Positions 1-64,000 of a DNA stretch of 64,000 bases are shown here, one piece after another. The DNA is from Pseudomonadota bacterium (GTDB taxonomy: Bacteria > Pseudomonadota > Alphaproteobacteria > Rhodospirillales > Magnetospirillaceae). The DNA lies in NCBI GenBank assembly GCA_021782815.1, contig JAJXUO010000010.1, forward strand, positions 1 through 64,000, given 5' to 3'. The number at the start of each line of letters is the position of its first letter. Positions within the stretch are counted from its first letter, which is position 1. The translations under genes and the position numbers were made by a program. The notes under the pieces are model-generated. The model saw nothing but the letters and a program-made list of their open reading frames with translations. It was not told the DNA's origin and ran no database searches.

Positions 1-927
1 CCGCCCGCCGCCGCGTCCGGCCAACCCCAAACCACGCCACCCGCCGCCGCGCCACCACCCGCCGCCGGGAGCACAGCATCCCTGGCCTCCCCCGACAGCC
101 TGCTGCCGGGCACCGCCACCAGCGCCAGCCGCCCCGGCGCTCCGGTGCTGCAAACCCCCTTGGGCGTGCTGGCCTTGCAGGGCGGCCCGGATCTGCCGCC
201 CGGCAGCGCCGTGCTGCTGCGCCTGACCACGGCACCGGTGCCGCCGCCTGCCGTCCAGGCGGCGGCCACCCCGCCCTTTGCCGCCCTCGACCGGGCCCTG
301 GCCACCCTGGCCGCCGCCGCGCCGGCCCTGGCCGCCCAGCTCCGCGCCGCCCTGCCCGGCCTCGATGACGGCGCCTCGCCCCTGGCCCTGCGCCTGCGGG
401 CCCTGGCCGAGGCGGTGGGCGCGGGATCGGCGCACCCCCTGCTGCCCGAAGGGGCCGACGGCGCCGCCGCCGCCCAACTGCATCACGCCCTCGAGGGCTT
501 GCGCAGCACCGTCACCCTGCCCGGCAGCGGCCCCGATCCCTGGCAATGCTATCTGCTGCCTTTGCTCTTGGACGGCATCCCGCAGCCGCTGCGGCTGGTG
601 GTGCGCGAGCGGCCGCAGGGCGCCCGCGCCCAGGCCCGGCGCCGCGAGGAGGGCACCCGCTTCCTTATGGATCTCGACATGACCCGGCTGGGCCCCATGC
701 AGTTCGACGGACTGGTCAAGGCCCAGGCCAGGCGCTTCGATCTGATCATCCGCAGCCACGCCGCCCTGTCGCGCGATCTGAAAGACGGCATCACCAGCGT
801 TTTCACCACCACCCTCGACGGCTTCGGCATGAGCGGCCAGGCCAGTTTCGTGCAGACGCAGAGCTTCATCCTGCCCCGGCCGGCGGAGCGGGAAAACCCC
901 TCCCTTGCCGATCATTTTATGGCATGA
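1..927 (+). CDS. FliK-like flagellar hook-length control protein, C-terminal part (5' partial)
   Basis: The frame is open from the first base, so the true start lies upstream of the window. The visible part begins with a long Pro/Ala-rich linker. It ends in a compact domain with MDLDMTRLGPMQFDGLV followed by a segment with alternating hydrophobic residues. That layout (low-complexity Pro/Ala region, then a C-terminal domain with an 'L.PxxLGxxxF'-like core) is typical of FliK family proteins, which measure hook length and switch flagellar export specificity. The family call rests on this pattern only, and a generic Pro-rich protein is the alternative. Its stop overlaps a possible upstream start (924) of the next gene. 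Confidence 0.55.
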   Translation, partial: PPAAASGQPQTTPPAAAPPPAAGSTASLASPDSLLPGTATSASRPGAPVLQTPLGVLALQGGPDLPPGSAVLLRLTTAPVPPPAVQAAATPPFAALDRALATLAAAAPALAAQLRAALPGLDDGASPLALRLRALAEAVGAGSAHPLLPEGADGAAAAQLHHALEGLRSTVTLPGSGPDPWQCYLLPLLLDGIPQPLRLVVRERPQGARAQARRREEGTRFLMDLDMTRLGPMQFDGLVKAQARRFDLIIRSHAALSRDLKDGITSVFTTTLDGFGMSGQASFVQTQSFILPRPAERENPSLADHFMA

Positions 928-983
928 TGCTTGCTTGGGATCGGGTGATTTGTGTTGGGCAATCACTGGGTTTGCAAATCAAC

Positions 984-2483
984 ATGCGTGAAGAGAAAGG
1001 CCTTTATCCGCCCTCGGACCCGCGCGGCTATTATGCCGCGCTGGAGGTTGGCCCCTTGGCCGATCTGGCCGAGATCAAGGCGGCCTACCGCCTGAAGGCC
1101 AAATACCTGCATCCCGACCGCAACCCCACGGCCGACGCCGCCGAGGAATTCATGCGGATTTCCGAGGCCTGGCGGGTGTTGCGCGATGCCGATCGCCGCG
1201 CCCTTTACGATCGCGTGGCCACCCTGCCCGCCCTGGTGCGCCAGGTCGATCCCGATGCCCCCGATCCCCAACCCCTGTGCTGCGCCCGCTGCGGACGGCC
1301 CTCGGCCCAGCCGCGCTACATCCTGTTTCCCCAGGTCAAAAGTTTCCTGCTGAAGACGCGCCGCCAGGTCAAACAGGGCATTTTTTGCCGGGACTGCGCC
1401 GACCGCATGGCCATCCACGCCAGCACCATGACCTGGCTGCAGGGCTGGTGGGGCCTCACCGGCCCCTGGGTCAGCCTGCGCGCCCTCATCAGCAATCTTC
1501 GGGGCGGCATCCGGCCGCGCCAGGATAACCTGCGGGTGCTGCTCTATCAGTCGCGCGCCTTCCTGGCCAAGGGCGACTACGATCTGGCCCACGCCCTGGC
1601 CAAACAGGCCCGCGCCTTCGCCCGCTTTCCCGAGGAACGCGCGCGGGTCGAGCGCCTGCTGGCGCAATCGCCGCCCAGCGGCCGCACACTGAAGGACCGC
1701 TGGGCCCGTGGCGGCTACGCCGCCTTCATTCAGGGCTTCCCCTTCGTCGCCGCCCTGGCCGCCATCGCCATCACCACCGCCGTCGTCACCTTGCATCCCA
1801 TCACCGACGAAGTGGGCGCCGCCATCCTCATCCCGCCGGCCCGCGCCGGGGAAAGCCGCCATGTGGCGGTGGATCTTTTGAAAGTGCGCCAGGCGCCCGG
1901 CGACAGCCAGCCGGTGGTGGCCCTGCTGGACCGCTTCACCCCGGTGCAGGTGATCGACACCGCCGAGGGCGGCGAATGGGCCCGCATCAAAACCCCCAGC
2001 GGCCTCTCCGGCTATGTGCCGGCCCGTTTCCTGTTCGGCGGCTCGGCCCATTTGCAAAAGGACCGCTGGTGCGGCGAGCACAAGGGCCCCGCCCCCGAAA
2101 ACGGCGATGTCCTAAGCCGGCGCACCGGCGGCGAGCATCGCCTGGACGTGACCAATGAGAGCAGCGACGACGCGGTGGTGCGCCTGAAAACCCCCACCGG
2201 CCATACCGTGCTGTCGTTCTTCGTGGGCGCCGATTCCACCGCCACCATCGACGGCATCCCCGACGGCGTGTTCCGCGTGGCCTTCGCCACCGGCGAGAAT
2301 TTCAGCCGCACCTGCGGCATTTATCTCGACAATATGCGGGCCTTCATGGTGCCCAACGCCCAAAGCTTCGAGGCCCGGCCCAACCAGAACAACGACCTGC
2401 ATCTGGCCCTGACCATTCCCGATATCGGCCCCGGCCCCGATCAGGCCCACCCCTTCCCGCTGGACCGTTTCCTGAACAACTGA
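984..2483 (+). CDS. J-domain protein with zinc-binding Cys pairs, one TM segment and a bacterial SH3 domain
   Basis: A 499-residue protein. Residues about 14-78 form a J domain with the HPD motif at 43-45, the part that stimulates DnaK ATPase. Two Cys pairs follow (CARC near 100-103, CRDC near 135-138), possibly one zinc site. A hydrophobic segment at about 248-270 is a likely single TM helix, and residues about 293-350 resemble an SH3_3 domain (VRQAPG, WARIKTPSG, GYVPARFLF). It would place a DnaK co-chaperone at the inner membrane with its SH3-like part in the periplasm. I chose ATG 984 because the J domain starts soon after it; in-frame ATGs at 924 and 927 are possible, and none has a strong ribosome site. 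The stop codon abuts a repeat element. Confidence 0.7.
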   Translation: MREEKGLYPPSDPRGYYAALEVGPLADLAEIKAAYRLKAKYLHPDRNPTADAAEEFMRISEAWRVLRDADRRALYDRVATLPALVRQVDPDAPDPQPLCCARCGRPSAQPRYILFPQVKSFLLKTRRQVKQGIFCRDCADRMAIHASTMTWLQGWWGLTGPWVSLRALISNLRGGIRPRQDNLRVLLYQSRAFLAKGDYDLAHALAKQARAFARFPEERARVERLLAQSPPSGRTLKDRWARGGYAAFIQGFPFVAALAAIAITTAVVTLHPITDEVGAAILIPPARAGESRHVAVDLLKVRQAPGDSQPVVALLDRFTPVQVIDTAEGGEWARIKTPSGLSGYVPARFLFGGSAHLQKDRWCGEHKGPAPENGDVLSRRTGGEHRLDVTNESSDDAVVRLKTPTGHTVLSFFVGADSTATIDGIPDGVFRVAFATGENFSRTCGIYLDNMRAFMVPNAQSFEARPNQNNDLHLALTIPDIGPGPDQAHPFPLDRFLNN

Positions 2484-2656
2484 TACCAAATTGCAGTGAT
2501 CGGAACCGATCACTGCCCCCTCATACGCCGGGCGGGTTTCTCCGAAACCCTTGGCGTCGTGCCTGATGGCGCGCTTTGCCTCACCGCGCCATCAGGCGCG
2601 CGTCGCCTTGCTCCTCACCGGCGTCGCGATGAGCCCTGCTCACCGCGCCTTGGTAT
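2483..2656. repeat. Dispersed structured repeat, copy C1 (ATACCAA ends)
   Basis: A 174-bp element with inverted termini ATACCAA (2483-2489) and TTGGTAT (2650-2656). It contains an 11-bp-arm hairpin GCAGTGATCGG/CCGATCACTGC (2493-2516) and the shared family box CCCTCATACGCCGGGCG. Stem-loop 1 is GGGTTTC-TCC-GAAACCC (2534-2550), followed by CTTGGC. A further hairpin has 12-bp arms CCTGATGGCGCG/CGCGCCATCAGG, and the last is GCGATGAGC-CCT-GCTCACCGC with one mismatch. A closely similar but shorter copy lies inverted at 54510-54656. Its first base is the last base of the upstream TGA. Confidence 0.85.
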
Positions 2657-2664
2657 GACGCCGC

Positions 2665-2991
2665 TCAGAAATTCATGTTGCTGAGGATCGAAACCGAGAC
2701 ATCGACGGTTTTGATGCCGGGCACCGCCGCCACGATATCGTGCACCTCCTGGCGTTCCAGATCGCTGTCGACGCCGCCGGTGACATAGGCGGCATCGCCG
2801 ATCACCTGCACATAAAGAGGATTGACCATCAGGGCCGGGTGGCTGTCGAGGGCCGTCCGCACCTTGGCGGCCAGGGCGTCGTCGGCGGCGCAGCCCCCCG
2901 GGCCGCAGGGTGGGCGCAGGCCGCAGGCGGCCAGCAGCAGGGGCAACAAGGCGGCCGTCAGCAGGCGGCGCGGTAACGGGGGCAGGGACAT
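2665..2991 (-). CDS. BON-domain lipoprotein
   Basis: A 108-residue protein. Residues 1-23 are a lipoprotein signal peptide with lipobox LAAC and Cys23 as the predicted lipidated residue. Residues about 40-104 match a BON domain (KVRTALDSHP, VTGGVDSDLERQEV, VPGIKTVDVSV), which usually binds phospholipid at periplasmic membrane faces. ATG 2991 was chosen because it begins the signal peptide; the frame stays open further upstream inside the kinase gene without coding character. The gene lies 37 nt downstream of the kinase gene on the same strand and could be its last cistron. A role in envelope stability is inferred from the family alone. Confidence 0.8.
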   Translation of the reverse strand: MSLPPLPRRLLTAALLPLLLAACGLRPPCGPGGCAADDALAAKVRTALDSHPALMVNPLYVQVIGDAAYVTGGVDSDLERQEVHDIVAAVPGIKTVDVSVSILSNMNF

Positions 2992-3028
2992 CCAAAAAAC
3001 CCAGTCGTGCGGAACCGGCCCCACTCTA

Positions 3029-5311
3029 TCAAACTTTTTCCGCACCCGGTGTGACATCCTCGAGGCCCACCGGCAGGGTGAAACGGAAGCGGCAGCCGGG
3101 CCCCTCGGCCGGTGTGGTGTCCAGCCAGATGCGGCCGCCATGGTGGTGAACGATCTTGCGGCACACCGCCAGGCCGATGCCGGTGCCTTCGTATTCGTCG
3201 CGGGCATGCAGGCGCTGGAAGATGCCGAACACCCGCTCGGCGTAATCAGGGGCGATGCCGATGCCGTTGTCCTTGACCTCGAAGCACCACAGGGCGCCAT
3301 CGCGCCAGGCCGACACCGCGATCTCGGGCGGACGGTCGGGCGCGCGGTATTTGATGGCGTTGCCCAGAAGGTTCTGCATCAGCCGCACCAGTTCGGACCG
3401 GCTGCCCAGCACGGTGGGCAGATCGTCGGCAATGCTGACGCGGGCGGCGGCCAGTTCGATCACCGCCTCCAGATTGAGCCGGGTTTCGGCCAGGACATCG
3501 GCCATCGACACCGGCTCGAAGGGCTGCGACACCCGGCCGATGCGGGAATAATCCAGAAGATCGAGGATCAGCTTGTCCATGCGCCGGGCCCCGTCCTTGG
3601 CGAAGGCGATGAACTCCATGGCCTCGGTATCCAGGCGCTCGCCATAGCGGCGGGCCAGCAGCGACACGTAGGAACTGACCATGCGCAGAGGTTCGCGCAG
3701 ATCGTGCGACACCACATAGGCGAACTGCTCCAGTTCGGCATTGGAGCGCTCCAGTTCCAGCACCACCTGCCGCTGCTGGTCGGCCAGGCGCTTCTGCTCG
3801 GTGATGTCGGACTTGACCCCGACATAGCTGATGATCTCGTCCTGATCGTTGCGCACCGGTGAGATGGAGACGTTTTCCCAGAAGAAGTCTCCGTTCTTGC
3901 GGCGGTTGCACAGCTCGCCGGTCCAGACGCCGCCGCCGCTGATGGTGCGCCACAGATCGCCGTACACCGCCTCCGAAACCATACCCGATTTCAAAAGGCG
4001 GGGCGTTTGCCCCACCACCTCCCCGGCCGCGTATCCCGACACCCGGCAGAACCAGGGATTGACGTACCGGATAACCCCCGAAACATCGGTGATCAGGATG
4101 GCGGCCGGGCTCTGTTCCACGGCGGTGAACAGCCGCAACAGCTCGTCCTCGGCCTGCTTCTGCTCGGTCAGATCGGTGGTCAGGCGAAGAAAGCCGCCAT
4201 CGGCCATCGGGGCGTGGCTGAAAAGATAGCAGCGGCCGTCCGCCGTGCGCTGCACCCAGGAGGATTTATCCGGCCCCCGCGGCTGATCCGCGGCGTCCTT
4301 CAGAAAACCCGACCCCTCGAGTTCGGCCAACAGATCGTCGTAAAGGGCGCCGGGCCGCATCTTTCCGGCCAGGGGCGGGAAGAAATCGGCGCATTGACGG
4401 TTGCACAACACCAGGCGGCGGTCGCCGTCATAAAGGGCCAGGGCGCCCTGCATGGTCTCGATGGCGTCGGTCAGACGGTGGGTGGCGGCCTGGGCCGAGA
4501 CGCGGGCCCGGTAAAGCTGCACCATGCTGCCGCCCAGCGCCGCCAGCAGGGCGAGGCAGAACATGGCCAGGCTGCCGCCCAGCCACAAAACCCGGATTTC
4601 GCTGCGTTCATGCCGCTGGGCGAACAGTTCGCGCCAGCGCTCCAGCCGCGCGGCGCTGCCGCTGTGATCGTAGGCCCGCATCAACTGCGACAAACCGGCG
4701 CGCTGACGGGCGTAAACCTCCACCAGATCGGCGATGGCGGTGATATCGGGGTGGCCCGACAGGGCGCGCACCTCGCGCAGCAGCGCCAGCAGACGCAGCC
4801 GCGCCTGTTCGCCGCCGGTCACATGGTAAACCAGCATCTGCGCCGACACGTCGCCCAACAACCGGGTTTGCCCGATGGACAGATGATCGGCGGCAATGGC
4901 CCGGTCCACCGCGAAAGGCACATAGGCGATCTGGTTGCGCAGGAAGGCGGTGGTGCTTTTCAGATTTTCCACCAGCTCCAGCTTGTCGGACAGGGCGGCG
5001 CCATAGGCCTGGGCGGTCTCGTCCAGCGCGGCATCGTCCTCGTCGCGCGACGACCGCTCCAGGGCGCGCCGCGCCGCCTCCAGGCGATGGGTGGTGCGCA
5101 CCACGCCGTCATAGTCCTGCACCTGCAGGGCCGCCACCCGCAACATGTCGGCGTCGAGGCCGGTTTCGGCCTCGGCCAGCCGGGTCATGGATTGATCCAG
5201 CCCATGCTCCCGCTCCAGCCGGCCGCGCAGCATCAACAGGTTGAAGCCGGTCACGCCCGCCCCCACCCCCAGCAGCAACAGCGCGGCCGCCACCATATGT
5301 CTGCCGTTCAT
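3029..5311 (-). CDS. Membrane PAS sensor histidine kinase
   Basis: A 760-residue sensor kinase. TM1 is at about 6-28 and TM2 at about 243-268, bracketing a mostly helical periplasmic region of about 210 residues. A degenerate PAS-like segment lies at 285-390 and a clear PAS domain at about 398-508 (ending SDITEQK). The HisKA box SHDLREP carries the predicted phospho-acceptor His536. The HATPase has LLGNAIKY (N box), DNGIGIAP (G1) and GTGIGLAV (G2). No receiver domain is attached and no response regulator is adjacent, so the partner is unknown. The PAS lacks the LOV-type Cys motif. Its ATG overlaps the stop of the peroxidase gene in an ATGA, so the two genes are co-transcribed. Confidence 0.88.
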   Translation of the reverse strand: MNGRHMVAAALLLLGVGAGVTGFNLLMLRGRLEREHGLDQSMTRLAEAETGLDADMLRVAALQVQDYDGVVRTTHRLEAARRALERSSRDEDDAALDETAQAYGAALSDKLELVENLKSTTAFLRNQIAYVPFAVDRAIAADHLSIGQTRLLGDVSAQMLVYHVTGGEQARLRLLALLREVRALSGHPDITAIADLVEVYARQRAGLSQLMRAYDHSGSAARLERWRELFAQRHERSEIRVLWLGGSLAMFCLALLAALGGSMVQLYRARVSAQAATHRLTDAIETMQGALALYDGDRRLVLCNRQCADFFPPLAGKMRPGALYDDLLAELEGSGFLKDAADQPRGPDKSSWVQRTADGRCYLFSHAPMADGGFLRLTTDLTEQKQAEDELLRLFTAVEQSPAAILITDVSGVIRYVNPWFCRVSGYAAGEVVGQTPRLLKSGMVSEAVYGDLWRTISGGGVWTGELCNRRKNGDFFWENVSISPVRNDQDEIISYVGVKSDITEQKRLADQQRQVVLELERSNAELEQFAYVVSHDLREPLRMVSSYVSLLARRYGERLDTEAMEFIAFAKDGARRMDKLILDLLDYSRIGRVSQPFEPVSMADVLAETRLNLEAVIELAAARVSIADDLPTVLGSRSELVRLMQNLLGNAIKYRAPDRPPEIAVSAWRDGALWCFEVKDNGIGIAPDYAERVFGIFQRLHARDEYEGTGIGLAVCRKIVHHHGGRIWLDTTPAEGPGCRFRFTLPVGLEDVTPGAEKV

Positions 5312-6288
5312 GGAGCGCTCCCCACCGAAGTATCCCCCACCAGACTGCCCAGAAATGCGATGATCAGATGAATATCCCCATCGGGAATGGTCTGCCCCAG
5401 CTGATAGCGCCCCATCAGGCGGATGGCCTCCTCCAGGCTGGGCACGCTGCCGTCATGAAAATAAGGGCCGTTCACCGTGGCCAGACGCAGGCTGGGCACC
5501 TTGAACACATAGCGGTCGCGCGCCAGCCCGGTCACGTTGAAGCGGCCGAGGTCGGCGGTGGTGAGATGGACCTTACGCCCCCAGTAATCCCCCACGAAAC
5601 CGAACTTCTGGTACATGTTGCCGCCCACATTGGCCCCCTGATGACAGGAGGCGCAGCCGTAGGATTTGAACAGGGCGTAGCCCTTGCGCTCGTTGTCGTT
5701 GAGGGCGTTGTCGTCGCCCAGAAGATAGGCGTCGAAGCGGGAATTGACGGTGATCAGGCCGCGTTCGAAGGTGGCGATGGCGTCGGAGACGGATGCCTTG
5801 TCGGGACCATGGCCGTAGAGGCGGCGGAAAGCGGCGGCGTAGTCCGGGGCGGCGGCCAGGCGGCGCAGCAGCCCCGGCCAGGTGGAGCCCATTTCCAGCG
5901 GATTGGTGACGGGGCCCGACACCTGATCCTCCAGGGTGGCGGCCCGTCCGTCCCAGAACTGCGCCACATTGAGGGCGGCGTTGAACACGGTGGGCGCCCG
6001 CACCGCCCCCCGCGCCCCGTGAATGCCGATGGAGCGGGCGCGGTGATCGCTGCCGCCCTTGGACAGATCATGGCAGGATTGGCAGGAAATGCTGCCGTCG
6101 GCCGATAGAATGGGATCGAAAAACAGCCGCCGCCCCAAGGCCGCCTTACCGGGATCGAGCCCCTGGATGGCGACCAGCGGCCGCAAGGGCTCTCCCGCTC
6201 CGGGAGGAACCGCCGCCCGCGCCGGGGCCGAAACGGCCAGCGCCATAGCCCCGCACCAGACCGATATTGCGAAGAGCCCGCGGATCAT
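5308..6288 (-). CDS. Periplasmic di-heme cytochrome c peroxidase family protein
   Basis: A 326-residue protein. An N-terminal signal peptide ends near APARA (residues 21-25). Two c-type heme sites are visible: CQSCH (Cys69, Cys72, His73) and CASCH (Cys212, Cys215, His216). Sequence around them (GRRLFFDPILS, APTVFNAALN, FWDGRAATLEDQ, PSLRLATVNGPYFHDGS) matches bacterial CcpA/MauG peroxidases, which reduce H2O2 with electrons from small cytochromes. ATG 6288 follows a GGAGG-like site; an open upstream extension lacks a signal sequence. Co-transcription with the kinase suggests a redox or peroxide stimulus. Substrate specificity (peroxidase versus a MauG-like role) cannot be told from sequence. 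Confidence 0.87.
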   Translation of the reverse strand: MIRGLFAISVWCGAMALAVSAPARAAVPPGAGEPLRPLVAIQGLDPGKAALGRRLFFDPILSADGSISCQSCHDLSKGGSDHRARSIGIHGARGAVRAPTVFNAALNVAQFWDGRAATLEDQVSGPVTNPLEMGSTWPGLLRRLAAAPDYAAAFRRLYGHGPDKASVSDAIATFERGLITVNSRFDAYLLGDDNALNDNERKGYALFKSYGCASCHQGANVGGNMYQKFGFVGDYWGRKVHLTTADLGRFNVTGLARDRYVFKVPSLRLATVNGPYFHDGSVPSLEEAIRLMGRYQLGQTIPDGDIHLIIAFLGSLVGDTSVGSAP

Positions 6289-6383
6289 CTCCCCGCCTCC
6301 CGTTTTTCTTAAAAGAAGCTTAGTCCCAACCGCATACCCCGGCAACTGTGGCAATTTACATATCTCACCCTCGCGAAGCGCCC

Positions 6384-6432
6384 CCCGCCGCCCTGACGGC
6401 TTTTTGCGAAAGCTTGTTTGCCGGGCGGCGGG
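6384..6432 (+). promoter_or_regulatory. Long-range inverted repeat in the thrC leader
   Basis: Perfect 10-bp arms, CCCGCCGCCC (6384-6393) and GGGCGGCGGG (6423-6432), enclose a 29-nt loop containing a T5 run. It sits 51 nt before the thrC start, in the divergent space between the peroxidase gene and thrC. It could be a leader-RNA hairpin or chance in GC-rich DNA. No leader peptide rich in Thr or Ile codons was found. Confidence 0.3.
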
Positions 6433-6483
6433 TCAGTATGGTGTGCGGTCGCGATCCTTCAGGTCTGTCGGGTGGAGTGTTCC

Positions 6484-7884
6484 TTGACCTATCACAGCAC
6501 GCGGGGCCAGGCCCCGGTTCTTGCCTTCGATGACGTTCTGCTGGCCGGTCTGGCCCGGGACGGCGGCCTTTACCTGCCGCAAACCTGGCCGCAGTTCTCC
6601 AAGACCGAGATGGCCGCCATGGCCGGGTTGCCTTATGCCGAGCTGGCGACGCGGGTGATGACCCCCTTCCTCGACGGCACCCTGCACGCAGACGATTTCG
6701 CCGCCCTGGTGGCCGAGACCTATGCCGGTTTCGAACATGCCGCCGTGGCGCCCCTGAAGGAACTGGGCCGCAACGACTGGCTTTTGGAGCTGTTTCACGG
6801 CCCCACCCTGGCCTTCAAGGACTATGCCCTGCAGCTTCTGGGCCGCCTGTTCGACCATGTGCTGACCCGGAAGGGCCGCCGCGTCACCATCGTCGGCGCC
6901 ACCTCGGGCGATACCGGCTCGGCCGCCATCGAAGCCTGCCGCGACCGCGCGGCGGTGGACATCATCATCCTGCATCCGCATGGCCGGGTTTCCGAGGTGC
7001 AGCGCCGCCAGATGACCACCGTGGCCTCGGCCAACGTGCACAACGTCGCCCTCGACGGCACCTTCGACGATTGCCAGGACATGGTGAAAGCCATGTTCAA
7101 CGACCAGACCTTCCGCGACGAGCTGCAGCTGTCGGCGGTCAATTCCATCAACTGGGCCCGCATCATGGCCCAGATCGTCTATTACTTCGCCGCCGGCACC
7201 GCGCTCGGCGCGCCGCACCGCCCCGTCTCCTTCGCCGTGCCCACCGGCAATTTCGGCAATGTCTACGCCGCCTTCGCCGCCCGGCGCATGGGTCTGCCCA
7301 TCCCGCAGCTGGTGGTGGGCTCCAACGCCAACGACATTCTCACCCGCTTCTTCGAAAGCGGCGCCATGCGCATGGACGGCGTGCGCCCCACCCTGTCGCC
7401 CAGCATGGACATTCAGGTCTCGTCCAATTTCGAGCGCTATCTCTTCGACATGCTGAACGAGGACGGCGCCCGCGTACGCGCCTTCATGGAAGCCTTCCGC
7501 GCCGACGGCCGCTACACGGTGGACCCGGCGGTGATGCGAGACATCGGCGCCCTGTTCTCGGGCCACCGCCTCGACGACGAGGCCACCCGCCAGACCATCC
7601 GTCGCCTCTATGAGGAAACCGGCGAGCTTCTGGACCCCCATTCGGCCATCGGCGTCGCCGCCGGGCGGGCCTGCCGCCGCGATGCCGCCACCCCCATGGT
7701 GGCCCTGGCCACCGCCCATCCCGCCAAGTTCCCCGCCGCCGTCGAGGCCGCCACCGGGGTGCGTCCGGCCCTGCCGCCGCGCCTGGCCGACCTGTTCGAG
7801 CGCCCGGAACGCTACGACGTGCTGCCCAACGATCTGGAAACGGTGAAGGCCTATGTGCGCCGCGCCGCGCGGGTGACGGCATGA
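6484..7884 (+). CDS. thrC: Threonine synthase
   Basis: Converts O-phosphohomoserine to threonine with PLP in the cytoplasm. The 466-residue product opens with TYHSTRG, the usual N-terminus of proteobacterial ThrC. It carries the PLP-lysine region HGPTLAFKDYALQLLG, the phosphate-binding TSGDTGSAA motif and the PTGNFGNV segment. The start is read as TTG 6484, preceded by GGTGGAG; this gives the family length, whereas upstream frames add unrelated sequence. GTG 6472 is the alternative. The stop overlaps the ATG of the M16 peptidase (ATGA), an order common in alphaproteobacteria. Confidence 0.95.
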   Translation: MTYHSTRGQAPVLAFDDVLLAGLARDGGLYLPQTWPQFSKTEMAAMAGLPYAELATRVMTPFLDGTLHADDFAALVAETYAGFEHAAVAPLKELGRNDWLLELFHGPTLAFKDYALQLLGRLFDHVLTRKGRRVTIVGATSGDTGSAAIEACRDRAAVDIIILHPHGRVSEVQRRQMTTVASANVHNVALDGTFDDCQDMVKAMFNDQTFRDELQLSAVNSINWARIMAQIVYYFAAGTALGAPHRPVSFAVPTGNFGNVYAAFAARRMGLPIPQLVVGSNANDILTRFFESGAMRMDGVRPTLSPSMDIQVSSNFERYLFDMLNEDGARVRAFMEAFRADGRYTVDPAVMRDIGALFSGHRLDDEATRQTIRRLYEETGELLDPHSAIGVAAGRACRRDAATPMVALATAHPAKFPAAVEAATGVRPALPPRLADLFERPERYDVLPNDLETVKAYVRRAARVTA

Positions 7885-9152
7885 GCGCCGAAAGCTTCCG
7901 CCTGACCACCCTGGACAACGGCCTCATCGTCGCCACCGACGCCATGACCACGGTGGAAACCGCCTCGGTGGGGGTGTGGGTCAATGCCGGCACCCGCCAC
8001 GAAACCGCCGAGATCAACGGCATCTCGCACATGCTGGAGCATATGGCCTTCAAGGGCACGCGCCGGCGCTCGGCCCAGGGCATCGCCGAGGAGATCGAGG
8101 CGGTGGGCGGCCATCTCAACGCCTATACCTCGCGCGAGCACACCGCCTATTACGCCAAGGTGCTGAAGGAAGACCGCGCCCTGGCCCTGGACATCATCGC
8201 CGACATCCTGCAGCACTCCACCCTCGACGCCGGCGAGCTGGCCCGCGAGCAGGCGGTGGTGGTGCAGGAGATCAGCCAGGCCATCGACACCCCGGACGAC
8301 ATCATCTTCGATCACTTCCAGGCCACCGCCTATCCCGATCAGGCGGTGGGGCGTCCGGTGCTGGGCACCGCCGACCTGGTGCGCGGCTTCACCCGCGACA
8401 CCCTGGCCCATTACATGAGCGCCCATTACGGCCCGCGCCGCATGGTGCTGACCGCCGCCGGCAATCTCGACCACGACGCCCTGGTGGACGAGGCCCGCGC
8501 CCTCTTTACCGCCCTGCCCGGCGACAGCCTGCCGCCGCACGATCCGGCCCGCTACGCCGGCGGCGACTACCGCGAGGAACGCGACCTCGAACAGGTGCAT
8601 CTGGTGCTGGGCTTCAAGGGCGTGCCCTACGACGATCCCGATTTCTACGCCGCCTCGGTGCTCTCCACCCTGCTGGGCGGCGGCATGTCGTCGCGGCTGT
8701 TCCAGGAGGTGCGGGAAAAGCGCGGCCTGGTCTACGGCATCTACTCCTTCCTGACCTCGTTCAACGACGGCGGCCTGTTCTCCATCTATGCCGGCACCGG
8801 CGAGGACGAGGCCGCCGAGGTGCTACCGGTGGTGTGCGACGAGGTGATGAAGGTCACCCACGGCGTCACCGCCGACGAGGTGCTGCGCGCCCGCGCCCAG
8901 CTCAAGGCCAGCATTCTCATGTCCCTGGAAAGCAGCAGTTCGCGCTGCGAGCAGCTGGCCCGCCAGATGCTGGCCTTCGGCCGTCCCCTCACCACCGCCG
9001 AGGTGGTGGGGCATATCGAGGCGGTGGACGAGGCGGCGGTGCTGCGCGTGGCCAAGCGGCTGTTCGCCGGCACCAGCGCCCCCACCTTCGCCGCCATCGG
9101 CCCCCTGGGCGGCGTCGAGGATTATGCCAGCCTGACGGCGCGTCTCGGCTAG
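7881..9152 (+). CDS. M16 family zinc peptidase (mitochondrial processing peptidase-like)
   Basis: A 423-residue M16B peptidase related to the mitochondrial processing peptidase beta subunit. The inverted zinc motif HMLEH (His50, Glu53, His54) is intact, with LNAYTSREHTAYYAKVL and a downstream acidic ligand region near residues 125-135. The C-terminal half has the inactive-lobe signature LLGGGMSSRLFQEVREKRGLVY. No signal peptide is present, so it is probably cytoplasmic. It is translationally coupled to thrC by a 4-nt overlap. Its TAG stop is read from the first bases of the adjacent MITE-like element, so the original C-terminus may have differed slightly. Confidence 0.9.
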   Translation: MSAESFRLTTLDNGLIVATDAMTTVETASVGVWVNAGTRHETAEINGISHMLEHMAFKGTRRRSAQGIAEEIEAVGGHLNAYTSREHTAYYAKVLKEDRALALDIIADILQHSTLDAGELAREQAVVVQEISQAIDTPDDIIFDHFQATAYPDQAVGRPVLGTADLVRGFTRDTLAHYMSAHYGPRRMVLTAAGNLDHDALVDEARALFTALPGDSLPPHDPARYAGGDYREERDLEQVHLVLGFKGVPYDDPDFYAASVLSTLLGGGMSSRLFQEVREKRGLVYGIYSFLTSFNDGGLFSIYAGTGEDEAAEVLPVVCDEVMKVTHGVTADEVLRARAQLKASILMSLESSSSRCEQLARQMLAFGRPLTTAEVVGHIEAVDEAAVLRVAKRLFAGTSAPTFAAIGPLGGVEDYASLTARLG

Positions 9153-9315
9153 GAGCCTGTCTCCGTAATCGGATGAGTCGGAAAGCGAGGTAATTTTGTG
9201 CAATATCAGGAGAGAAACGCGCAGCGATGTGGCGCATCGGAAGCGGTTTTCGACGTAATATTGCGCAAAAGGACCCGCTTTTACGGCCATTCGCATTACG
9301 GAGACAGGCTCCTAG
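9149..9315. mobile_element. MITE-like element with perfect 21-bp terminal inverted repeats
   Basis: The 21-bp ends at 9149-9169 and 9295-9315 are exact inverted copies (core GAGCCTGTCTCCGTAAT). Subterminal inverted copies TTTTGTGCAATAT (9194-9206) and ATATTGCGCAAAA (9258-9270) differ at one position. Both outer edges read CTAG, compatible with duplication of a TA, TNA or CTAG target as in IS5- or IS630-type elements. At 167 bp it cannot encode a transposase. It lies exactly between two convergent gene ends. Confidence 0.85.
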
Positions 9316-9319
9316 GCCC

Positions 9320-9643
9320 TCACGACGGCAGGCGGGAGGCGGCTTCCGCCTCCCGCGCCGCCGGCAGCATCGGCGCCGCCGACAGGGCGGGATCGAGAAA
9401 GCGCAGGCAGCACACCCTGAGGAACGAGGCGAAATTGGGGATATCGCCGCGATAGGCGATGATCTCGTCGTAGAGCTTGGCGATCAGCTGCGGCAGGCTC
9501 ATGCCGTCGCGCGCCGCGATGCGGTCCAGCACCTCCCAGAACAGGGTTTCCAGCCGCAGGCTGGTCACCACGCCATGAATGCGCAGCGACCGCGTATGAT
9601 ACTCGTAAAGCCGCGGATCGGCCTTGACGAAGATTTCGCACAT
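9320..9643 (-). CDS. Ribbon-helix-helix domain protein (RHH_4 type)
   Basis: A 107-residue protein of a small alphaproteobacterial family annotated as ribbon-helix-helix domain-containing. The N-terminal half has the beta strand and two helices (SLRIHGVVTSLRLETLFWEVL, then RDGMSLPQLIAKLYDEI). The tail is Ala-rich. It is probably a DNA-binding regulator, but targets are unknown and some members of this family may not bind DNA. The stop lies 5 nt from the MITE-like element. Confidence 0.75.
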   Translation of the reverse strand: MCEIFVKADPRLYEYHTRSLRIHGVVTSLRLETLFWEVLDRIAARDGMSLPQLIAKLYDEIIAYRGDIPNFASFLRVCCLRFLDPALSAAPMLPAAREAEAASRLPS

Positions 9644-9658
9644 GACGCCACCCTTTCA

Positions 9659-9682
9659 CGCGGTCCAGAGGTCTGGACCGCG
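9659..9682. terminator. Strong hairpin between RHH gene and PfpI-like gene
   Basis: Perfect 10-bp arms CGCGGTCCAG and CTGGACCGCG with loop AGGT. No T run follows on either strand. It lies downstream of the PfpI-like gene (minus strand), so it could be a rho-dependent or processing stem, or an operator for the RHH gene. Confidence 0.45.
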
Positions 9683-9738
9683 ATGATTGCTTCGCGGAGC
9701 ATCAGGATCCGCCCAGCGCTAAAAGGATGCAAATCCTA

Positions 9739-10320
9739 TCACGGTTCGATGCGCGTCCCCAGCACCTTCAGGAACTGCGCCATCCAGGCCGGGTGCGCCG
9801 GCCAGGCCGGGGCGGTAACCAGGAGGCCGTCGGTGACGGCGCCGTCCATGGGCAGCTCGGCATAGTGCCCCCCGGCCAATTCCACCTCGGGGCGGCAGGC
9901 GGGATAGGCCGAAACCCGGCGCCCCTGGATAACACCGGCGGCGGCCAGCAGCTGGGCGCCGTGGCAGATGGCGGCGATGGGTTTTCCGGCCTCGGCGAAG
10001 CCGCGCACCAGGGCGATCACGCGGGGATCGAGGCGCAGATATTCCGGGGCGCGGCCGCCGGCGATGACCAGGGCGTCATAGGCGGCGGCGCCGGCCTCCT
10101 CGAAATCGGCGTTCAGGGTAAAATTATGCCCGCGCTTCTCGCTGTAGGTTTGCTGGCCCTCGAAATCGTGAATGGCGGTGGCGATCTGCTCGCCCGCCTT
10201 TTTGCCGGGGCAGACGGCATGCACCCGATGCCCCACCGCCTGCAGGATCTGGAAGGGCACCATGGTTTCGTAATCCTCGGCGAAATCGCCGGTGAGCAGC
10301 AGCACGTTGCGGATAGCCAT
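9739..10320 (-). CDS. DJ-1/PfpI family protein
   Basis: A 193-residue class I glutamine-amidotransferase-like fold protein. The nucleophile elbow [10 protein letters not shown] carries the conserved Cys, an acidic residue lies in FAEDYE near residue 14, and [12 protein letters not shown] follows the PfpI pattern. Family members are reported as proteases, glyoxalases/deglycases or stress chaperones, so the exact activity is open. No signal peptide, so cytoplasmic. The gene stands alone, with about 110 nt separating it from the his-cluster phosphatase gene upstream. Confidence 0.85.
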
Positions 10321-10430
10321 AACGGAAGTCTCCCATCTTATCTCGGTCTGGGCCCGGTCATGCGGGCGGACTTATGATTCCACAGCCGAAGAAATCCGGG
10401 GTAACAGGCCGCTACTACAGGGAGGGGGTT

Positions 10431-10865
10431 TCAGCTCGGCGCCAGGGGGAAGCGCTGCAGGATATGGCGCTCCAGCTGGTCGCGCACCTGGCGGTAGACA
10501 TCCAGCCGCTGATCGCGCGTGCCTTCCACCAGCGAGGGATCGAGGGTGTTCCAGAACTCCACCTCGCAGGCCATGGCCCGGGTCATTTCCACGGCATGGT
10601 GCTGGGCCTCGGGCGACAGCGAGATGACCAGATCGAACGAGCTGTCCTCCAGCTCGTCGAAGGAGCGGGGGCGATGCTGCGCAAGATCGATGCCGATTTC
10701 GTCCATGACCACGGCGGCCAGGGGATCGGGCTCGCCCTTGTGCACCCCCACCGATTCCACCCACACCTGGCGGCCGTGGAAATGGCGCATCAGCGCCGCC
10801 GCCATCGGCGAGCGGATGGCGTTCATGGTGCAGGCGAACAGCACCGCCGAGGGCCGATCGATCAT
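10431..10865 (-). CDS. Low-molecular-weight protein tyrosine phosphatase family protein
   Basis: A 144-residue protein with the phosphate loop CTMNAIRS (Cys-x5-Arg-Ser) near residues 12-19 and the general-acid region FWNTLDPS near 105-112, as in LMW-PTPs and thioredoxin-coupled arsenate reductases. In alphaproteobacteria this gene commonly follows hisD and a UPF0262 gene, as here. The physiological substrate is unknown. An arsenate reductase role is less likely because the extra resolving Cys pair of ArsC is not evident. Confidence 0.85.
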   Translation of the reverse strand: MIDRPSAVLFACTMNAIRSPMAAALMRHFHGRQVWVESVGVHKGEPDPLAAVVMDEIGIDLAQHRPRSFDELEDSSFDLVISLSPEAQHHAVEMTRAMACEVEFWNTLDPSLVEGTRDQRLDVYRQVRDQLERHILQRFPLAPS

Positions 10866-10896
10866 GAAGCCCCCGCGCCGACGGCCAGCCGCATCA

Positions 10897-11385
10897 TCAA
10901 CCCCGGATATGCAGGATGCAAACCAGGGTGAACAGGCGGCGGGCGGTTTCGAAATCCACCTCCACCTTGCCTGCCAGCCGTTCGCGCAAGAGGTCCGAGC
11001 CTTCGTTGTGCAGGCCGCGCCGCCCCATGTCGATGGCCTCGATCTGCGACGGCGTCGATTTCTTGATGGCGCTGAAATAGCTTTCGCAGATCAGGAAATA
11101 GTCGCGGACGATGGTGCGGAACGGCGTCAGCGGCAGCACCACCTCGGTCAGGGTGCGGCTGTCGCTTTCCTCGCGGATATCCAGCACCAGCCGGTTGTCG
11201 GCCAGGCGGATATGCAGGGCGTAGGGCCCTTCGAAATCGCCCTCGGGGCGGAAGAAGTTTTCCTCCAGCAGATCGTAAAGGGCGATGGCGCGTTCGTGCT
11301 CCACCTCGGGCTTGCGCCGGACCAGCGTCTTCTCGTCCAGTTCGATCTGGCACAGGCGTTGTTTGCGGTGCGGATCGCCGGTCAC
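10897..11385 (-). CDS. UPF0262 family protein
   Basis: A 162-residue conserved alphaproteobacterial protein of the UPF0262 family, recognisable by [48 protein letters not shown] and [13 protein letters not shown]. No function is established and no catalytic motif is obvious. It is predicted cytoplasmic. Its start overlaps the hisD stop by 4 nt (ATGA), so it is translated from the his message. Confidence 0.9.
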
Positions 11386-12677
11386 TTCGCCTCCAGCCGC
11401 AAGGCCACCGACAGGGCGTGCGCCCCCAGCCCTTCCGAGGTGGCCAGGGCCACCGCCGCCGGGCCGATGCGGCCCAGGGCGGCGCCGTCGCAGCCCAGCA
11501 AAGTGGTGCGCTTCATGAAGTCGAGCACGCCGAGGCCCGAGGAGAAGCGGGCCGAACGGGCGGTGGGCAGCACGTGATTGGGGCCGCCCACATAGTCGCC
11601 CACCGCTTCCGGGGTATGGCGGCCCAGGAAGATGGCGCCGGCATGATGGATGCGCGCCGCCAGGGCCTCGGGCTCGGCCACCGCCAGTTCCAGATGCTCG
11701 GGCGCCACCCGGTCCACCAGCGGCGCCGCCTGATCGAGATGCTCCACCAGGATCACCGCGCCGTGGGCCTGCCAGCTTTCGCGGGCGATGGCGGCGCGCG
11801 GCAGGGTGGCGAGATGGGCCTGCACCGCCTGCTCGACCTTGTCGGCGAAGGCGGCATCGTCGGTGATGAGGATCGACTGGGCGGCGGTATCGTGCTCGGC
11901 CTGGCTCAAGAGATCGGCGGCGATCCAGGCCGGATCGTTGAGGCCGTCGGCCACCACCAGGATCTCCGAGGGCCCGGCGATCATGTCGATGCCCACGGTG
12001 CCGAACACCTGGCGCTTGGCCGCCGCCACATAGGCGTTGCCCGGCCCGACGATCTTGTCCACCGGACGGATGGTTTCGGTACCGTAGGCCAGCGCCGCCA
12101 CCGCCTGGGCGCCGCCGACGCGGTAGATCTCGTCCACCCCGGCGATGCGGGCGGCGGCCAGCACCAGCGGATTGAGGCGGCCGTCGGGGGTGGGCACCAC
12201 CATCACCAGCCGGTCCACCCCGGCCACCTTGGCGGGGATGGCGTTCATCAGCACCGACGAGGGATAAGAGGCGGTGCCGCCCGGCACGTAAAGACCGGCG
12301 GCGGTGATGGGGGTCCAGCGGTAGCCCAGCCGCACCCCGGCCTGATCGGTATAAGAAAGGCCCTCGGGTTTCTGGCGGCGATGAAACTCGCCGATGCGCG
12401 CCGCCGCCAGATGCAGGGCCTCCAGGGTTTCAGCCGGGCATTGGGCCAGCGCGGCCTCCACCTCGGCCGGCGGAATGGCCAGATCGGCCACGCCGAGGCT
12501 CATGCGGTCGAAGCGGTTGGTATAGTCCACCAGCGCCTGATCGCCGCGCTCCCGCACCTCGGCGAGAATGGCCGCCACCGCCTGATTGACGTCGGCGGCG
12601 GTTTCGCGCTTGTCGTCCAGCAGGCGGGCGAAATCGGCCTCGAACCCCTCGTTCCCGTAAATCAGATTACGCGGCAT
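11382..12677 (-). CDS. hisD: Histidinol dehydrogenase
   Basis: Catalyses the last two steps of histidine synthesis, histidinol to histidine with 2 NAD+, using Zn2+. The 431-residue sequence has the family hallmarks [49 protein letters not shown] and [10 protein letters not shown]. The catalytic segment EHLELAV and [16 protein letters not shown] follow. Length is standard. The start overlaps the 3' end of hisG by 11 nt, consistent with one operon hisG-hisD-UPF0262-phosphatase. Confidence 0.97.
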
Positions 12678-13332
12678 CGCTGATGGCCCCCCGGAAACGT
12701 TCGATCCAGCCCGACAGTTCCTCGGGCCGGGTTTTCAGCGCGGCGCGGTTGACCACCAGCCGCGAGCTGATATCGGCGATATGCTCGATCTCCACCAGGC
12801 CGTTGGCCTTCAGGGTGGAGCCGGTGGACACCAGATCGACGATGCGGCGGCACAGCCCCAGGCTGGGGGCCAGTTCCATGGCGCCGTTCAGCTTGATGCA
12901 TTCGGCCTGCACGCCGCGCGCGGCGAAATGCTTGGTGGTGATGGAGGGATATTTGGTGGCGACGCGGATATGGCTCCAGCGCACCGGATCGTCGCTGCCG
13001 GCCAGATCCACCGGCTCGGCCACGGCGATGCGGCATTTGCCGATGCCGAGATCGAGGGGGGCGTAAAGCTCGGGATAATCGAACTCCATCAGCACGTCGT
13101 TGCCGGCGATGCCGATCTGCGCCGCCCCGAAGGCCACGAAGGTGGCGACGTCGAAGGCGCGCACGCGGATGATGTCGATATGCGGATGGTTGGTGGAAAA
13201 ACGCAGCGCCCGTGATTTGGGGTTGTCGAAATCGGCTTCCGGTTCGATCCCGGCGGCGCGCACCACCGGCATGGCTTCATCCAGAATCCGCCCTTTCGGC
13301 AGGGCCAGCACCAACTTGTCCAAGGGAGTCAC
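12667..13332 (-). CDS. hisG: ATP phosphoribosyltransferase, short form
   Basis: First step of histidine synthesis, joining ATP and PRPP. The sequence [19 protein letters not shown], the PRPP-binding region ISTKHFAA-like (residues [14 protein letters not shown]) and [15 protein letters not shown] identify HisG. At about 221 residues it lacks the C-terminal regulatory domain, so it is the short form expected to need the HisZ subunit, which is not in this window. The start is uncertain: GTG 13332 fits the usual N-terminus, while an upstream GTG or TTG (13386) would add up to 18 residues. Confidence 0.93.
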
Positions 13333-13659
13333 TCTCAGGTCATCCACGGCAACGGCCGGGAAAAGGTTTTCCGGCCTTGAGATCAATGGCTTTATTTACA
13401 GGGTTTTCGCACCGTATCGCAAGCCGTGCGCACGTAACCCAGGATAATGGGCCCAGGAGAATGGATTGAACGCGCGCCCTTCCTTATGGGCCAACACAGC
13501 GGCGACGCGTTGGCCCATTGAGGGCCCGCGCAACCGTTTGCGCGAAAGCCAAGCTGGCGGCACGCCAGCGCCCGGCGCCTGAGGGGCATATCCCAAGCCC
13601 CCGCGCACGTGATGAAGATGGTTGTGCCCCCGGGTTTTTACAAATATCACTGTGCCATC
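13333..13659. other. Intergenic region upstream of hisG and the SLC13-type transporter
   Basis: A 327-bp non-coding space between divergent genes. Its right half holds a member of the dispersed structured repeat family (13486-13590). The left part should carry the hisG promoter, but I see no convincing -35/-10 pair. Confidence 0.6.
13486..13590 (-). repeat. Dispersed structured repeat, copy D
   Basis: Read on the minus strand it begins CCCTCAGGCGCCGGGCG. Stem-loop 1 is GCTGGCG-TGC-CGCCAGC (13553-13569), then CTTGGC, and stem-loop 2 is CGCGCAA-ACGG-TTGCGCG (13527-13544). Stem-loop 3 is GGCCC-TCAAT-GGGCC (13512-13526). A longer pairing ATGGGCCAAC/GTTGGCCCAT (13486-13518) competes with stem-loop 3. 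It shares the boxes and hairpin order of the copies at 2.5, 22.2, 47.9 and 54.6 kb. Confidence 0.7.
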
Positions 13660-14967
13660 ATGTCCAACGCCCCGCGCCGCCGCGTTCCTTTGCCGGCCTT
13701 GTCCGGTCTGGCGCTGGTGGGGATCACCCTGGTGGCGGCCCTGCCGGTATGGCCCTGGCATGCCGCCATGGCCGGGGTGATTTTCGCCGCCTCCTACGCC
13801 GCCCTGGCGGCGGGGCGCATTCCCGGCCTGGCCATCGACCGCGCCGGCATCGCCCTGGTGGGGGCCTGCCTGATGATCGCCTCGGGCGCCCTCAGCCTGG
13901 AGCAGGCCTACCAGGCCCTGGACCTCGACACCCTGACCCTGCTGCTGGGGGTGATGATCGTCACCGCCAATCTGCGCCTCTCCGGCCTGTTCAACGGCCT
14001 GATCCGCGCCCTGGAGCCCCGCCTCGGTTCGCCCCGGATGCTGCTGGCGGCCATCCTGCTGGTGGCGGCGGCGGGCTCGGCCTTTCTGGTCAACGACACC
14101 CTGTGCCTGGTGATGGCGCCGCTGGTGATCGATCTGGCCAAACATCTGAAGCGACGCCCCCTGCCCTATCTGCTGGCCCTGGCCATGGCCGCCAATATCG
14201 GCTCGGTCGCCACCCTGACCGGCAATCCGCAGAACATGCTGATCGGCGCCGCCAGCCATATCCCCTACACCGCCTTCGCCGCCGCCCTGACCCCGGTGGC
14301 GCTGCTGGGGCTGCTGGCGGCCGGGCTGGTGATCGGGCTGGGCCACCGCCGCGACCTTGCCGCCGCGTCCGCCCGTCCCGCGCCGCGGCCGCCGCTACGC
14401 CAGAACCGCGCCCTGGCCGGGCGGGCCCTGGCCGCCGCCCTGGCCATGGTGGGGCTGTTCTTCGCCGGGGTGGCTCCGGCCAAGGCCGCCATCCTGACCG
14501 GCGGCCTGCTGCTGCTGACCCGGCGGCTGAAAAGCCGCCGCATCTACCACGAGATCGACTGGAGCCTGCTGCTGATGTTCGCGGGCCTGTTCATCCTGAC
14601 CGCCGGAGCCGAACGGGCCCTGCTCACCCCGGCCCTGCTGGCCCGCGTCCAGGGCCTGGGGCTGGACCGCGCCCTGCCGCTGACGCTGCTGACCGCCGTC
14701 CTCTCCACCCTGGTCAGCAACGTGCCGGCCATCCTGCTGCTGAAACCCTTCCTGGCGCCGCTGGCCGACGCCCGCCACGCCTGGCTGGTGGCGGCCATGG
14801 CCTCGACCCTGGCCGGCAACGCCACCCTTCTGGGCTCGGTGGCCAACCTCATCGTCGCCCAGGCCGCCGCCCGCGCCGGCATCCGCATCGGTTTCTGGGA
14901 CTATGCCCGCATCGGCCTGCCGGTGACCGCCCTCACCCTGGCCATCGGGGTGTTCTGGCTGGGTTAA
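13660..14967 (+). CDS. SLC13/ArsB-NhaD superfamily anion transporter
   Basis: A 435-residue inner-membrane protein with about ten to eleven hydrophobic segments. The two half-repeats carry the signatures LVNDTLCLVMAPLVIDL...TLTGNPQNMLIG and LVSNVPAILLLKPF...LLGSVANLIVAQ. These are the paired Asn-Pro/helix-hairpin motifs of the ion transporter superfamily (ArsB, NhaD, citrate/dicarboxylate carriers). The substrate cannot be assigned: no arsenic genes are near. ATG 13660 gives the usual short cytoplasmic N-terminus. Its stop overlaps the stop of the convergent LysE gene by 4 nt. Confidence 0.8.
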   Translation: MSNAPRRRVPLPALSGLALVGITLVAALPVWPWHAAMAGVIFAASYAALAAGRIPGLAIDRAGIALVGACLMIASGALSLEQAYQALDLDTLTLLLGVMIVTANLRLSGLFNGLIRALEPRLGSPRMLLAAILLVAAAGSAFLVNDTLCLVMAPLVIDLAKHLKRRPLPYLLALAMAANIGSVATLTGNPQNMLIGAASHIPYTAFAAALTPVALLGLLAAGLVIGLGHRRDLAAASARPAPRPPLRQNRALAGRALAAALAMVGLFFAGVAPAKAAILTGGLLLLTRRLKSRRIYHEIDWSLLLMFAGLFILTAGAERALLTPALLARVQGLGLDRALPLTLLTAVLSTLVSNVPAILLLKPFLAPLADARHAWLVAAMASTLAGNATLLGSVANLIVAQAAARAGIRIGFWDYARIGLPVTALTLAIGVFWLG

Positions 14968-15578
14968 CCCGCCCGCAGCAGCCCGACCGCGATGACGGCG
15001 GTGATCAGCCCCACCACGGCATCGACGCCGCGCCACACCGCCGGGCGGTTCAGGGCCGGGGCCAGGGCGGTGGTGAACAGGGCCAGGCCGAAGAAGAACC
15101 CGGCGGAAAAGACCTGCGCCCCCAGCCCGAACAGCAGGGCCAGGCCGCCGTGATAGCGGCTGGACACCGACCCCACGATCACCAGGGTATCGATCAGGGC
15201 GCCGGGATTGAGCAGGCTGACCGCCAAAGCGGTGGCCAGCAGCCGGCCGCCGCCCTCGGGCGCGGCCACCCCGGCCAGAGCGGAACCGCCCCGCCAGGCG
15301 CTGCGGAAGGCCCGGGCCGAGAACCACAGCAGAAAGGCGCCGCCGCCGTAATCGGCCAGCCGCCGCAACAGGAGCGAGGCCGCCACCAGCCGCCCCACCC
15401 CGGCCACGCCGAGCCCCACCAGCAGCAGATCGCACAGGGTGAAGATCGCCGCCAGCCGCAAGGCCCGGTCGCGCCGCAGGCCGTGGCGGATCAGCATGGC
15501 GTTTTGCGGCCCCACCGCGAAGATGAGCGAGCCCATCAGCAGCCAGCCGTTCAGAAAGGCGGAGACAGCGGCGGTCAT
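14964..15578 (-). CDS. LysE/ArgO family amino-acid exporter
   Basis: A 204-residue protein with five to six TM segments. It has the LysE family signatures near the N-terminus (FAVGPQNAMLIRHGLRRD, the conserved G-P-x-N-x pattern) and LLNPGALIDTLVIVGSVS in the middle. Family members export lysine, arginine or related amino acids. The closest known subgroup by these motifs is LysE/ArgO rather than RhtB, but the substrate is inferred. No LysG/ArgP regulator is adjacent. Confidence 0.88.
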   Translation of the reverse strand: MTAAVSAFLNGWLLMGSLIFAVGPQNAMLIRHGLRRDRALRLAAIFTLCDLLLVGLGVAGVGRLVAASLLLRRLADYGGGAFLLWFSARAFRSAWRGGSALAGVAAPEGGGRLLATALAVSLLNPGALIDTLVIVGSVSSRYHGGLALLFGLGAQVFSAGFFFGLALFTTALAPALNRPAVWRGVDAVVGLITAVIAVGLLRAG

Positions 15579-15606
15579 GGCGGCGGCGAAATACCCAGGA
15601 GAGAGA

Positions 15607-15682
15607 TGGTGGGCCCGGAGGGACTCGAACCCCCAACCAGACCGTTATGAGCGGTCAGCTCTAACCATTGAGCTACAGGCCC
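15607..15682 (-). tRNA. tRNA with CAU anticodon (probably tRNA-Ile2)
   Basis: A 76-nt cloverleaf on the minus strand. The acceptor stem GGGCCTG pairs with CGGGCCC and CCA is encoded. The D stem is GCTC/GAGC, the anticodon stem GACCG/CGGTC has loop CTCATAA (anticodon CAU), and the T arm is GGGGG-TTCGAGT-CCCTC. CAU fits elongator Met or lysidine-modified Ile2. The acceptor and anticodon arms resemble bacterial Ile2 more than Met, but identity elements cannot be settled by eye. Confidence 0.93.
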
Positions 15683-15902
15683 ACCGTCCGCGCCGCCCAA
15701 GCGGCGGGAAAGGGCGGAGTGTCCCGTTTGCACGGGGCGCGGTCAATACGAAAAAACATGCCCGCCCTGCGATCCTTGCCGGGCCGATCACATTGGTCCT
15801 CTTGTGCGAAAGGGCGCGATGTGCTTAATCCGTAGGCTTCAACCACTCTCGGCAGGCCCGCCCCCTGGCGGCGGACCGCTACGCACGAAGGAAGTCACCC
15901 AC

Positions 15903-16760
15903 ATGTCCCACAGCACCCTGCGCGCCGCCGCGTTCGCCGTTCTGATGACGGTTGCCGCCGCCGCCCCCGCCTTGGCCGCCGATGACGCCAAGGACCCGGT
16001 GGTCGCCACGGTCAACGGCGTCGACATCCACAAGTCCGCGGTTGTCGATTTCTACAAGAACTCCCAGTTCGCCCAGGTGCCGCTGGACGCGGTCTACCCC
16101 CAGGTGCTGGACGTGGTGGTGACCGGCCAGCTGCTGCTGGAGCAGGCCGAAAAGCAGAAGCTGGAGAGCGACCCCGACGTGCAGAAAGAGGTCGCCCTGG
16201 CCAAAGAGAACATCATGAAGCAGGTGTGGCTGACCCATGAGATCGCCCCCACCCTGACCGATGCCGCCCTGAAGGCCCGCTACGACGCCCTGGTCAAGAG
16301 CACCCCGCCGCGCGAGGAGGTGCATGCCCGCCACATTCTGGTCAAGACCAAGGCCGAGGCCGAAAAGGTGCTGGCCGATCTTAAGAAGGGCGTGAAGTTC
16401 GAGGACGAGGCCAAGGCCAAGACCCAGGATCCCTCGGGCAAGGACAACGGCGGCGATCTCGGCTTCTTCACCAAGGACGAGATGGTGCCGGAATTCGCCG
16501 ACGCCGCCTTCAAGCTGAAGCCCGGCCAGGTGAGCAAGACCCCGGTGAAGACCCAGTTCGGCTACCACATCATCAAGGTGGAAGACCGCCGCATGGCGCC
16601 GCCCCCCAGCTTCGAACAGCTGAAGCCCACCCTGATCGCCGAGCTGAAGCAGCAGAACGCCCGCAAGCTGATCCAGGATCTGCGCAAGTCGGCCGAGATC
16701 AAGAAGTTCAACATCGACGGCACGCCGATGGTTGAAAAGGCCCCGGCGGCCAAGCCGTAA
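15903..16760 (+). CDS. Periplasmic parvulin-type peptidyl-prolyl isomerase
   Basis: A 285-residue protein. The Sec signal peptide ends near APALAA (residues about 18-23). A SurA-like N-terminal helical region follows (VATVNGVDIHKSAVVDFY). The parvulin domain lies at about 135-230, with EVHARHILVKTKAEAEKVL, DPSGKDNGGDLGFF and TQFGYHIIKVEDRR. It likely assists folding of outer-membrane or secreted proteins, like PpiC-class chaperones. ATG 15903 lies 5 nt after GGAAG. It is followed by argJ after a short gap but is functionally unrelated. Confidence 0.9.
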   Translation: MSHSTLRAAAFAVLMTVAAAAPALAADDAKDPVVATVNGVDIHKSAVVDFYKNSQFAQVPLDAVYPQVLDVVVTGQLLLEQAEKQKLESDPDVQKEVALAKENIMKQVWLTHEIAPTLTDAALKARYDALVKSTPPREEVHARHILVKTKAEAEKVLADLKKGVKFEDEAKAKTQDPSGKDNGGDLGFFTKDEMVPEFADAAFKLKPGQVSKTPVKTQFGYHIIKVEDRRMAPPPSFEQLKPTLIAELKQQNARKLIQDLRKSAEIKKFNIDGTPMVEKAPAAKP

Positions 16761-16789
16761 CCTTCGAAGCGCAGCAACGGAATCCGACC

Positions 16790-18022
16790 ATGACCACCGC
16801 GATCTCCCCCCTTGCCCCCACCAGCCTCCCCGCCCTGCAGCCGCTGGCGGGGGTGCGCCTGGCCGCCCACGCCTGCGGGCTGCGCTACCAGGGCCGCACC
16901 GATCTGATGGTGGCGGAACTGGCGCCCGGCACCACCGTGGCCGGGGTTTACACCCGGTCGCTCACCGCCTCGGCCCCGGTTCTGTGGTGCCGCAAGGCCC
17001 AGAAGGGGGGCAGCGCGCGGCTGGTCGTGGTCAATTCCGGCAATGCCAACGCCTTCACCGGCGGCGTCGGCGAGGCCTCGGTGCGCCGCACCGTGGAGGC
17101 CGCCGCCGGCAAGCTGGGCTGCCGCCCCGAGGAGGTGTTCATCGCCTCCACCGGCACCATCGGCGTGCCGCTGGACGATGCCAAGATCACCGACGCCCTC
17201 GATGCCGTGCTGGCCAAGCTCGCCCCCGATGCCTGGGACGAGGCGGCGCGGGCCATCATGACCACCGACACCTATCCGAAGCTGGTCACCCGCACCGCCA
17301 AAATCGGCGATGTCGAGGTGCGCCTGAACGGTTTTTGCAAGGGCGCCGGCATGATCGCCCCCGATATGGCCACCATGCTGGCCTACGTCTTCACCGACGC
17401 GGCCCTGCCCGCCGAGGTGCTGCAGGATCTGCTGAGCCGGGGCACCGACCGCTCCTTCAACTGCATCACCGTGGATTCCGACACCTCCACCAGCGACACC
17501 CTGATGCTGTTCGCCACCCAGGCGGCGCGGCATGAGCGCATCAAGTCGGCCAAGGACCCCGCCCTCAAGGGCTTCCGCAAGGCCCTGGACTCGCTCCTGC
17601 TGGAAATGGCCCAGCTGGTGGTGAAGGACGGCGAGGGCGCCTCGAAGTTCGTGGAAATCCGCGTGAGCGGCGCCGCCGGCAAGCGCGCCGCCCGCACCAT
17701 CGGCATGGCCATCGCCAATTCGCCCCTGGTCAAGACCGCCATCTCCGGCGAGGACGCCAACTGGGGCCGCGTGGTGGCCGCCATCGGCAAGGCCGGCGAG
17801 AAGGCCGACCGCGACAGGCTGTCCATCAAGATGGGCGGCGTGCAGGTGGCCCTGAACGGCCTGGCCGCCCCCGGCTACGACGAAACCCCGGTGGCCGCTC
17901 ACATGAAGGGGCAAAATATCCTGATCGAGGTGGATGTGGGGGTCGGCAAGGGCCGGGCCACGGTATGGACCTGCGATCTGACCCACGCCTATATCGACAT
18001 CAATGGATCCTACCGGAGCTGA
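16790..18022 (+). CDS. argJ: Ornithine acetyltransferase / N-acetylglutamate synthase (ArgJ)
   Basis: Transfers acetyl from N-acetylornithine to glutamate in the cyclic arginine pathway. The 410-residue precursor is self-cleaved before Thr in the DMATMLAYVFTD segment into alpha and beta chains; this Thr is the nucleophile. STGTIGVPL (oxyanion region), NCITVDSDTSTSDT and EDANWGRVVAAIGKAG are the other family signatures. Length is normal. Its last 20 nt overlap the start of the GNAT-Nudix gene in another frame, implying coupling. Confidence 0.96.
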   Translation: MTTAISPLAPTSLPALQPLAGVRLAAHACGLRYQGRTDLMVAELAPGTTVAGVYTRSLTASAPVLWCRKAQKGGSARLVVVNSGNANAFTGGVGEASVRRTVEAAAGKLGCRPEEVFIASTGTIGVPLDDAKITDALDAVLAKLAPDAWDEAARAIMTTDTYPKLVTRTAKIGDVEVRLNGFCKGAGMIAPDMATMLAYVFTDAALPAEVLQDLLSRGTDRSFNCITVDSDTSTSDTLMLFATQAARHERIKSAKDPALKGFRKALDSLLLEMAQLVVKDGEGASKFVEIRVSGAAGKRAARTIGMAIANSPLVKTAISGEDANWGRVVAAIGKAGEKADRDRLSIKMGGVQVALNGLAAPGYDETPVAAHMKGQNILIEVDVGVGKGRATVWTCDLTHAYIDINGSYRS

Positions 18023-18998
18023 GGCCGGCGGCTGCCTGGCCGCGGACCGGGGTTGGCACGGCGCGCCGCTGGACACGGCGCGCCTGCGTCTGCGCCGCTT
18101 TCTGCCCGAGGATGCCGCCGCCGTCACCCGCCTGCTCGACGATTGGGAAATGGTCCGTTTCACCTCGGTGATTCCCTTTCCCTACCCCCAGCACGTGGCC
18201 GACGATTTCATCGCCAAGATCACCGCCGACATGCAGCAGGGCCGCGCCCTGGTCTTTGCCGTGGAGGAACGCCTGAGCGGCGCCCTGGTGGGCTGCGTCG
18301 GCGCCACCCTGGGCGAGGGCACGGCGGAAATCGGCTATTGGATCGGCCGCGCCGCCTGGGGCCGGGGCTACGCCACCGAGGCGGTGCGCCGCTGTCTGCG
18401 CATGCTGTTCGACGCCTTCGGCGTCGAAACGGTGTGGGCGGCGGTACTGCCGGAAAATCCCGCCTCGCGCCGGGTGCTGGAAAAGGCCGGGCTGACCTTC
18501 GAGGGCGTGCGGCGCACCGACATGCCGGCCCGCAACCGCTGCACCGATCTTGAGGTCTTAAGCCTGAACCGCGCCGACTGGCAGGCCCGGCGCGCCGCCC
18601 GGCCGCACCTTCTGGTGGTCGCCGTCGCCCTGATCGACCTCGACGGCCGGGTGCTGCTGGCCCGCCGCCCCGACGGCAAAAGCATGGCCGGATTCTGGGA
18701 ATTTCCCGGCGGCAAGCTGGAGGCGGGGGAAACCCCGGAACAGGCCCTGGTGCGCGAACTGCGCGAGGAACTGGGCATCGACGTGGGGGAATCCTGCCTG
18801 GCCCCCATGGCCTTCGCCTCGCACGATTACGACCATTTCCACCTCCTGATGCCGCTGTTCGCCTGCCGCCAGTGGCGGGGCACGCCGGAAGGGCGGGAAG
18901 GCCAGACCCTGACCTGGGTGCGCGCCCCCCGCCTGGGCGATTACCCCATGCCCCCCGCCGATATCCCCCTGGTGGCACAGTTGCGCGACTGGCTTTAG
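18003..18998 (+). CDS. GNAT acetyltransferase fused to MutT-type Nudix hydrolase
   Basis: A 331-residue fusion. Residues about 22-190 form a RimJ-like GNAT domain (LDTARLRLRRF, IGYWIGRAAWGRGYATEAVRR, PENPASRRVLEKAG). Residues about 203-330 form a Nudix domain with a complete Nudix box: Gly237, Glu243, then RELREELGI (251-259), matching GX5EX7REUXEEXGU. The second half resembles MutT, which sanitises 8-oxo-dGTP; the GNAT substrate is unknown. The fusion is recurrent in alphaproteobacteria after argJ. The ATG at 18003 lies inside argJ. Confidence 0.9.
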   Translation: MDPTGAEAGGCLAADRGWHGAPLDTARLRLRRFLPEDAAAVTRLLDDWEMVRFTSVIPFPYPQHVADDFIAKITADMQQGRALVFAVEERLSGALVGCVGATLGEGTAEIGYWIGRAAWGRGYATEAVRRCLRMLFDAFGVETVWAAVLPENPASRRVLEKAGLTFEGVRRTDMPARNRCTDLEVLSLNRADWQARRAARPHLLVVAVALIDLDGRVLLARRPDGKSMAGFWEFPGGKLEAGETPEQALVRELREELGIDVGESCLAPMAFASHDYDHFHLLMPLFACRQWRGTPEGREGQTLTWVRAPRLGDYPMPPADIPLVAQLRDWL

Positions 18999-19006
18999 AA
19001 CGGCCC

Positions 19007-19059
19007 TTGGCGCTCAGGCGCCGCTGGGCTTTACGCGATTCCGGCTTTGCCGGAATCGC
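19007..19059. other. Two adjacent hairpins between the GNAT-Nudix and CinA-like genes
   Basis: GGCGC-TCAG-GCGCC is followed by GCGATTCCGGC-TTT-GCCGGAATCGC (19035-19059, perfect 11-bp arms). No T run follows. They may end transcription of the upstream gene, or be a remnant of the dispersed structured repeats, whose last two hairpins have a similar order and a TC-start loop. Confidence 0.45.
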
Positions 19060-19098
19060 TTCGCCCCTTATGCTAGCCCTCCCAACAGGGAGGCGGAT

Positions 19099-19881
19099 AT
19101 GACCACGGACGTGCGCGCGGCGCTGATCATCATCGGCAACGAGGTTCTCTCGGGCCGGACGCAGGATGCCAATCTGCAATTTCTCGCCCTGGGGCTGAAC
19201 GAGGTGGGGGTGCGCCTGAAGGAGGTGCGGGTCATCCCCGACGACGAGACCGAGATCATCGCCACCGTCAACGCCTTGCGCGCCCGCTACGATTACGTCT
19301 TCACCACCGGCGGCATCGGCCCCACCCACGACGACATCACCTCGGACTGCGTGGCCAAGGCCTTCGGGGTGCCGCTGCGGCAGGATCCCCGCGCCGTGGC
19401 CCTGCTGAAAAAGGTCATCAAGCCGGAAAATCTCAACGAAGCCCGCCTGCGCATGGCCAATATCCCCGAAGGCGCCGCCCTGATCGACAATCCGGTCAGC
19501 GCCGCGCCGGGCTTCCACATCGGCAATGTCTATGTCATGGCCGGGGTGCCGCGCATCATGCAGGCCATGTTCGACGGCCTCAAGGGCGGTCTCCGGGGCG
19601 GTGCCAGCATGGTGTCGCGTTCGGTCACCCTGCATGTGGGCGAAGGCGGCATCGCGGCCCCCCTGGCCGCCATCCAGGACCGCCACCCCGAGGTGGAAAT
19701 CGGCAGCTACCCCTTCACCCGCGACAGCGGTTACGGTACAGTGATCGTCACACGCGGCACCGATGCCGCTCTGGTCGCCGCCGTGACCGCCGAAGTGGCC
19801 GCCATGGCCCGGGCCCTGGGCGCCCGCGTGGAAGATGACGATCAGTCCACGGATCACGGCCATGCCCCTGAAACGCCATGA
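19099..19881 (+). CDS. CinA/MoaB-like molybdopterin-binding domain protein
   Basis: A 260-residue protein with the competence/damage-inducible CinA N-terminal (MoCF) domain: AALIIIGNEVLSGRTQDANLQ, VFTTGGIGPTHDDITSD and YVMAGVPRIMQAMF. The C-terminal amidohydrolase domain of full-length CinA is absent, as is usual for the short alphaproteobacterial form. CinA-type enzymes are linked to pyridine-nucleotide recycling and the MoCF fold to molybdopterin, so the reaction of this short form is open. ATG 19099 follows GGAGGCGG. Confidence 0.9.
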   Translation: MTTDVRAALIIIGNEVLSGRTQDANLQFLALGLNEVGVRLKEVRVIPDDETEIIATVNALRARYDYVFTTGGIGPTHDDITSDCVAKAFGVPLRQDPRAVALLKKVIKPENLNEARLRMANIPEGAALIDNPVSAAPGFHIGNVYVMAGVPRIMQAMFDGLKGGLRGGASMVSRSVTLHVGEGGIAAPLAAIQDRHPEVEIGSYPFTRDSGYGTVIVTRGTDAALVAAVTAEVAAMARALGARVEDDDQSTDHGHAPETP

Positions 19882-20110
19882 GAAAGACGCCATCCGCTTT
19901 CTGCTGAACCACCTGCTCTACGGCATGTTCGGCGGAGTGCTGTTCGGCGGGCTGCTGATGTATCTCGATGTGGGCCATTTGCGCACCATGGCCCTGCGCA
20001 GCGACGACGGCATTCTGCCCATCGTGCTGCTGTTCTTCGGCCTCATCATCACCTTCGGCGGCATCGGCATGGCCGCCGGGGTCATGGGGCAGGCGGAAGA
20101 CCGCAACTGA
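19862..20110 (+). CDS. Small two-TM inner-membrane protein
   Basis: An 82-residue protein with two hydrophobic helices (about 14-35 and 50-74) joined by a short polar loop (DVGHLRTMALRSDDG). No family is recognised. The ATG lies 20 nt inside the end of the CinA-like gene, so it is probably translated from the same mRNA. Codon usage matches its neighbours, which supports it being a real gene. Confidence 0.65.
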   Translation: MPLKRHEKDAIRFLLNHLLYGMFGGVLFGGLLMYLDVGHLRTMALRSDDGILPIVLLFFGLIITFGGIGMAAGVMGQAEDRN

Positions 20111-20120
20111 TCCTTGCGGG

Positions 20121-20699
20121 TCAGCCGAACAGCTTGTCGATATCGTCCTGGCTGAACATCTTGTCCACGTCGGCCTGGGAGATGGCCTCCTTGGCGCTTT
20201 GCGGGCCGTGCAGGAGCGCCTTGTCCTCGTCCACCTTTTCCGCCGCGCCCTGGGTTTCCCGCGTCACTTCCTCGACCACCTTGGCCAATTCGTCGCGGCC
20301 CCACATGCGCACCATGGAGTTCACCTTCTCTTCGATGAACTGCAGCGAGGTGACGACGCGGGTAATGCGCTGGCCGGTGAGATCCTGAAAGGAGCAGGCC
20401 TCGAACACGGCGTTGGAGCGTTCGGTAATGCGGTCGCACACGGCGTCGACGGCCGGATCGCCCTTGGCGCGCAGTTCGCCCAGATCCTCCTCGATGCCTT
20501 CCATACTGTTGAGGATGGTGTTGCTGGCCACCTCGGTATTTTCGACGATATCGGCCAAGGTATCGGCCATGGAGGCGAAGACTTCGCCACTGGCGGTGGG
20601 TACCTGCAAGGCGGCCAGTTCGCGACGCATCTTGTTGATGTGCCCGAACAGTCCGACCAATTCACGCTTGAGCAGGTCCTCTTCCTGTGGCGAGAACAT
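20121..20699 (-). CDS. CheZ-like chemotaxis phosphatase family protein
   Basis: A 192-residue helical protein with the CheZ core motif CSFQDLTGQRITRVV near residues 110-124. This contains the Asp and Gln that in CheZ engage and dephosphorylate CheY-P. The C-terminus holds two tandem short motifs, SQADVDKMF and SQDDIDKLF, resembling the CheY-P-binding N-terminal peptide of FliM. It likely shortens chemotactic or flagellar signals. ATG 20699 is the start. It is convergent with the preceding gene and 32 nt downstream of meaB. Confidence 0.75.
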   Translation of the reverse strand: MFSPQEEDLLKRELVGLFGHINKMRRELAALQVPTASGEVFASMADTLADIVENTEVASNTILNSMEGIEEDLGELRAKGDPAVDAVCDRITERSNAVFEACSFQDLTGQRITRVVTSLQFIEEKVNSMVRMWGRDELAKVVEEVTRETQGAAEKVDEDKALLHGPQSAKEAISQADVDKMFSQDDIDKLFG

Positions 20700-20731
20700 C
20701 ACCTCTCCTTCCCGGTCCGTCCTTAACCGTT

Positions 20732-21727
20732 CTAACGCGGAACACTCGCGCTGTCGAGCAGGGCCTGTAGCAAAAATTGCGCCGCCGCCGTCGGCGTCAT
20801 GCCGCCCGCCGCCACGCGGGCCTCGGTGGGGGCCAGCGCCGCCTGCACGCGCGGGTCGGCGCGGAAGCGGGCCATCAGATTTTCCGCCACCTCGTTCCAC
20901 ATCCAGGCCTGGGCCTGCCGGGTGCGGCGCTCGGCGATTTCCCCGGCCGCGCCCATGACCGCGCGGTATTTCTCCACCGTCTCCCACACCGTATCGATGC
21001 CCATGCGCGTCGCCGCCGAGGTGCGCAGCACCGGCACCGTCCAATGGCTGCTGGCCGGTCGCAGCAAATGCAAGGCGTTCTGATAGTCGCGGGCGGCGCG
21101 CTGGGCGGCGGCGGCCAGATCGCCGTCGGCCTTGTTGACCACGATGGCGTCGGCGATTTCCACGATGCCCTTCTTGATGCCCTGCAGTTCGTCGCCGCCC
21201 CCCGGCACCAGCAGCAGCAGGAACATGTCCACCATGTCGGCCACCGCCGTTTCCGACTGGCCCACCCCCACGGTTTCCACCACGATGACGTCGAAGCCCG
21301 CCGCCTCGCACACCAGCATGGCCTCGCGGGTGCGCCGGGCCACGCCGCCCAGGGTGCAGCCCGAGGGCGAGGGGCGGATGAAGGCCCGCTCATCGCGCGA
21401 CAGCTCCTCCATGCGGGTTTTGTCCCCCAGGATCGAGCCGCCCGAGCGCGGGCTGGAGGGATCCACCGCCAGCACCGCCATGCGATGCCCCTGGCCGATG
21501 ACGTAAAGCCCGAAACTTTCGATGAAGGTGGATTTTCCCACCCCCGGCACCCCGGAAATGCCCACCCGCACCGACCTGCCGGTATGGGGCAGCAGTTCCT
21601 CCAGCAGCGCGTCGGCGGCGGCGCGGTGATCGGCCCGGGTGGATTCGATCAGGGTAATGGCGCGGGCCACCGCCCGCCGCTGCCCGGCCAGAACGCCCTG
21701 GGCCAATGTCTTGCTGTTCTCGTACAC
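20732..21727 (-). CDS. meaB: Methylmalonyl-CoA mutase-associated G-protein chaperone
   Basis: A 331-residue SIMIBI GTPase (MeaB/ArgK family) that protects and reloads B12-dependent methylmalonyl-CoA mutase. Visible: P-loop [31 protein letters not shown], the switch region ETVGVGQSE and NKADGD for guanine recognition. Dimerisation-region sequence VRWLL-like is not traced. The mutase genes are not in this window. Length is typical for the family. Confidence 0.95.
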
Positions 21728-21733
21728 CTGAGC

Positions 21734-22072
21734 TTACCCTTTTTTGTCGCGGCCCTCGTTCAGCAGGGCCTTCATGGCGGCGGCCACCAGCTTGGCGCGG
21801 TCCTCGTCGGACAGATCGGCCAGAATGGTCTGCTTGGCCGCCCGGACCTTCATGGCCTGGCGGATTAGCTCGGCCCGTTCCTCGGTCAGCAGGCCCTTGG
21901 CCTGCTCGCGGGCCTCGCTGATAACCTGGTCCTTGCTCCCGGCCTTAGGCTTAGGCGCCTTGGCGACGGCCTTCCCCTTGGCGGGCGCAACCCCGCCGCC
22001 CTGACGCACCGCCTTGCGGGCATCGTCGGTCAGCAGCAATCCGGCCAGGGCCTTTCCCAGAAACTTGAACAT
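21734..22072 (-). CDS. Small charged helical protein, function unknown
   Basis: A 112-residue protein. The N-terminus (MFKFLGKALAGLLLTDDARKAV) is an amphipathic helix, then a Lys/Ala/Pro linker, then a helical region rich in Glu and Arg. It may associate with the membrane or with MeaB, whose gene follows after 6 nt, but no family is recognised. ATG 22072 was preferred; a TTG three codons upstream is possible. Confidence 0.55.
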   Translation of the reverse strand: MFKFLGKALAGLLLTDDARKAVRQGGGVAPAKGKAVAKAPKPKAGSKDQVISEAREQAKGLLTEERAELIRQAMKVRAAKQTILADLSDEDRAKLVAAAMKALLNEGRDKKG

Positions 22073-22143
22073 CGGCGGCAACGTCTCCCGTTGCCGGGAT
22101 GCTACCCAGTTTCCCCCAGGCCTTCCAGTTTCTTATGATATGT

Positions 22144-22263
22144 CCCTCAAACGCCGGGCGCGTCCCTCCGGGCCGCTTGGCTATCCTCCGCTTCCCTCCT
22201 CCGCTCGCGCTCCGTCGTCGCTGCGGGGCGCTCAACGCGCCAGTCAGCGGCTGCGCCGCTTCC
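22144..22263 (+). repeat. Dispersed structured repeat, tandem copy A1
   Basis: First of two tandem units with a 130-bp period and only one difference (CTATCC against CTGTCC) across 120 bp. It begins CCCTCAAACGCCGGGCG. Stem-loop 1 is GCGTCCC-TCC-GGGCCGC (22160-22176, one mismatch), then CTTGGC. Stem-loop 3 is GGCGC-TCAAC-GCGCC (22227-22241). Stem-loop 4 is AGCGGC-TGC-GCCGCT (22246-22260), then TCC. Confidence 0.85.
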
Positions 22264-22273
22264 AAATTCTTGT

Positions 22274-22393
22274 CCCTCAAACGCCGGGCGCGTCCCTCCG
22301 GGCCGCTTGGCTGTCCTCCGCTTCCCTCCTCCGCTCGCGCTCCGTCGTCGCTGCGGGGCGCTCAACGCGCCAGTCAGCGGCTGCGCCGCTTCC
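22274..22393 (+). repeat. Dispersed structured repeat, tandem copy A2
   Basis: Second unit, 130 bp after A1 and nearly identical. It lies inside the 3' end of the ABC exporter gene on the other strand. Its hairpins are at 22290-22306, 22357-22371 and 22376-22390. The near-identity of A1 and A2 points to a recent duplication or ongoing conversion. Confidence 0.85.
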
Positions 22394-24229
22394 CGTTTCA
22401 ATGGCCTGCAACTCGCGCTGCAGCTGCGCCGCTTCCTGCTGTTTCGCCCACATGCCGGCATAGCGTCCGCCCAGGGCCAAAAGATCGCGATGGCGGCCCC
22501 GTTCCACGATGCGGCCCTGCTCCAGCACCAGGATCTCGTCGGCCTCCACCACCGTGGACAGGCGGTGGGCGATGATCAGGGTGGTGCGGTTCTCCGACAC
22601 CGCGCGCAGCGACTGCTGGATTTCCCGTTCGGTATGGGTATCGAGCGCCGAGGTGGCCTCGTCGAACAGCAGGATGGCCGGATCTTTCAAAATGGTACGG
22701 GCGATGGCCACCCGCTGCTTTTCGCCGCCCGACAGCTTCAGCCCGCGCTCGCCCACCCGGGTGTCGTAGCCTTCGGGCAGGCTCTGCACGAAGGCATGAA
22801 CCTGGGCCAGACGCGCGGCCCGCTCCACCGCGTCGGCACCGGCCTCGGGCCTGCCGTAGGCGATGTTGTAGCCGATGCTGTCGTTGAACAGCACCGTATC
22901 CTGCGGCACGATGCCGATGGCGGCGCGCACGCTGTCCTGGGTCCGGCTGCGGATATCCTGGCCATCGATGAGGATGCGGCCCGCCGAGACGTCGTAGAAC
23001 CGGAACAGCAGCCGCGACAGCGTGCTCTTGCCGGCGCCCGAGGGCCCCACCACGGCCAGGGTCTTGCCCGCCGGCACCGTGAAGCTTACATCGTGCAGGA
23101 TGGTCCGCTCGGGCCCGTAGCCGAACGAGACATGCTCGAACACCACCTCGCCGCCCCGCACCATCAGCGGCGGCGCGCCCATGGGGTCGGCCACCTCGCG
23201 GTTCTCCCGCAGCAGGGCGAACATGGCCTCCATATCGATCAGCGACCGCTTGATCTCGCGGTAGACGAAGCCCAGGGCGTTCATCTGCAGATAAAGCTGC
23301 AGCAGGTAGGTGTTGACCAGCACGAAGTCGCCCACCCGCATGCGCCCCTGCGCCACCTCGCGCCCGGCCAGCAGCATGATCAGGGTGGCGCCAAGGGCGA
23401 TGACCACGCCCTGGCCCATGTTCAGCATGGAAACGGTGATCTTGACCTTGACCGAGGATTCCTCGTACTGGCGCAGGCTCACGTCGTAACGCTCGGCCTC
23501 GTGCGCCTCGTTGCCGAAATATTTGACCGTCTCGAAATTCACCAGGCTGTCCACCGCCTTGGTGTTGGCGTCCTGATCCGATTGGTTGGCCTGGCGCAGG
23601 AATTTGGTGCGCCAGTCGGTAATGAGCACGGTGAGACCGGCGTAAAGGGTGATGGTGACGAAGGTGATCAGGGCGAAGCGGCCGTCATAGAGCCGCCACA
23701 GCAGGCCGCACACCAGCACCACCTCCAAAAGGGTGGGCAGGATGTTGAACAGCATGAAGGACAACAGGAACTCGATGCCGCGGCAGCCCCGCTCGATGCC
23801 GCGGTTGAGGCCGCCGGTCTGGCGATCGAGGTGAAAGCGCAGCGACAGGCCGTGCAGATGGCGGAACACCCGCAGCGCCACCGTGCGCATGGCCCGCTGG
23901 GCGACGCGGGCGAACAGCACGTCGCGCAGTTCTCCGCTCAACTGCGCCAGCACCCGGGCGGCGCCATAGGCCAGCAGCAGCCCCACCGGCACCGCCACCG
24001 CCAGCTGGCCCGGCGCCAGCGACAGGCTGTTGACGGCATCGCGGAACAGCACCGGCACATAAACGCCCAGCAGCTTGTTGGCCAGCAGGAACACGAGGGC
24101 CCCCACCACCCGCGCCCGCAAACCGGCCTCGCGCGGCCACAGATAGGGGGCCAGGGATTTCAGCGTTTGCAGATCATGGCGGCGGCCGTCCGGCGGCGCC
24201 GGATAGTCGGAGGAACCGCGATGGCGCAT
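22277..24229 (-). CDS. Atm1/ABCB7-type ABC exporter, fused permease and ATPase
   Basis: A 650-residue half-transporter. The six-TM domain (residues about 30-320) has the Atm1/HMT1 signature FHLDRQTGGLNRGIERGCRGIEFL in parts and NQSDQDANTKAVDSLVNFETVKYFGNE. The ATPase has Walker A GPSGAGKST, LSGGEKQRVAIAR, Walker B ILLFDEATSALD and H-loop IAHRLST. Relatives export glutathione-bound metals or sulfur species linked to Fe-S maturation. About 35 C-terminal codons come from structured repeat A2, so the native end was probably near QRELQAIETG. The tail is Arg/Glu/Ala-rich with no domain. Confidence 0.92.
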   Translation of the reverse strand: MRHRGSSDYPAPPDGRRHDLQTLKSLAPYLWPREAGLRARVVGALVFLLANKLLGVYVPVLFRDAVNSLSLAPGQLAVAVPVGLLLAYGAARVLAQLSGELRDVLFARVAQRAMRTVALRVFRHLHGLSLRFHLDRQTGGLNRGIERGCRGIEFLLSFMLFNILPTLLEVVLVCGLLWRLYDGRFALITFVTITLYAGLTVLITDWRTKFLRQANQSDQDANTKAVDSLVNFETVKYFGNEAHEAERYDVSLRQYEESSVKVKITVSMLNMGQGVVIALGATLIMLLAGREVAQGRMRVGDFVLVNTYLLQLYLQMNALGFVYREIKRSLIDMEAMFALLRENREVADPMGAPPLMVRGGEVVFEHVSFGYGPERTILHDVSFTVPAGKTLAVVGPSGAGKSTLSRLLFRFYDVSAGRILIDGQDIRSRTQDSVRAAIGIVPQDTVLFNDSIGYNIAYGRPEAGADAVERAARLAQVHAFVQSLPEGYDTRVGERGLKLSGGEKQRVAIARTILKDPAILLFDEATSALDTHTEREIQQSLRAVSENRTTLIIAHRLSTVVEADEILVLEQGRIVERGRHRDLLALGGRYAGMWAKQQEAAQLQRELQAIETGSGAAADWRVERPAATTERERRREAEDSQAARRDAPGV

Positions 24230-24243
24230 GATCCGCCCTTCCC

Positions 24244-24981
24244 TTAAGCCTGCACGAATTCCAGCCCCAGCCCCGGCAGATCGCCATCGGCCAGCGACAG
24301 GGTGGGCCCGGCCCGGCGCGGCGTGAAGCCCGCCGCCCTCAACAGCGCCGCCACGGCCTCGAGATCGGGCACGGCGAACGCCGCCGCCGCCAGGGCCGGA
24401 GGCTTGGGCAGGCGGACGGTGAGATTGGCGTGCAGATGGTCGAAACCGTCCTCGTTCACCAGGAACAGCAGCGGACCGCCGCCATGCACCGTCACCATAT
24501 CGTCGGTGGGGGTGGCGGCGAAGGCGCCGAACAGACGGTCGTAGGCCGGCATGGCCTCCTCGGGCCGTTCCAGCAGCACCGTCAGCGAGGCGAGGCCGGT
24601 CACGCCGTTGGCGTGCGCCGCCCCGGGCGCCGCGCCGCGCCGCGCCGACAGCCGGGCGAAGAGACCGGGCGCCGCCTCGGCCGGCAGCTCGAAGCGGGGG
24701 GCGCCGTCGGGGCCGGGCCGGGCCGGGCCGGGGCCGACCCCGGCGACGGCCAGCGCGGCGGCCACCAGGGCGGGATCGGCGGCGGCCAGATCCACCGCCG
24801 CCAGCCGGTTTCCGCCATCGGCTGCCGTCACCAGCAGCAGACGGCCCTCGGCGAAGAGGATTTCACCGAAGTCCGGATGCTCCGTCACCGTAAAGCCCAG
24901 GCGGGCGAACAGGGCGGCGGCGGCGGCCCTGTCGGCCACGGCCAGGATCAAGCCGTCGAGACGGGGAGCGGTCTGCGCCAT
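24244..24981 (-). CDS. VOC (glyoxalase/bleomycin resistance fold) family protein
   Basis: A 245-residue protein with two vicinal-oxygen-chelate-like modules. The first begins RLDGLILAVADRAAAAALFARLGFTV. The second contains LTVLLERPEEAMPAYDRLFG and a VPDLEAVAALLRAAGF strand-helix unit. It resembles a glyoxalase-like DUF family, and metal ligands are not certain. ATG 24981 has GGTGAG upstream; GTG 24990 would overlap the aldolase stop. It sits directly after the mtnP-mtnA-aldolase genes and may belong to that operon, possibly on a reactive aldehyde, but this is inference. Confidence 0.7.
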   Translation of the reverse strand: MAQTAPRLDGLILAVADRAAAAALFARLGFTVTEHPDFGEILFAEGRLLLVTAADGGNRLAAVDLAAADPALVAAALAVAGVGPGPARPGPDGAPRFELPAEAAPGLFARLSARRGAAPGAAHANGVTGLASLTVLLERPEEAMPAYDRLFGAFAATPTDDMVTVHGGGPLLFLVNEDGFDHLHANLTVRLPKPPALAAAAFAVPDLEAVAALLRAAGFTPRRAGPTLSLADGDLPGLGLEFVQA

Positions 24982-24986
24982 GTGTC

Positions 24987-25652
24987 TCACCCCTTCTGGG
25001 CGTTGACGCCGTAGGAGCGGAACTTTTCCAGCACCCGCGCCATCTCGGCATCGTCCAGCAGCACCGGCTGGCCGATCTGCAAGGCCCGCCAGTAGCCTTC
25101 CGCCAGTTCCTCCACCTCCACCGCCAGGGTCAGCGCCTCCTCCAGGGTTTTGCCGCAGGCGATCATGCCGTGATTGGCCAGCAGGCAGGCGGTACGGTCC
25201 CGCAGGGCCGCCAGGGCGTGGTCCGACAGGGTCTGGGTGCCGTAGGTGGCGTAAGGGGCGCAGCGGATATCCTTGCCGCCGGCCTTGGCCACCATGTAGT
25301 GGTAGGGGGGAATATCCTTATGCAGCACCGCCAGGGCCACGCAGAACGGGGCATGGCAGTGCACCACCGCCCCCACATCCGGCCGGCTGGCGTAGATATC
25401 GCGGTGGAAGCGCCATTCCGACGAGGGCGCGCGCCGCCCTTCGGCCTCGCCCTCCAGGCTCATGCGCACGATATCCTCGGGATGCACCTTGCCCGCCGCC
25501 ATGCCCGAGGGCGTGACGAGAAAGCCCTCGTCCCAACGGACGCTGACATTGCCGGCCATGCCCTTGTTCAGCCCCATCCGTTCCAGCTTCAGCAGGGAAT
25601 CGATGATGGCCAGGCGGTGGCGGGTAGAGCGGACGTAACGGGTATCTTTCAT
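24987..25652 (-). CDS. Class II aldolase (probable 5-methylthioribulose-1-P / 5-deoxyribulose-1-P aldolase)
   Basis: A 221-residue class II aldolase/adducin family protein. The metal site is visible: HCHAPF (His-x-His) and ANHGM (third His); the acid/base region is GMAGNVSVRWDEGFLVTPSGM. It lies 2 nt after mtnA in an mtnP-mtnA-aldolase order. In Rhodospirillum rubrum the same trio (aldolase called Ald2) splits 5-methylthioribulose-1-P into DHAP and a methylthio-aldehyde, the DHAP shunt. MtnB dehydratase, a homologous fold, is the alternative, but MtnC/D genes are missing here. Confidence 0.82.
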   Translation of the reverse strand: MKDTRYVRSTRHRLAIIDSLLKLERMGLNKGMAGNVSVRWDEGFLVTPSGMAAGKVHPEDIVRMSLEGEAEGRRAPSSEWRFHRDIYASRPDVGAVVHCHAPFCVALAVLHKDIPPYHYMVAKAGGKDIRCAPYATYGTQTLSDHALAALRDRTACLLANHGMIACGKTLEEALTLAVEVEELAEGYWRALQIGQPVLLDDAEMARVLEKFRSYGVNAQKG

Positions 25653-25654
25653 GA

Positions 25655-26755
25655 TCAGCCATGCTCTGGGTAAAGGGAGACGAGACCGGCGCGCGAGGCC
25701 GGGCACACCCCCCGTTCGGTGATGAGGCCGGTGACCAGCCGGGCCGGGGTGACGTCGAAGGCGTAATTGACGGCCGGGCTGCCGTCGGGGGTCAGCTGCA
25801 CCGTGACCATGCCGCCATCGGCGGCGCGTCCGGCGATATGGGTAACCTCGGCGGCATCGCGCGTCTCGATGGGAATGTCGGCCACACCGTCGGCCAGGGT
25901 CCAGTCGATGGTGGGGCCGGGCAGGGCCACATAGAAGGGCACGCCGTTGTCCCGCGCCGCCAGCGCCTTCAGATAGGTGCCGATCTTGTTGCAGACATCA
26001 CCCTCGGCGGTGGTGCGGTCGGTGCCGACGATGCACAGATCCACCAGACCGTGCTGCATCAGATGGCCGCCGGCATTATCGACGATCACCGTATGCGGCA
26101 CGCCCTGCCAGTTCAGTTCCCGCGCCGTCAGACTGGCGCCCTGGTTGCGCGGCCGGGTTTCGTCCACCCACACATGCAGCGGAATCCCCGCCTCGAAGGC
26201 CTTGTACACCGGGGCCAGGGCCGTGCCCCAATCCACCGTGGCCAGCCAGCCGGCGTTGCAATGGGTGAGAATATTCAGCCGCTCCGCCCCCTGGGCCCGT
26301 TTTTCGGCCCACAGGGCGGCGATCACCGCCAGGCCGTGCCGGCCCAGGGCCTCGTTCATCGCCACGTCCTCGTCGGCGATGGCCTGGGCGCGGGCATAGG
26401 CCGCCGCCTTGCGCTGGGCGGGCGGCAGCGGCGCCAGCAGGGCTTTCAGATCGTCGAGGGCCCAACGCAGATTGACCGCCGTGGGGCGGGTGGCGTAAAG
26501 GCGGCCATAGGCCTCCTCCAGGCGGGCGTCGCTCTGATCGTCGCGCAGGGCCAGGGCCATGCCGAAGGCGGCGGTGGCGCCGATCAGCGGGGCGCCGCGC
26601 ACCCACATGTCGCGGATGGCGGCCTCGGCCGCCTCCAGCCCGGTCAGCGCCACCACCACGAAATCGTGGGGCAGCCGGGTCTGGTCGATGATCTCCACCG
26701 TCTCGCCGTCGGCGGCCAGCCACAGGGTGCGGGTGGGAGTGCCGTTGATCTTCAT
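25655..26755 (-). CDS. mtnA: S-methyl-5-thioribose-1-phosphate isomerase
   Basis: Isomerises methylthioribose-1-P (and 5-deoxyribose-1-P) to the ribulose-1-P form. The 366-residue protein has the catalytic Cys segment [12 protein letters not shown], the RNQGASLTA and GADR-type stretch ([21 protein letters not shown]) with the catalytic Asp, and [14 protein letters not shown] near the N-terminus. It is 4 nt downstream of mtnP and 2 nt upstream of the aldolase, so one operon. Distinction from eIF2B-like relatives is clear from these motifs. Confidence 0.94.
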
Positions 26756-26759
26756 GACC

Positions 26760-27635
<876 letters not shown>

Positions 27636-27689
27636 GACCGGACCCCTTTGTCTGCGCACTGAAGGATCTGGCTTATCGCAAGCCGGAGC

Positions 27690-27722
27690 AAAAGAAAAGG
27701 CCGGGCTGTCGCCAGCCCGGCC
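27690..27722 (-). terminator. Intrinsic terminator of petABC
   Basis: GGCCGGGCTG (27699-27708) and CAGCCCGGCC (27713-27722) form a 10-bp stem with loop TCGC. On the minus strand the stem is followed by TTTTCTTTTGC, a good U-tract, just after the petC stop. On the plus strand only CTTT follows. Confidence 0.85.
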
Positions 27723-27751
27723 CTTTCCGCAACGGAACGGAACAGATCCGA

Positions 27752-28510
27752 TCAGTGCACGTCGGCCCAGATCTTGCGCTTCAGCGCATAGAACATGGCG
27801 GTGAGCACGATCAGGAACCCGATCACCTTCACGCCCAGCGCATGACGCTGGTCGAGCTCCGGCTCGGCGGCCCAGTTCAGGAACGAGACCACGTCCTTGG
27901 CGATCTGCTGCTTGGTGGCCTTGGTGCCGTCGGCATAGGTCACGGCATCGTCCGCGATGGGCGGGGGCATGCCGATGTTGCCGCCGTTGAAGGCGCGGTT
28001 GTAGTACATGCCGTCCGGCACCACGTGACCCGCGGGCGGATCGGTGAAGCCGGTCAGGAGGGAATAGACATAGTCCGGACCACCGTGACGGGCTTTGACC
28101 ATCAGCGACAGATCAGGCGGCAGAGCGCCGTTGTTGGCGACGCGGGCCGCTTGCTCGTTGGGGAACGGCGGCACGAAATGATCCGACGGACGGGCCGGAC
28201 GCTGATACATCTCGCCCTGATCGTTCGGGCCGTCGGTCACCTGCTTTTCGGCGGCGAAGGCCTTGACCTGATCGGCGGTGAAACCGAGATAGGCCAGGTT
28301 GCGATAGGCCACCAGGTTCATCGAGTGGCAGTTGGAGCAGATGTCGTGATAGACCTGCCAGCCGCGGCGCAGCTGGGCCTTGTCGTAATGACCGAACACG
28401 CCCTGCCAGGACCAGACCTGGTTGTCCAGCGCCGGGCCTTCGTGGGCCAGGGCCGGAGTCGCGGCGGCCAGCAAACCCGCCGCGATGGTGGACAGAAGGA
28501 ACTTACGCAT
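27752..28510 (-). CDS. petC: Ubiquinol-cytochrome c reductase, cytochrome c1 subunit
   Basis: A 252-residue cytochrome c1 of the bc1 complex. The signal peptide ends at ALA (residues 20-22). The heme site CSNCH is at 58-62 and the probable axial Met at about 181 (NIGMPPPI). The C-terminal anchor helix is at about 228-245 (VIGFLIVLTAMFYAL). It passes electrons from the Rieske protein to soluble cytochrome c. Its ATG shares one base with the petB stop (TAATG), so it is translationally coupled. Confidence 0.96.
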   Translation of the reverse strand: MRKFLLSTIAAGLLAAATPALAHEGPALDNQVWSWQGVFGHYDKAQLRRGWQVYHDICSNCHSMNLVAYRNLAYLGFTADQVKAFAAEKQVTDGPNDQGEMYQRPARPSDHFVPPFPNEQAARVANNGALPPDLSLMVKARHGGPDYVYSLLTGFTDPPAGHVVPDGMYYNRAFNGGNIGMPPPIADDAVTYADGTKATKQQIAKDVVSFLNWAAEPELDQRHALGVKVIGFLIVLTAMFYALKRKIWADVH

Positions 28511-29727
28511 TACGCCTTCTCCGACTTCAGAACCGCAGCGCTGATGCTTTGCGGCAAGGCACGCGGCTTCTCGATCTTGCCCAGCAGGTACAGGAACGGG
28601 AAGAACAGGAAGTAGACCGCCGTGGCGATCTGGCCGATGAGGACCAGGGGACCGCCCGGAGGCTGGCTGCCCACATAGCCCAGCAGGATGGTGTCCAGCA
28701 CGAAGATCCAGAACACCTGCTTGAAGATCGGACGGAACTTGGCCGACTTCACCTTGGAGCTGTCGATCCAGGGCAGGAAGAACAGGATCAGAATGGCCGA
28801 GAACATGGCGATGACGCCGGCCAGCTTGTTGGGGATGGAGCGCAGGATGGCGTAGAACGGCAGGTAGTACCATTCCGGCACGATGTGCGGCGGGGTGACC
28901 ATCGGATTGGCGGGAATGTAGTTGTCCGGCTCACCGAAGAAGTTCGGGGCGAAGAACACGAAGGCCAGGTAGACGATCAGGAACACGCCCACGCCGTAGA
29001 GATCCTTGATGGTGTAATAGGGGTGGAACGGGATGGAATCCTGCGGCCCCTTCATCTCGATGCCCAGCGGGTTGTTGCTCTTGACGGTGTGCAGCGCCAC
29101 CAGATGCAGGAACACCACGGCGAAGATCAGGAACGGCAGCAGGTAATGCAGCGAGAAGAACCGGTTCAGGGTGGGGTTGGCCACCGAGAAGCCGCCCCAC
29201 AGCAGGGTGACGATATAGTCGCCCACCACCGGGAAGGCCGAGAACAGGTTGGTGATCACGGTGGCGCCCCAGAAGGACATCTGGCCCCAGGGCAGCACGT
29301 AGCCCATGAAGGCGGTGGCCATCATCAGCAGATAGATCACCAGGCCCAGCCACCACAGCACTTCGCGCGGGGCCTTGTAGGAGCCGTAGTAGAGACCGCG
29401 GAAGATGTGGATGTAGACCACGATGAAGAACATCGAGGCGCCGTTGGCGTGCATGTAGCGGATCAGCCAGCCGTAATTCACGTCGCGCATGATGCGCTCG
29501 ACGGAATCGAAGGCCAGGGCGGCGTTCGGGGTGTAGTTCATCACCAGGAACACGCCGGTGAGGATCATGATCACCAGCATCATCAGTGCCAGCGACCCGA
29601 AGTTCCACCAGTAGTTCAGGTTGCGCGGGGTGGGATAATCGGTGGTGCTGTGACGCAGCACGGTGAAGAGGGGCAGCCGGTCGTCGAACCACTGCACCGC
29701 CTTGTTTTCGAATTTATATCCACTCAT
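28510..29727 (-). CDS. petB: Ubiquinol-cytochrome c reductase, cytochrome b subunit
   Basis: A 405-residue integral membrane subunit with eight helices, holding both hemes and both quinone sites. Motifs include [10 protein letters not shown], the heme helix [24 protein letters not shown] in parts, [19 protein letters not shown], the Qo-site ef loop [20 protein letters not shown] (PEWY), and [12 protein letters not shown] 29727 follows AGGAG. It lies between petA and petC in the standard bc1 operon used for respiration and, in phototrophs, cyclic electron flow. Confidence 0.97.
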
Positions 29728-29738
29728 CAGGGGGGCTC

Positions 29739-30293
29739 CTAGCCGATCCGGATCGACGTGGGGGTCAGGAACTTGTACGGCGGAACCGCCAGGTTCAACG
29801 GCGCCGGACCCTTGCGGATACGGCCGGAGGTGTCGTACTGCGAACCGTGGCAGGGGCAGAACCAGCCACCGAACTCGCCACGCGGGTCGGCGGGCTTCTG
29901 GCCCAGCGGCACGCAGCCCAGATGGGTGCAGATACCAATGACGATCAGCCATTCCGGCTTCTGCACGCGGGAGGCGTCGGTCTCCGGGTCACGCAGGTCG
30001 GAAACCTTCACGGCCTCGGCGGCGGCGATCTCGGCGGGGGTGCGGTGACGGATGAACACCGGCTTGCCGCGCCAGGTCACGGTGATGGACTGACCCACGG
30101 CGACGTGGGAAATGTCCACTTCGGTGCTGGACAGCGCCAGCACGTCGGCGGCCGGGTTCATACTGTCGATGAATGGCCAGATGGCCATAGCGGTGCCCGC
30201 AACGCCGACAGCCGTCGTCGCATAGAGCAGAAAGTCCCGGCGGGTTTCGCCCTCGGGGGGCGACGCCAGGGGGGAGGTTGACGTCTCAGCCAT
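29739..30293 (-). CDS. petA: Rieske iron-sulfur subunit of cytochrome bc1
   Basis: A 184-residue protein. The N-terminal TAT signal-anchor has the twin arginine in TRRDFLLYA (residues 17-25) and a TM helix to about 43. The 2Fe-2S site is CTHLGC (Cys122, His124; Cys127 for the disulfide) and CPCHGS (Cys146, His149; Cys148 for the disulfide). It moves electrons from ubiquinol to cytochrome c1. It is the first gene of petABC and divergent from trmL, with about 200 bp of shared upstream DNA that probably holds both promoters. Confidence 0.97.
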
Positions 30294-30490
30294 TGTTTTT
30301 CCTCTTGTTTGCGCCAGGGGAGGCGCACTTTCGCTTCGCTAGCGGAAGACATCGAATCCTGCGTATAAGCGCAGAACCCAACGGTTCGCGCCTAACGACG
30401 CGAACAGAAGCCTCGACGCATATAAAACAATTCCCACCGTTTGAAAAGTGTGGGATTGCCCTTGCCGATGCTTTCGCGCACCCTTATTTG

Positions 30491-30955
30491 ATGAGAATTT
30501 CCTTATTCCAGCCCGACATCCCCCAAAATGCCGGATCGCTGTTGCGCCTGGGAGCCTGCCTGGGCTGCCCGGTGGACATCATCGAGCCCTGCGGCTTCCT
30601 GTTCGACGACCGCAAGCTGCGGCGCGCCGGCATGGATTACCTCGATCTGGCCGAGATGACCCGCCACCGCTCCTGGGAGGCCTTTCAGGCCGCCCGCGCC
30701 GACGGTCTGAAAGGCCGCCTGGTGCTGCTGTCCACCCGGGCCGAGACCAGCCATCTCGAACACGCCTTCCGCCCCGACGACATTCTGCTGCTGGGCCGGG
30801 AAAGCTCCGGGGTGCCCGAGCCCGTGCACGCCGCCGCCGATGTCCGCCTGCGTATTCCCATGCGCCCCGGCAGCCGCTCGCTCAATCTGGCCATGGCCGC
30901 CGCCATGGTTCTGGGCGAGGCCCTGCGCCAGACCGGCGGCTTCCCCCCGCCATAA
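30491..30955 (+). CDS. trmL: tRNA (cytidine(34)-2'-O)-methyltransferase
   Basis: A 154-residue SPOUT methyltransferase that 2'-O-methylates the wobble base of leucine tRNAs. Its short length and motifs match TrmL/YibK: LFQPDIPQNAGSLLRLGACLG, LLLGRESSGVPEPVH and RIPMRPGSRSLNLAMAAAMVLGEALRQ (the knot-forming SAM site). ATG 30491 gives the typical N-terminus MRISLFQPD. Longer in-frame starts upstream add non-conserved sequence. Confidence 0.95.
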   Translation: MRISLFQPDIPQNAGSLLRLGACLGCPVDIIEPCGFLFDDRKLRRAGMDYLDLAEMTRHRSWEAFQAARADGLKGRLVLLSTRAETSHLEHAFRPDDILLLGRESSGVPEPVHAAADVRLRIPMRPGSRSLNLAMAAAMVLGEALRQTGGFPPP

Positions 30956-31017
30956 AGTCACAGTTTGATCACGGATGTGATGATAGACTGCCCTCTTCCG
31001 CATCCCCGGATTGATCC

Positions 31018-32067
31018 ATGATACGCCGCAAGCTCGTTCTGACCGCCTTTCTCCTCGCCACCTTCGCCGGAGCCTCGGCCGCCACCTACATCACCGTGCA
31101 GCGGCCGCCCGCCGCCGATGACGGCGGCGCCACCCCGGCCGAACGCGCCGCCATCGCCGCCGCCCGCGGACTGGTGCGGCGCCAGGGACCGGCCCTGTCG
31201 ATGAAACTGCACGGCGGCGCCGAGCTGACCCTGACCGACCGCAGCCGCTGCGGCGATCTGGCCTGCCCGCCCAATCTCGTCGAGCGCTACCGCTTCCGCG
31301 GCTGGAACGCCCGGCTGGGCGGTTATCTCCTCGATAACGGCGGCCAGGCCGCGCTGCTGCCCTTCGACGAGGATCCCACCCTGCTGGATCCGGCCCATAC
31401 CGAACCGTTGGCCCAGGGCCCCCTGCCGCTTCCCGCCGTGCCGCCCCCCGCCGTGCACGACGAGGGACTGACCCGCTGGCTGGCCGGCATCGGCAAGGAA
31501 CGCGCCCGGGCCGAAGAGCCGCTGCTGGCCGCCCAGAAGGGCCGGGTGCGGCGCGAGGCCGACCAATTGATCCTGACCCTGGCCGACGGCCGCCGCCTGG
31601 CCCTGTCGGACGATCTCCTGTGCGGCCAGCTGCCCTGCCCGCCGCAAATCTTCCACAGCTTCGCCTATGCCGGCACCAGCCCGGACGGCCGGTTCCATCT
31701 GGTGCAGGAACATTGGGACGAGGCGGCCTCCACCCTGCTGATCAGCGCCGCCGACGGACACATGACCGAACTGATGGGCGTGCCGCGCTTCTCACCCGAC
31801 GGCAAACTGGCGGTGGACGCCCTGCCCGATCTGCAATGGAGCGCGCCCAACCGCCTGGAATTATGGTCGCTGACCGGCGCCCATCCCCGGCTGGTGTTCC
31901 AGCAAATGGCCTCGGCCGACGACGATAGCGTTTTCACCATCGAAACTTGGACCGACAACGCCCATGTCCGCCTGACCCGGGGCGCCTGGGGCGCCGGAAA
32001 AGGCATTCCCATGATGCTGTCGCACCACCAGTATGGCTGGGTTCTCGGCCCGGTCGAACGGAACTGA
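31018..32067 (+). CDS. Secreted or membrane-anchored protein with a duplicated Cys domain, function unknown
   Basis: A 349-residue protein with an N-terminal hydrophobic segment (residues 6-23) that is a signal peptide or anchor. Two internal repeats are visible at about 55-120 and 175-235. Each has a polar strand (LTLTDRSR and LALSDDLL), a C-x4-C-P-P motif (CGDLACPP, CGQLPCPP) and an aromatic strand (YRFRGWNARLGGYLL and HSFAYAGTSPDGRFHLV). The paired Cys could form disulfides in the periplasm. No family is recognised. It lies 4 nt upstream of the MscS-type channel gene, so they are probably co-transcribed. Confidence 0.65.
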   Translation: MIRRKLVLTAFLLATFAGASAATYITVQRPPAADDGGATPAERAAIAAARGLVRRQGPALSMKLHGGAELTLTDRSRCGDLACPPNLVERYRFRGWNARLGGYLLDNGGQAALLPFDEDPTLLDPAHTEPLAQGPLPLPAVPPPAVHDEGLTRWLAGIGKERARAEEPLLAAQKGRVRREADQLILTLADGRRLALSDDLLCGQLPCPPQIFHSFAYAGTSPDGRFHLVQEHWDEAASTLLISAADGHMTELMGVPRFSPDGKLAVDALPDLQWSAPNRLELWSLTGAHPRLVFQQMASADDDSVFTIETWTDNAHVRLTRGAWGAGKGIPMMLSHHQYGWVLGPVERN

Positions 32068-32071
32068 GGCC

Positions 32072-33472
32072 ATGCCCGCCGCTCCGGGCCACCCGCTGCA
32101 CTGGCGCAATCTGCTGACCCCCGCCGTCCTGGCCCTGACGGCGTTGGGCCTGCGTCTGGCGCCGCTGCCAGCCGCCCTGCATCTGAACGTGGCCCAGGGC
32201 GGCCTGGCCGACGAGGATCTGCCGGCGCTGCTGGCCACCGCCGCCGCCGCCGCCTTCGCCATCCGTCTGGCCCAATTCGCCATCGCCCGCCATCTGGGCG
32301 CGCCGCCGCCACGGCTGATGCGCCAGGTCATCGCCCTCCTGATCTGGACCCTGACCGCCATCATCCTGGCCGGCAGCCTGTTTCACGTGCCGCTGGGCAG
32401 CCTGGTCACCACCTCGGGCCTGATGGTGGCGGTGGTGGGCTTCGCCTTGAAAAACATGATTTCCGATCTGGCCACCGGCTTGTCGCTGCCGGTGAAGGTG
32501 GGGGACTGGATCGAAGTGGGGGGCGATGTGGGCCGGGTGCTGGAGGTGAACTGGCGGGCCACCCGCCTGATCACCACCTCGGATGTGGTGGTGGTGATCC
32601 CCAACACCCATCTGATGACCCAGCCTTTCCGCAATTTCAGCCTGCCCGACAGCCGCTATCAGGACAGCATCACCATCACCCTGCCCGCCCACCTGCCGGT
32701 GGAGCAGGCCGAACGGTTGTTGCTGGGCGCCGCCCGCCAGCAGGAGGCCATCGCCCGCCTGCCGCAACCGCCCGACCTGCAGATCCGCGATTTTACCGCG
32801 CAGGGCATCACCTGGCAGCTGCGCTTCCATGTGCCCGATGCCGGACAGGCCGAAGCCCTGCGCTACCGCGTGACCGCCACCCTGCTGCGCAATCTGCGCC
32901 TGGCCGGCATCAGCGTGCCGACGCGGATGCTGCAGCCGGCCGATCCCGCCGCCGCCGTCGGCGACCGCGCCTTTCTGGCCGCCCTCGACCTGTTCGACGG
33001 CCTGGACGACGCCGAACTGTCCCAACTCTGCGCCCAGCTGACGCACCGCCCCCTGGCCGTCGGCGAGGTGGTGGTGCGTCAGGGGCAACCGGGAGATTCC
33101 CTGTTCATCCTGAAAGAAGGGCTGCTGCGGGTCTCCATCGCCGGGAACGGCGGGCGGGAAACCGTGGTGGGCGAGATTCAGCCCGGCCAGGTCTTCGGCG
33201 AAATGTCGCTGCTGACCGGCGAGCCGCGCAGCGCCACCATCACCGCCAGCCTGTCCGGCCTGGCGCTGGAACTGAGCCGCCCGGCTCTGGCGCCGCTCCT
33301 GCAATCGCGGCCCGATCTGGTGCGCCATCTGGGGCAGGTTCTGGCCAACCGCCAACTGAGGAACGCCCCGAAACTGGAAAACGCCCGCCCCGCCGACGAC
33401 GAACCGCGTCAGTCGCTGGTGCTGCAGTGGATCGGACGCATCAACGCCTTTTTCAGCCTGGAAACGGGCTGA
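32072..33472 (+). CDS. MscS-type mechanosensitive channel with C-terminal cyclic nucleotide-binding domain
   Basis: A 466-residue protein. Four hydrophobic helices occupy residues about 10-140, the last being the pore-lining helix. The MscS beta domain has GFALKNMISDLATGLSLPVKVGDWIEV in parts. A C-terminal CNB domain lies at about 310-430, with the phosphate-binding cassette-like GEMSLLTGEPRSATI. This is the bCNG layout known in other proteobacteria, where cAMP rather than tension is the proposed gate. ATG 32072 gives a short N-terminus. The gene follows the secreted unknown after 4 nt. Confidence 0.9.
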   Translation: MPAAPGHPLHWRNLLTPAVLALTALGLRLAPLPAALHLNVAQGGLADEDLPALLATAAAAAFAIRLAQFAIARHLGAPPPRLMRQVIALLIWTLTAIILAGSLFHVPLGSLVTTSGLMVAVVGFALKNMISDLATGLSLPVKVGDWIEVGGDVGRVLEVNWRATRLITTSDVVVVIPNTHLMTQPFRNFSLPDSRYQDSITITLPAHLPVEQAERLLLGAARQQEAIARLPQPPDLQIRDFTAQGITWQLRFHVPDAGQAEALRYRVTATLLRNLRLAGISVPTRMLQPADPAAAVGDRAFLAALDLFDGLDDAELSQLCAQLTHRPLAVGEVVVRQGQPGDSLFILKEGLLRVSIAGNGGRETVVGEIQPGQVFGEMSLLTGEPRSATITASLSGLALELSRPALAPLLQSRPDLVRHLGQVLANRQLRNAPKLENARPADDEPRQSLVLQWIGRINAFFSLETG

Positions 33473-34915
33473 TCAATCCTCGTCGGCGTAGGGGTTCTTG
33501 CGCTTGCGCAGGCCGAAGCGGATCGGCACCCCGGGCAGATCGAAACTGTCGCGCAGGCCGTTCACCAGATAGCGCACGTAGCTGTCGGGCAATTCGTCGG
33601 CGCGCTGGGTGAACACCGCGAAGCTGGGGGGCCTGGTGCGCACCTGGGTCATGTAGCGCAGGCGGATGCGCCGCCCGCCGGTCACCGCCGGCGGCGGATG
33701 GCGCTCGGTCATTTCCTCCAGCCAGCGGTTGAGCCGGTTGGTGGACACCCGCTTGTTCCAGATGCCGTAAATATCGAGAACCGCGTCCATCAGGGCATCG
33801 AGCCCGCGCCCCTGCAGCGCCGACAGGGTCACCGTGGGCACGCCGCGCACCTGCGGCAGCGAGGTTTCCAGCCGGTCCTTCAGGCGCTGCATGGCCTCGG
33901 AACGGTTTTCGGCGGCATCCCATTTATTGACGGCGATGACCAGGGCCCGGCCCTCGTCCAACGCCAGGCGGGCGATGGTCAGATCCTGCTTGTCGAGCAC
34001 GGCGTTGGCATCGAGCACCAGCACCACCACATGGGCCATGCGCAAGGCCTCGATGGTGTTGGCGGTGGACAGTTTTTCCACCTGGTCGCTGATATTGGCC
34101 CGGCGGCGCAGCCCGGCGGTATCCACCAGGCGGATGACCCGCCCCTTATAGGACCATTCCACGGTGATGGCGTCGCGGGTCAGTCCGGCCTCGGGCCCGG
34201 TCAGCAGCCTGTCCTCGCCCAGCAGGCGATTGACCAGGGTGGACTTGCCCACATTGGGCCGCCCCACCACCGCCAGATTGAGCGGCCGGGCCTCCTCGGC
34301 CCGCTCCTCTTCGGCGCGCACGTCGCCGTCCTCCGGCTCGTCGGCCTCGGCCGCGCCGGCGGAGACGGCGGTTCCCTCGTCCTCGGGCAGGGCCAGGCCG
34401 CCGTGACGGCGGGCGAAGGGCAGCAGGGCCTCGTAAAGCCCGTCGAGACCTTCGCCATGCTCGGCCGAGAGCGGCACCGGATCGCCCAGCCCCAGGGCGT
34501 AGGATTCGTAGAGGCCGGGGGCGCCGGCCTTGCCCTCGCACTTGTTGGCGCACAAAAGCACCGGGGTTTTCACCTTGCGCAGATGGTCGGCGAAGAAGGA
34601 GTCCAGCGGCGTCACCCCGGCGCGGGCATCGATCAGGAACAGCACCACATGAGCGTCGCCGATGGCCGTCTCGGTCTGCTGGCGCATGCGCCCTTCCACC
34701 GAGGCGTCGAAGGCGTCCTCCAGGCCGGCGGTATCGATCACCATGAAGTCCATGTCGGAAATGCCGCCGGCCGCCTCGCGCCGGTCGCGGGTGACACCCG
34801 GCATATCGTGGACGATGGCCAGCCGCCGCCCCACCAGCCGGTTGAACAGGGTGGACTTGCCCACATTGGGCCGTCCGACGATGGCGACCCGGAAAGGCGG
34901 GTTTTTCCCAGACAT
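33473..34915 (-). CDS. der: Ribosome-associated GTPase Der (EngA)
   Basis: Essential 50S assembly GTPase with two tandem G domains. The 480-residue sequence carries GRPNVGKST twice (residues about 14-22 and 218-226), with DTAGLE / DTAGLR (G3) and NKCEG / NKWDA (G4) in each domain. A KH-like C-terminal domain follows ([13 protein letters not shown] to KRKNPY). An acidic linker of about 35 residues separates the G domains. Its 3' end adjoins the MscS gene head-on with no spacer. bamB precedes it, a conserved order. Confidence 0.97.
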
Positions 34916-34950
34916 GAACGCAAACACTCTTAAAGATAAAGTCAGAAGGA

Positions 34951-36273
34951 TCAGCGGTAGGCCACCAGGTCGCCGGCGGAGGTCACGAACAGCAGCGTGC
35001 CGTCGGCCACGATGGGGGCGATGGTGACGCCGTCGGGCAAGTCCACCGACCCCAGCACCTTGCCGGTATAAGGCGACACCGCCACGGCCTGGCCGGCCGA
35101 CGACACCACCACCAGGCGGTTGGAGGCCAGAACCGGGCCGGTCCAGCTCAGATAGTCCGACTTGTCCTCGGGGTCCACCCATTTCTGCAGCGGCGTCACC
35201 CAGCGCACCTGGCCGGTGGAGGCCTGGATGCAGATGAGATCGGGGGCGTTGGTCACCATGAACAGGAAGTCCCCGGCCACCCACGGCGTCTGCTGCGAGC
35301 CGATTTCCCGTTCCCACACCCGGCGACCGCTGCGCAGGTCGATGGCGGCGGTCATGTCGCTGTTGCCGGCCACATAAACACGGCCGTCGGCGATCACCGG
35401 CAGGCCGCGGATATCGGTCAGGGTGCCCACCTGATCGGTGCGGCGCATGCTGGCCACGCCGTCGTTCCACATGGGCGTGCCGTTCTCGATCCGCAGGGAA
35501 TAGACTTCGCCCGAACTGTAGGCCACCACCACGGAATTGCCGTCCACCGCCGGGCTGGTGCCGCCCACCAGGGAGGCGCCCTCGCTCATGCCCTCGTGAT
35601 GCCACAGCTCGTGGCCGTCGGCGGCGGAATAGGCGTGGGTTTCGTTATCGACGGTGATCGCCAGCACGCGCCCGGCCCGCACGGTGGGCGCGCCGCGCAC
35701 CGGCGCCGGCAGCTGGATGCGCCACAGTTCCTTGCCCTTGGCCTTGATGTCCAGCGCTACCAGCTGGGCATAGCTGGTGGTGGCGTAGAGCACGCCGTTA
35801 TCCACCGCCAGACCGCCGCCGAAGGAGCCGTTGTCCACATCCTCGGGCGTCAGATCCTTGTCCCACAGCTCGTCGCCGTCCTTGAGACGGAAGGCCGAAA
35901 GCTGCGACTTCGCGTCCATGGCATAGACCACGCCATGCCACACCACCGGGGCGGTGATGAAGGCGCGCCGCTTCGACGCCCCGTCGCCGACGTCGGCCGA
36001 CCATACCTTCCGAATATGTTCGCGCAGGGCCAGGTGATACATGGCATGGGGCGGGAAGCCCCCGGCCTGCGGCCAGTCGGGCACCTTGTCCGGCGGCGGC
36101 AGCACGATGGGCTCCGTGGCCGAGGGATCGGCTTCCAGGGTGCTGGTGCGATCGAGCACGGAAATCCGTTTACCCGGCAGCGGCTTGGCATCGTTGCCGC
36201 CGAACCAGCTATCGCTGCCGCACGCGGCCAGCAGGCCGCAAGCGGTGATGACGAGAAGAAGACGACGCATCAT
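34951..36273 (-). CDS. bamB: Outer-membrane assembly lipoprotein BamB (PQQ-like beta-propeller)
   Basis: A 440-residue lipoprotein with signal peptide and lipobox LLAAC (Cys18). Repeated beta-propeller blades contain the AW-like motifs [39 protein letters not shown] and [11 protein letters not shown]. It is the scaffold subunit of the BAM complex that inserts outer-membrane proteins. The yfgM-like gene is 15 nt upstream and der follows, the usual order. The N-terminus MMRRLL offers two ATGs, three nt apart. Confidence 0.93.
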
Positions 36274-36288
36274 GAAACGGGGATCTCC

Positions 36289-36993
36289 CTAGCCCTTGAC
36301 CTTGGCGGCGGCGGGGGCGGCGGACGGCGCCGACAGCGCCGCCAGCATTTCGGCGGCGCGGGCCCGCTGCCCTTCCGGAGCGCGGGCGTCGTCGGCCAGC
36401 GACTTGTAAATCTGCACGGCCTTGGCGCGGTCGCCGCCCTGCAGGGCGGTCATGGCCTCCAGCTCCAGCGCCTGGCTGTGCCAGGGACCGGTGCCCGCGG
36501 CCAGGGCGGCCAGACGGGCGGCGAACAAGGTGGTATTGCCGGCATCCAGCGCCAGCAGGCCGCCCTTGATGACGGCAAGTTCGCGGTAGAGATCGGGCAC
36601 CGGCGCCTTGGACAACAGATCATAGGCGGAAATGGCGCCCATGCGGTCGCCGCTTTGCAGCAGCAGTTCGGCGCGGCGGCTTTGCGCCTCGACGGCGATG
36701 CCGTCGCTGCCGTTGGCGGCCAGCGTGGTATAGGCGGCGATGGCATCCTGGATCTTGCCCTGCTGCGCCTGCATCTGCGCCCGCGTCATCGCGGCCTGCT
36801 CCGCATGGCGCTGCTTGGTCTGCCACGCCTGCCACCCCTGGCTGCCCGCCACGATGGCGACGATCAGCACCGCCGCGGCGATGACCCAATGGCCGTAGAG
36901 CTTCCACAGTTTCTCGTACTGTTCACGGCGCAGATCCTCGTCCACTTCCTGAATCAGCAGATCACCCGCGGGATCGTAATCGTTGGCGCTCAC
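36289..36993 (-). CDS. YfgM-like TPR membrane protein
   Basis: A 234-residue protein. A cytoplasmic N-terminus (VDEDLRREQYEKLWKLYG) leads into a TM helix at about 40-60 (VIAAAVLIVAIVAG), then periplasmic TPR-like helices with a tetratricopeptide fold similar to YfgM/TPR_21. In E. coli YfgM links the Sec translocon to periplasmic chaperones. GTG 36993 was chosen since VSANDYDPAG resembles homologue N-termini and AAGGAG precedes it by 10 nt; an upstream ATG-like start (37014) would add seven residues. It is co-transcribed with bamB. Confidence 0.85.
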   Translation of the reverse strand: MSANDYDPAGDLLIQEVDEDLRREQYEKLWKLYGHWVIAAAVLIVAIVAGSQGWQAWQTKQRHAEQAAMTRAQMQAQQGKIQDAIAAYTTLAANGSDGIAVEAQSRRAELLLQSGDRMGAISAYDLLSKAPVPDLYRELAVIKGGLLALDAGNTTLFAARLAALAAGTGPWHSQALELEAMTALQGGDRAKAVQIYKSLADDARAPEGQRARAAEMLAALSAPSAAPAAAKVKG

Positions 36994-37071
36994 CTTACAC
37001 GCACTCCTTGCCAAGGGAAGCCGCCACCATAGCCTTCCCGCAACAACAAGGCAAACACGCTCTGAACGGCA

Positions 37072-37623
37072 TCATTGCCGCCATTTGATCGAACAGCCCA
37101 TGCTGGGGATCTGTTCGGCCGGACCGGGACCGCCGGCGGCCACGGCCAGCATGGCCTCGTAAAGCTCGCGGCGGGCGTCGGGCGGCCCGGCCTCGCGGCG
37201 CGAGGCATCGAGGCGCCCCCGGTATTGCAGGCCGAGGGCGGCGTCGAAACCGAAGAAATCCGGCGTGCAGACCGCATCATAGGCCCGCGCCACCGCCTGG
37301 GTGGGATCGATGAGATAGGGAAAGGTGAAGCCGTACCGGGCCGCGAACAGTTTCATCTTGTCGAAAGAGTCCTCGGGGTAGGCCTCGGTGTCGTTGCTCA
37401 TGATGGCCACGGCGCCGATCCCCTCGGCCTGCAGGGCCGCCACGTCGCGCACCAGCCGCTCCGCCACCGCCTGCACATAGGGGCAGTGGTTGCACAGGAA
37501 CATCACCAGCGTCCCCTTGGGACCGCGCACGTCCTCCAGACCGTACTCCCGGCCATCGACGCCGCGCAGCCGGAAGGCCGGAGCCCGCCAGCCGAAATCG
37601 CAAACCGGAGTTTCCACCGCCAT
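37072..37623 (-). CDS. AhpC/TSA-type thioredoxin-like protein
   Basis: A 183-residue redoxin with a CxxC active site, CNHC (Cys44, Cys47), in LVMFLCNHCPYVQ. It matches the small thioredoxin-family group annotated as 'redoxin domain protein' that processes peroxides or disulfides in the cytoplasm. No signal peptide. It lies head-to-head with the lipoprotein gene, and no partner reductase is seen. Substrate is unknown. Confidence 0.85.
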   Translation of the reverse strand: MAVETPVCDFGWRAPAFRLRGVDGREYGLEDVRGPKGTLVMFLCNHCPYVQAVAERLVRDVAALQAEGIGAVAIMSNDTEAYPEDSFDKMKLFAARYGFTFPYLIDPTQAVARAYDAVCTPDFFGFDAALGLQYRGRLDASRREAGPPDARRELYEAMLAVAAGGPGPAEQIPSMGCSIKWRQ

Positions 37624-37707
37624 GACCGCGCCCCTTCTGTTGACGAACTCTTAACCAGAAGCGGAGTATAAGGGGATGAGTTAAGATTTGTCCTGGGTGA
37701 AACCCGC

Positions 37708-38157
37708 ATGGCGTCACGACCGCCCCTCTCCCGCTTGGCGTTTCTCCCCCTTCTGCTGCTGCTGACGGGCTGCGGCGCCGTGCGTTGGACCGGCGAAAAG
37801 GCCGCCGGCGAGGTCAACGGCCTCAACGGCGTCACCCACGCCCTGGGCTCGCCGTTTTCCGCCGGACAAACCTTTCTGATCCTTGACGGCGTCAGCGTCA
37901 TCAATACCGGCAAAACCATCGACGACCATCTGGTCTCGTGGATTTCGGGGCAGGACTGCTCCACCATCCGCGCCATGAAGGGCGAGGACTATTGCCGCCC
38001 CAACCCCACCAAACCGGTCACCATCACCCGGATCAGCTACTGCTATCACGATCTGGCCGGCACCACCTGCTACACCCAGCCCCTGCCCGGCAACACGCCG
38101 CCCACCGGCATAGAGGTCTATCAGGTGCCGGTGGCGGCCCTCCCGGGCTCGCCGTAA
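37708..38157 (+). CDS. Lipoprotein, function unknown
   Basis: A 149-residue protein with a lipoprotein signal peptide (hydrophobic residues about 9-20) and lipobox LTGC (Cys22). The mature part is small, with five Cys after the lipobox (ISGQDCSTIRAM, EDYCRPNP, SYCYHDLAGTTCY), likely disulfides. A similar small alphaproteobacterial lipoprotein family exists, but I cannot name it with certainty. Confidence 0.7.
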   Translation: MASRPPLSRLAFLPLLLLLTGCGAVRWTGEKAAGEVNGLNGVTHALGSPFSAGQTFLILDGVSVINTGKTIDDHLVSWISGQDCSTIRAMKGEDYCRPNPTKPVTITRISYCYHDLAGTTCYTQPLPGNTPPTGIEVYQVPVAALPGSP

Positions 38158-38485
38158 ACCGGACTTTTTATAAGACTATTCTAAATCAAAAAAGCCGACA
38201 CCCTGGTTGTGGCGGAGAGGCTTCTTTCGCGCCGCACAATCCCAGGCAGACAATCCCGGGCCGCCCCGCGCCTGGATACTGCGCCGGCTTTTCCCGGCTC
38301 TTCCGCAGCCCTGCCATGCACCCCGCCTCTTTTCTTGCCAACCCGCCGAAAATGGGTCAGGGATACGGACCGGGTTGCCCAAAGCGGCAATCGTTGATAT
38401 ACGCAACCCCGGCGCCCTTTGCACCGGAGCAGGAACTCCGGGTCTGGGCGGCACCGACGCCCATGCTCCAATAGAGGACACCACC
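38158..38485. other. Intergenic region upstream of the carbonic anhydrase
   Basis: 328 bp without a supported gene. The left end has an AT-rich stretch (TTTTTATAAGACTATTCTA near 38164-38182) that may hold a promoter. A 7-bp inverted repeat GGGTTGC/GCAACCC lies near 38373-38410. Nothing else is recognisable. Confidence 0.5.
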
Positions 38486-39094
38486 ATGGACAGCTTGCTT
38501 GAAGGCTACCGTCAGTTCCGCACCGGATATTTCCCGCATAACCGCGATATTTTCAAGGAACTGGCCCAGGGTCAGTCCCCCAAGGCCATGGTGATTTCCT
38601 GCTGCGATTCCCGTGTCGACCCCGGCCTCATTTTCAATGCGGCGCCGGGCGAGATCTTCTCGTTGCGCAATGTCGCCAATCTGGTGCCGCCCTATTCTCC
38701 CGACGACAACCACCACTCCACCAGCGCCGCCATCGAATTCGCGGTGCGGGCCCTGAAGGTGCCGCATATCGTGGTGATGGGGCACGCCCGTTGCGGCGGC
38801 ATCCGCGCCCTGATGGGCGCGCACGAGGGCGATTTCATCGGCCCCTGGATGCGCATCGCCGAACCGGCCCGCGATCACGTGATCCGCACCGCCGGCGATC
38901 AGCCTCCGGCCATGCTGCAGCGCTTATGCGAACACGAAATCCTGAAGACCTCGCTGGCCAACCTGCGCTCCTTCCCCTGGATCCAGTCGGCGCTGAAAGA
39001 CGGCAGCCTGCGCCTGCACGGCCTTTATTTCGAGGTGGAGACCGCCGAACTGCAGCGCCTGAACGAAGAGGACGGCACCTTCTCGACGCTGTAG
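38486..39094 (+). CDS. Beta-class carbonic anhydrase
   Basis: A 202-residue zinc enzyme interconverting CO2 and bicarbonate. The zinc ligands are visible: Cys39 with the Asp41/Arg43 dyad in CCDSR, His100 and Cys103 in GHARCGG. LRNVANLVPPY is the family signature. It has no signal peptide, so cytoplasmic. Bicarbonate supply for carboxylases is the likely role. ATG 38486 begins MDSLLEGYRQF; the open frame upstream shows no conservation. Confidence 0.95.
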   Translation: MDSLLEGYRQFRTGYFPHNRDIFKELAQGQSPKAMVISCCDSRVDPGLIFNAAPGEIFSLRNVANLVPPYSPDDNHHSTSAAIEFAVRALKVPHIVVMGHARCGGIRALMGAHEGDFIGPWMRIAEPARDHVIRTAGDQPPAMLQRLCEHEILKTSLANLRSFPWIQSALKDGSLRLHGLYFEVETAELQRLNEEDGTFSTL

Positions 39095-39103
39095 CCCTGC
39101 GCA

Positions 39104-39481
39104 TCAGGGCCGGTTCACCAAGCGTTGCGTGGTATCGCGGATATTGCGCACGAAGATGTTGAGCAGAGCCCGGATGAAGGGATCGGCCTTGCGCAGCTTT
39201 TCCTCGAACACCGCCTCGGTGATGATCACCACCGCCGTGGGCTCGATGGCGCGGGCCATGGCCATGCGGGTCTGATTGTCGATCAGGGCCATTTCGCCGA
39301 AAATGCCGCCCTCGGTGATATGGCCGAGAATGGTCACCTCGCCCTGACCCGAGGTTTTGCTGATCTCCACCTTGCCGGACTGCACCAGATAGGCGCAGCG
39401 CCGTCCGACCTCGCCCTCCTTGAAGATCACCTCGTCGACCCCGTAGACCCGGCGGTCGAGAACCTCTTGTCCCTTGCCCAT
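39104..39481 (-). CDS. Cyclic nucleotide-binding domain protein
   Basis: A 125-residue single-domain CNB protein: EVIFKEGEVGRRCAYLVQSGKVEIS, then the cassette-like segment GGIFGEMALIDNQTRMAMARAIEP with Glu and Arg for the ribose-phosphate. No DNA-binding helix-turn-helix follows, so it is not a full CRP. It probably acts as a small second-messenger sensor. ATG 39481 begins MGKGQEVLDRR. It is convergent with the carbonic anhydrase. Confidence 0.87.
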   Translation of the reverse strand: MGKGQEVLDRRVYGVDEVIFKEGEVGRRCAYLVQSGKVEISKTSGQGEVTILGHITEGGIFGEMALIDNQTRMAMARAIEPTAVVIITEAVFEEKLRKADPFIRALLNIFVRNIRDTTQRLVNRP

Positions 39482-39640
39482 GGGGCCCTCCCTCGCACGA
39501 TGGCGCACTGCTCTCAAGGTAGCGGTCCTCAGGTGCGGCGGCAATACACCCTGCCCCGGGAAAACGCGCACCCTTCCCTCACCGGGACGGACATGTCATC
39601 ATGGCCGCCGGCCAGACCACCACCGCCAAGGAGGATCCCG

Positions 39641-40078
39641 GTGTCGTTTTTCTCGTGGAACGACAAATTCAGCATGGGCGTCGACGTCATCGATCACGAC
39701 CACCGCATTCTGGTGGATCTGATCGACCAGTTGCACGAAGCCTTCGTCAACGGCAATCCGGACAGCACCGTCACCCCGGTGCTCGACACCCTGGTGGACT
39801 ATACCCGCTTTCATTTCGCCCGCGAGGAGGACCTGATGGCCAAGGCCGGGTACCCCGGCCTCGACCAGCACAAGGAGGTGCACCGCACCTTGCGCCGCCA
39901 GGTGGAAGACATTCAGGCCCGCGTGCAGAACGGCACCCGGATGGGCAACGAGCTGCTGGCCTTCCTGCAGGATTGGCTTTACTTCCATATCCTGGAGCAG
40001 GACCGCGCCTATTCGCCCTACATGAGCGCCCTCTTCGCGCAAGAGCCCCACCCCGAGCCCCCTCAAGCCGGGCGGTAA
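39641..40078 (+). CDS. Bacteriohemerythrin
   Basis: A 145-residue four-helix oxygen-binding protein with a di-iron site. The predicted ligands His21, His58, Glu62, His77, His81, His116 and Asp121 are all present in the expected spacing (HDH, HFAREE, HKEVH, HILEQD). Start GTG 39641 follows a strong AAGGAGG at 39628-39634. It probably stores or senses O2 in the cytoplasm, as in magnetotactic and other microaerophilic spirilla. Its last 16 nt overlap the convergent cheR. Confidence 0.93.
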   Translation: MSFFSWNDKFSMGVDVIDHDHRILVDLIDQLHEAFVNGNPDSTVTPVLDTLVDYTRFHFAREEDLMAKAGYPGLDQHKEVHRTLRRQVEDIQARVQNGTRMGNELLAFLQDWLYFHILEQDRAYSPYMSALFAQEPHPEPPQAGR

Positions 40079-40878
40079 ACCCCCCGTTGCTCCGGGCTGG
40101 CGGCCAGGCGGGCCTGCATGCCGATCACGGTTTCCGAGCCGCCCAGATAGAGATAGCCGTCCCGCGGCATCTGCCGCACCACCCCGTCCAGCACCTTTTC
40201 CTTGGTGGGCGGATCGAAATAGATCAGCACGTTGCGGCAGAACACCACATCGAAGCCGCCCAGGGGCCGGGGATCCTGCAACAGGTTCCATTCCTTGTAT
40301 TGCACCATGGCCCGCAACGCCGGATCGATCTGCCACAGATCGTCGCTCTTCTTGAAATATTTCAGCAATAGCTGGATCGGCAGGCCGCGCTGCACTTCGA
40401 ACTGGGAATAGCGCCCGGCCCGCGCCCGCTCCAGCACCTCGCGCGAGATATCGGTGGCGATGATCTCGATCTGCCAGCCGCGCCACTGCGCCTCGCATTC
40501 CTTGAGAATGATCGCCAGGGAATAGGGCTCCTGCCCGGTGGAGGCGGCGGCGCACCAGATGCGCAGACGCCGCGTCGCCGACCGCGCCGCCAACAGGGCC
40601 GGCAGGGTTTTGTCGCGGAAATGATCGAAGGGACGGGTATCGCGGAAAAAGAAGGATTCGTTGGTGGTCATGGCTTCCACCACCATCTGTTCCAGAGCGC
40701 GGTCGCCGCCGCGCAAACGGGCGATCAGGGCGGAAATCCCCGCGATCCCCTGTTTGCGGGCCAGCGGCCCCAAACGGCTTTCCAACAGGTAGCTTTTCTC
40801 GGCATTGACCACCAGCCCGGAACGGGCCAGCAGAAACTGCGATATGAACGCCACATCGGACGGCTGGATCTCAGCCAT
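40063..40878 (-). CDS. cheR: Chemotaxis protein methyltransferase CheR
   Basis: Methylates glutamates of chemoreceptors using SAM. The 271-residue protein has an N-terminal helical domain (FLLARSGLVVNAEKSYLLESRL) and the SAM domain with RIWCAAASTGQEPYSLAIIL, ATDISREVLERA and FDVVFCRNVLIYFD. TTNESFFFRD is the conserved arginine-site motif. The other che genes are not adjacent. A TPR or pentapeptide-binding extension is not seen. Confidence 0.95.
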   Translation of the reverse strand: MAEIQPSDVAFISQFLLARSGLVVNAEKSYLLESRLGPLARKQGIAGISALIARLRGGDRALEQMVVEAMTTNESFFFRDTRPFDHFRDKTLPALLAARSATRRLRIWCAAASTGQEPYSLAIILKECEAQWRGWQIEIIATDISREVLERARAGRYSQFEVQRGLPIQLLLKYFKKSDDLWQIDPALRAMVQYKEWNLLQDPRPLGGFDVVFCRNVLIYFDPPTKEKVLDGVVRQMPRDGYLYLGGSETVIGMQARLAASPEQRGVYRPA

Positions 40879-40940
40879 GGTCCATGCCCACTCCCACCCC
40901 CGCCCGGCCGGAAGACGCCCTTCCGGTCAGTTCGCCATCG

Positions 40941-41102
40941 TCACGGCGCCTCTACAATAAGCATCACGAACTTGGTCAGACCGTAAAGAATGCCAAGTAT
41001 GACCCCGCCCCCCAAGACCAACAACATGAGATTGACCGTTCGCATCCCGGCTTCAATCTGTTCCTGTTCCTGCGGCGTCGGCTGCTGTTCGTTCTTCATC
41101 AT
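40941..41102 (-). CDS. Small single-TM protein (53 aa)
   Basis: A short open frame. The N-terminus is polar and Gln-rich (MMKNEQQPTPQEQEQIEAG), followed by one hydrophobic helix (VNLMLLVLGGGVILGILYGL) and a short tail. It starts with two ATGs (41102, 41099) preceded by CAGGGT. The clear polar/TM layout supports it, and it lies 62 nt upstream of cheR on the same strand. No family is known. Confidence 0.5.
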   Translation of the reverse strand: MMKNEQQPTPQEQEQIEAGMRTVNLMLLVLGGGVILGILYGLTKFVMLIVEAP

Positions 41103-41277
41103 ACCCTGATACGGATGAGTTTTTGAAAACCGGCGCGAGTTTAGCAGAGGTCCTCATTCCCCCCAACCCTTTCCATGCTCTTTCCCGGAGCAGTCACGCG
41201 CTCCTTCGCGGCGGCCTCCAGACATGCTATCACTGGATGCAGACCTGTTTTCCGCAACCGGGAGGGATGGGCGGACC

Positions 41278-43512
41278 ATGGGGGACCCAGCGAGATCCGA
41301 GCGTACCACCCGTCCGGCCAGCCATCTGGCGTTCAAGTTCCTCTTGTTCGTCATTCCCATGGTCACGCTGTTCACCATCGGCATTTCGGCCCTGCTGGTG
41401 AAGGAAATCTATTTCGAGCTGACCCACGATCTGCAGAACGAGGCCCGGCATCTGGCCCGCAGCACCGCCACCGCCCTGGCCGAGCCCCTCTGGAGCCTGA
41501 ACGCCGTCTCCATCCAGTCCATCGTCAATTCCCTGTCGGAATATGACGAAATCTCCTGCGTCGAGGTCACCGAGCTGGCCACCCAGTCCGACTATGCCTG
41601 GCCGCGCTCCGGCTGCTCCGAGATCGACACCCCCGACCGCCTGGAACAGGACGTGGTCTATGCCGGCCAGGTGGTGGGCCGTCTGCAGGTGCTGTTTCGC
41701 CGCGCCCCCATCAACCGCACCATCCGCGTCGATATCCTGACCGGCATCTCCATGTTCGTCGGCCTGGTGCTGGTCACCGTGATCACGGCGCTGGCGGCGC
41801 ACCGCATCATCATCGGCAAACCGCTGGAAAAGCTGCTGGCCGCCATCCGCGCCGGCAACCAGCGGCTGGACTGGCGCTCGCAGGACGAGATCGGCGAGGT
41901 CATCGCCGCCTATAACGACATGCTGGACCGCTTCGACGCCCATACCGCCGAACTGGAGGCGGCCCGCCATCAGGCCGAGGCCGCCAGTCAGGCCAAATCG
42001 GAATTCCTGGCGGTGATGAGCCATGAGATCCGCACGCCCATGAACGGCATCCTCGGCATGACCCGCCTCATCCTCGACAGCCCGCTGGCGGAATTCCAGC
42101 GCGATCAGCTGCGCACCGTGCTCTCGTCCGGCGAATCGCTGATGACGGTGCTGAACGATATTCTGGATTTCTCCAAGCTGGAGGCCGGCAGCCTGGAGTT
42201 CGTCGTGGAGGATTTCTCGCTGCATGCCGCCGTCGAGGGCGTGATCTCGTTGATGCGGCCGCGCGCCCAGGAAAAGGGCATCGCGCTGCGCTCCCATATT
42301 TCCGCCCTGGCCCCGCCTTATGTGCGCGGCGATCCCATCCGCCTGCGCCAGGTGCTGCTGAACCTTCTGGGCAACGCCATCAAATTCACCGAAACCGGCG
42401 GGGTGGATCTCAAGGTGGAGGTGGAGCCCCGCCTGATGGACGGCGCGCACACCGCCGCCGTCACCCTGCGCTTCACCGTCAGCGATACCGGCATCGGCAT
42501 TTCCGAAGAGGCGCGCCGCTCGTTGTTCCGCTCGTTCACCCAGGCCGATTCCTCCATTTCGCGCCGCTTCGGCGGCACCGGTCTGGGGCTGGCCATCTGC
42601 AAGAAGATCATCGATCTGCAGGGCGGCAGCATCGATTGCGATTCGGAGCCGGGCCGGGGCAGCGCCTTCTGGTTCACCCTGGGGCTGGCCATCGGCGCCC
42701 GTCCCAGCGCCGCCCCGGCGCCGGGCACCACCCCGCCCCTGCCCTTCCTCGACCAGCCGGCCCGCCCCCTCGATATCCTTCTGGCCGAGGACAGCCCGGT
42801 CAACCAGCGGGTGGTGGTGGGCATCCTGGCCAAGCGCGGCCATCGCGTGGTGGTGGCGATGGATGGCCTGGAGGCGGTGGAGGCCATGGAGCGCGGCACC
42901 TTCGACCTGGTTCTGATGGACATGCACATGCCCAACATGGACGGGCTGGAGGCCACCCGCCGCATTCGCGCCATGCCGCCGCCCAAGGGCCGCATCCCCA
43001 TCATCGCCCTGACGGCGGCCGCCTTCCGCGAACATCGTCAGGCCTGCCTGGACGCCGGGATGGAGGAGGTTTTAAGCAAACCCTTCCAGCCCGAGCATCT
43101 GATCACCCTGGTGGAACGCCATTCCCGCCGGCGGGACCGCCCCGACGCCCCCCTCGTCGTCCCGCCGCCGCCGCAGGCGGAAGGCTCGCTGGCCCTGTTC
43201 CATACCTTGCGCGAGCAGCTGGGCGACCCGGCCGTCGCCTCGATTCTCGGCGATTACGAACTGTCCAGCCGCCCGTTGCTGCAAACCCTGCTGGACCCCA
43301 CCCGCGACTTGAAATCCCGCCAGGAGGCGGCGCACAGCCTGAAAGGCGCCAGCGGCGTGCTGGGCCTCGGCAGCCTGCACGCCCTATGCCTGGCGGTGGA
43401 ACAGGCCCTGCGCGACGGCCATCTCGACGAAGCCGCCGCCAATGCCGAAAAGCTGCCCAACCAGATCGCCGAGACCCTGGCGATGCTCAGGAAAATTATA
43501 AGCGATATTTAA
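41278..43512 (+). CDS. Hybrid sensor histidine kinase / response regulator with HPt domain
   Basis: A 744-residue protein. TM1 is at 19-40, a periplasmic region follows, TM2 is at about 153-175, then a HAMP-like region. The HisKA box SHEIRTP has His249, and the HATPase has [14 protein letters not shown] and GTGLGL. The receiver domain (about 498-615) has phospho-acceptor Asp548 in [11 protein letters not shown]. The C-terminal HPt has His686 in AHSLKGASG. This allows a full intramolecular phosphorelay to an unlinked regulator. ATG 41278 is preferred (GGGAGGG upstream); ATG 41224 would add 18 residues. Confidence 0.92.
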
Positions 43513-43688
43513 CATTCCCTCATTCGGCGTAAAAACAGTCACATAGGAAAACTTTTCATATATCCTTTGTCGCAGCCGTTATTACAGATTGAGTCGCCAG
43601 GGCGGGTATGAAACACTTTCCGGTGGAAATCCTCCCCACATCGCGTCGCCCTTCCCGTTCAGGGCCGACCCAGTGAAAGCGCGGTTCC

Positions 43689-46226
43689 TTGCCTGTCGCC
43701 CTCGATCATCCCGTGCAGACGGACGCTCCGGCCCGTTCGGTCGGTGACATTCTCAGCAAACGGCTGGTGCAGTGCGCCCCCGATGTCAGCGTGACCGAGG
43801 CGGCGGGTTTGATGCGGGCGCACCGCTGCAGCTCGGTGGTGGTGGTGGAGAACGGCCGCGCCACCGGCATCTGGACCGAGCGCGACGCCCTGAAACTCGA
43901 CATCTCCGCCGACGGCGTCTTCGACACCCCCCTGTCCCGGGTGATGTCGCGCCAGATCAAATCCATCGGCCGCGACACCCTGGTGAGCGAGGCCGGGCTG
44001 CGCTTCAAGCGCGATAAAATCCGTCATCTCCTGGTGGTGGACGACGACGACGCCCCGCTGGGCATGCTGTCGCAGACCGACGTCATTCTCAATCACGGGG
44101 TCGAGCATTACCTCACCTTCCGCGACGTGCGCTCGGTGATGTCGCAAGCCCTGGTGCAGATCGACGCGGCGCTGCCGCTGGCCGAGGCCGTGCGCCGCAT
44201 GCGCGCGGAAAACTGCGAGGCGGCCATCGTCACCAGCCCGGCCTGGGACGGCGCCGGCATCGTCACCGAACGCGACGTGGTGCGCATGGTCGCCGAGCGC
44301 CGCCAGGGCACGGTGGGCGAGGCCGCCAGCCGCCCGGTGGTGGCGGTACCGCCCAATTTCACCCTGCTGTCGGCGCGCGATCTCTTCACCCAGTACGGCT
44401 TCCGTCATCTGGCGGTGCGCGAGGAGAACGGCGCCTTTCTGGGGTTGCTGTCCTTCTCCGACATTCTGTCGATCCTGCAATATGAATATGCCGTGCAGAT
44501 CAACGCCGCCCTGCGCGAGCGCGACGAGGCCCTGGTGCGCTCGCGCCGCGACCTCAACCTGGCGCGCCAGGTTATCGAGGCCTCGCTGGACGGCGTGATG
44601 ATCGTCAACGAGGCCGGGCTGGTGGACTATGTCAATCCCGCCTTCACCCGGCTGACCGGCTACGGCGCCGAGGAGATTCTGGGCCGCAATCCCCGCCTGC
44701 TGCAATCGGGCCTGCACGATGCCGATTTCTACGACAGCATGTGGCAGACCCTGCGCGGCAGCGGCTACTGGATGGGCGAGGTGTGGAACCGCCGCAAGAA
44801 CGGCGAGATCTACGCCGAGTGGCTGACCATCAACACCATCCGCGACCATAACGGCCATATCACCAAATATGCCGGCACCTTCAGCGACATCACCGAGAAG
44901 AAGAACGACGAGGAGCGGGTGCGCAGTCTGGCCTATTCCGACAGCCTGACCCAGCTGCCCAACCGCCGCCTGTTCCACGACCGGCTGGAACAGGGCATCG
45001 CGGCGGCGCATCGCCACAACGGCCAGATGGCGGTGATGTTCCTCGATCTCGATCTTTTCAAGCGCATCAACGACAGCCTGGGCCATGATGTGGGCGACAT
45101 GGTGCTGGTCTGCGTGGCCCAACGCCTGCAGGACTGCCTGCGCGAAGGCGACACCGTGGCCCGCCTGGGGGGCGACGAATTCGCCATTCTGCTGCCCACC
45201 TTGCAGGAACCGGCCGATGCCGCCCGCCTGGCAGAACGGCTGATCGAGGCCATGCAGCACCCCATCCCCGCCGCCGGCCACAGCCTGCACGTCACCACCA
45301 GCATCGGCATCGCCCTCTATCCCGAGGATGCCACCACCCCGGACGGCCTGCTGAAATGCGCCGATCAGGCCATGTACCAATCGAAGGAGGTGGGGCGCAA
45401 CCGCTTCCATCTTTACTCCGCCAGCAGCAACAACCGCGCCACGGAACGGCTGTCGGCCGAGCACAGCCTGCGTCAGGCCCTGGCGCGCGGCGAGTTTCAT
45501 CTGGCCTATCAGGTGAAGGTGGACATGACCAGCGGCGACGTCTCCGGCGTGGAGGCCCTGGTGCGCTGGACCCATCCCGAACGCGGCGAAGTGCCGCCCG
45601 GCGATTTCATCCCCCTGGCCGAGCGCCTGGGCCTGATGCCCGCCCTGGGGGAATGGATCTTACGCACCGCCTGCCGCCAGGGCCGGGCCTGGCTGGATCA
45701 CGGCCTGCCGCCGGTGCGCCTGGCGGTCAATCTGTCGCCGCAGCAGGTGGTGGACCCGACTTTCCCGCCCACCGTCGCCGCCATCCTGGCCGAAAGCGGC
45801 CTGCCGCCGGACCTGCTGGAACTGGAACTGACCGAGCGGGCCCTGATCGATCATCCGGCCGAAACCGGGCGGGTGCTGCGCGCCCTTTACGCCTGCGGCC
45901 TGCGCCTGGTGCTCGATGATTTCGGCAGCAGCCCGTCGAGCCTGGTGTCGCTCAGCCATCTGCCCATCCAGGCGGTAAAGGTGGATCAGGGCTTCGTCGA
46001 CGGCCTGGGCCAGGCCTTCGCCGACCGCGATCTGGTGACCGCCATCGTGCGCCTGGCCCATGCCCTGGGCATCACCGCCGTGGCCGAAGGCGTGGAGCGC
46101 CCGGCCCAGGTGGCCGCCCTGAAGGAGGCCGGTTGCGACGAAATCCAGGGCTATCTCATCAGCCGCGCCGTGCCCCCGGACGAGATCGCCGGGCTGTTCG
46201 CCCGCCCGCTGCTGGCGGTCAACTGA
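43689..46226 (+). CDS. CBS-PAS-GGDEF-EAL c-di-GMP signalling protein
   Basis: An 845-residue cytoplasmic protein. Four CBS-like repeats (about 16-265) are followed by a coiled linker and a PAS domain (about 290-403). The GGDEF domain has an intact GGDEF (494-498) and RxxD I-site (REGD 485-488), so it looks like an active, feedback-inhibited diguanylate cyclase. The EAL domain (622-624) keeps EAL, NLSPQQ and DD, but the loop DDFGTGYSS reads DDFGSSPSS, so its phosphodiesterase activity is doubtful. Start TTG 43689 is uncertain. Confidence 0.9.
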   Translation: MPVALDHPVQTDAPARSVGDILSKRLVQCAPDVSVTEAAGLMRAHRCSSVVVVENGRATGIWTERDALKLDISADGVFDTPLSRVMSRQIKSIGRDTLVSEAGLRFKRDKIRHLLVVDDDDAPLGMLSQTDVILNHGVEHYLTFRDVRSVMSQALVQIDAALPLAEAVRRMRAENCEAAIVTSPAWDGAGIVTERDVVRMVAERRQGTVGEAASRPVVAVPPNFTLLSARDLFTQYGFRHLAVREENGAFLGLLSFSDILSILQYEYAVQINAALRERDEALVRSRRDLNLARQVIEASLDGVMIVNEAGLVDYVNPAFTRLTGYGAEEILGRNPRLLQSGLHDADFYDSMWQTLRGSGYWMGEVWNRRKNGEIYAEWLTINTIRDHNGHITKYAGTFSDITEKKNDEERVRSLAYSDSLTQLPNRRLFHDRLEQGIAAAHRHNGQMAVMFLDLDLFKRINDSLGHDVGDMVLVCVAQRLQDCLREGDTVARLGGDEFAILLPTLQEPADAARLAERLIEAMQHPIPAAGHSLHVTTSIGIALYPEDATTPDGLLKCADQAMYQSKEVGRNRFHLYSASSNNRATERLSAEHSLRQALARGEFHLAYQVKVDMTSGDVSGVEALVRWTHPERGEVPPGDFIPLAERLGLMPALGEWILRTACRQGRAWLDHGLPPVRLAVNLSPQQVVDPTFPPTVAAILAESGLPPDLLELELTERALIDHPAETGRVLRALYACGLRLVLDDFGSSPSSLVSLSHLPIQAVKVDQGFVDGLGQAFADRDLVTAIVRLAHALGITAVAEGVERPAQVAALKEAGCDEIQGYLISRAVPPDEIAGLFARPLLAVN

Positions 46227-46248
46227 CCGCGGCAGAGCGGAAAAGGCT

Positions 46249-46956
46249 CTACTCCCCGATCTCGGCGTCGAGAGCGCCGTCCAGGCTGTGGCCGTGGCGC
46301 AGGCGGCGGTAGAGCACCACCCCCATCACCGCCGAAACCAGGAACAGCGCCACGCTGGCGCCGATGCGCAGCAGCGGATCCACCTGCACGCCGGTGCCCA
46401 GCAGCACGAACACCAGGGTTTGCGGCAGATAGCCCAGCAGCGAACCGGCGAAGAACGGCAGCGGCGGCACCGACGACACCCCGGCCATCAGATTGGTGAA
46501 AAGATTGCTGCCCACCGGCAGAAAACGGATGAGCACCGCCATGGACAGGGGGTTGTCCTTGAGAAAATCATCGATGCGCCGCACCTTGCCGGCAAACTGG
46601 TGCAGCACCAGCTCGCGCCCCAGCAGCCGGGCATAGAAAAAACACAGCATGCAGCCCAGCAGGGTGGCCGCGCTGGCCAGGGCCAGCCCCTGCAACAGAC
46701 CGAAGGCGTAGCCGCCGAGGAAGCTCACCGCCTGGCGCGGCACGCCGATGGCGATCAGGCCGCTGCCCAGCCCGACGAACAGCAGAATCCCGGCCAGGCC
46801 GTGCCCCTTGATCTGGCTGTCCACCCAGCCCTGGGTGAGGATTCCCCCCAGGCCGGATATTTTCAGCCCATAGCCCACCGCCGCCAGGCTGGCGATCATC
46901 ACCAGCCCCTTCAGCAGCAGGCGCGGCTTGACGCCCCCCAGCGGGGCGCCGCTCAT
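46249..46956 (-). CDS. TVP38/TMEM64 (DedA-like) family membrane protein
   Basis: A 235-residue protein with about six hydrophobic segments. It has the VTT-domain signature (VPRQAVSFLGGYAFGLLQG, then FLPVGSNLFTNLMAGVSSVPPLPFFAGSLLGY in parts). Such proteins scramble or transport lipids. The start overlaps the glycosyltransferase stop by 4 nt, so the two act together, perhaps in undecaprenyl- or lipid-linked sugar handling. The coupling is seen; the function is inferred. Confidence 0.85.
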   Translation of the reverse strand: MSGAPLGGVKPRLLLKGLVMIASLAAVGYGLKISGLGGILTQGWVDSQIKGHGLAGILLFVGLGSGLIAIGVPRQAVSFLGGYAFGLLQGLALASAATLLGCMLCFFYARLLGRELVLHQFAGKVRRIDDFLKDNPLSMAVLIRFLPVGSNLFTNLMAGVSSVPPLPFFAGSLLGYLPQTLVFVLLGTGVQVDPLLRIGASVALFLVSAVMGVVLYRRLRHGHSLDGALDAEIGE

Positions 46957-47708
46957 GAGCGGCCCTCGGAATGCTCGATCTCCGGCACGCTGGCGCGGGC
47001 CTGCAGCCACATCACCCCGAACAGATCGACGATGCCCACCCACAGGCGGTTCCACACCCCGTATTTCGACTGGCCGCGCTCGCGCGGGCGGTGATTGACC
47101 CGCACCGAGACCACGCGGCCGCCGCGCCGGATCATCAACGCCGGCAAAAAGCGGTGCATGTGATTGAAGCGCGGCATGTCGAGGAAAGCCTCGCGCGTCA
47201 GCACCTTGAGGCCGCAGCCGCTGTCCGGGGTATCATCCTTCAGCAGACCGGCGCGGATCTTGTTGGCGATGCGCGACGACAGCAGGCGGATGCCGTCATC
47301 CTGGCGCTTCTGCCGGTGCCCGGCCACCAGCAGCAGCGAACGGCTGTCCTCCGGCTCCGCCAGCAACCGCTCCACCATGGCCGGAATGTCGGCGGGATCG
47401 TTCTGGCCGTCGCCGTCCAGGGTGGCGATGAGGGGGGCCACGGCCGCCTTGACGCCGGTGGCCACCGCCTGGCTCTGGCCGCAGCTTTTCCGGTGCCGCA
47501 CCACCCGCAGCATGGGGGTGCGGCTCCCGGCCTCGCGCAGGCGGGCGGGGGTGGCGTCGTCGGAGCCATCGTCCACATAAACGATTTCAAAGGGCATGCG
47601 GCCGTCAAGAGCGGTCACGATTTCGCCGATCAACGGCAGAACGTTGTCGGCCTCGTTCTTCACGGGCACCACAACGGCAAGAAGGGGCGTTTGAGCGTCG
47701 GTCATCAT
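46953..47708 (-). CDS. Family 2 glycosyltransferase (DPM1/ArnC-like)
   Basis: A 251-residue GT-A fold enzyme: VVPVKNEADNVLPLI, YVDDGSDDATPARL (DxD-like), TLDGDGQNDPADIP and the TPDSGCGLKVLTREAF region. This resembles polyisoprenyl-phosphate mannosyl/glucosyl transferases. It lacks the two C-terminal TM helices of GtrB-type enzymes, so it is probably membrane-peripheral. Sugar and acceptor are unknown. Confidence 0.88.
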   Translation of the reverse strand: MMTDAQTPLLAVVVPVKNEADNVLPLIGEIVTALDGRMPFEIVYVDDGSDDATPARLREAGSRTPMLRVVRHRKSCGQSQAVATGVKAAVAPLIATLDGDGQNDPADIPAMVERLLAEPEDSRSLLLVAGHRQKRQDDGIRLLSSRIANKIRAGLLKDDTPDSGCGLKVLTREAFLDMPRFNHMHRFLPALMIRRGGRVVSVRVNHRPRERGQSKYGVWNRLWVGIVDLFGVMWLQARASVPEIEHSEGRS

Positions 47709-47792
47709 GGCCCTTGTTTACACCGGGACAAAGACGAAAACCACAGGGTTTCTGGACGGGGCGCGATGCGCTCCGTCCGGTGTCTTTGCCGC

Positions 47793-47917
47793 CCCTCAAG
47801 CGCCGGGCGTCGGGCTCCGCCCGCCTTGGCTTGTCCTCACTTACCCTCCGATGCCCAAGGGCATCTCCGGCCGTTCCGGCGCGCTAGAAAGCGCTAGTCA
47901 CCGGCTGCGCCGGTTCC
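47793..47917 (+). repeat. Dispersed structured repeat, tandem copy B1
   Basis: It begins CCCTCAAGCGCCGGGCG. Stem-loop 1 is CGGGC-TCC-GCCCG (47811-47823), then CTTGGC. Stem-loop 2 is GATGCCC-AA-GGGCATC (47850-47865), stem-loop 3 is GCGCT-AGAA-AGCGC (47881-47894) and stem-loop 4 is ACCGGC-TGC-GCCGGT (47900-47914). Compared with A1, both sides of stem-loop 4 have changed together. Confidence 0.85.
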
Positions 47918-47933
47918 GGGCTTTTCTATATGT

Positions 47934-48057
47934 CCCTCAGGCGCCGGGCGGCGGTCTTCGCCCGCCTTGGCTTGTCCTCACTTACCCTCCGATGCCCAAG
48001 GGCATCTCCGGCCGTTCCGGCGCCCTCAACGGGCTAGTCACCGGCTGCGCCGGTTCC
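47934..48057 (+). repeat. Dispersed structured repeat, tandem copy B2
   Basis: It starts 141 bp after B1: CCCTCAGGCGCCGGGCG. Stem-loop 1 is GGCGGTC-TTC-GCCCGCC (47950-47966, one mismatch). Stem-loop 2 is GATGCCC-AA-GGGCATC (47991-48006), stem-loop 3 is GCCC-TCAAC-GGGC (48022-48034) and stem-loop 4 is ACCGGC-TGC-GCCGGT (48040-48054). It ends 20 nt past the xseA stop. Confidence 0.85.
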
Positions 48058-48077
48058 AATGGCGTTTTCATCCCCGG

Positions 48078-49598
48078 CTACAACAGGTTGCCTTGGCGGG
48101 CATCGTCGCCGCGCGTCTTGCGCGGGGCCGGGCGCGGTTTGGCGGCCGGGGGCGGAACCGCGCCGTCCACCGTCACCCCCACATGGCCGCCGCCCTGGAA
48201 GGTCAGCGTCCAGCGGGCGCCGCCTTGCGCGGCGTCGGCCGTGGTCACCGCCTCGCCGTCGGCATCGCGCACCAGGGCGAAGCCGCGTTTCAGCACCTGT
48301 TCGTAGGAATAGCTCTCCAGCAGCGCCGCCGCCCGCTCCAGGCGCTGGCGCCGTTGCTCCAAAAGCCGGGGCAGGGCCGCCGTCAGGCGCTGCCCCCGTT
48401 GCGCCACATCCAGACCGGCCCGTTCCAGCCGCGCCGCCTCGGCGGCCCGCGACGCCTTCATGGCCGCCTCCAGCCGGGTAACGCGGGTTTCCAGGCCGTG
48501 GCGCTTCTCGGCCAGTTGCTGGCGCGGGCTGGGCAGACGCGCCGCCAACTGCTCCAGCTGGGCGCGGCGGCGGTGCAACAGATTGGGCAGGGCGTTGCGC
48601 AGCCGCTCGCCCCGGTCGTCCAGGCCCTGCTGCAGTTCCTGCACCCGGCGGCCGGGTTCGGGCAGTCCGCGCCCCAGCCCCTCCAGGCGCAGGGCCCGCT
48701 CGTCCAGCAGGCGGCCGGTGGCGGCCAAAAGGCGCCGCCCGCGGTCCAGCACCTGCACCATGAGGTCGCGCCGCACCGGCACCACCATTTCCGCCGCTCC
48801 CGTGGGGGTGGGGGCGCGCAGATCGGCGGCGTAATCGATGAGGGTGGTGTCGGTTTCGTGCCCCACCGCCGAAATCAGCGGAATGGCCGAGGCGGCGGCG
48901 GCGCGCGCCACCACCTCCTCGTTGAAGGGCCACAGATCCTCGAGACTGCCGCCGCCGCGCGCCACGATCAGCACATCGGGGCGCGGCACCGGGCCGCCGG
49001 GGGCGATGGCGTTGAAGCCGTCGATGGCGGCCGCCACCTGCGCCGCCGCGCCCTCGCCCTGCACCGCCACCGGCCACAACAGCACGCGGCGGGGGAAGCG
49101 GTCGGCCAGACGGTGCAGAATATCGCGGATCACCGCCCCGGTGGGCGAGGTCACCACGCCGATCACCTCGGGCAGGAAGGGCAGGCGCTTCTTGCGCCCG
49201 GCGTCGAACAGGCCCTCGGCCGCCAGCTTGCGCTTGCGGTCCTCCAACAGTTTCAGCAGCGCGCCCTGCCCGGCCAGTTCCAGGCGCTCCACCACCATCT
49301 GGTATTTGGAGCGGCCCGGATAGGTGGTGAGGCGGCCGGTGGCCACCACCTCCATGCCGTCTTCCGGCGCCAGGGCGAGGCGGGCCGCCGATCCGCGCCA
49401 GCACACCGCGTCCAGCACCGCCTCGGCATCCTTCAGGGCGAAATAAAGATGGCCGGAGGAATGGCGCTTGAAGCCGGAAATCTCGCCCTTGACCCGCACA
49501 TGCTCGAAGGCCTGCTCGACCGTGCGCTTCAGAGCCTGCGACAGGTCGCTGACGGAATATTCGGGGCTGTTGTGGCTGGGGGCGGGGGCGTCGGTCAT
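48078..49598 (-). CDS. xseA: Exodeoxyribonuclease VII large subunit
   Basis: Single-strand-specific exonuclease subunit acting in DNA repair. The 506-residue protein has an N-terminal OB fold (VSDLSQALKRTVEQAFEHVRVKGEISG). The catalytic core follows with VVTSPTGAVIRDILHRLADRFPRRVLLWP in parts, RGGGSLEDLWPFNEE and SAVGHETDTTLIDYAADLRAPTPTGAAE. A long coiled-coil region makes up the C-terminal half. ATG 49598 fits the family start MTDAPAP...VSDLS. The small subunit XseB is not encoded next to it. Confidence 0.95.
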   Translation of the reverse strand: MTDAPAPSHNSPEYSVSDLSQALKRTVEQAFEHVRVKGEISGFKRHSSGHLYFALKDAEAVLDAVCWRGSAARLALAPEDGMEVVATGRLTTYPGRSKYQMVVERLELAGQGALLKLLEDRKRKLAAEGLFDAGRKKRLPFLPEVIGVVTSPTGAVIRDILHRLADRFPRRVLLWPVAVQGEGAAAQVAAAIDGFNAIAPGGPVPRPDVLIVARGGGSLEDLWPFNEEVVARAAAASAIPLISAVGHETDTTLIDYAADLRAPTPTGAAEMVVPVRRDLMVQVLDRGRRLLAATGRLLDERALRLEGLGRGLPEPGRRVQELQQGLDDRGERLRNALPNLLHRRRAQLEQLAARLPSPRQQLAEKRHGLETRVTRLEAAMKASRAAEAARLERAGLDVAQRGQRLTAALPRLLEQRRQRLERAAALLESYSYEQVLKRGFALVRDADGEAVTTADAAQGGARWTLTFQGGGHVGVTVDGAVPPPAAKPRPAPRKTRGDDARQGNLL

Positions 49599-49702
49599 GC
49601 CCGGCAGAGTAAGCGGCCCGGCCCGGCCCGGCAATCTTTCTGTTCCGGCGGAAAGGTGCTAAAACCGCCGCCGGTCTTGTCCTATTCGTCTGGAGATGCG
49701 TC

Positions 49703-50977
49703 ATGAGGATTCTGGTGGTCGGCTCCGGCGGCCGCGAACACGCCCTGTGCTGGGCCATTCGCCGCTCGCCGCTCTGTACCGAGCTTTTGTGCGCTCCCGG
49801 CAATGCCGGCATCGCCCAAATGGCCACGCTGGTGCCCATCGCCGCCGAGGATGTGGAGGCCCTGACCGCCTACGCCGTGGACAACGCCGTGGACTTCGTG
49901 GTGATCGGCCCCGAGGCGCCGCTGGTGCTGGGCCTGGCCGACCGCCTGGCCGCCGTCGGCATCAAGGCCTTTGGCCCCAGCGCCGCCGCCGCCGCCCTGG
50001 AAGGCTCGAAGGGCTTCATGAAGGATATCGTGGCCAAATACGGCGTGCCCACCGCCGCCTACGGCCGCTTCACCGACGCCGACGCCGCCAAGGCCTTCAT
50101 CCGCGACAAGGGCGCCCCCATCGTGGTCAAGACCGACGGCCTGGCCGCCGGCAAGGGCGTGGTGGTGGCCATGACCGAGGCCGAGGCCCTGGAGGCCGTC
50201 GACGCCATGATGGCCGACAAGGTGTTCGGCGCCGCCGGCGATGAACTGGTGATCGAGGAGTTCCTGGCCGGCGAGGAGGCCAGCTTCTTCGCCCTGGTGG
50301 ACGGCGAAACCGCCCTGCCCCTGGCCGCCGCCCAGGATCACAAGCGGGTGGGCGACGGCGATACCGGCCCCAATACCGGCGGCATGGGCGCCTATTCCCC
50401 GGCGCCGGTGGTGACACCCGAGATCGAGCGCCAGATCATGGAGCTGTGCGTGCTGCCCACCGTGCGCGGCATGGCCGCCGAGGGCAAGCCCTACAAGGGC
50501 GTGCTGTTCGCCGGGCTGATGATCGATCACGGCGCGGTGAAGCTGCTGGAATACAACGTGCGCTTCGGCGATCCGGAATGCCAGGTGCTGATGGCCCGCC
50601 TGAAGTCCGACATCGTCGACCTGCTGCTGGCCGCCGCCGAAGGCAAGCTGGCCGGGAAAACCGTGGACTGGCACCCCGATCCGGCCCTGGTGGTGGTGAT
50701 GGCCGCCGAGGGCTATCCCGGCCCCTATCAGAAAGACACCGTGATCGAGGGCCTGGACGAGGCCGGCCGGGTGGAGGGGGTGACGGTGCTGCATGCCGGC
50801 ACCCGCGCCGACGCGGAAGGACGCATCCTGGCCACCGGCGGCCGGGTGCTGGGGGTGACCGCCATCGCCCCCACGGTGCGCGAGGCCCGCGACCGCGCCT
50901 ATCAGGCGGTGGACCGCATCCGCTGGCCGCAGGGTTTCTGCCGCCGCGACATCGCCTGGCGCGCCCTGCAAAAATAA
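49703..50977 (+). CDS. purD: Phosphoribosylamine-glycine ligase
   Basis: The GAR synthetase step of purine synthesis. The 424-residue ATP-grasp enzyme shows [63 protein letters not shown], the [22 protein letters not shown] triad segment and [13 protein letters not shown]. Start ATG 49703. It is divergent from xseA with a gap of about 100 bp, and is followed by a clear terminator. Confidence 0.97.
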
Positions 50978-50998
50978 GTCTGCCGCTTTTTAGATAAA

Positions 50999-51031
50999 GG
51001 CCGGGGACTTCACCAATTCCCCGGCCTTTTT
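50999..51031 (+). terminator. Intrinsic terminator after purD
   Basis: GGCCGGGGA (50999-51007) pairs with TCCCCGGCC (51018-51026) around a 10-nt loop, and TTTTTG follows. A typical rho-independent terminator 22 nt past the purD stop. Confidence 0.9.
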
Positions 51032-51209
51032 GTCATGTGGCGGCGCAAGATGCGCAATAGTTTTGCCAAAAGGAAACAATGGCTCTCTCTTTTTCCGTCT
51101 GCATTTGTAAAAAATATGGATTCAAACAAAGGCTTATGCTTTTGTAGTTGCATAGGGAGGGGGCTCTCGATCTTTTGGAGGAGGCCTCTCCGCCCTCTGG
51201 AGCAGAGCC

Positions 51210-52247
51210 ATGCCCGTTGCCTCCAATGCGTCGCCTTCGTCCGCCGCCCCTCCCGCCGACCTGCCGAGCGTGGTGGAATTCCACCATTCCGTCTTCGCCA
51301 AGATGGAAGACTGCCATTTCCAGATCAACCACGCCACCGGCGAGGCCATGCTGTGCGTTACCATCGCCAGCAACCAGGCGCAATTGCCCTTTCCCGGCCT
51401 GATCCGCGAATTCAAGCTGGACGAGCACGACCGCCAGATGCTGGACCTGCTGTCCGACGGCCTGAAATTTGTCGGCTCCCTGCGCCTTGGCGACCCTTTG
51501 CCCAAGGAAATCCTCACCGGCGAAGCCACCTGGGAGCTATCGCCCCGGCATGAGCGCATCGCCCATCAGCGGGTTTCGATGCAGCTGGTGAACTGGTTGA
51601 CCGGGGTGGACGACCTGATTACCGACCCCGACGCCCTGATGCAGCTGGCCGATGATCCCGGCACCAAGAGAAAGGTGAACGAGGCCTTCGGCGAAGCGGC
51701 GGAACGGCTGGGCCTGGGCCGCGAAAACAAGCAGCAGATGGTGGGCTATGTGGAGAAGCTGGCGCACGAGCTGGCCTATATCGAGGCCCTGCGCGACAAG
51801 TTCGCCCATGTGCTGGATATTCAGAACAAGGTGGACGGCCTGCGCAAGGTCTACAGCCGCGAACGCTCCATCGCCGACATGATCGACCAGATCCGCAAGC
51901 TGCTGGAAATCGCCGTCAAGGACTTCAAGCGCCGCTTCCTGGAGATCGACGCCCAGACCGGCGAAATCCTTTCGGTGCTGCGCAATCTGGAAAACCAGGT
52001 GCGCTTCATCCGCTCCATCCGCGACGATCTGCACGTGCGGCTGATGGCCTGGGACGACCTGATCCACGAATGGCGCAAGGTGGAGGTGTGCGTTTCCTAC
52101 CACATCAACAACACCTTGAGCCGCATCTACCAGTTCCTGGCCCCCCGCTTCATGAAGGTGGACGACTGGGTGCTGATGAACAAGCTCAAGGAGCAGAAGG
52201 AAAAAACCAAAAAAGCCGCCACCACCGCCAAAGTGCTGATCTGGTAG
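51210..52247 (+). CDS. Helical cytoplasmic protein, function unknown
   Basis: A 345-residue protein with no signal peptide or TM segment. After about 50 polar residues it is mostly long amphipathic helices (KQQMVGYVEKLAHELAYIEALRDKFAHVL, RKLLEIAVKDFKRRFLEID). Coiled coils are likely, and the tail is Lys-rich. I recognise no family; similar unnamed proteins may exist in related spirilla. It is followed by the accessory island. ATG 51210 has GGAGCAGAGCC just upstream. Confidence 0.65.
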   Translation: MPVASNASPSSAAPPADLPSVVEFHHSVFAKMEDCHFQINHATGEAMLCVTIASNQAQLPFPGLIREFKLDEHDRQMLDLLSDGLKFVGSLRLGDPLPKEILTGEATWELSPRHERIAHQRVSMQLVNWLTGVDDLITDPDALMQLADDPGTKRKVNEAFGEAAERLGLGRENKQQMVGYVEKLAHELAYIEALRDKFAHVLDIQNKVDGLRKVYSRERSIADMIDQIRKLLEIAVKDFKRRFLEIDAQTGEILSVLRNLENQVRFIRSIRDDLHVRLMAWDDLIHEWRKVEVCVSYHINNTLSRIYQFLAPRFMKVDDWVLMNKLKEQKEKTKKAATTAKVLIW

Positions 52248-52332
52248 CGCGCCCTGTCAGGATCGTCTCCGAAGAACCGCAAGCGCACGGCCGTCCGCGC
52301 CGATTGAGGTTCGCTGACAAGGGCATGATCGC

Positions 52333-52378
52333 GGCCTATTTGGTAAACTGTCGCCGTAACTCTACTGTCGCCGTAATT
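52333..52378 (+). repeat. Left direct repeat of the RAYT module
   Basis: A 27-bp unit (52333-52359) with core GTAAACTGTCGCCGTAA, followed by a second partial unit ACTGTCGCCGTAATT (52364-52378). The 27-bp unit is repeated in the same orientation at 53758-53784 with one difference. Confidence 0.85.
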
Positions 52379-52422
52379 CAGATTATAATTTAGCATTCGC
52401 AAACGTTATCTCTGGAGCAAAA

Positions 52423-52932
52423 ATGCATATTGAACAGACTATAAGCTGGACCGCAGTCGCAGCAATAATTGTATTCGGTCTCGGCCAGTTATCAACCATT
52501 TTGTACAGAGTTTTAGAGGCTAGGCGCGAGAGAATGCACTTCGCGGAGGCGATTTGCGCCGATCTTAATCGAGTAATTTCCCTAAGTGGCGAGGCATCTT
52601 CTGTCGATCGCTTCAATTCATTTGTGGACAAATGCTCTATAGATATTTTAAATTCCTATGCAATACCTTTATATAAAGCACCACCTCTAGACGCAAATGT
52701 GGAAAAAATTTCAATATTGCCGGCGCATATTATCGAAGAAGTTGTCCATGCTTACGGTTACATGGCAAGGATGAACGCTTTAATAGAACATTTCAAAAGC
52801 AAAGAATTTTTGTCAGCCCCGTACTATGTACACGAATCGATGAAAGAAATATTGAAAAAAACAAACTCAGAATTTTTAGAAAAATCAAAAAAAGCTATTG
52901 AATTACTTGGAAAATATCGCAACAAAAAATGA
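52423..52932 (+). CDS. AT-rich membrane-anchored protein, function unknown (cargo of the RAYT module)
   Basis: A 169-residue protein with a TM helix at about 9-29 (WTAVAAIIVFGLGQLSTILY), then a Lys/Glu-rich helical cytoplasmic part. Its base composition is far more AT-rich than every neighbour, and codons such as ATA, AAA and TTA are common, a sign of horizontal origin. No family is recognised. GGAG lies 6 nt before ATG 52423. It lies between the left direct repeat and the transposase, so it travels with them. Confidence 0.6.
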   Translation: MHIEQTISWTAVAAIIVFGLGQLSTILYRVLEARRERMHFAEAICADLNRVISLSGEASSVDRFNSFVDKCSIDILNSYAIPLYKAPPLDANVEKISILPAHIIEEVVHAYGYMARMNALIEHFKSKEFLSAPYYVHESMKEILKKTNSEFLEKSKKAIELLGKYRNKK

Positions 52933-52970
52933 GCGTGACAGGACTGTTTAATGCCGTATATTACGGACAT

Positions 52971-53051
52971 ATTACGGTGACAGTTTACTTTTCTCGAATT
53001 ACGGTGACAGTTTACTTTTCTCGAATTACGGTGACAGTTTACTTTTCTCAA
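52971..53051 (-). repeat. Three tandem 27-bp repeats in inverted orientation
   Basis: Units at 52971-52997, 52998-53024 and 53025-53051, two identical and the third differing in its last bases, each ATTACGGTGACAGTTTAC plus a CTTTTCTCGA-type end. The core is the reverse complement of the direct repeats at 52333 and 53758. They lie just 5' of the transposase gene, in REP-like arrangement. Confidence 0.9.
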
Positions 53052-53073
53052 GAGTTCGATCACCCTCCAGATT

Positions 53074-53784
53074 ATGTCTCGTATCGCTCGCCTCGTCGTC
53101 CCCGGTGTTCCCCACCATGTCACCCAGCGCGGCAACCGCCGCGAGACGGTGTTCTTCACCGACGATGATTACCGCCTTTACCGCGGATTTCTGTCCGAGG
53201 CGGCGGTGAATGCCGGGGCCGAAATCCTGGCCTATTGCCTGATGCCCAACCATGTCCACGTCATCCTGATACCGGGTGATGCCGACGGTTTACGACGCAC
53301 CTTCGCCGACACGCACCGGCGCTATACGCGGGCGATCAACGCCCGTCATCGCTGGACGGGCCATTTGTGGCAGGGCCGGTTCGGGTCGGTGGCGATGGAC
53401 CAACCCCATCTGCTGGCGGCGGTGCGCTACGTCACACTCAATCCGGTGCGGGCGCGGCTGGTGTCGAAGCCCGAAGATTGGCCGTGGTCCAGCGCCCGGG
53501 CGCATCTCTCCGGCCGCGATGACGGGCTGGTGAGGGTTGCGCCGCTGCTGGAACGGATCGGCGACATCGCCCCGTTCCTGACGCAAGAGAGCGAGGACGA
53601 TACCGCCTACGCAGCGCTTCGACGCTCGGAAACCACGGGCCGTCCGTTGGGACACGACGACTGGCTTCGTCAATTGGAGCGTGACTTTGCCCGCCCGCTC
53701 AGGCCGCAAAAGCGCGGCCCCAAGCCGGGCACCAGCATCGCGATGAATGCCGAACCCGGCCTATTTAGTAAACTGTCGCCGTAA
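53074..53784 (+). CDS. REP-associated tyrosine transposase (RAYT, TnpA-REP)
   Basis: A 236-residue Y1/IS200-like HUH transposase. The metal-binding HUH motif is His60-Val-His62 in MPNHVHVI, and the catalytic Tyr is expected in RYVTLNPVRARLV (Tyr119). The N-terminus MSRIARLVVPGVPHHVTQRG, EILAYCLMPNH and the WPWSSARAHL region define the RAYT group. Such enzymes cut and join REP hairpins as single strands. The last codons LFSKLSP and the stop are read from the right direct repeat. Confidence 0.93.
   Translation: MSRIARLVVPGVPHHVTQRGNRRETVFFTDDDYRLYRGFLSEAAVNAGAEILAYCLMPNHVHVILIPGDADGLRRTFADTHRRYTRAINARHRWTGHLWQGRFGSVAMDQPHLLAAVRYVTLNPVRARLVSKPEDWPWSSARAHLSGRDDGLVRVAPLLERIGDIAPFLTQESEDDTAYAALRRSETTGRPLGHDDWLRQLERDFARPLRPQKRGPKPGTSIAMNAEPGLFSKLSP
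53758..53784 (+). repeat. Right direct repeat of the RAYT module
   Basis: A 27-bp copy of 52333-52359 with one base change (TTTAGTAAAC against TTTGGTAAAC). It overlaps the 3' end of the transposase gene and provides its stop codon. Confidence 0.88.
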
Positions 53785-53900
53785 TTTAATTTAAATTAAG
53801 CAGATCAAGTCGCGCAGTCCAGCGCGAGAAACGCGCAAAATCGCTTATAACTCGCAACAATGCGCCCCCCTTTTCGTCTCCCATGGGATACAATACACCC

Positions 53901-54191
53901 ATGATCGAAATCCGACAGACCGCCGCTTTTTCCGATTGGTTCGACGGGCTGAAGGATCGGCAGGCATAGGCGCGAATCAATGTTCGCATCCGCCGCTTGT
54001 CCCTTGGGAATCCAGGCGACGTGAAGCCGGTCGGTGAAGGTGTCAGCGAACTGCGGATCGATTATGGCCCTGGGTATCGGGTCTATTTCCTCCAGCGCGG
54101 TGAAGTGCTGGTGGTGCTTTTGGCCGGCGGCGACAAACGAACTCAAGGCCGGGACATTCGGACGGCCCTGGAACTGGCAGCCGATCTCTAG
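53901..54191 (+). pseudogene. HigB/RelE-like toxin interrupted by an in-frame amber codon
   Basis: The frame from ATG 53901 encodes a typical small phage-related killer protein: MIEIRQTAAFSDWFDGLKDRQA, then TAG at 53967-53969, then ARINVRIRRLSLGNPGDVKPVGEGV, ELRIDYGPGYRVYF and LLAGGDKRTQGRDI to a normal stop. Both halves match the RelE/HigB family, and only codon 23 is wrong, so a single substitution would restore it. Unless amber is suppressed, no toxin is made. TTG 53997 could start only a fragment. Confidence 0.85.
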
Positions 54192-54201
54192 GAGGCAAGA
54201 C

Positions 54202-54510
54202 ATGAGCAAGACGGAAACCCGCCCCTGGGATGCGGCAGATCATCTGAAAACCTCGGAAGACATTGCCGCCTATCTGGATGCGGCGTTCGAGGACGGCGAT
54301 CCCGCCCTTGTGTCGGCGGCGCTGGGCGATGTGGCGCGGGCCAAGGGCATGACCGACATTGCCAGAGCGGCGGGCCTGGGCCGGGCCAGCCTTTACAAGT
54401 CCTTATCGCCAGAGGGGCGGCCAGAGCTTTCAACCGTGTTGAAGGTGGTCAAGGCGCTGGGGCTGCGCCTGACAACGGCCCCCACGGATCATGGGGCGCA
54501 TGTGGCGTAA
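54202..54510 (+). CDS. HigA-like antitoxin (addiction module antidote protein)
   Basis: A 102-residue DNA-binding antidote with a Cro/C1-type HTH: GMTDIARAAGLGRASLYKSL and ELSTVLKVVKALGLRL. It belongs to the family paired with phage-derived Gp49-like/HigB toxins. A strong AGGAGG precedes ATG 54202, which is 10 nt after the toxin stop. It appears intact although the toxin is not. Its last base starts the ATACCAA end of repeat C2. Confidence 0.9.
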   Translation: MSKTETRPWDAADHLKTSEDIAAYLDAAFEDGDPALVSAALGDVARAKGMTDIARAAGLGRASLYKSLSPEGRPELSTVLKVVKALGLRLTTAPTDHGAHVA

Positions 54511-54656
54511 TACCAAGCCGCGATGAGTTTGACTCATCGCGACGCCGGTTAGGAGCAAGGCGACGCACGCCTGATGGCGCGAAGCCAAGGGTTTCGGAGA
54601 AACCCGCCCGGCGCATGAGGGTGCAGTGATCGGTTCCGATCACTGCAATTTGGCGT
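54510..54656. repeat. Dispersed structured repeat, copy C2 (inverted relative to C1)
   Basis: A 147-bp copy of C1 in opposite orientation. It starts ATACCAA at 54510 and ends with a degenerate TTGGCGT. Hairpins: CGCGATGAGT-TTG-ACTCATCGCG (54519-54541), GGGTTTC-GGA-GAAACCC (54589-54605) and GCAGTGATCGG/CCGATCACTGC (54623-54646). It lacks the extra 12-bp-arm hairpin of C1. GAGT/ACTC replaces GAGC/GCTC of C1, a compensatory pair change. Confidence 0.85.
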
Positions 54657-54800
54657 AAGGTCTTCGGCCCCCTTCTCCGCCGGATTGCGCTATGATCACC
54701 TTCTGATTGCCGGGCACTGAGGTTAAGCCAGCCCGCCCCAGCCGCAGGGCGCCCCCGCCCGGGATCGATCCGGACGAGGGCGGTTTGGCGACGCCGATGT

Positions 54801-55154
54801 CTACTTGGCGGCTTTTTCCTGCCACTGTTCGAAGGCCTCCAGGGCCTGGGCGGCATAGATCATCGAGGGGCCGCCGCCCATATAGATGGCCATGCCCAGC
54901 ATCTCCATCACTTCCTCGCGGCTGGCGCCGTATTTGACGCAGGCCTTGGCATGGAAGGCCAGGCAGCCGTCGCAGCGCGAGGCCACGCCCAGGGCCAGGG
55001 CGATCAGTTCCTTGGTCTTGGGGTCGAGGGCGCCGTTCTGCGACACCGCCTGATCCATCTGGCTGAAGGCCTTCATCACATCGGGAATGCCGCCGCGCAG
55101 CTTGACGATGGCGGGCCCGAGATCCCCGGCGACGCCGATCCAATCCTTGACCAT
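54801..55154 (-). CDS. Carboxymuconolactone decarboxylase / AhpD-like protein
   Basis: A 117-residue all-helical protein with the CxxC-containing motif SRCDGCLAFHAKACVKYG, in which two Cys and a His make an AhpD-type peroxidase or disulfide site. ALDPKTKELIALALGVA is the CMD family signature. It probably acts as an alkylhydroperoxidase-like enzyme in the cytoplasm. Start ATG 55154 gives the family N-terminus. Confidence 0.85.
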   Translation of the reverse strand: MVKDWIGVAGDLGPAIVKLRGGIPDVMKAFSQMDQAVSQNGALDPKTKELIALALGVASRCDGCLAFHAKACVKYGASREEVMEMLGMAIYMGGGPSMIYAAQALEAFEQWQEKAAK

Positions 55155-55227
55155 GATCCTTACACTCCGTCCTCGAAATACAGCAGTCCCATTTATATTA
55201 GCACTGCCTAATTCTCTTGCAAGGAGA

Positions 55228-55665
55228 TCAGCGTTTTCCGGCGAAGAAAAGCCGCAGCAGGGCGGCGGCGCGGCGCTCCTGCAGGCCGCCCGCCACCTCG
55301 GGGCGGTGGTGGCACCCGGCCAGATCGTAAAGGCGCGGCCCGTGATCGACGCCGCCGCCCTTGGGATCGTAGGCGCCGAAATAAAGCCTGCGGATGCGGG
55401 CGAAGGAAATGGCCGCCGCGCACATCGGGCAGGGTTCCAGGGTAACGTAAAGATCGCAGCCGGGCAGGCGCGGCGAGCCCAGCAGGCCGGACGCCGCCCG
55501 CAGGGCCAGCAGTTCGGCATGGGCGGTGGGATCGCAGCTTTCCTCGACGCGGTTGCCGGCCCGGGCCAGCACCCGGCCCTGGCGCACCACCACCGCCCCC
55601 ACCGGCACCTCGCCGCGCGCCGCCGCCGCCTCGGCCTCGGCGAAGGCCTGCTCCATGAAGTCCAC
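55228..55665 (-). CDS. tadA: tRNA-specific adenosine deaminase
   Basis: Makes inosine at the wobble position of tRNA-Arg(ACG). The 145-residue protein has the zinc site HAELLALRAAS (His, proton-shuttle Glu) and PCPMCAAAI. The N-terminus EVPVGAVVVRQGRVLARAGN is typical. The convergent direction and the neighbours (rsuA/rluB-type and rsmD a little further on) suggest an RNA-modification neighbourhood. Length is slightly short at the C-terminus but complete. Confidence 0.95.
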   Translation of the reverse strand: MDFMEQAFAEAEAAAARGEVPVGAVVVRQGRVLARAGNRVEESCDPTAHAELLALRAASGLLGSPRLPGCDLYVTLEPCPMCAAAISFARIRRLYFGAYDPKGGGVDHGPRLYDLAGCHHRPEVAGGLQERRAAALLRLFFAGKR

Positions 55666-55671
55666 CGGCGG

Positions 55672-56079
55672 CTACCTGCCGAGAATCACCTGCACCTGCC
55701 GCATGGCCTCGGGGTCGAGGCGGGCCGGGCGGAACTCGATGCCGATGATATCGCGCGGCACGCCGTTGCCGGTGAGGATGTCCAGCACCCATTTGACCCG
55801 GCGCACCGCCATGCGGCGGGTTTGCCACTGGGCCGGATTATCGAAGGCCAGGATGCACAGGAAGGTCTGCTGGCGGGCCAAAGGCGCCAGTTGCTCCAGC
55901 CGGCTCTTGTCCTGCTCGGTCTGGCCGGATTTTTCGAAGAAACGGTAGGTGCCGGCCGGGTTGTCGGGACAGTGGCGCGCGCCGCGCGGCGGCGGCGGCG
56001 TTTCCTGCGCGGCGGCCACGGACAGCGGCGCGGCGGCCATCAGCAGGGCCAGGGCGGCCCCCACCACGGAACGGATCAT
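55672..56079 (-). CDS. Secreted protein, function unknown
   Basis: A 135-residue protein with a signal peptide (residues 1-24, ending AAAQ). The C-terminal half has a segment (RMAVRRVKWVLDILTGNGVPRDIIGIEF) reminiscent of the helix-strand of OmpA-like domains, but the peptidoglycan-binding motif is not convincing. It lies 6 nt upstream of tadA on the same strand. Unknown in function. Confidence 0.65.
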   Translation of the reverse strand: MIRSVVGAALALLMAAAPLSVAAAQETPPPPRGARHCPDNPAGTYRFFEKSGQTEQDKSRLEQLAPLARQQTFLCILAFDNPAQWQTRRMAVRRVKWVLDILTGNGVPRDIIGIEFRPARLDPEAMRQVQVILGR

Positions 56080-56198
56080 CTCTTGCTACCCCCTCATGAT
56101 CGGTCGATACCGACGCATGTTGCCGTCTTGCCGATAAAAAAACATCTGGAAAAGCGGCCCCGCTTGCCGGGACCGGTGCCGCCCACTATGGTGGCGGC

Positions 56199-56912
56199 AT
56201 GAACATTCCCTTTATCGGCATCACCCTCGACAGCGAGGAGCCCGGCGGCTACTCCAAGCTGCCCTGGTACGCGCTGCGGCAAAACTATTGCGACGCCGTG
56301 GCCCAGGCCGGCGGCCTGCCCCTGCCCCTGCCCCACACTCCCGACCTGGCCGAGGCCTATCTCGAGCGCATCGACGGCCTGGTGATCACCGGCGGCGCCT
56401 TCGACGTCGACCCCGCCCTGTTCGGCGCCACCAGCCGCCACGACACCGTGAAGCTGAAGGGCCGGCGCACCGCCTTCGAGCTGGCCATGGTGCAAGGGGC
56501 GCTGGCCCGCGATCTGCCCATCCTCGGCATCTGCGGCGGCGAACAGCTGCTGGCGGTGGCCCTGGGCGGCACCCTGATCCAGCATATCCCCGACGCCGTG
56601 CCCCACTGCCTGGCGCACGAACAGCCCAATCCCCGCACCGAGCCCGGCCATAGCGTGACCCTGACTCCCGGCAGCCTTTTGGCCCGCATCGCCGGGGCCG
56701 CCGAGATTCCGGTCAACTCCGCCCATCATCAGGCGGTGGCCACCCTGCCCGAGGCCATCCGGATCAACGCCCGCGCCGCCGACGGCGTCATCGAGGGCCT
56801 GGAGGATCCGGCCCGGCGCTTCTGCCTGGGCGTGCAGTGGCACCCGGAATACGCCATCAGCCCCGCCGACACCGCCCTGTTCCGGGCTTTCATAGAGGCC
56901 TGCCGCCCATGA
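56199..56912 (+). CDS. Class I glutamine amidotransferase-like protein (PuuD/gamma-Glu-GABA hydrolase family)
   Basis: A 237-residue hydrolase. The triad is visible: Cys in ILGICGGEQLLAV, His and Glu in GVQWHPEYAI. VITGGAFDVDPALFG and the H-x2-NSAHHQAV region match the peptidase C26/PuuD family, which splits gamma-glutamyl bonds. No polyamine operon is near, so the substrate is open. Its stop overlaps the next ATG (ATGA). Confidence 0.88.
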   Translation: MNIPFIGITLDSEEPGGYSKLPWYALRQNYCDAVAQAGGLPLPLPHTPDLAEAYLERIDGLVITGGAFDVDPALFGATSRHDTVKLKGRRTAFELAMVQGALARDLPILGICGGEQLLAVALGGTLIQHIPDAVPHCLAHEQPNPRTEPGHSVTLTPGSLLARIAGAAEIPVNSAHHQAVATLPEAIRINARAADGVIEGLEDPARRFCLGVQWHPEYAISPADTALFRAFIEACRP

Positions 56913-57889
56913 GCGACACTCCCGACGACACCCTTCCCGACGCCGCCCCCGAAAAGGGCGAACGCATCGCCAAACGCCTGGCCCGCGCCGGCCTCTGTTC
57001 CCGCCGCGACGCCGAACGCCTGATCGCCGAGGGCCGCGTGGTGGTGGACGGCAAGCGCCTGACCTCCCCCGCCGTCACCGTCACCGAGGCCAGCCTGATC
57101 GTGGTGGACGGCAAACCGCTGCCGGCCAGCGAGCCCACCCGGCTGTGGCGCTACCACAAGCCCGCCGGGCTGGTCACCAGCCACAAGGACGAACAGGGCC
57201 GCGACACCGTGTTCGCCCGCCTGCCCGAGGGCATGCCCCGGGTGATTTCGGTGGGCCGCCTCGATCTCAATTCGGAAGGGCTGCTGCTCTTGACCAACGA
57301 CGGCGAGCTGGCCCGGCGCCTGGAGCTGCCCAGCACCGGCTGGGTGCGGCGCTACCGCGTGCGCGTGCATGGCGAGCCCAGCCCGGAAACCCTGGCCGGC
57401 CTGGAAAAGGGCCTGGAGATCGACGGCGTGGCCTACGGCCCCATCAAGGCGGTGCTCGACCGCAAGCAGGGCTCCAACGCCTGGCTGACCGTCAGCCTGA
57501 AGGAAGGCAAGAACCGCGAGATCCGCCGGGTGATGGACTATCTGGGCTGGACCGTGACCCGCCTGATCCGCATCGCCTACGGCCCCTTCCAGTTGGGCCT
57601 GCTCACGCCCGGCGAGGTGGACGAGGTGCCGCCCCGCGTGCTGAAGGAACAGCTGGGCACCGCCCGCGACAAGCTGGCCCCCAAGCCGCTCAAGGACAAG
57701 GACCGCACCCGCGACGGCGCCGCCGCCCCGGCCCGCAAGGGAGCGGCCACCCCCTCGGCCCGCGCCGAGGCGAAAAAGGCCGAGGCGGCGCTGGCCGCCG
57801 CCCGCCCCGGCAACCGCGCCCGCCATGCCCGCAAGAGCGGCCCCGAGACTGGAGGAAAACCCCATGCGGATCGTCGCCGGCCGTCATAA
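56909..57889 (+). CDS. RsuA/RluB-family rRNA pseudouridine synthase
   Basis: A 326-residue protein. The N-terminal S4 RNA-binding domain (KRLARAGLCSRRDAERLIAEGRVVVDG) is followed by the catalytic domain with active-site Asp in GRLDLNSEGLLLLTNDG. KNREIRRVMDYLGWTV is the family C-motif. It modifies a rRNA uridine, most likely RluB/RluE-like on 23S. The tail is Lys/Ala/Arg-rich. ATG 56909 overlaps the previous stop. The last 26 nt overlap rsmD. Confidence 0.92.
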   Translation: MSDTPDDTLPDAAPEKGERIAKRLARAGLCSRRDAERLIAEGRVVVDGKRLTSPAVTVTEASLIVVDGKPLPASEPTRLWRYHKPAGLVTSHKDEQGRDTVFARLPEGMPRVISVGRLDLNSEGLLLLTNDGELARRLELPSTGWVRRYRVRVHGEPSPETLAGLEKGLEIDGVAYGPIKAVLDRKQGSNAWLTVSLKEGKNREIRRVMDYLGWTVTRLIRIAYGPFQLGLLTPGEVDEVPPRVLKEQLGTARDKLAPKPLKDKDRTRDGAAAPARKGAATPSARAEAKKAEAALAAARPGNRARHARKSGPETGGKPHADRRRPS

Positions 57890-58430
57890 GGGCCGGGTGC
57901 TGCAGGCCCCGCCCGGCAACGCCACCCGCCCCACCGCCGATCGCGTGCGTGAAGCCCTGTTCAACATCCTGGCCCACGGCGAGGCCCCGCCCTTGCGCGG
58001 CGCCCGCCTGCTCGACGCCTTCGCCGGTTCGGGCGCCTTGGGGTTCGAGGCGCTGTCGCGCGGGGCCGCCCATGTCACCTTCATGGAAAACGATCCCGCC
58101 GCCTATGCGGTGATTCACGGCAACGCCCGCAAGATGGGCGCCGCCGAGGCCGAGGCCGCCATCCTGCGCGCCGACGCCACCCGGCCGCCGCCGGCCCGCC
58201 AGCCCTGCGATATGGTGCTGATGGACCCGCCCTATAAAAGCGGCCTGGGCCAGGCCGCCCTGACGGCGCTGGCGGCGCAGGGCTGGATCGCCCCCCAGGC
58301 CCTGGTGGTGGTGGAGGTGGCGGCGGCCGAGGCCTTCGCCTCGCCCCTGCCCGGCTTCGTCATCGCCGACGAACGCCGCTACGGCGCCGCCCGCCTGGTG
58401 TTTTTGCGTCCCGACTTCGCATGCAGTTAA
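57864..58430 (+). CDS. rsmD: 16S rRNA (guanine(966)-N2)-methyltransferase
   Basis: A 188-residue class I methyltransferase. It has the N-terminus MRIVAGRHKGRVLQAP, RPTADRVREALFNIL, DAFAGSGALGFEALSRGA (SAM motif I) and the catalytic motif LMDPPYKSG. GGAGG lies 9 nt before ATG 57864. It overlaps the 3' end of the pseudouridine synthase gene, so both rRNA-modification genes are coupled. Confidence 0.95.
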   Translation: MRIVAGRHKGRVLQAPPGNATRPTADRVREALFNILAHGEAPPLRGARLLDAFAGSGALGFEALSRGAAHVTFMENDPAAYAVIHGNARKMGAAEAEAAILRADATRPPPARQPCDMVLMDPPYKSGLGQAALTALAAQGWIAPQALVVVEVAAAEAFASPLPGFVIADERRYGAARLVFLRPDFACS

Positions 58431-58455
58431 GGCCGTTCCGAAAGCGGAACGGCCT
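58430..58455. terminator. Hairpin between convergent rsmD and DUF2889 genes
   Basis: AGGCCGTTCCG (58430-58440) and CGGAACGGCCT (58445-58455) form a perfect 11-bp stem with loop AAAG. It sits exactly between two gene ends and probably stops transcription from both sides, although no long T run follows. Confidence 0.75.
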
Positions 58456-58462
58456 CGCCGGC

Positions 58463-59014
58463 TCATCCCTTATCGCCGCCCTCGTACCATTCGGGCCATT
58501 CCCGCGCCACCACCGGGCCGTGGGAATCGAGGGCGTGGCAGGTATCGAGGATGCGCGGCCGCTTATGGCCGCGCAGTTCGCGTCCCACCAGCGGCGCCAG
58601 GGTCTGGAAGGCGGTGGTGGCGATGGGCCCCATCATCTCGACGATATGGGTGCAGCCATGCACGCCGCTGAAGCGGGCGCGCAGCTCCTTCAGGAACCCC
58701 GGCCCCAGGCTCAAGCCTTCCAGGGCCGAGAAACCGGGGGTGATGTCGCCGCACAGGGTGAAGGGGGCATGATCGGTCACCACCTCGACGGCGCGGATGA
58801 GATAGTGCTCGTCCACGGTCAGGCGCACCCACATCTCGTGCACCGGCTCGCCCGGCGGAATCTCGCCGCCGCGATCCTTGTTGGGAAAAGGATAGCTTTT
58901 CACATCCGTCAGATGGCCTTCGATATCCCACAGGCCGTCCTCGCGGCGGAAGCCTTCCACCCGCACCTCGCGGGTATGGATGTGCTGGCGGGGAGCGGGC
59001 GGGGAAAGCGGCAT
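58463..59014 (-). CDS. DUF2889 family protein
   Basis: A 183-residue protein with the family features IHTREVRVEGFRREDGLWDIEGHLTDVKSY, HEMWVRLTVDE, and GCTHIVEMMGPIATTAFQTL near the C-terminus. No function is established for the family. It lies directly after the CNNM gene (1-nt gap), so it belongs to the aroK-aroB-CNNM operon. Confidence 0.8.
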   Translation of the reverse strand: MPLSPPAPRQHIHTREVRVEGFRREDGLWDIEGHLTDVKSYPFPNKDRGGEIPPGEPVHEMWVRLTVDEHYLIRAVEVVTDHAPFTLCGDITPGFSALEGLSLGPGFLKELRARFSGVHGCTHIVEMMGPIATTAFQTLAPLVGRELRGHKRPRILDTCHALDSHGPVVAREWPEWYEGGDKG

Positions 59015-59015
59015 G

Positions 59016-60290
59016 TCAGGCTCCGTCTTCGGCGGGGTCGGGCTGGGGCGGGGTAACCCGGACCGAGGCGATCTGGTTGCGCTGGCGGCGCAGCACCTCG
59101 AACCGGAAGCCGTGGAACAGGAACACCTGGCCCACGTCGGGAATGATGCGGGATTCGTGCAACAGCAGGCCGGCCAGGGTGGCGGCGTCGGCGTCGGGCA
59201 GGCGCCAGTCGTACTCGCGGGCCAGATCGCGCAGGGTGGCGTCGCCGGCCACGATGTAACTGCCGTCGCCCTGCGGCCGCACGGCGGCGGCCAGCACGTC
59301 GTGCTCATCGGAAATATCGCCGACGATTTCCTCGATGATGTCCTCCAGGGTCACCACCCCCAGCAGCGAGCCGTATTCGTCCACCACCAGGGCGAAATGC
59401 TCGCGCCGTTTGCGGAAGGCCTGCAACTGCTCGAGAAGCGAGGTGGATTCCGGAATGAACCAGGGCGGGCTGGCCAGGGCCGAGAGATCGATGGCCTCGG
59501 GGTCGGCGCCGTGGCTGCGCAGGGCCCGCAGCAGTTCCTTGGAATGCAGCACGCCGACGATATTGTCGGGCTGATCGCGCCACAGCGGCAGCCGGGTATA
59601 GGCGGCGTTGGTGGCCTGCTCGATCACCGCCTCCACCGGCAGGTCGGCGTTGAGCATGACCATGTTCTTGCGGTGGATCATGATCTCGCCCACCTCAACC
59701 TCGGCCAGATCGAGGATGGAACGCAACATCTTGCGTTCGTGCCCGGCCTCGTCCTCGGTGGCATGGATGTCGATGGCGCCGCGCAGCTCGGCCAGGGCGG
59801 CGTCGGGATCGGGATTGGCCGAAGGGTGCAGCCCCAACAGGCGCAACAGGCCGTTGACCAGCATCTGCACCCCCTGCACGAAGGGGCCGAACAGCAGCAC
59901 CATGGCCCGCATCACCGGGGCGATCACCGGGGCCAGGCGGTTGGCGTGATGCAGCGCCACCGTCTTCGGCAGGATCTCGCAGAACACCAGGATGATCACC
60001 GTCATGATGGCGGTTTCGTAGGCCACGCCCACATCGCCCGCCACCTTCAGGGCCACGGTGGTGGCGATGGCCGAGGCCAGGATCTGCACCAGGGTATTGC
60101 CCAGCAGAATGGCGCCGATCATGCGCTCCTTGCGCTGATGCAGGCGGTTGACCAGCCCGGCGCGATGATCGCCCTCCACCTCAAGCTGATGCATCAGGGG
60201 TTTCGACACCACGGTGAGCGCCGTTTCCGCCGTGCTGAAGAAATAAAGCAGCAGCAGCAGAACGACGATCAGGGCGATCTCGCCGATCAT
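59016..60290 (-). CDS. CNNM / HlyC-CorC family transporter
   Basis: A 424-residue protein. The N-terminal CNNM domain (about 1-190) has three to four TM helices (EIALIVVLLLLLYFFSTAETALT). Two CBS domains follow (EIMIHRKNMVMLNADLPVEAV, then FALVVDEYGSLLGVVTLEDIIEEIVGDI), and a C-terminal CorC_HlyC domain ends it. The family handles Mg2+ or Co2+ efflux. Its start overlaps aroB by 4 nt. The order aroK-aroB-CNNM is common in alphaproteobacteria. Confidence 0.93.
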   Translation of the reverse strand: MIGEIALIVVLLLLLYFFSTAETALTVVSKPLMHQLEVEGDHRAGLVNRLHQRKERMIGAILLGNTLVQILASAIATTVALKVAGDVGVAYETAIMTVIILVFCEILPKTVALHHANRLAPVIAPVMRAMVLLFGPFVQGVQMLVNGLLRLLGLHPSANPDPDAALAELRGAIDIHATEDEAGHERKMLRSILDLAEVEVGEIMIHRKNMVMLNADLPVEAVIEQATNAAYTRLPLWRDQPDNIVGVLHSKELLRALRSHGADPEAIDLSALASPPWFIPESTSLLEQLQAFRKRREHFALVVDEYGSLLGVVTLEDIIEEIVGDISDEHDVLAAAVRPQGDGSYIVAGDATLRDLAREYDWRLPDADAATLAGLLLHESRIIPDVGQVFLFHGFRFEVLRRQRNQIASVRVTPPQPDPAEDGA

Positions 60291-61405
60291 CGCCGCGCCA
60301 CCCAGTCTTCCAGCACCGCCAGCACCTGGGCCCGCTCCACATCGCGGCACAGGAAGGCCTGGCCGATGCCCCGGGCCAGCACGAAGGTGACCTTGCCGTC
60401 CTTGACCTTCTTGTCCTTGGCGAAATGGCCCAGCAACGCCGGCGCCGACCAGGCGCGGCCCTCGGGCAGCGGCGGCAGCGTCACCGGCAGGGCCAGGGCC
60501 TTCAGATGCGCCTCCAGCCGGGCCAGATCCCCGGCCGGGCACAGGCCCATGCGCACCGAGAGATCGAAGGCCATCAGCATGCCGATGGCCACCGCCTCGC
60601 CGTGTTGCAGCGCCTCGCCGTAACCGCCCTCGGCCTCCAGGGCGTGGGCGAAGGTATGCCCGAGATTGAGCAGGGCGCGCTGGCCGCCTTCCTTTTCGTC
60701 GGCCGCCACCACCCGGGCCTTGGCGGCGCAGCTGGTGAGCACGGCGCGGGTACGGGCCTCCTCATTGCCCAGAAGCAGGGCCAGACCGTTCTTCTGTTCC
60801 AGCCAGGCGAAGAAATCGGGGTCGTCGATCAGGCCGTATTTCACCACCTCGGCATAACCCGACCGCAGATCGCGCGGCGCCAGGGTGGACAAGACGTCGA
60901 TATCGGCCAGCACCAGGCGCGGCTGATAGAAGCTGCCCACCAGATTCTTGCCCTGGCGGGTGTTGATGCCGGTCTTGCCGCCCACCGAACTGTCCACCTG
61001 CGACAAAAGGGTGGTGGGGATCTGGATGAAGGGCACGCCGCGCAGCAGGATGCTGGCGGCGAAACCGGTCAGATCGCCGATGACGCCGCCGCCGAAGGCC
61101 ACGATGGTGGTGCCGCGTTCGCAGCGGGCCTCCAGCATGGCGTCGAGCAGGCTTTCCAGATGGGCGAAATCCTTGGTCTGTTCGCCGGGCGGCAGCACCA
61201 CGCCGTGGTTTTCGATGCCGGCGCCGTCCAACGCATCCTTCAAGGCCTCCAGATGCAGCGCCGCCACCGTCTCGTCGGTGACCACGAACACCCGCGGCGT
61301 GGACAGCAGCGGCCGGATCAGCGCGCCGGCCTTGGCCAGCAGGCCGGCCCCCACATGGATGTCGTAGGAGCGCTCGCCCAGGGCGACGGACAGAACGGAC
61401 GTCAT
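60287..61405 (-). CDS. aroB: 3-dehydroquinate synthase
   Basis: Second step of the shikimate pathway, NAD- and metal-dependent. The 372-residue enzyme shows VLPPGEQTKDFAHLESLLDAML, GGGVIGDLTGFAASILLRGVPFIQIPTTLL in parts, DSSVGGKTGIN, SGYAEVVKYGLI and the metal-site NLGHTFAHALE. It lies 4 nt from aroK and overlaps the CNNM gene, so one operon. Confidence 0.97.
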   Translation of the reverse strand: MTSVLSVALGERSYDIHVGAGLLAKAGALIRPLLSTPRVFVVTDETVAALHLEALKDALDGAGIENHGVVLPPGEQTKDFAHLESLLDAMLEARCERGTTIVAFGGGVIGDLTGFAASILLRGVPFIQIPTTLLSQVDSSVGGKTGINTRQGKNLVGSFYQPRLVLADIDVLSTLAPRDLRSGYAEVVKYGLIDDPDFFAWLEQKNGLALLLGNEEARTRAVLTSCAAKARVVAADEKEGGQRALLNLGHTFAHALEAEGGYGEALQHGEAVAIGMLMAFDLSVRMGLCPAGDLARLEAHLKALALPVTLPPLPEGRAWSAPALLGHFAKDKKVKDGKVTFVLARGIGQAFLCRDVERAQVLAVLEDWVARR

Positions 61406-61409
61406 GACC

Positions 61410-61982
61410 TTATCCTTTTTGCTGAAGCGGAGAGGGCGTCTCCAGGGCGGCGAAATAACCGGCCAGGGCCTGGGCCACCGCCTCCACCGTCACCTCGGGC
61501 GGCAGATCGGCGGAATCCACCACCAGATCGGCCTGGGCGTAGACGGGATAACGCTGATCGATCAGCCGCTGCAGAATATCGCGGGGATCGCCGGTTTTCA
61601 GCAGCGGACGGTGATCGCGCCCCGCCGTGCGCTTGACCAGCAGGTCGAGATCGGCGCGCAGCCACACCGACACCGCGCCGCCGCGCACCAGGGCCCGGGT
61701 GCCCTCGTCCATGAAGGCGCCGCCGCCCGCCGCCAGAATGCACGGTTCGCCGGCCATCAGCCGGGCCATCACCTTGCGTTCGAGATCACGGAAGGCCGCC
61801 TCGCCATAGGCGGCGAAAATCTCCGAAACACTGCGTCCCGCCGCTTTTTCGATCTCGGCGTCGGCGTCGGTGAAGGCCACCCCCAGCCGGGCCGCCAGCT
61901 TGCGCCCCACACAACTCTTTCCGGCCCCCATCAACCCGACCAGCACCACGGTACGGGGCAGGGCCGTGCCTGCGTCACTCAT
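61410..61982 (-). CDS. aroK: Shikimate kinase
   Basis: Phosphorylates shikimate with ATP. A 190-residue P-loop kinase: [18 protein letters not shown], then [32 protein letters not shown] (DxD and shikimate-binding Arg), LAAGGGAFM and the adenine-lid region [10 protein letters not shown]. It is the first gene of aroK-aroB-CNNM-DUF2889 on the minus strand and divergent from the plus-strand pair at 62171, with about 190 bp between. Confidence 0.96.
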
Positions 61983-62073
61983 CGTTCATCTTTCCTCGAA
62001 CCCGACGGCTCCGGCCCGTCCGAACCGCGCAGTCGTTGAAAGCGGCCGTCCATGCCGATAGACTTCCACCGTT

Positions 62074-62085
62074 CCCCAATTGGGG
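62074..62085. promoter_or_regulatory. Candidate operator: perfect 12-bp palindrome
   Basis: CCCCAATTGGGG lies in the divergent space between aroK and the small membrane protein gene, flanked by GTTC and GAAC in an offset inverted arrangement. It may bind a dimeric regulator. No family-specific match is claimed. Confidence 0.3.
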
Positions 62086-62170
62086 CGAACCCTAGCACAC
62101 TTCCATGGGGAATGGCACAGAGGCCTTATTCCTCCCCCGTTTCGTCCTTGCTGAAGGCAGGTTCCGGCAA

Positions 62171-62311
62171 ATGAGCAGCATGATCCGCATCGTTCTCGTT
62201 CTGGTGCTTTTCGTCATCGTGGGGGGCGTGGCCGCCCTGGCGATGCGGGATATCCCGGCCCCCACCACCAAGATCCAGAAAGTGATCCCGGATGACCATT
62301 TCCCCCATTAA
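62171..62311 (+). CDS. Small single-TM membrane protein
   Basis: A 46-residue protein with one hydrophobic helix (IRIVLVLVLFVIVGGVAALAM) and a short C-terminal tail (RDIPAPTTKIQKVIPDDHFPH). ATG 62171 and 62180 are both possible. It overlaps the next gene by 20 nt, so they are co-transcribed. No family is known. Confidence 0.6.
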   Translation: MSSMIRIVLVLVLFVIVGGVAALAMRDIPAPTTKIQKVIPDDHFPH

Positions 62312-64000
62312 GACCGGCGCCGCCCTGGCCGCCCTGCTGCTGGCCCCCGGCCTGGCCCTGGCCCAGAGCGACGCCCCCATCCAGCTGACCCCCCATGTGG
62401 ACGAGGTGCTGGTGTCGCCCAACGCGGCGCCCCAGCCTAGCCCGCCCGCCAAGGGGCCGGTGCAGGTCATTCCCTCGCCGGCGGCGGCCGCGCCGCAGGC
62501 AACGCCCGCGCCCGTGCCCGCCGCCGCGGGCGCCTTCCCCACCATGACGCCCGCCAACACCGCCATCACCGTGCAGCCGCTGGCGGCGGTGAGCGTCGAT
62601 TCCACCGGCCTCCTCACCAACAGCAACGGCGGCTTCGGCACCGATCTGTGGGCCGGGGTCTCCATGGCCACGGTGCAGGCGGCGCTGCCGCTGCTGCCCG
62701 CCGCCCCCACGGCGCGCGCCGAACGCGATCTGGAACGCCGCCTGCTGCTGAGCGTGGCCCAGGCCCCCTCCGGCCCCTCCGGCGGCGGCGCCCCGCTGCT
62801 GGCGCTGCGCGCCGAAAAGCTGTGGTCCATGGGCGCGGTCGACGATCTCGACGCCTTCCTGAAGGGGGTGAGCCTGCAGGCCTACACCCCGCCCCTGCGC
62901 CATCTGGCCAGCGACGCCGCCCTGCTGGCCGGCGACACCGCCACCGCCTGCGCCCAGGCCTCGGCCCTGCGCGGCCAGGGCGACGACACCTACGCCGCCA
63001 TGGTCTCGGTCTATTGCCAGTTCGTCGGCGGCAAGGCCAGCGAGGCCTCGCTGACCGAGGATGTGCTGCGCGAGCAGAAGGTGAAGGATCCCGCCTTCTT
63101 CATCGCCGCCGACGCCCTGGGCGGCATCGCCCCCGGCCGGCTGACGGCCTTCGACACCCTGACGCCGCTGGATCTGGCCCTGGCCCGCGCCGCCAAGCTG
63201 CCCCTGCCCGAGGCGGCGGCCGGCACCCCCAGCCCGGCCGTGCTGGCGGCCCTGGCCAAAACCGCCGGCGCCACCCCCGACGCCCGCCTGATCGCCGCTG
63301 AAAAGGCCGAGATGGCCGGGGCGCTCGATATCGCCACCTTGCGCCAGATCTACGACGCCACCCCCTTCACCTCGCAGGAACTGGCCCTGCCCCTGGGCCC
63401 CGACAAGGGCCCCCGGGGCCGCGCCCTCTCTTATCACACCGCCATCCAGCCCGGCCTTTCTCCCGCCGCCAAGATCCAGGTGATCGGCAAGGCCCTGGCG
63501 GCGGCGGGCGACGCCAGCCCGCTTTACGTGATGACGGCCCGGGTCTACGCCGACGTTCTGGCCGGTCTGCAGCCCGCGCCCGAGCTCACCGGCTTCGCCT
63601 ATACCGCCGCCCGCGCCCTGCTGGCGGCCGGGCGCGCCGATGCCGCCAAGCCCTGGCTCACCGCCCTGCGCGCCCAGGGCAACGTGCCGCAGGCCATGCA
63701 GGCGGTGGCCGGGCTGTGGCCGCTGTTGCGCATGGCGGTGGCCGAGGACGGCCAGCCCCTGCCCGCCGCCGCCCTCGACGCCTGGCGTCTGGCCCGGGCC
63801 GATCAGGCCGATGCCGTCAGCCAGCGCCGTGCCGCCGTGGCCTACAGCCTGCTGGCCGCCCTGGGCGAAACCGTACCGTCCCAGGCCTGGCTGCCGCTGC
63901 TGAACGCCCCGGCCGCGACCGCGGCCACGGCCACCCTGCCCCACCCGGCCCTTTTGCAGGAACTGCGCAGCAGCGCCGCCGCCCGCCAGGTGGGCGGCAC
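62292..64000 (+). CDS. Secreted protein, function unknown (3' partial)
   Basis: The frame from ATG 62292 is open to the last base, so the gene runs past the window; about 569 residues are visible. The first 25 residues are a Sec signal peptide (LLLAPGLALAQ). A Pro/Ala-rich linker follows to about residue 90, then a long Ala/Leu-rich helical region with TPR-like spacing. I recognise no family. It overlaps the upstream small TM gene, suggesting the pair acts together at the envelope. Confidence 0.75.
   Translation, partial: MTISPIKTGAALAALLLAPGLALAQSDAPIQLTPHVDEVLVSPNAAPQPSPPAKGPVQVIPSPAAAAPQATPAPVPAAAGAFPTMTPANTAITVQPLAAVSVDSTGLLTNSNGGFGTDLWAGVSMATVQAALPLLPAAPTARAERDLERRLLLSVAQAPSGPSGGGAPLLALRAEKLWSMGAVDDLDAFLKGVSLQAYTPPLRHLASDAALLAGDTATACAQASALRGQGDDTYAAMVSVYCQFVGGKASEASLTEDVLREQKVKDPAFFIAADALGGIAPGRLTAFDTLTPLDLALARAAKLPLPEAAAGTPSPAVLAALAKTAGATPDARLIAAEKAEMAGALDIATLRQIYDATPFTSQELALPLGPDKGPRGRALSYHTAIQPGLSPAAKIQVIGKALAAAGDASPLYVMTARVYADVLAGLQPAPELTGFAYTAARALLAAGRADAAKPWLTALRAQGNVPQAMQAVAGLWPLLRMAVAEDGQPLPAAALDAWRLARADQADAVSQRRAAVAYSLLAALGETVPSQAWLPLLNAPAATAATATLPHPALLQELRSSAAARQVGG

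What the first reader, a model, noticed from the sequence alone, without database searches (positions are those of the whole stretch)
52333..53784. RAYT module carrying a passenger gene between direct repeats
A REP-associated tyrosine transposase and an AT-rich unknown gene lie between 27-bp direct repeats (52333-52359, 53758-53784) that differ at one base. The right repeat supplies the end of the transposase gene. RAYTs are usually domesticated single genes without cargo, so a two-gene unit bounded by matching ends looks like a mobile composite.
Basis: partly seen in the sequence, partly recalled or inferred. Interest (0 to 1): 0.65.

Follow-up and report, generated by a model that had tools for sequence, protein, structure and literature searches.

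The report
Mobile element beside an orphan gene
A small jumping gene sits just behind an AT-rich gene of unknown origin, and the matching 27-base repeats are copies of the jumping gene's own end rather than the ends of a two-gene transposon; relatives elsewhere show that these ends often mark the edges of captured toxin-immunity genes.

Summary
A 236-aa Y1/HUH transposase gene and an AT-rich 169-aa ORF lie between 27-bp direct repeats that differ at one base, and the right repeat encodes the transposase's last residues. The composite-module reading is not supported. The transposase has its own inverted ends: three tandem 27-bp left ends (52971-53051) and the right repeat (53768-53786). This is an IS-like unit of about 816 bp with the AT-rich gene outside it. 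The left repeat is a solo right end; such copies stand without the module elsewhere in the genome, and the motif occurs in 27 of 119 genomes, including one with no such transposase. The ORF has one copy and no convincing homologue. The transposase is best filed as TIRYT (TnpA-Y1 subclass 2.1), not a REP-associated RAYT. A wider pattern emerged: in many Alphaproteobacteria these ends sit at GC drops, directly behind AT-rich genes (an Imm39 and a SUKH immunity gene among them), and at junctions of Rhs/FHA toxin-tip cassettes. In three genomes neighbouring cassettes become alike exactly at the end's outermost base. The ORF may be an orphan immunity-type gene; its co-mobility with the transposase is unproven.

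The parts
52333..52359 (+). Left direct repeat: a solo copy of the element's right-end terminal repeat, outer end facing the AT-rich ORF
   Evidence: core GTAAACTGTCGCCGTAA; same 24-nt unit with unrelated inner flank at C97 and (shorter) C7
52364..52380 (+). Partial extra copy of the right end (ACTGTCGCCGTAATTC)
   Evidence: family D2; such truncated tandem copies recur in relatives
52423..52932 (+). AT-rich orphan ORF, 169 aa, probable N-terminal membrane helix and otherwise helical; possibly an immunity-type gene (inferred)
   Evidence: no family, no homologue; low-confidence model
52971..53051 (-). Left end of the element: three tandem 27-bp copies of the terminal repeat, inverted relative to the right end
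   Evidence: D1, I1, I2, I5
53074..53784 (+). Y1/HUH transposase, 236 aa, TIRYT type (NHVH, WQ, YVTLNP motifs intact)
53758..53786 (+). Right direct repeat = right end of the element, overlapping the end of the transposase gene

Best explanation
The interval is an IS-like TIRYT element (52971-53786: left terminal repeats, HUH/Y1 transposase, right terminal repeat) that lies 39 bp behind an AT-rich, horizontally acquired orphan gene. A solo copy of the element's right end (52333-52359) marks the other border of that gene. The direct repeats are copies of the terminal repeat, not the ends of a composite transposon. Shown: the ends and their orientation, conserved catalytic motifs, solo copies elsewhere in the genome, a decayed second element in the genome, and the same cargo-free element in many Alphaproteobacteria. 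Inferred: the transposase acts on single-stranded terminal repeats, as HUH/Y1 enzymes do, and can join one end to new DNA, leaving solo ends at the borders of acquired AT-rich segments. Inferred and weaker: the AT-rich gene is an orphan immunity-type gene, as several genes in the same position in other genomes are.
For: Own inverted ends; 16 motif copies, solo copies at C7, C97, C118 and a transposase relic at C44; LE-transposase-RE units without cargo in other genera and two near-identical element copies in G014; HUH, W and Y motifs of subclass 2.1; ends do not fold. Outer flanks are AT-rich: 23 of 129 against 3 of 267 gene-end controls. AT-rich co-directional genes end 15-133 bp before the left end in other genomes, among them Imm39 and SUKH. 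Rhs and FHA tips adjoin the repeats more often than expected.
Against: No transposition was observed. No empty site for the element or the ORF is available; the same-genus contig ends inside the variable stretch. The ORF matches no immunity family and has no toxin next to it. The HTH of subclass 2.1 was not detected.
Confidence: 0.7

Rival explanations
1. Two-gene composite: the transposase moves the whole 52333-53786 segment, using two right ends in direct orientation, with the AT-rich gene as cargo.
For: GC changes sharply at both repeats, and both borders of the AT-rich segment are outer ends of terminal repeats.
Against: Single copy; no homologue of the ORF elsewhere; right ends occur alone; intact relatives carry no cargo between their ends.
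Confidence: 0.08
2. Chance neighbours: the element, a solo end and an acquired gene all collected in the same permissive spot between purD and tadA, with no mechanistic link between the repeats and the gene.
For: purD and tadA abut in relatives, and the whole 3.8-kb stretch, including a broken higB and a 345-aa gene, is variable.
Against: AT-rich DNA lies preferentially on the outer side of these ends in two data sets (49 of 74 and 37 of 54 single-orientation sites, p 6e-5 and 4e-4), and neighbouring cassettes in three genomes diverge exactly at the repeat's outermost base, which random co-residence does not predict.
Confidence: 0.35

Closest known systems
TIRYT / TIRtron (Di Nocera et al. 2013, PMC3733652; TnpA-Y1 subclass 2.1 of Quentin et al. 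2018, PMC6006769)
   Same: HUH NHVH, W-Q, Y..LNP motifs; about 238 aa; long terminal inverted repeats that are not REP hairpins; motif GGTGACAG close to the published GGGGWSAS; repeats also found as singles, dimers and groups
   Different: Tandem left ends, a right end that overlaps the gene's end, and recurrent position behind AT-rich genes and at toxin-tip junctions, which I did not find described; no HTH detected by Pfam
RAYT / REPtron (REP-associated tyrosine transposase, PMC2817692)
   Same: Y1 transposase of the same superfamily; single gene between inverted repeats; dispersed repeat copies in the genome
   Different: The repeats do not form hairpins and lack the GT(A/G)G head; copies are few
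Orphan CdiA-CT/CdiI and Rhs tip-immunity arrays (PMC4927057, PMC3482391)
   Same: AT-rich immunity-type genes next to mobile-element ends; relatives of this element's ends sit at cassette junctions
   Different: No toxin tip next to the window's ORF; the ORF is not in a known immunity family

Membership tests
TIRYT / TnpA-Y1 subclass 2.1 | HUH NHVH, W[EQ]/FQ and Y[IV]xLNP motifs, length near 238 aa | tested here: met
   (NHVH, LWQ, YVTLNP; 236 aa) against the table
TIRYT / TnpA-Y1 subclass 2.1 | Terminal inverted repeats flank the gene | tested here: met
   95% complementary 20-bp arms at 53024-53043 and 53767-53786
TIRYT / TnpA-Y1 subclass 2.1 | GGGGWSAS motif in the repeats | tested here: inconclusive
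   GGTGACAG here, 7 of 8; some relatives read GGGGACAG (L089)
TIRYT / TnpA-Y1 subclass 2.1 | C-terminal helix-turn-helix domain | tested here: inconclusive
   conserved C-terminal tail but no HTH hit in 15 members by Pfam
RAYT / REPtron | REP hairpin with GT(A/G)G head flanking the gene | tested here: not met
   folding energies of the four ends no better than shuffles; sequence lacks the head
RAYT / REPtron | NCBIfam REP_Tyr_transpos above cut-off | tested here: inconclusive
   79.5 bits against 80
Composite transposon with cargo | Same genes and ends at a second site or genome | tested here: not met
Composite transposon with cargo | Empty site in a close relative | tested here: inconclusive
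   only the larger purD-tadA insert could be bounded
Polymorphic-toxin immunity gene (for the 169-aa ORF) | Match to an immunity family or position behind a toxin tip | tested here: not met
   No Pfam/NCBIfam family; no toxin gene adjacent in the window. Function itself not testable here

The most novel reading that the evidence does not exclude
A widespread alphaproteobacterial TIRYT family supplies the breakpoints by which AT-rich toxin-immunity (and other acquired) cassettes are inserted and displaced: each cassette starts at the outermost base of a terminal repeat, and the window's orphan gene is one such captured immunity cassette.
Probability: 0.27. Interest if true: 0.8.

Novelty: new member of a known kind. 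Interest (0 to 1): 0.5.

Why it matters
It corrects a tempting composite-transposon reading. It also turns up a testable family-level pattern: the ends of an HUH transposase family recur at the exact junctions of polymorphic-toxin tip and immunity cassettes. How such cassettes are displaced and collected is an open question for which homologous recombination and unspecified transposases have been invoked (PMC4927057). If the enzyme proves to cut and join at these ends, it would be a concrete agent for toxin-immunity turnover.

Tried and rejected
Composite transposon: rejected for lack of a second copy and because of solo ends. Classical REP hairpins: rejected by folding. Homologues of the 169-aa ORF: none; the one weak class-level hit (G305, E 3.6e-4, three stops) lies antisense to a hydrolase gene and was rejected; phrog_34533 at E 0.0034 was not pursued. 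Structure of the ORF: single-sequence model too poor to search (pLDDT 51). Empty site through the 345-aa neighbour: no synteny; through purD/tadA: only the larger insert could be bounded. Rfam: nothing. A literature search for a link between Y1 transposases or REP-type repeats and polymorphic-toxin cassettes found none in the held library, which does not show that none exists.

Full report
Observation. The two 27-bp repeats exist as described (26 of 27 identical; 33 bp at 91%), as do the transposase ORF 53074-53784 and the AT-rich ORF 52423-52932. GC falls to about 0.28-0.5 within the ORF segment against about 0.6 on both sides. An ORF of that length occurs in none of 1000 dinucleotide shuffles of the segment, and a GGAG lies 5 nt before its ATG, so it is very probably a gene.

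What the repeats are. A repeat search shows three further 27-bp copies in tandem at 52971-53051 in the opposite orientation, 95% complementary to the right repeat. The transposase is thus bounded by its own inverted ends, 52971-53786, and the AT-rich ORF lies outside them. The core GTAAACTGTCNCCGTAA occurs 16 times in the genome with no match for the reversed control. Copies stand at C7 (single), C97 (three), C118 (beside a remnant of the transposase 3' end) and C44 (beside a deletion derivative of the transposase). The solo right ends share only about 22-24 nt, (CT)ATTTGGTAAACTGTCGCCGTAA, with unrelated inner flanks. The left repeat of the finding is of this solo type.

Distribution. The transposase family has matches in 39 of 119 genomes and the terminal motif in 27 of 119; the same-genus genome G001 has 14 motif copies and no transposase hit. 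The 169-aa ORF has no match in 118 relatives, in GTDB contigs or viral contigs by close search, in plasmids or phages, or in 384 other genomes sampled from the class apart from one spurious hit. The composite occurs once in its own genome. In other genera intact elements are left end - transposase - right end of about 720-790 bp with nothing else inside, and G014:C58 has two near-identical copies of the transposase element at different positions.

Locus history. In several relatives purD and tadA are convergent and separated by only 5-25 bp. In the window 4.2 kb lie between them. The same-genus genome aligns at 91% from window position 54750 through tadA and then runs into a contig end. The finding therefore sits in a variable insert, but no clean empty site for the element or the ORF could be shown.

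Family. The protein has the HUH motif NHVH, WQ and YVTLNP, and is 236 aa long. These fit TnpA-Y1 subclass 2.1, which Quentin et al. say probably corresponds to the TIRYTs of Di Nocera et al. (PMC6006769, PMC3733652). The ends do not fold better than shuffles and carry no GT(A/G)G head, so the label REP-associated is not apt. No HTH was found by Pfam in 15 members, which leaves that subclass feature open.

A wider pattern. Surveying terminal repeats elsewhere showed them at GC steps. With gene ends of the same loci as control, 23 of 129 outer flanks are more than 12 points below locus GC, against 3 of 267 (p 1.5e-9). The AT-rich side is the outer side of the repeat in two data sets. Genes ending 15-133 bp before the left end of the transposase element are often AT-rich and co-directional. 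One is an Imm39 protein (L376, E 1e-32) and one a SUKH protein (L359, E 7e-9). A DUF2247 gene lies 37 bp from a solo repeat (L245); DUF2247 is listed as an immunity family by Zhang et al. (PMC3482391).

Toxin cassettes. Rhs tips lie near the repeats or the element (about 20 bp to 1.4 kb away) in Bradyrhizobium (L337), Robiginitomaculum (L342), Mesorhizobium (L345), a genome titled only 'Bacterium M00.F.Ca.ET.205.01.1.1' (L356), Novosphingobium (L365) and G025. In 49 GTDB genomes searched for the Rhs core, 3 repeat loci have one within 2 kb, with about 0.04 expected. FHA-type tips lie on the same contig as a repeat, within a few kb, in 5 of 8 genomes that have both, with about 0.05-0.08 expected; one of these is C44 of the window's own genome. 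In G020, G025 and Robiginitomaculum, neighbouring cassettes are unrelated up to the outermost base of the repeat and alike from there inward, for about 27 bases in G025 and much further in the other two.

Reading. The best-supported account is an IS-like TIRYT element next to an acquired orphan gene, with a solo right end on its other side. That the transposase joins single ends to new DNA, and that the orphan is an immunity-type gene, are inferences from the family pattern and were not tested here. The AlphaFold2 model of the orphan is too poor to help.

Noticed in passing
window 53901-54510: A HigB-like toxin frame (TIGR02683) is broken by an in-frame TAG at 53967-53969 (codon 23), while the antitoxin frame (TIGR02684) beside it is open.
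   Followed up: partly
L093 2852-2930, L096 3080-3230, L208 3147-3312, window 52343-52380: Terminal repeats often carry stutter arrays: tandem copies truncated on the inner side that all finish with the same outer end plus one to three flanking bases (for example GTCACCGTAATCC repeated). This may be a trace of how the enzyme works.
   Followed up: no
L261 1231-6660; L260 5549-8000; L342 1968-7136: Displaced FHA and Rhs toxin-tip cassettes start at the outermost base of a terminal repeat, each following an AT-rich immunity-position gene or another cassette fragment.
   Followed up: partly
L209 2054-2248; L208 2405-2482: Pairs of inverted terminal repeats about 60 bp long, resembling REPINs or MITEs, occur in the same-genus genome G001, which has no matching transposase.
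   Followed up: no
L089 9868-9975: One of the two near-identical transposase copies in G014:C58 is interrupted by a roughly 120-bp insert whose sequence recurs on the same contig.
   Followed up: no
window 51210-52247: A 345-aa protein of unknown function with one or more dispersed relatives in 37 of 61 genomes searched and a second copy at C102 of the own genome; neighbourhood not conserved.
   Followed up: partly
L093 3157-3877; L089 11158-11846: Nucleotidyltransferase/HEPN-like pairs lie between terminal-repeat clusters or beside transposase copies in G011 and G014, again a toxin-antitoxin-type gene at this element's ends.
   Followed up: no
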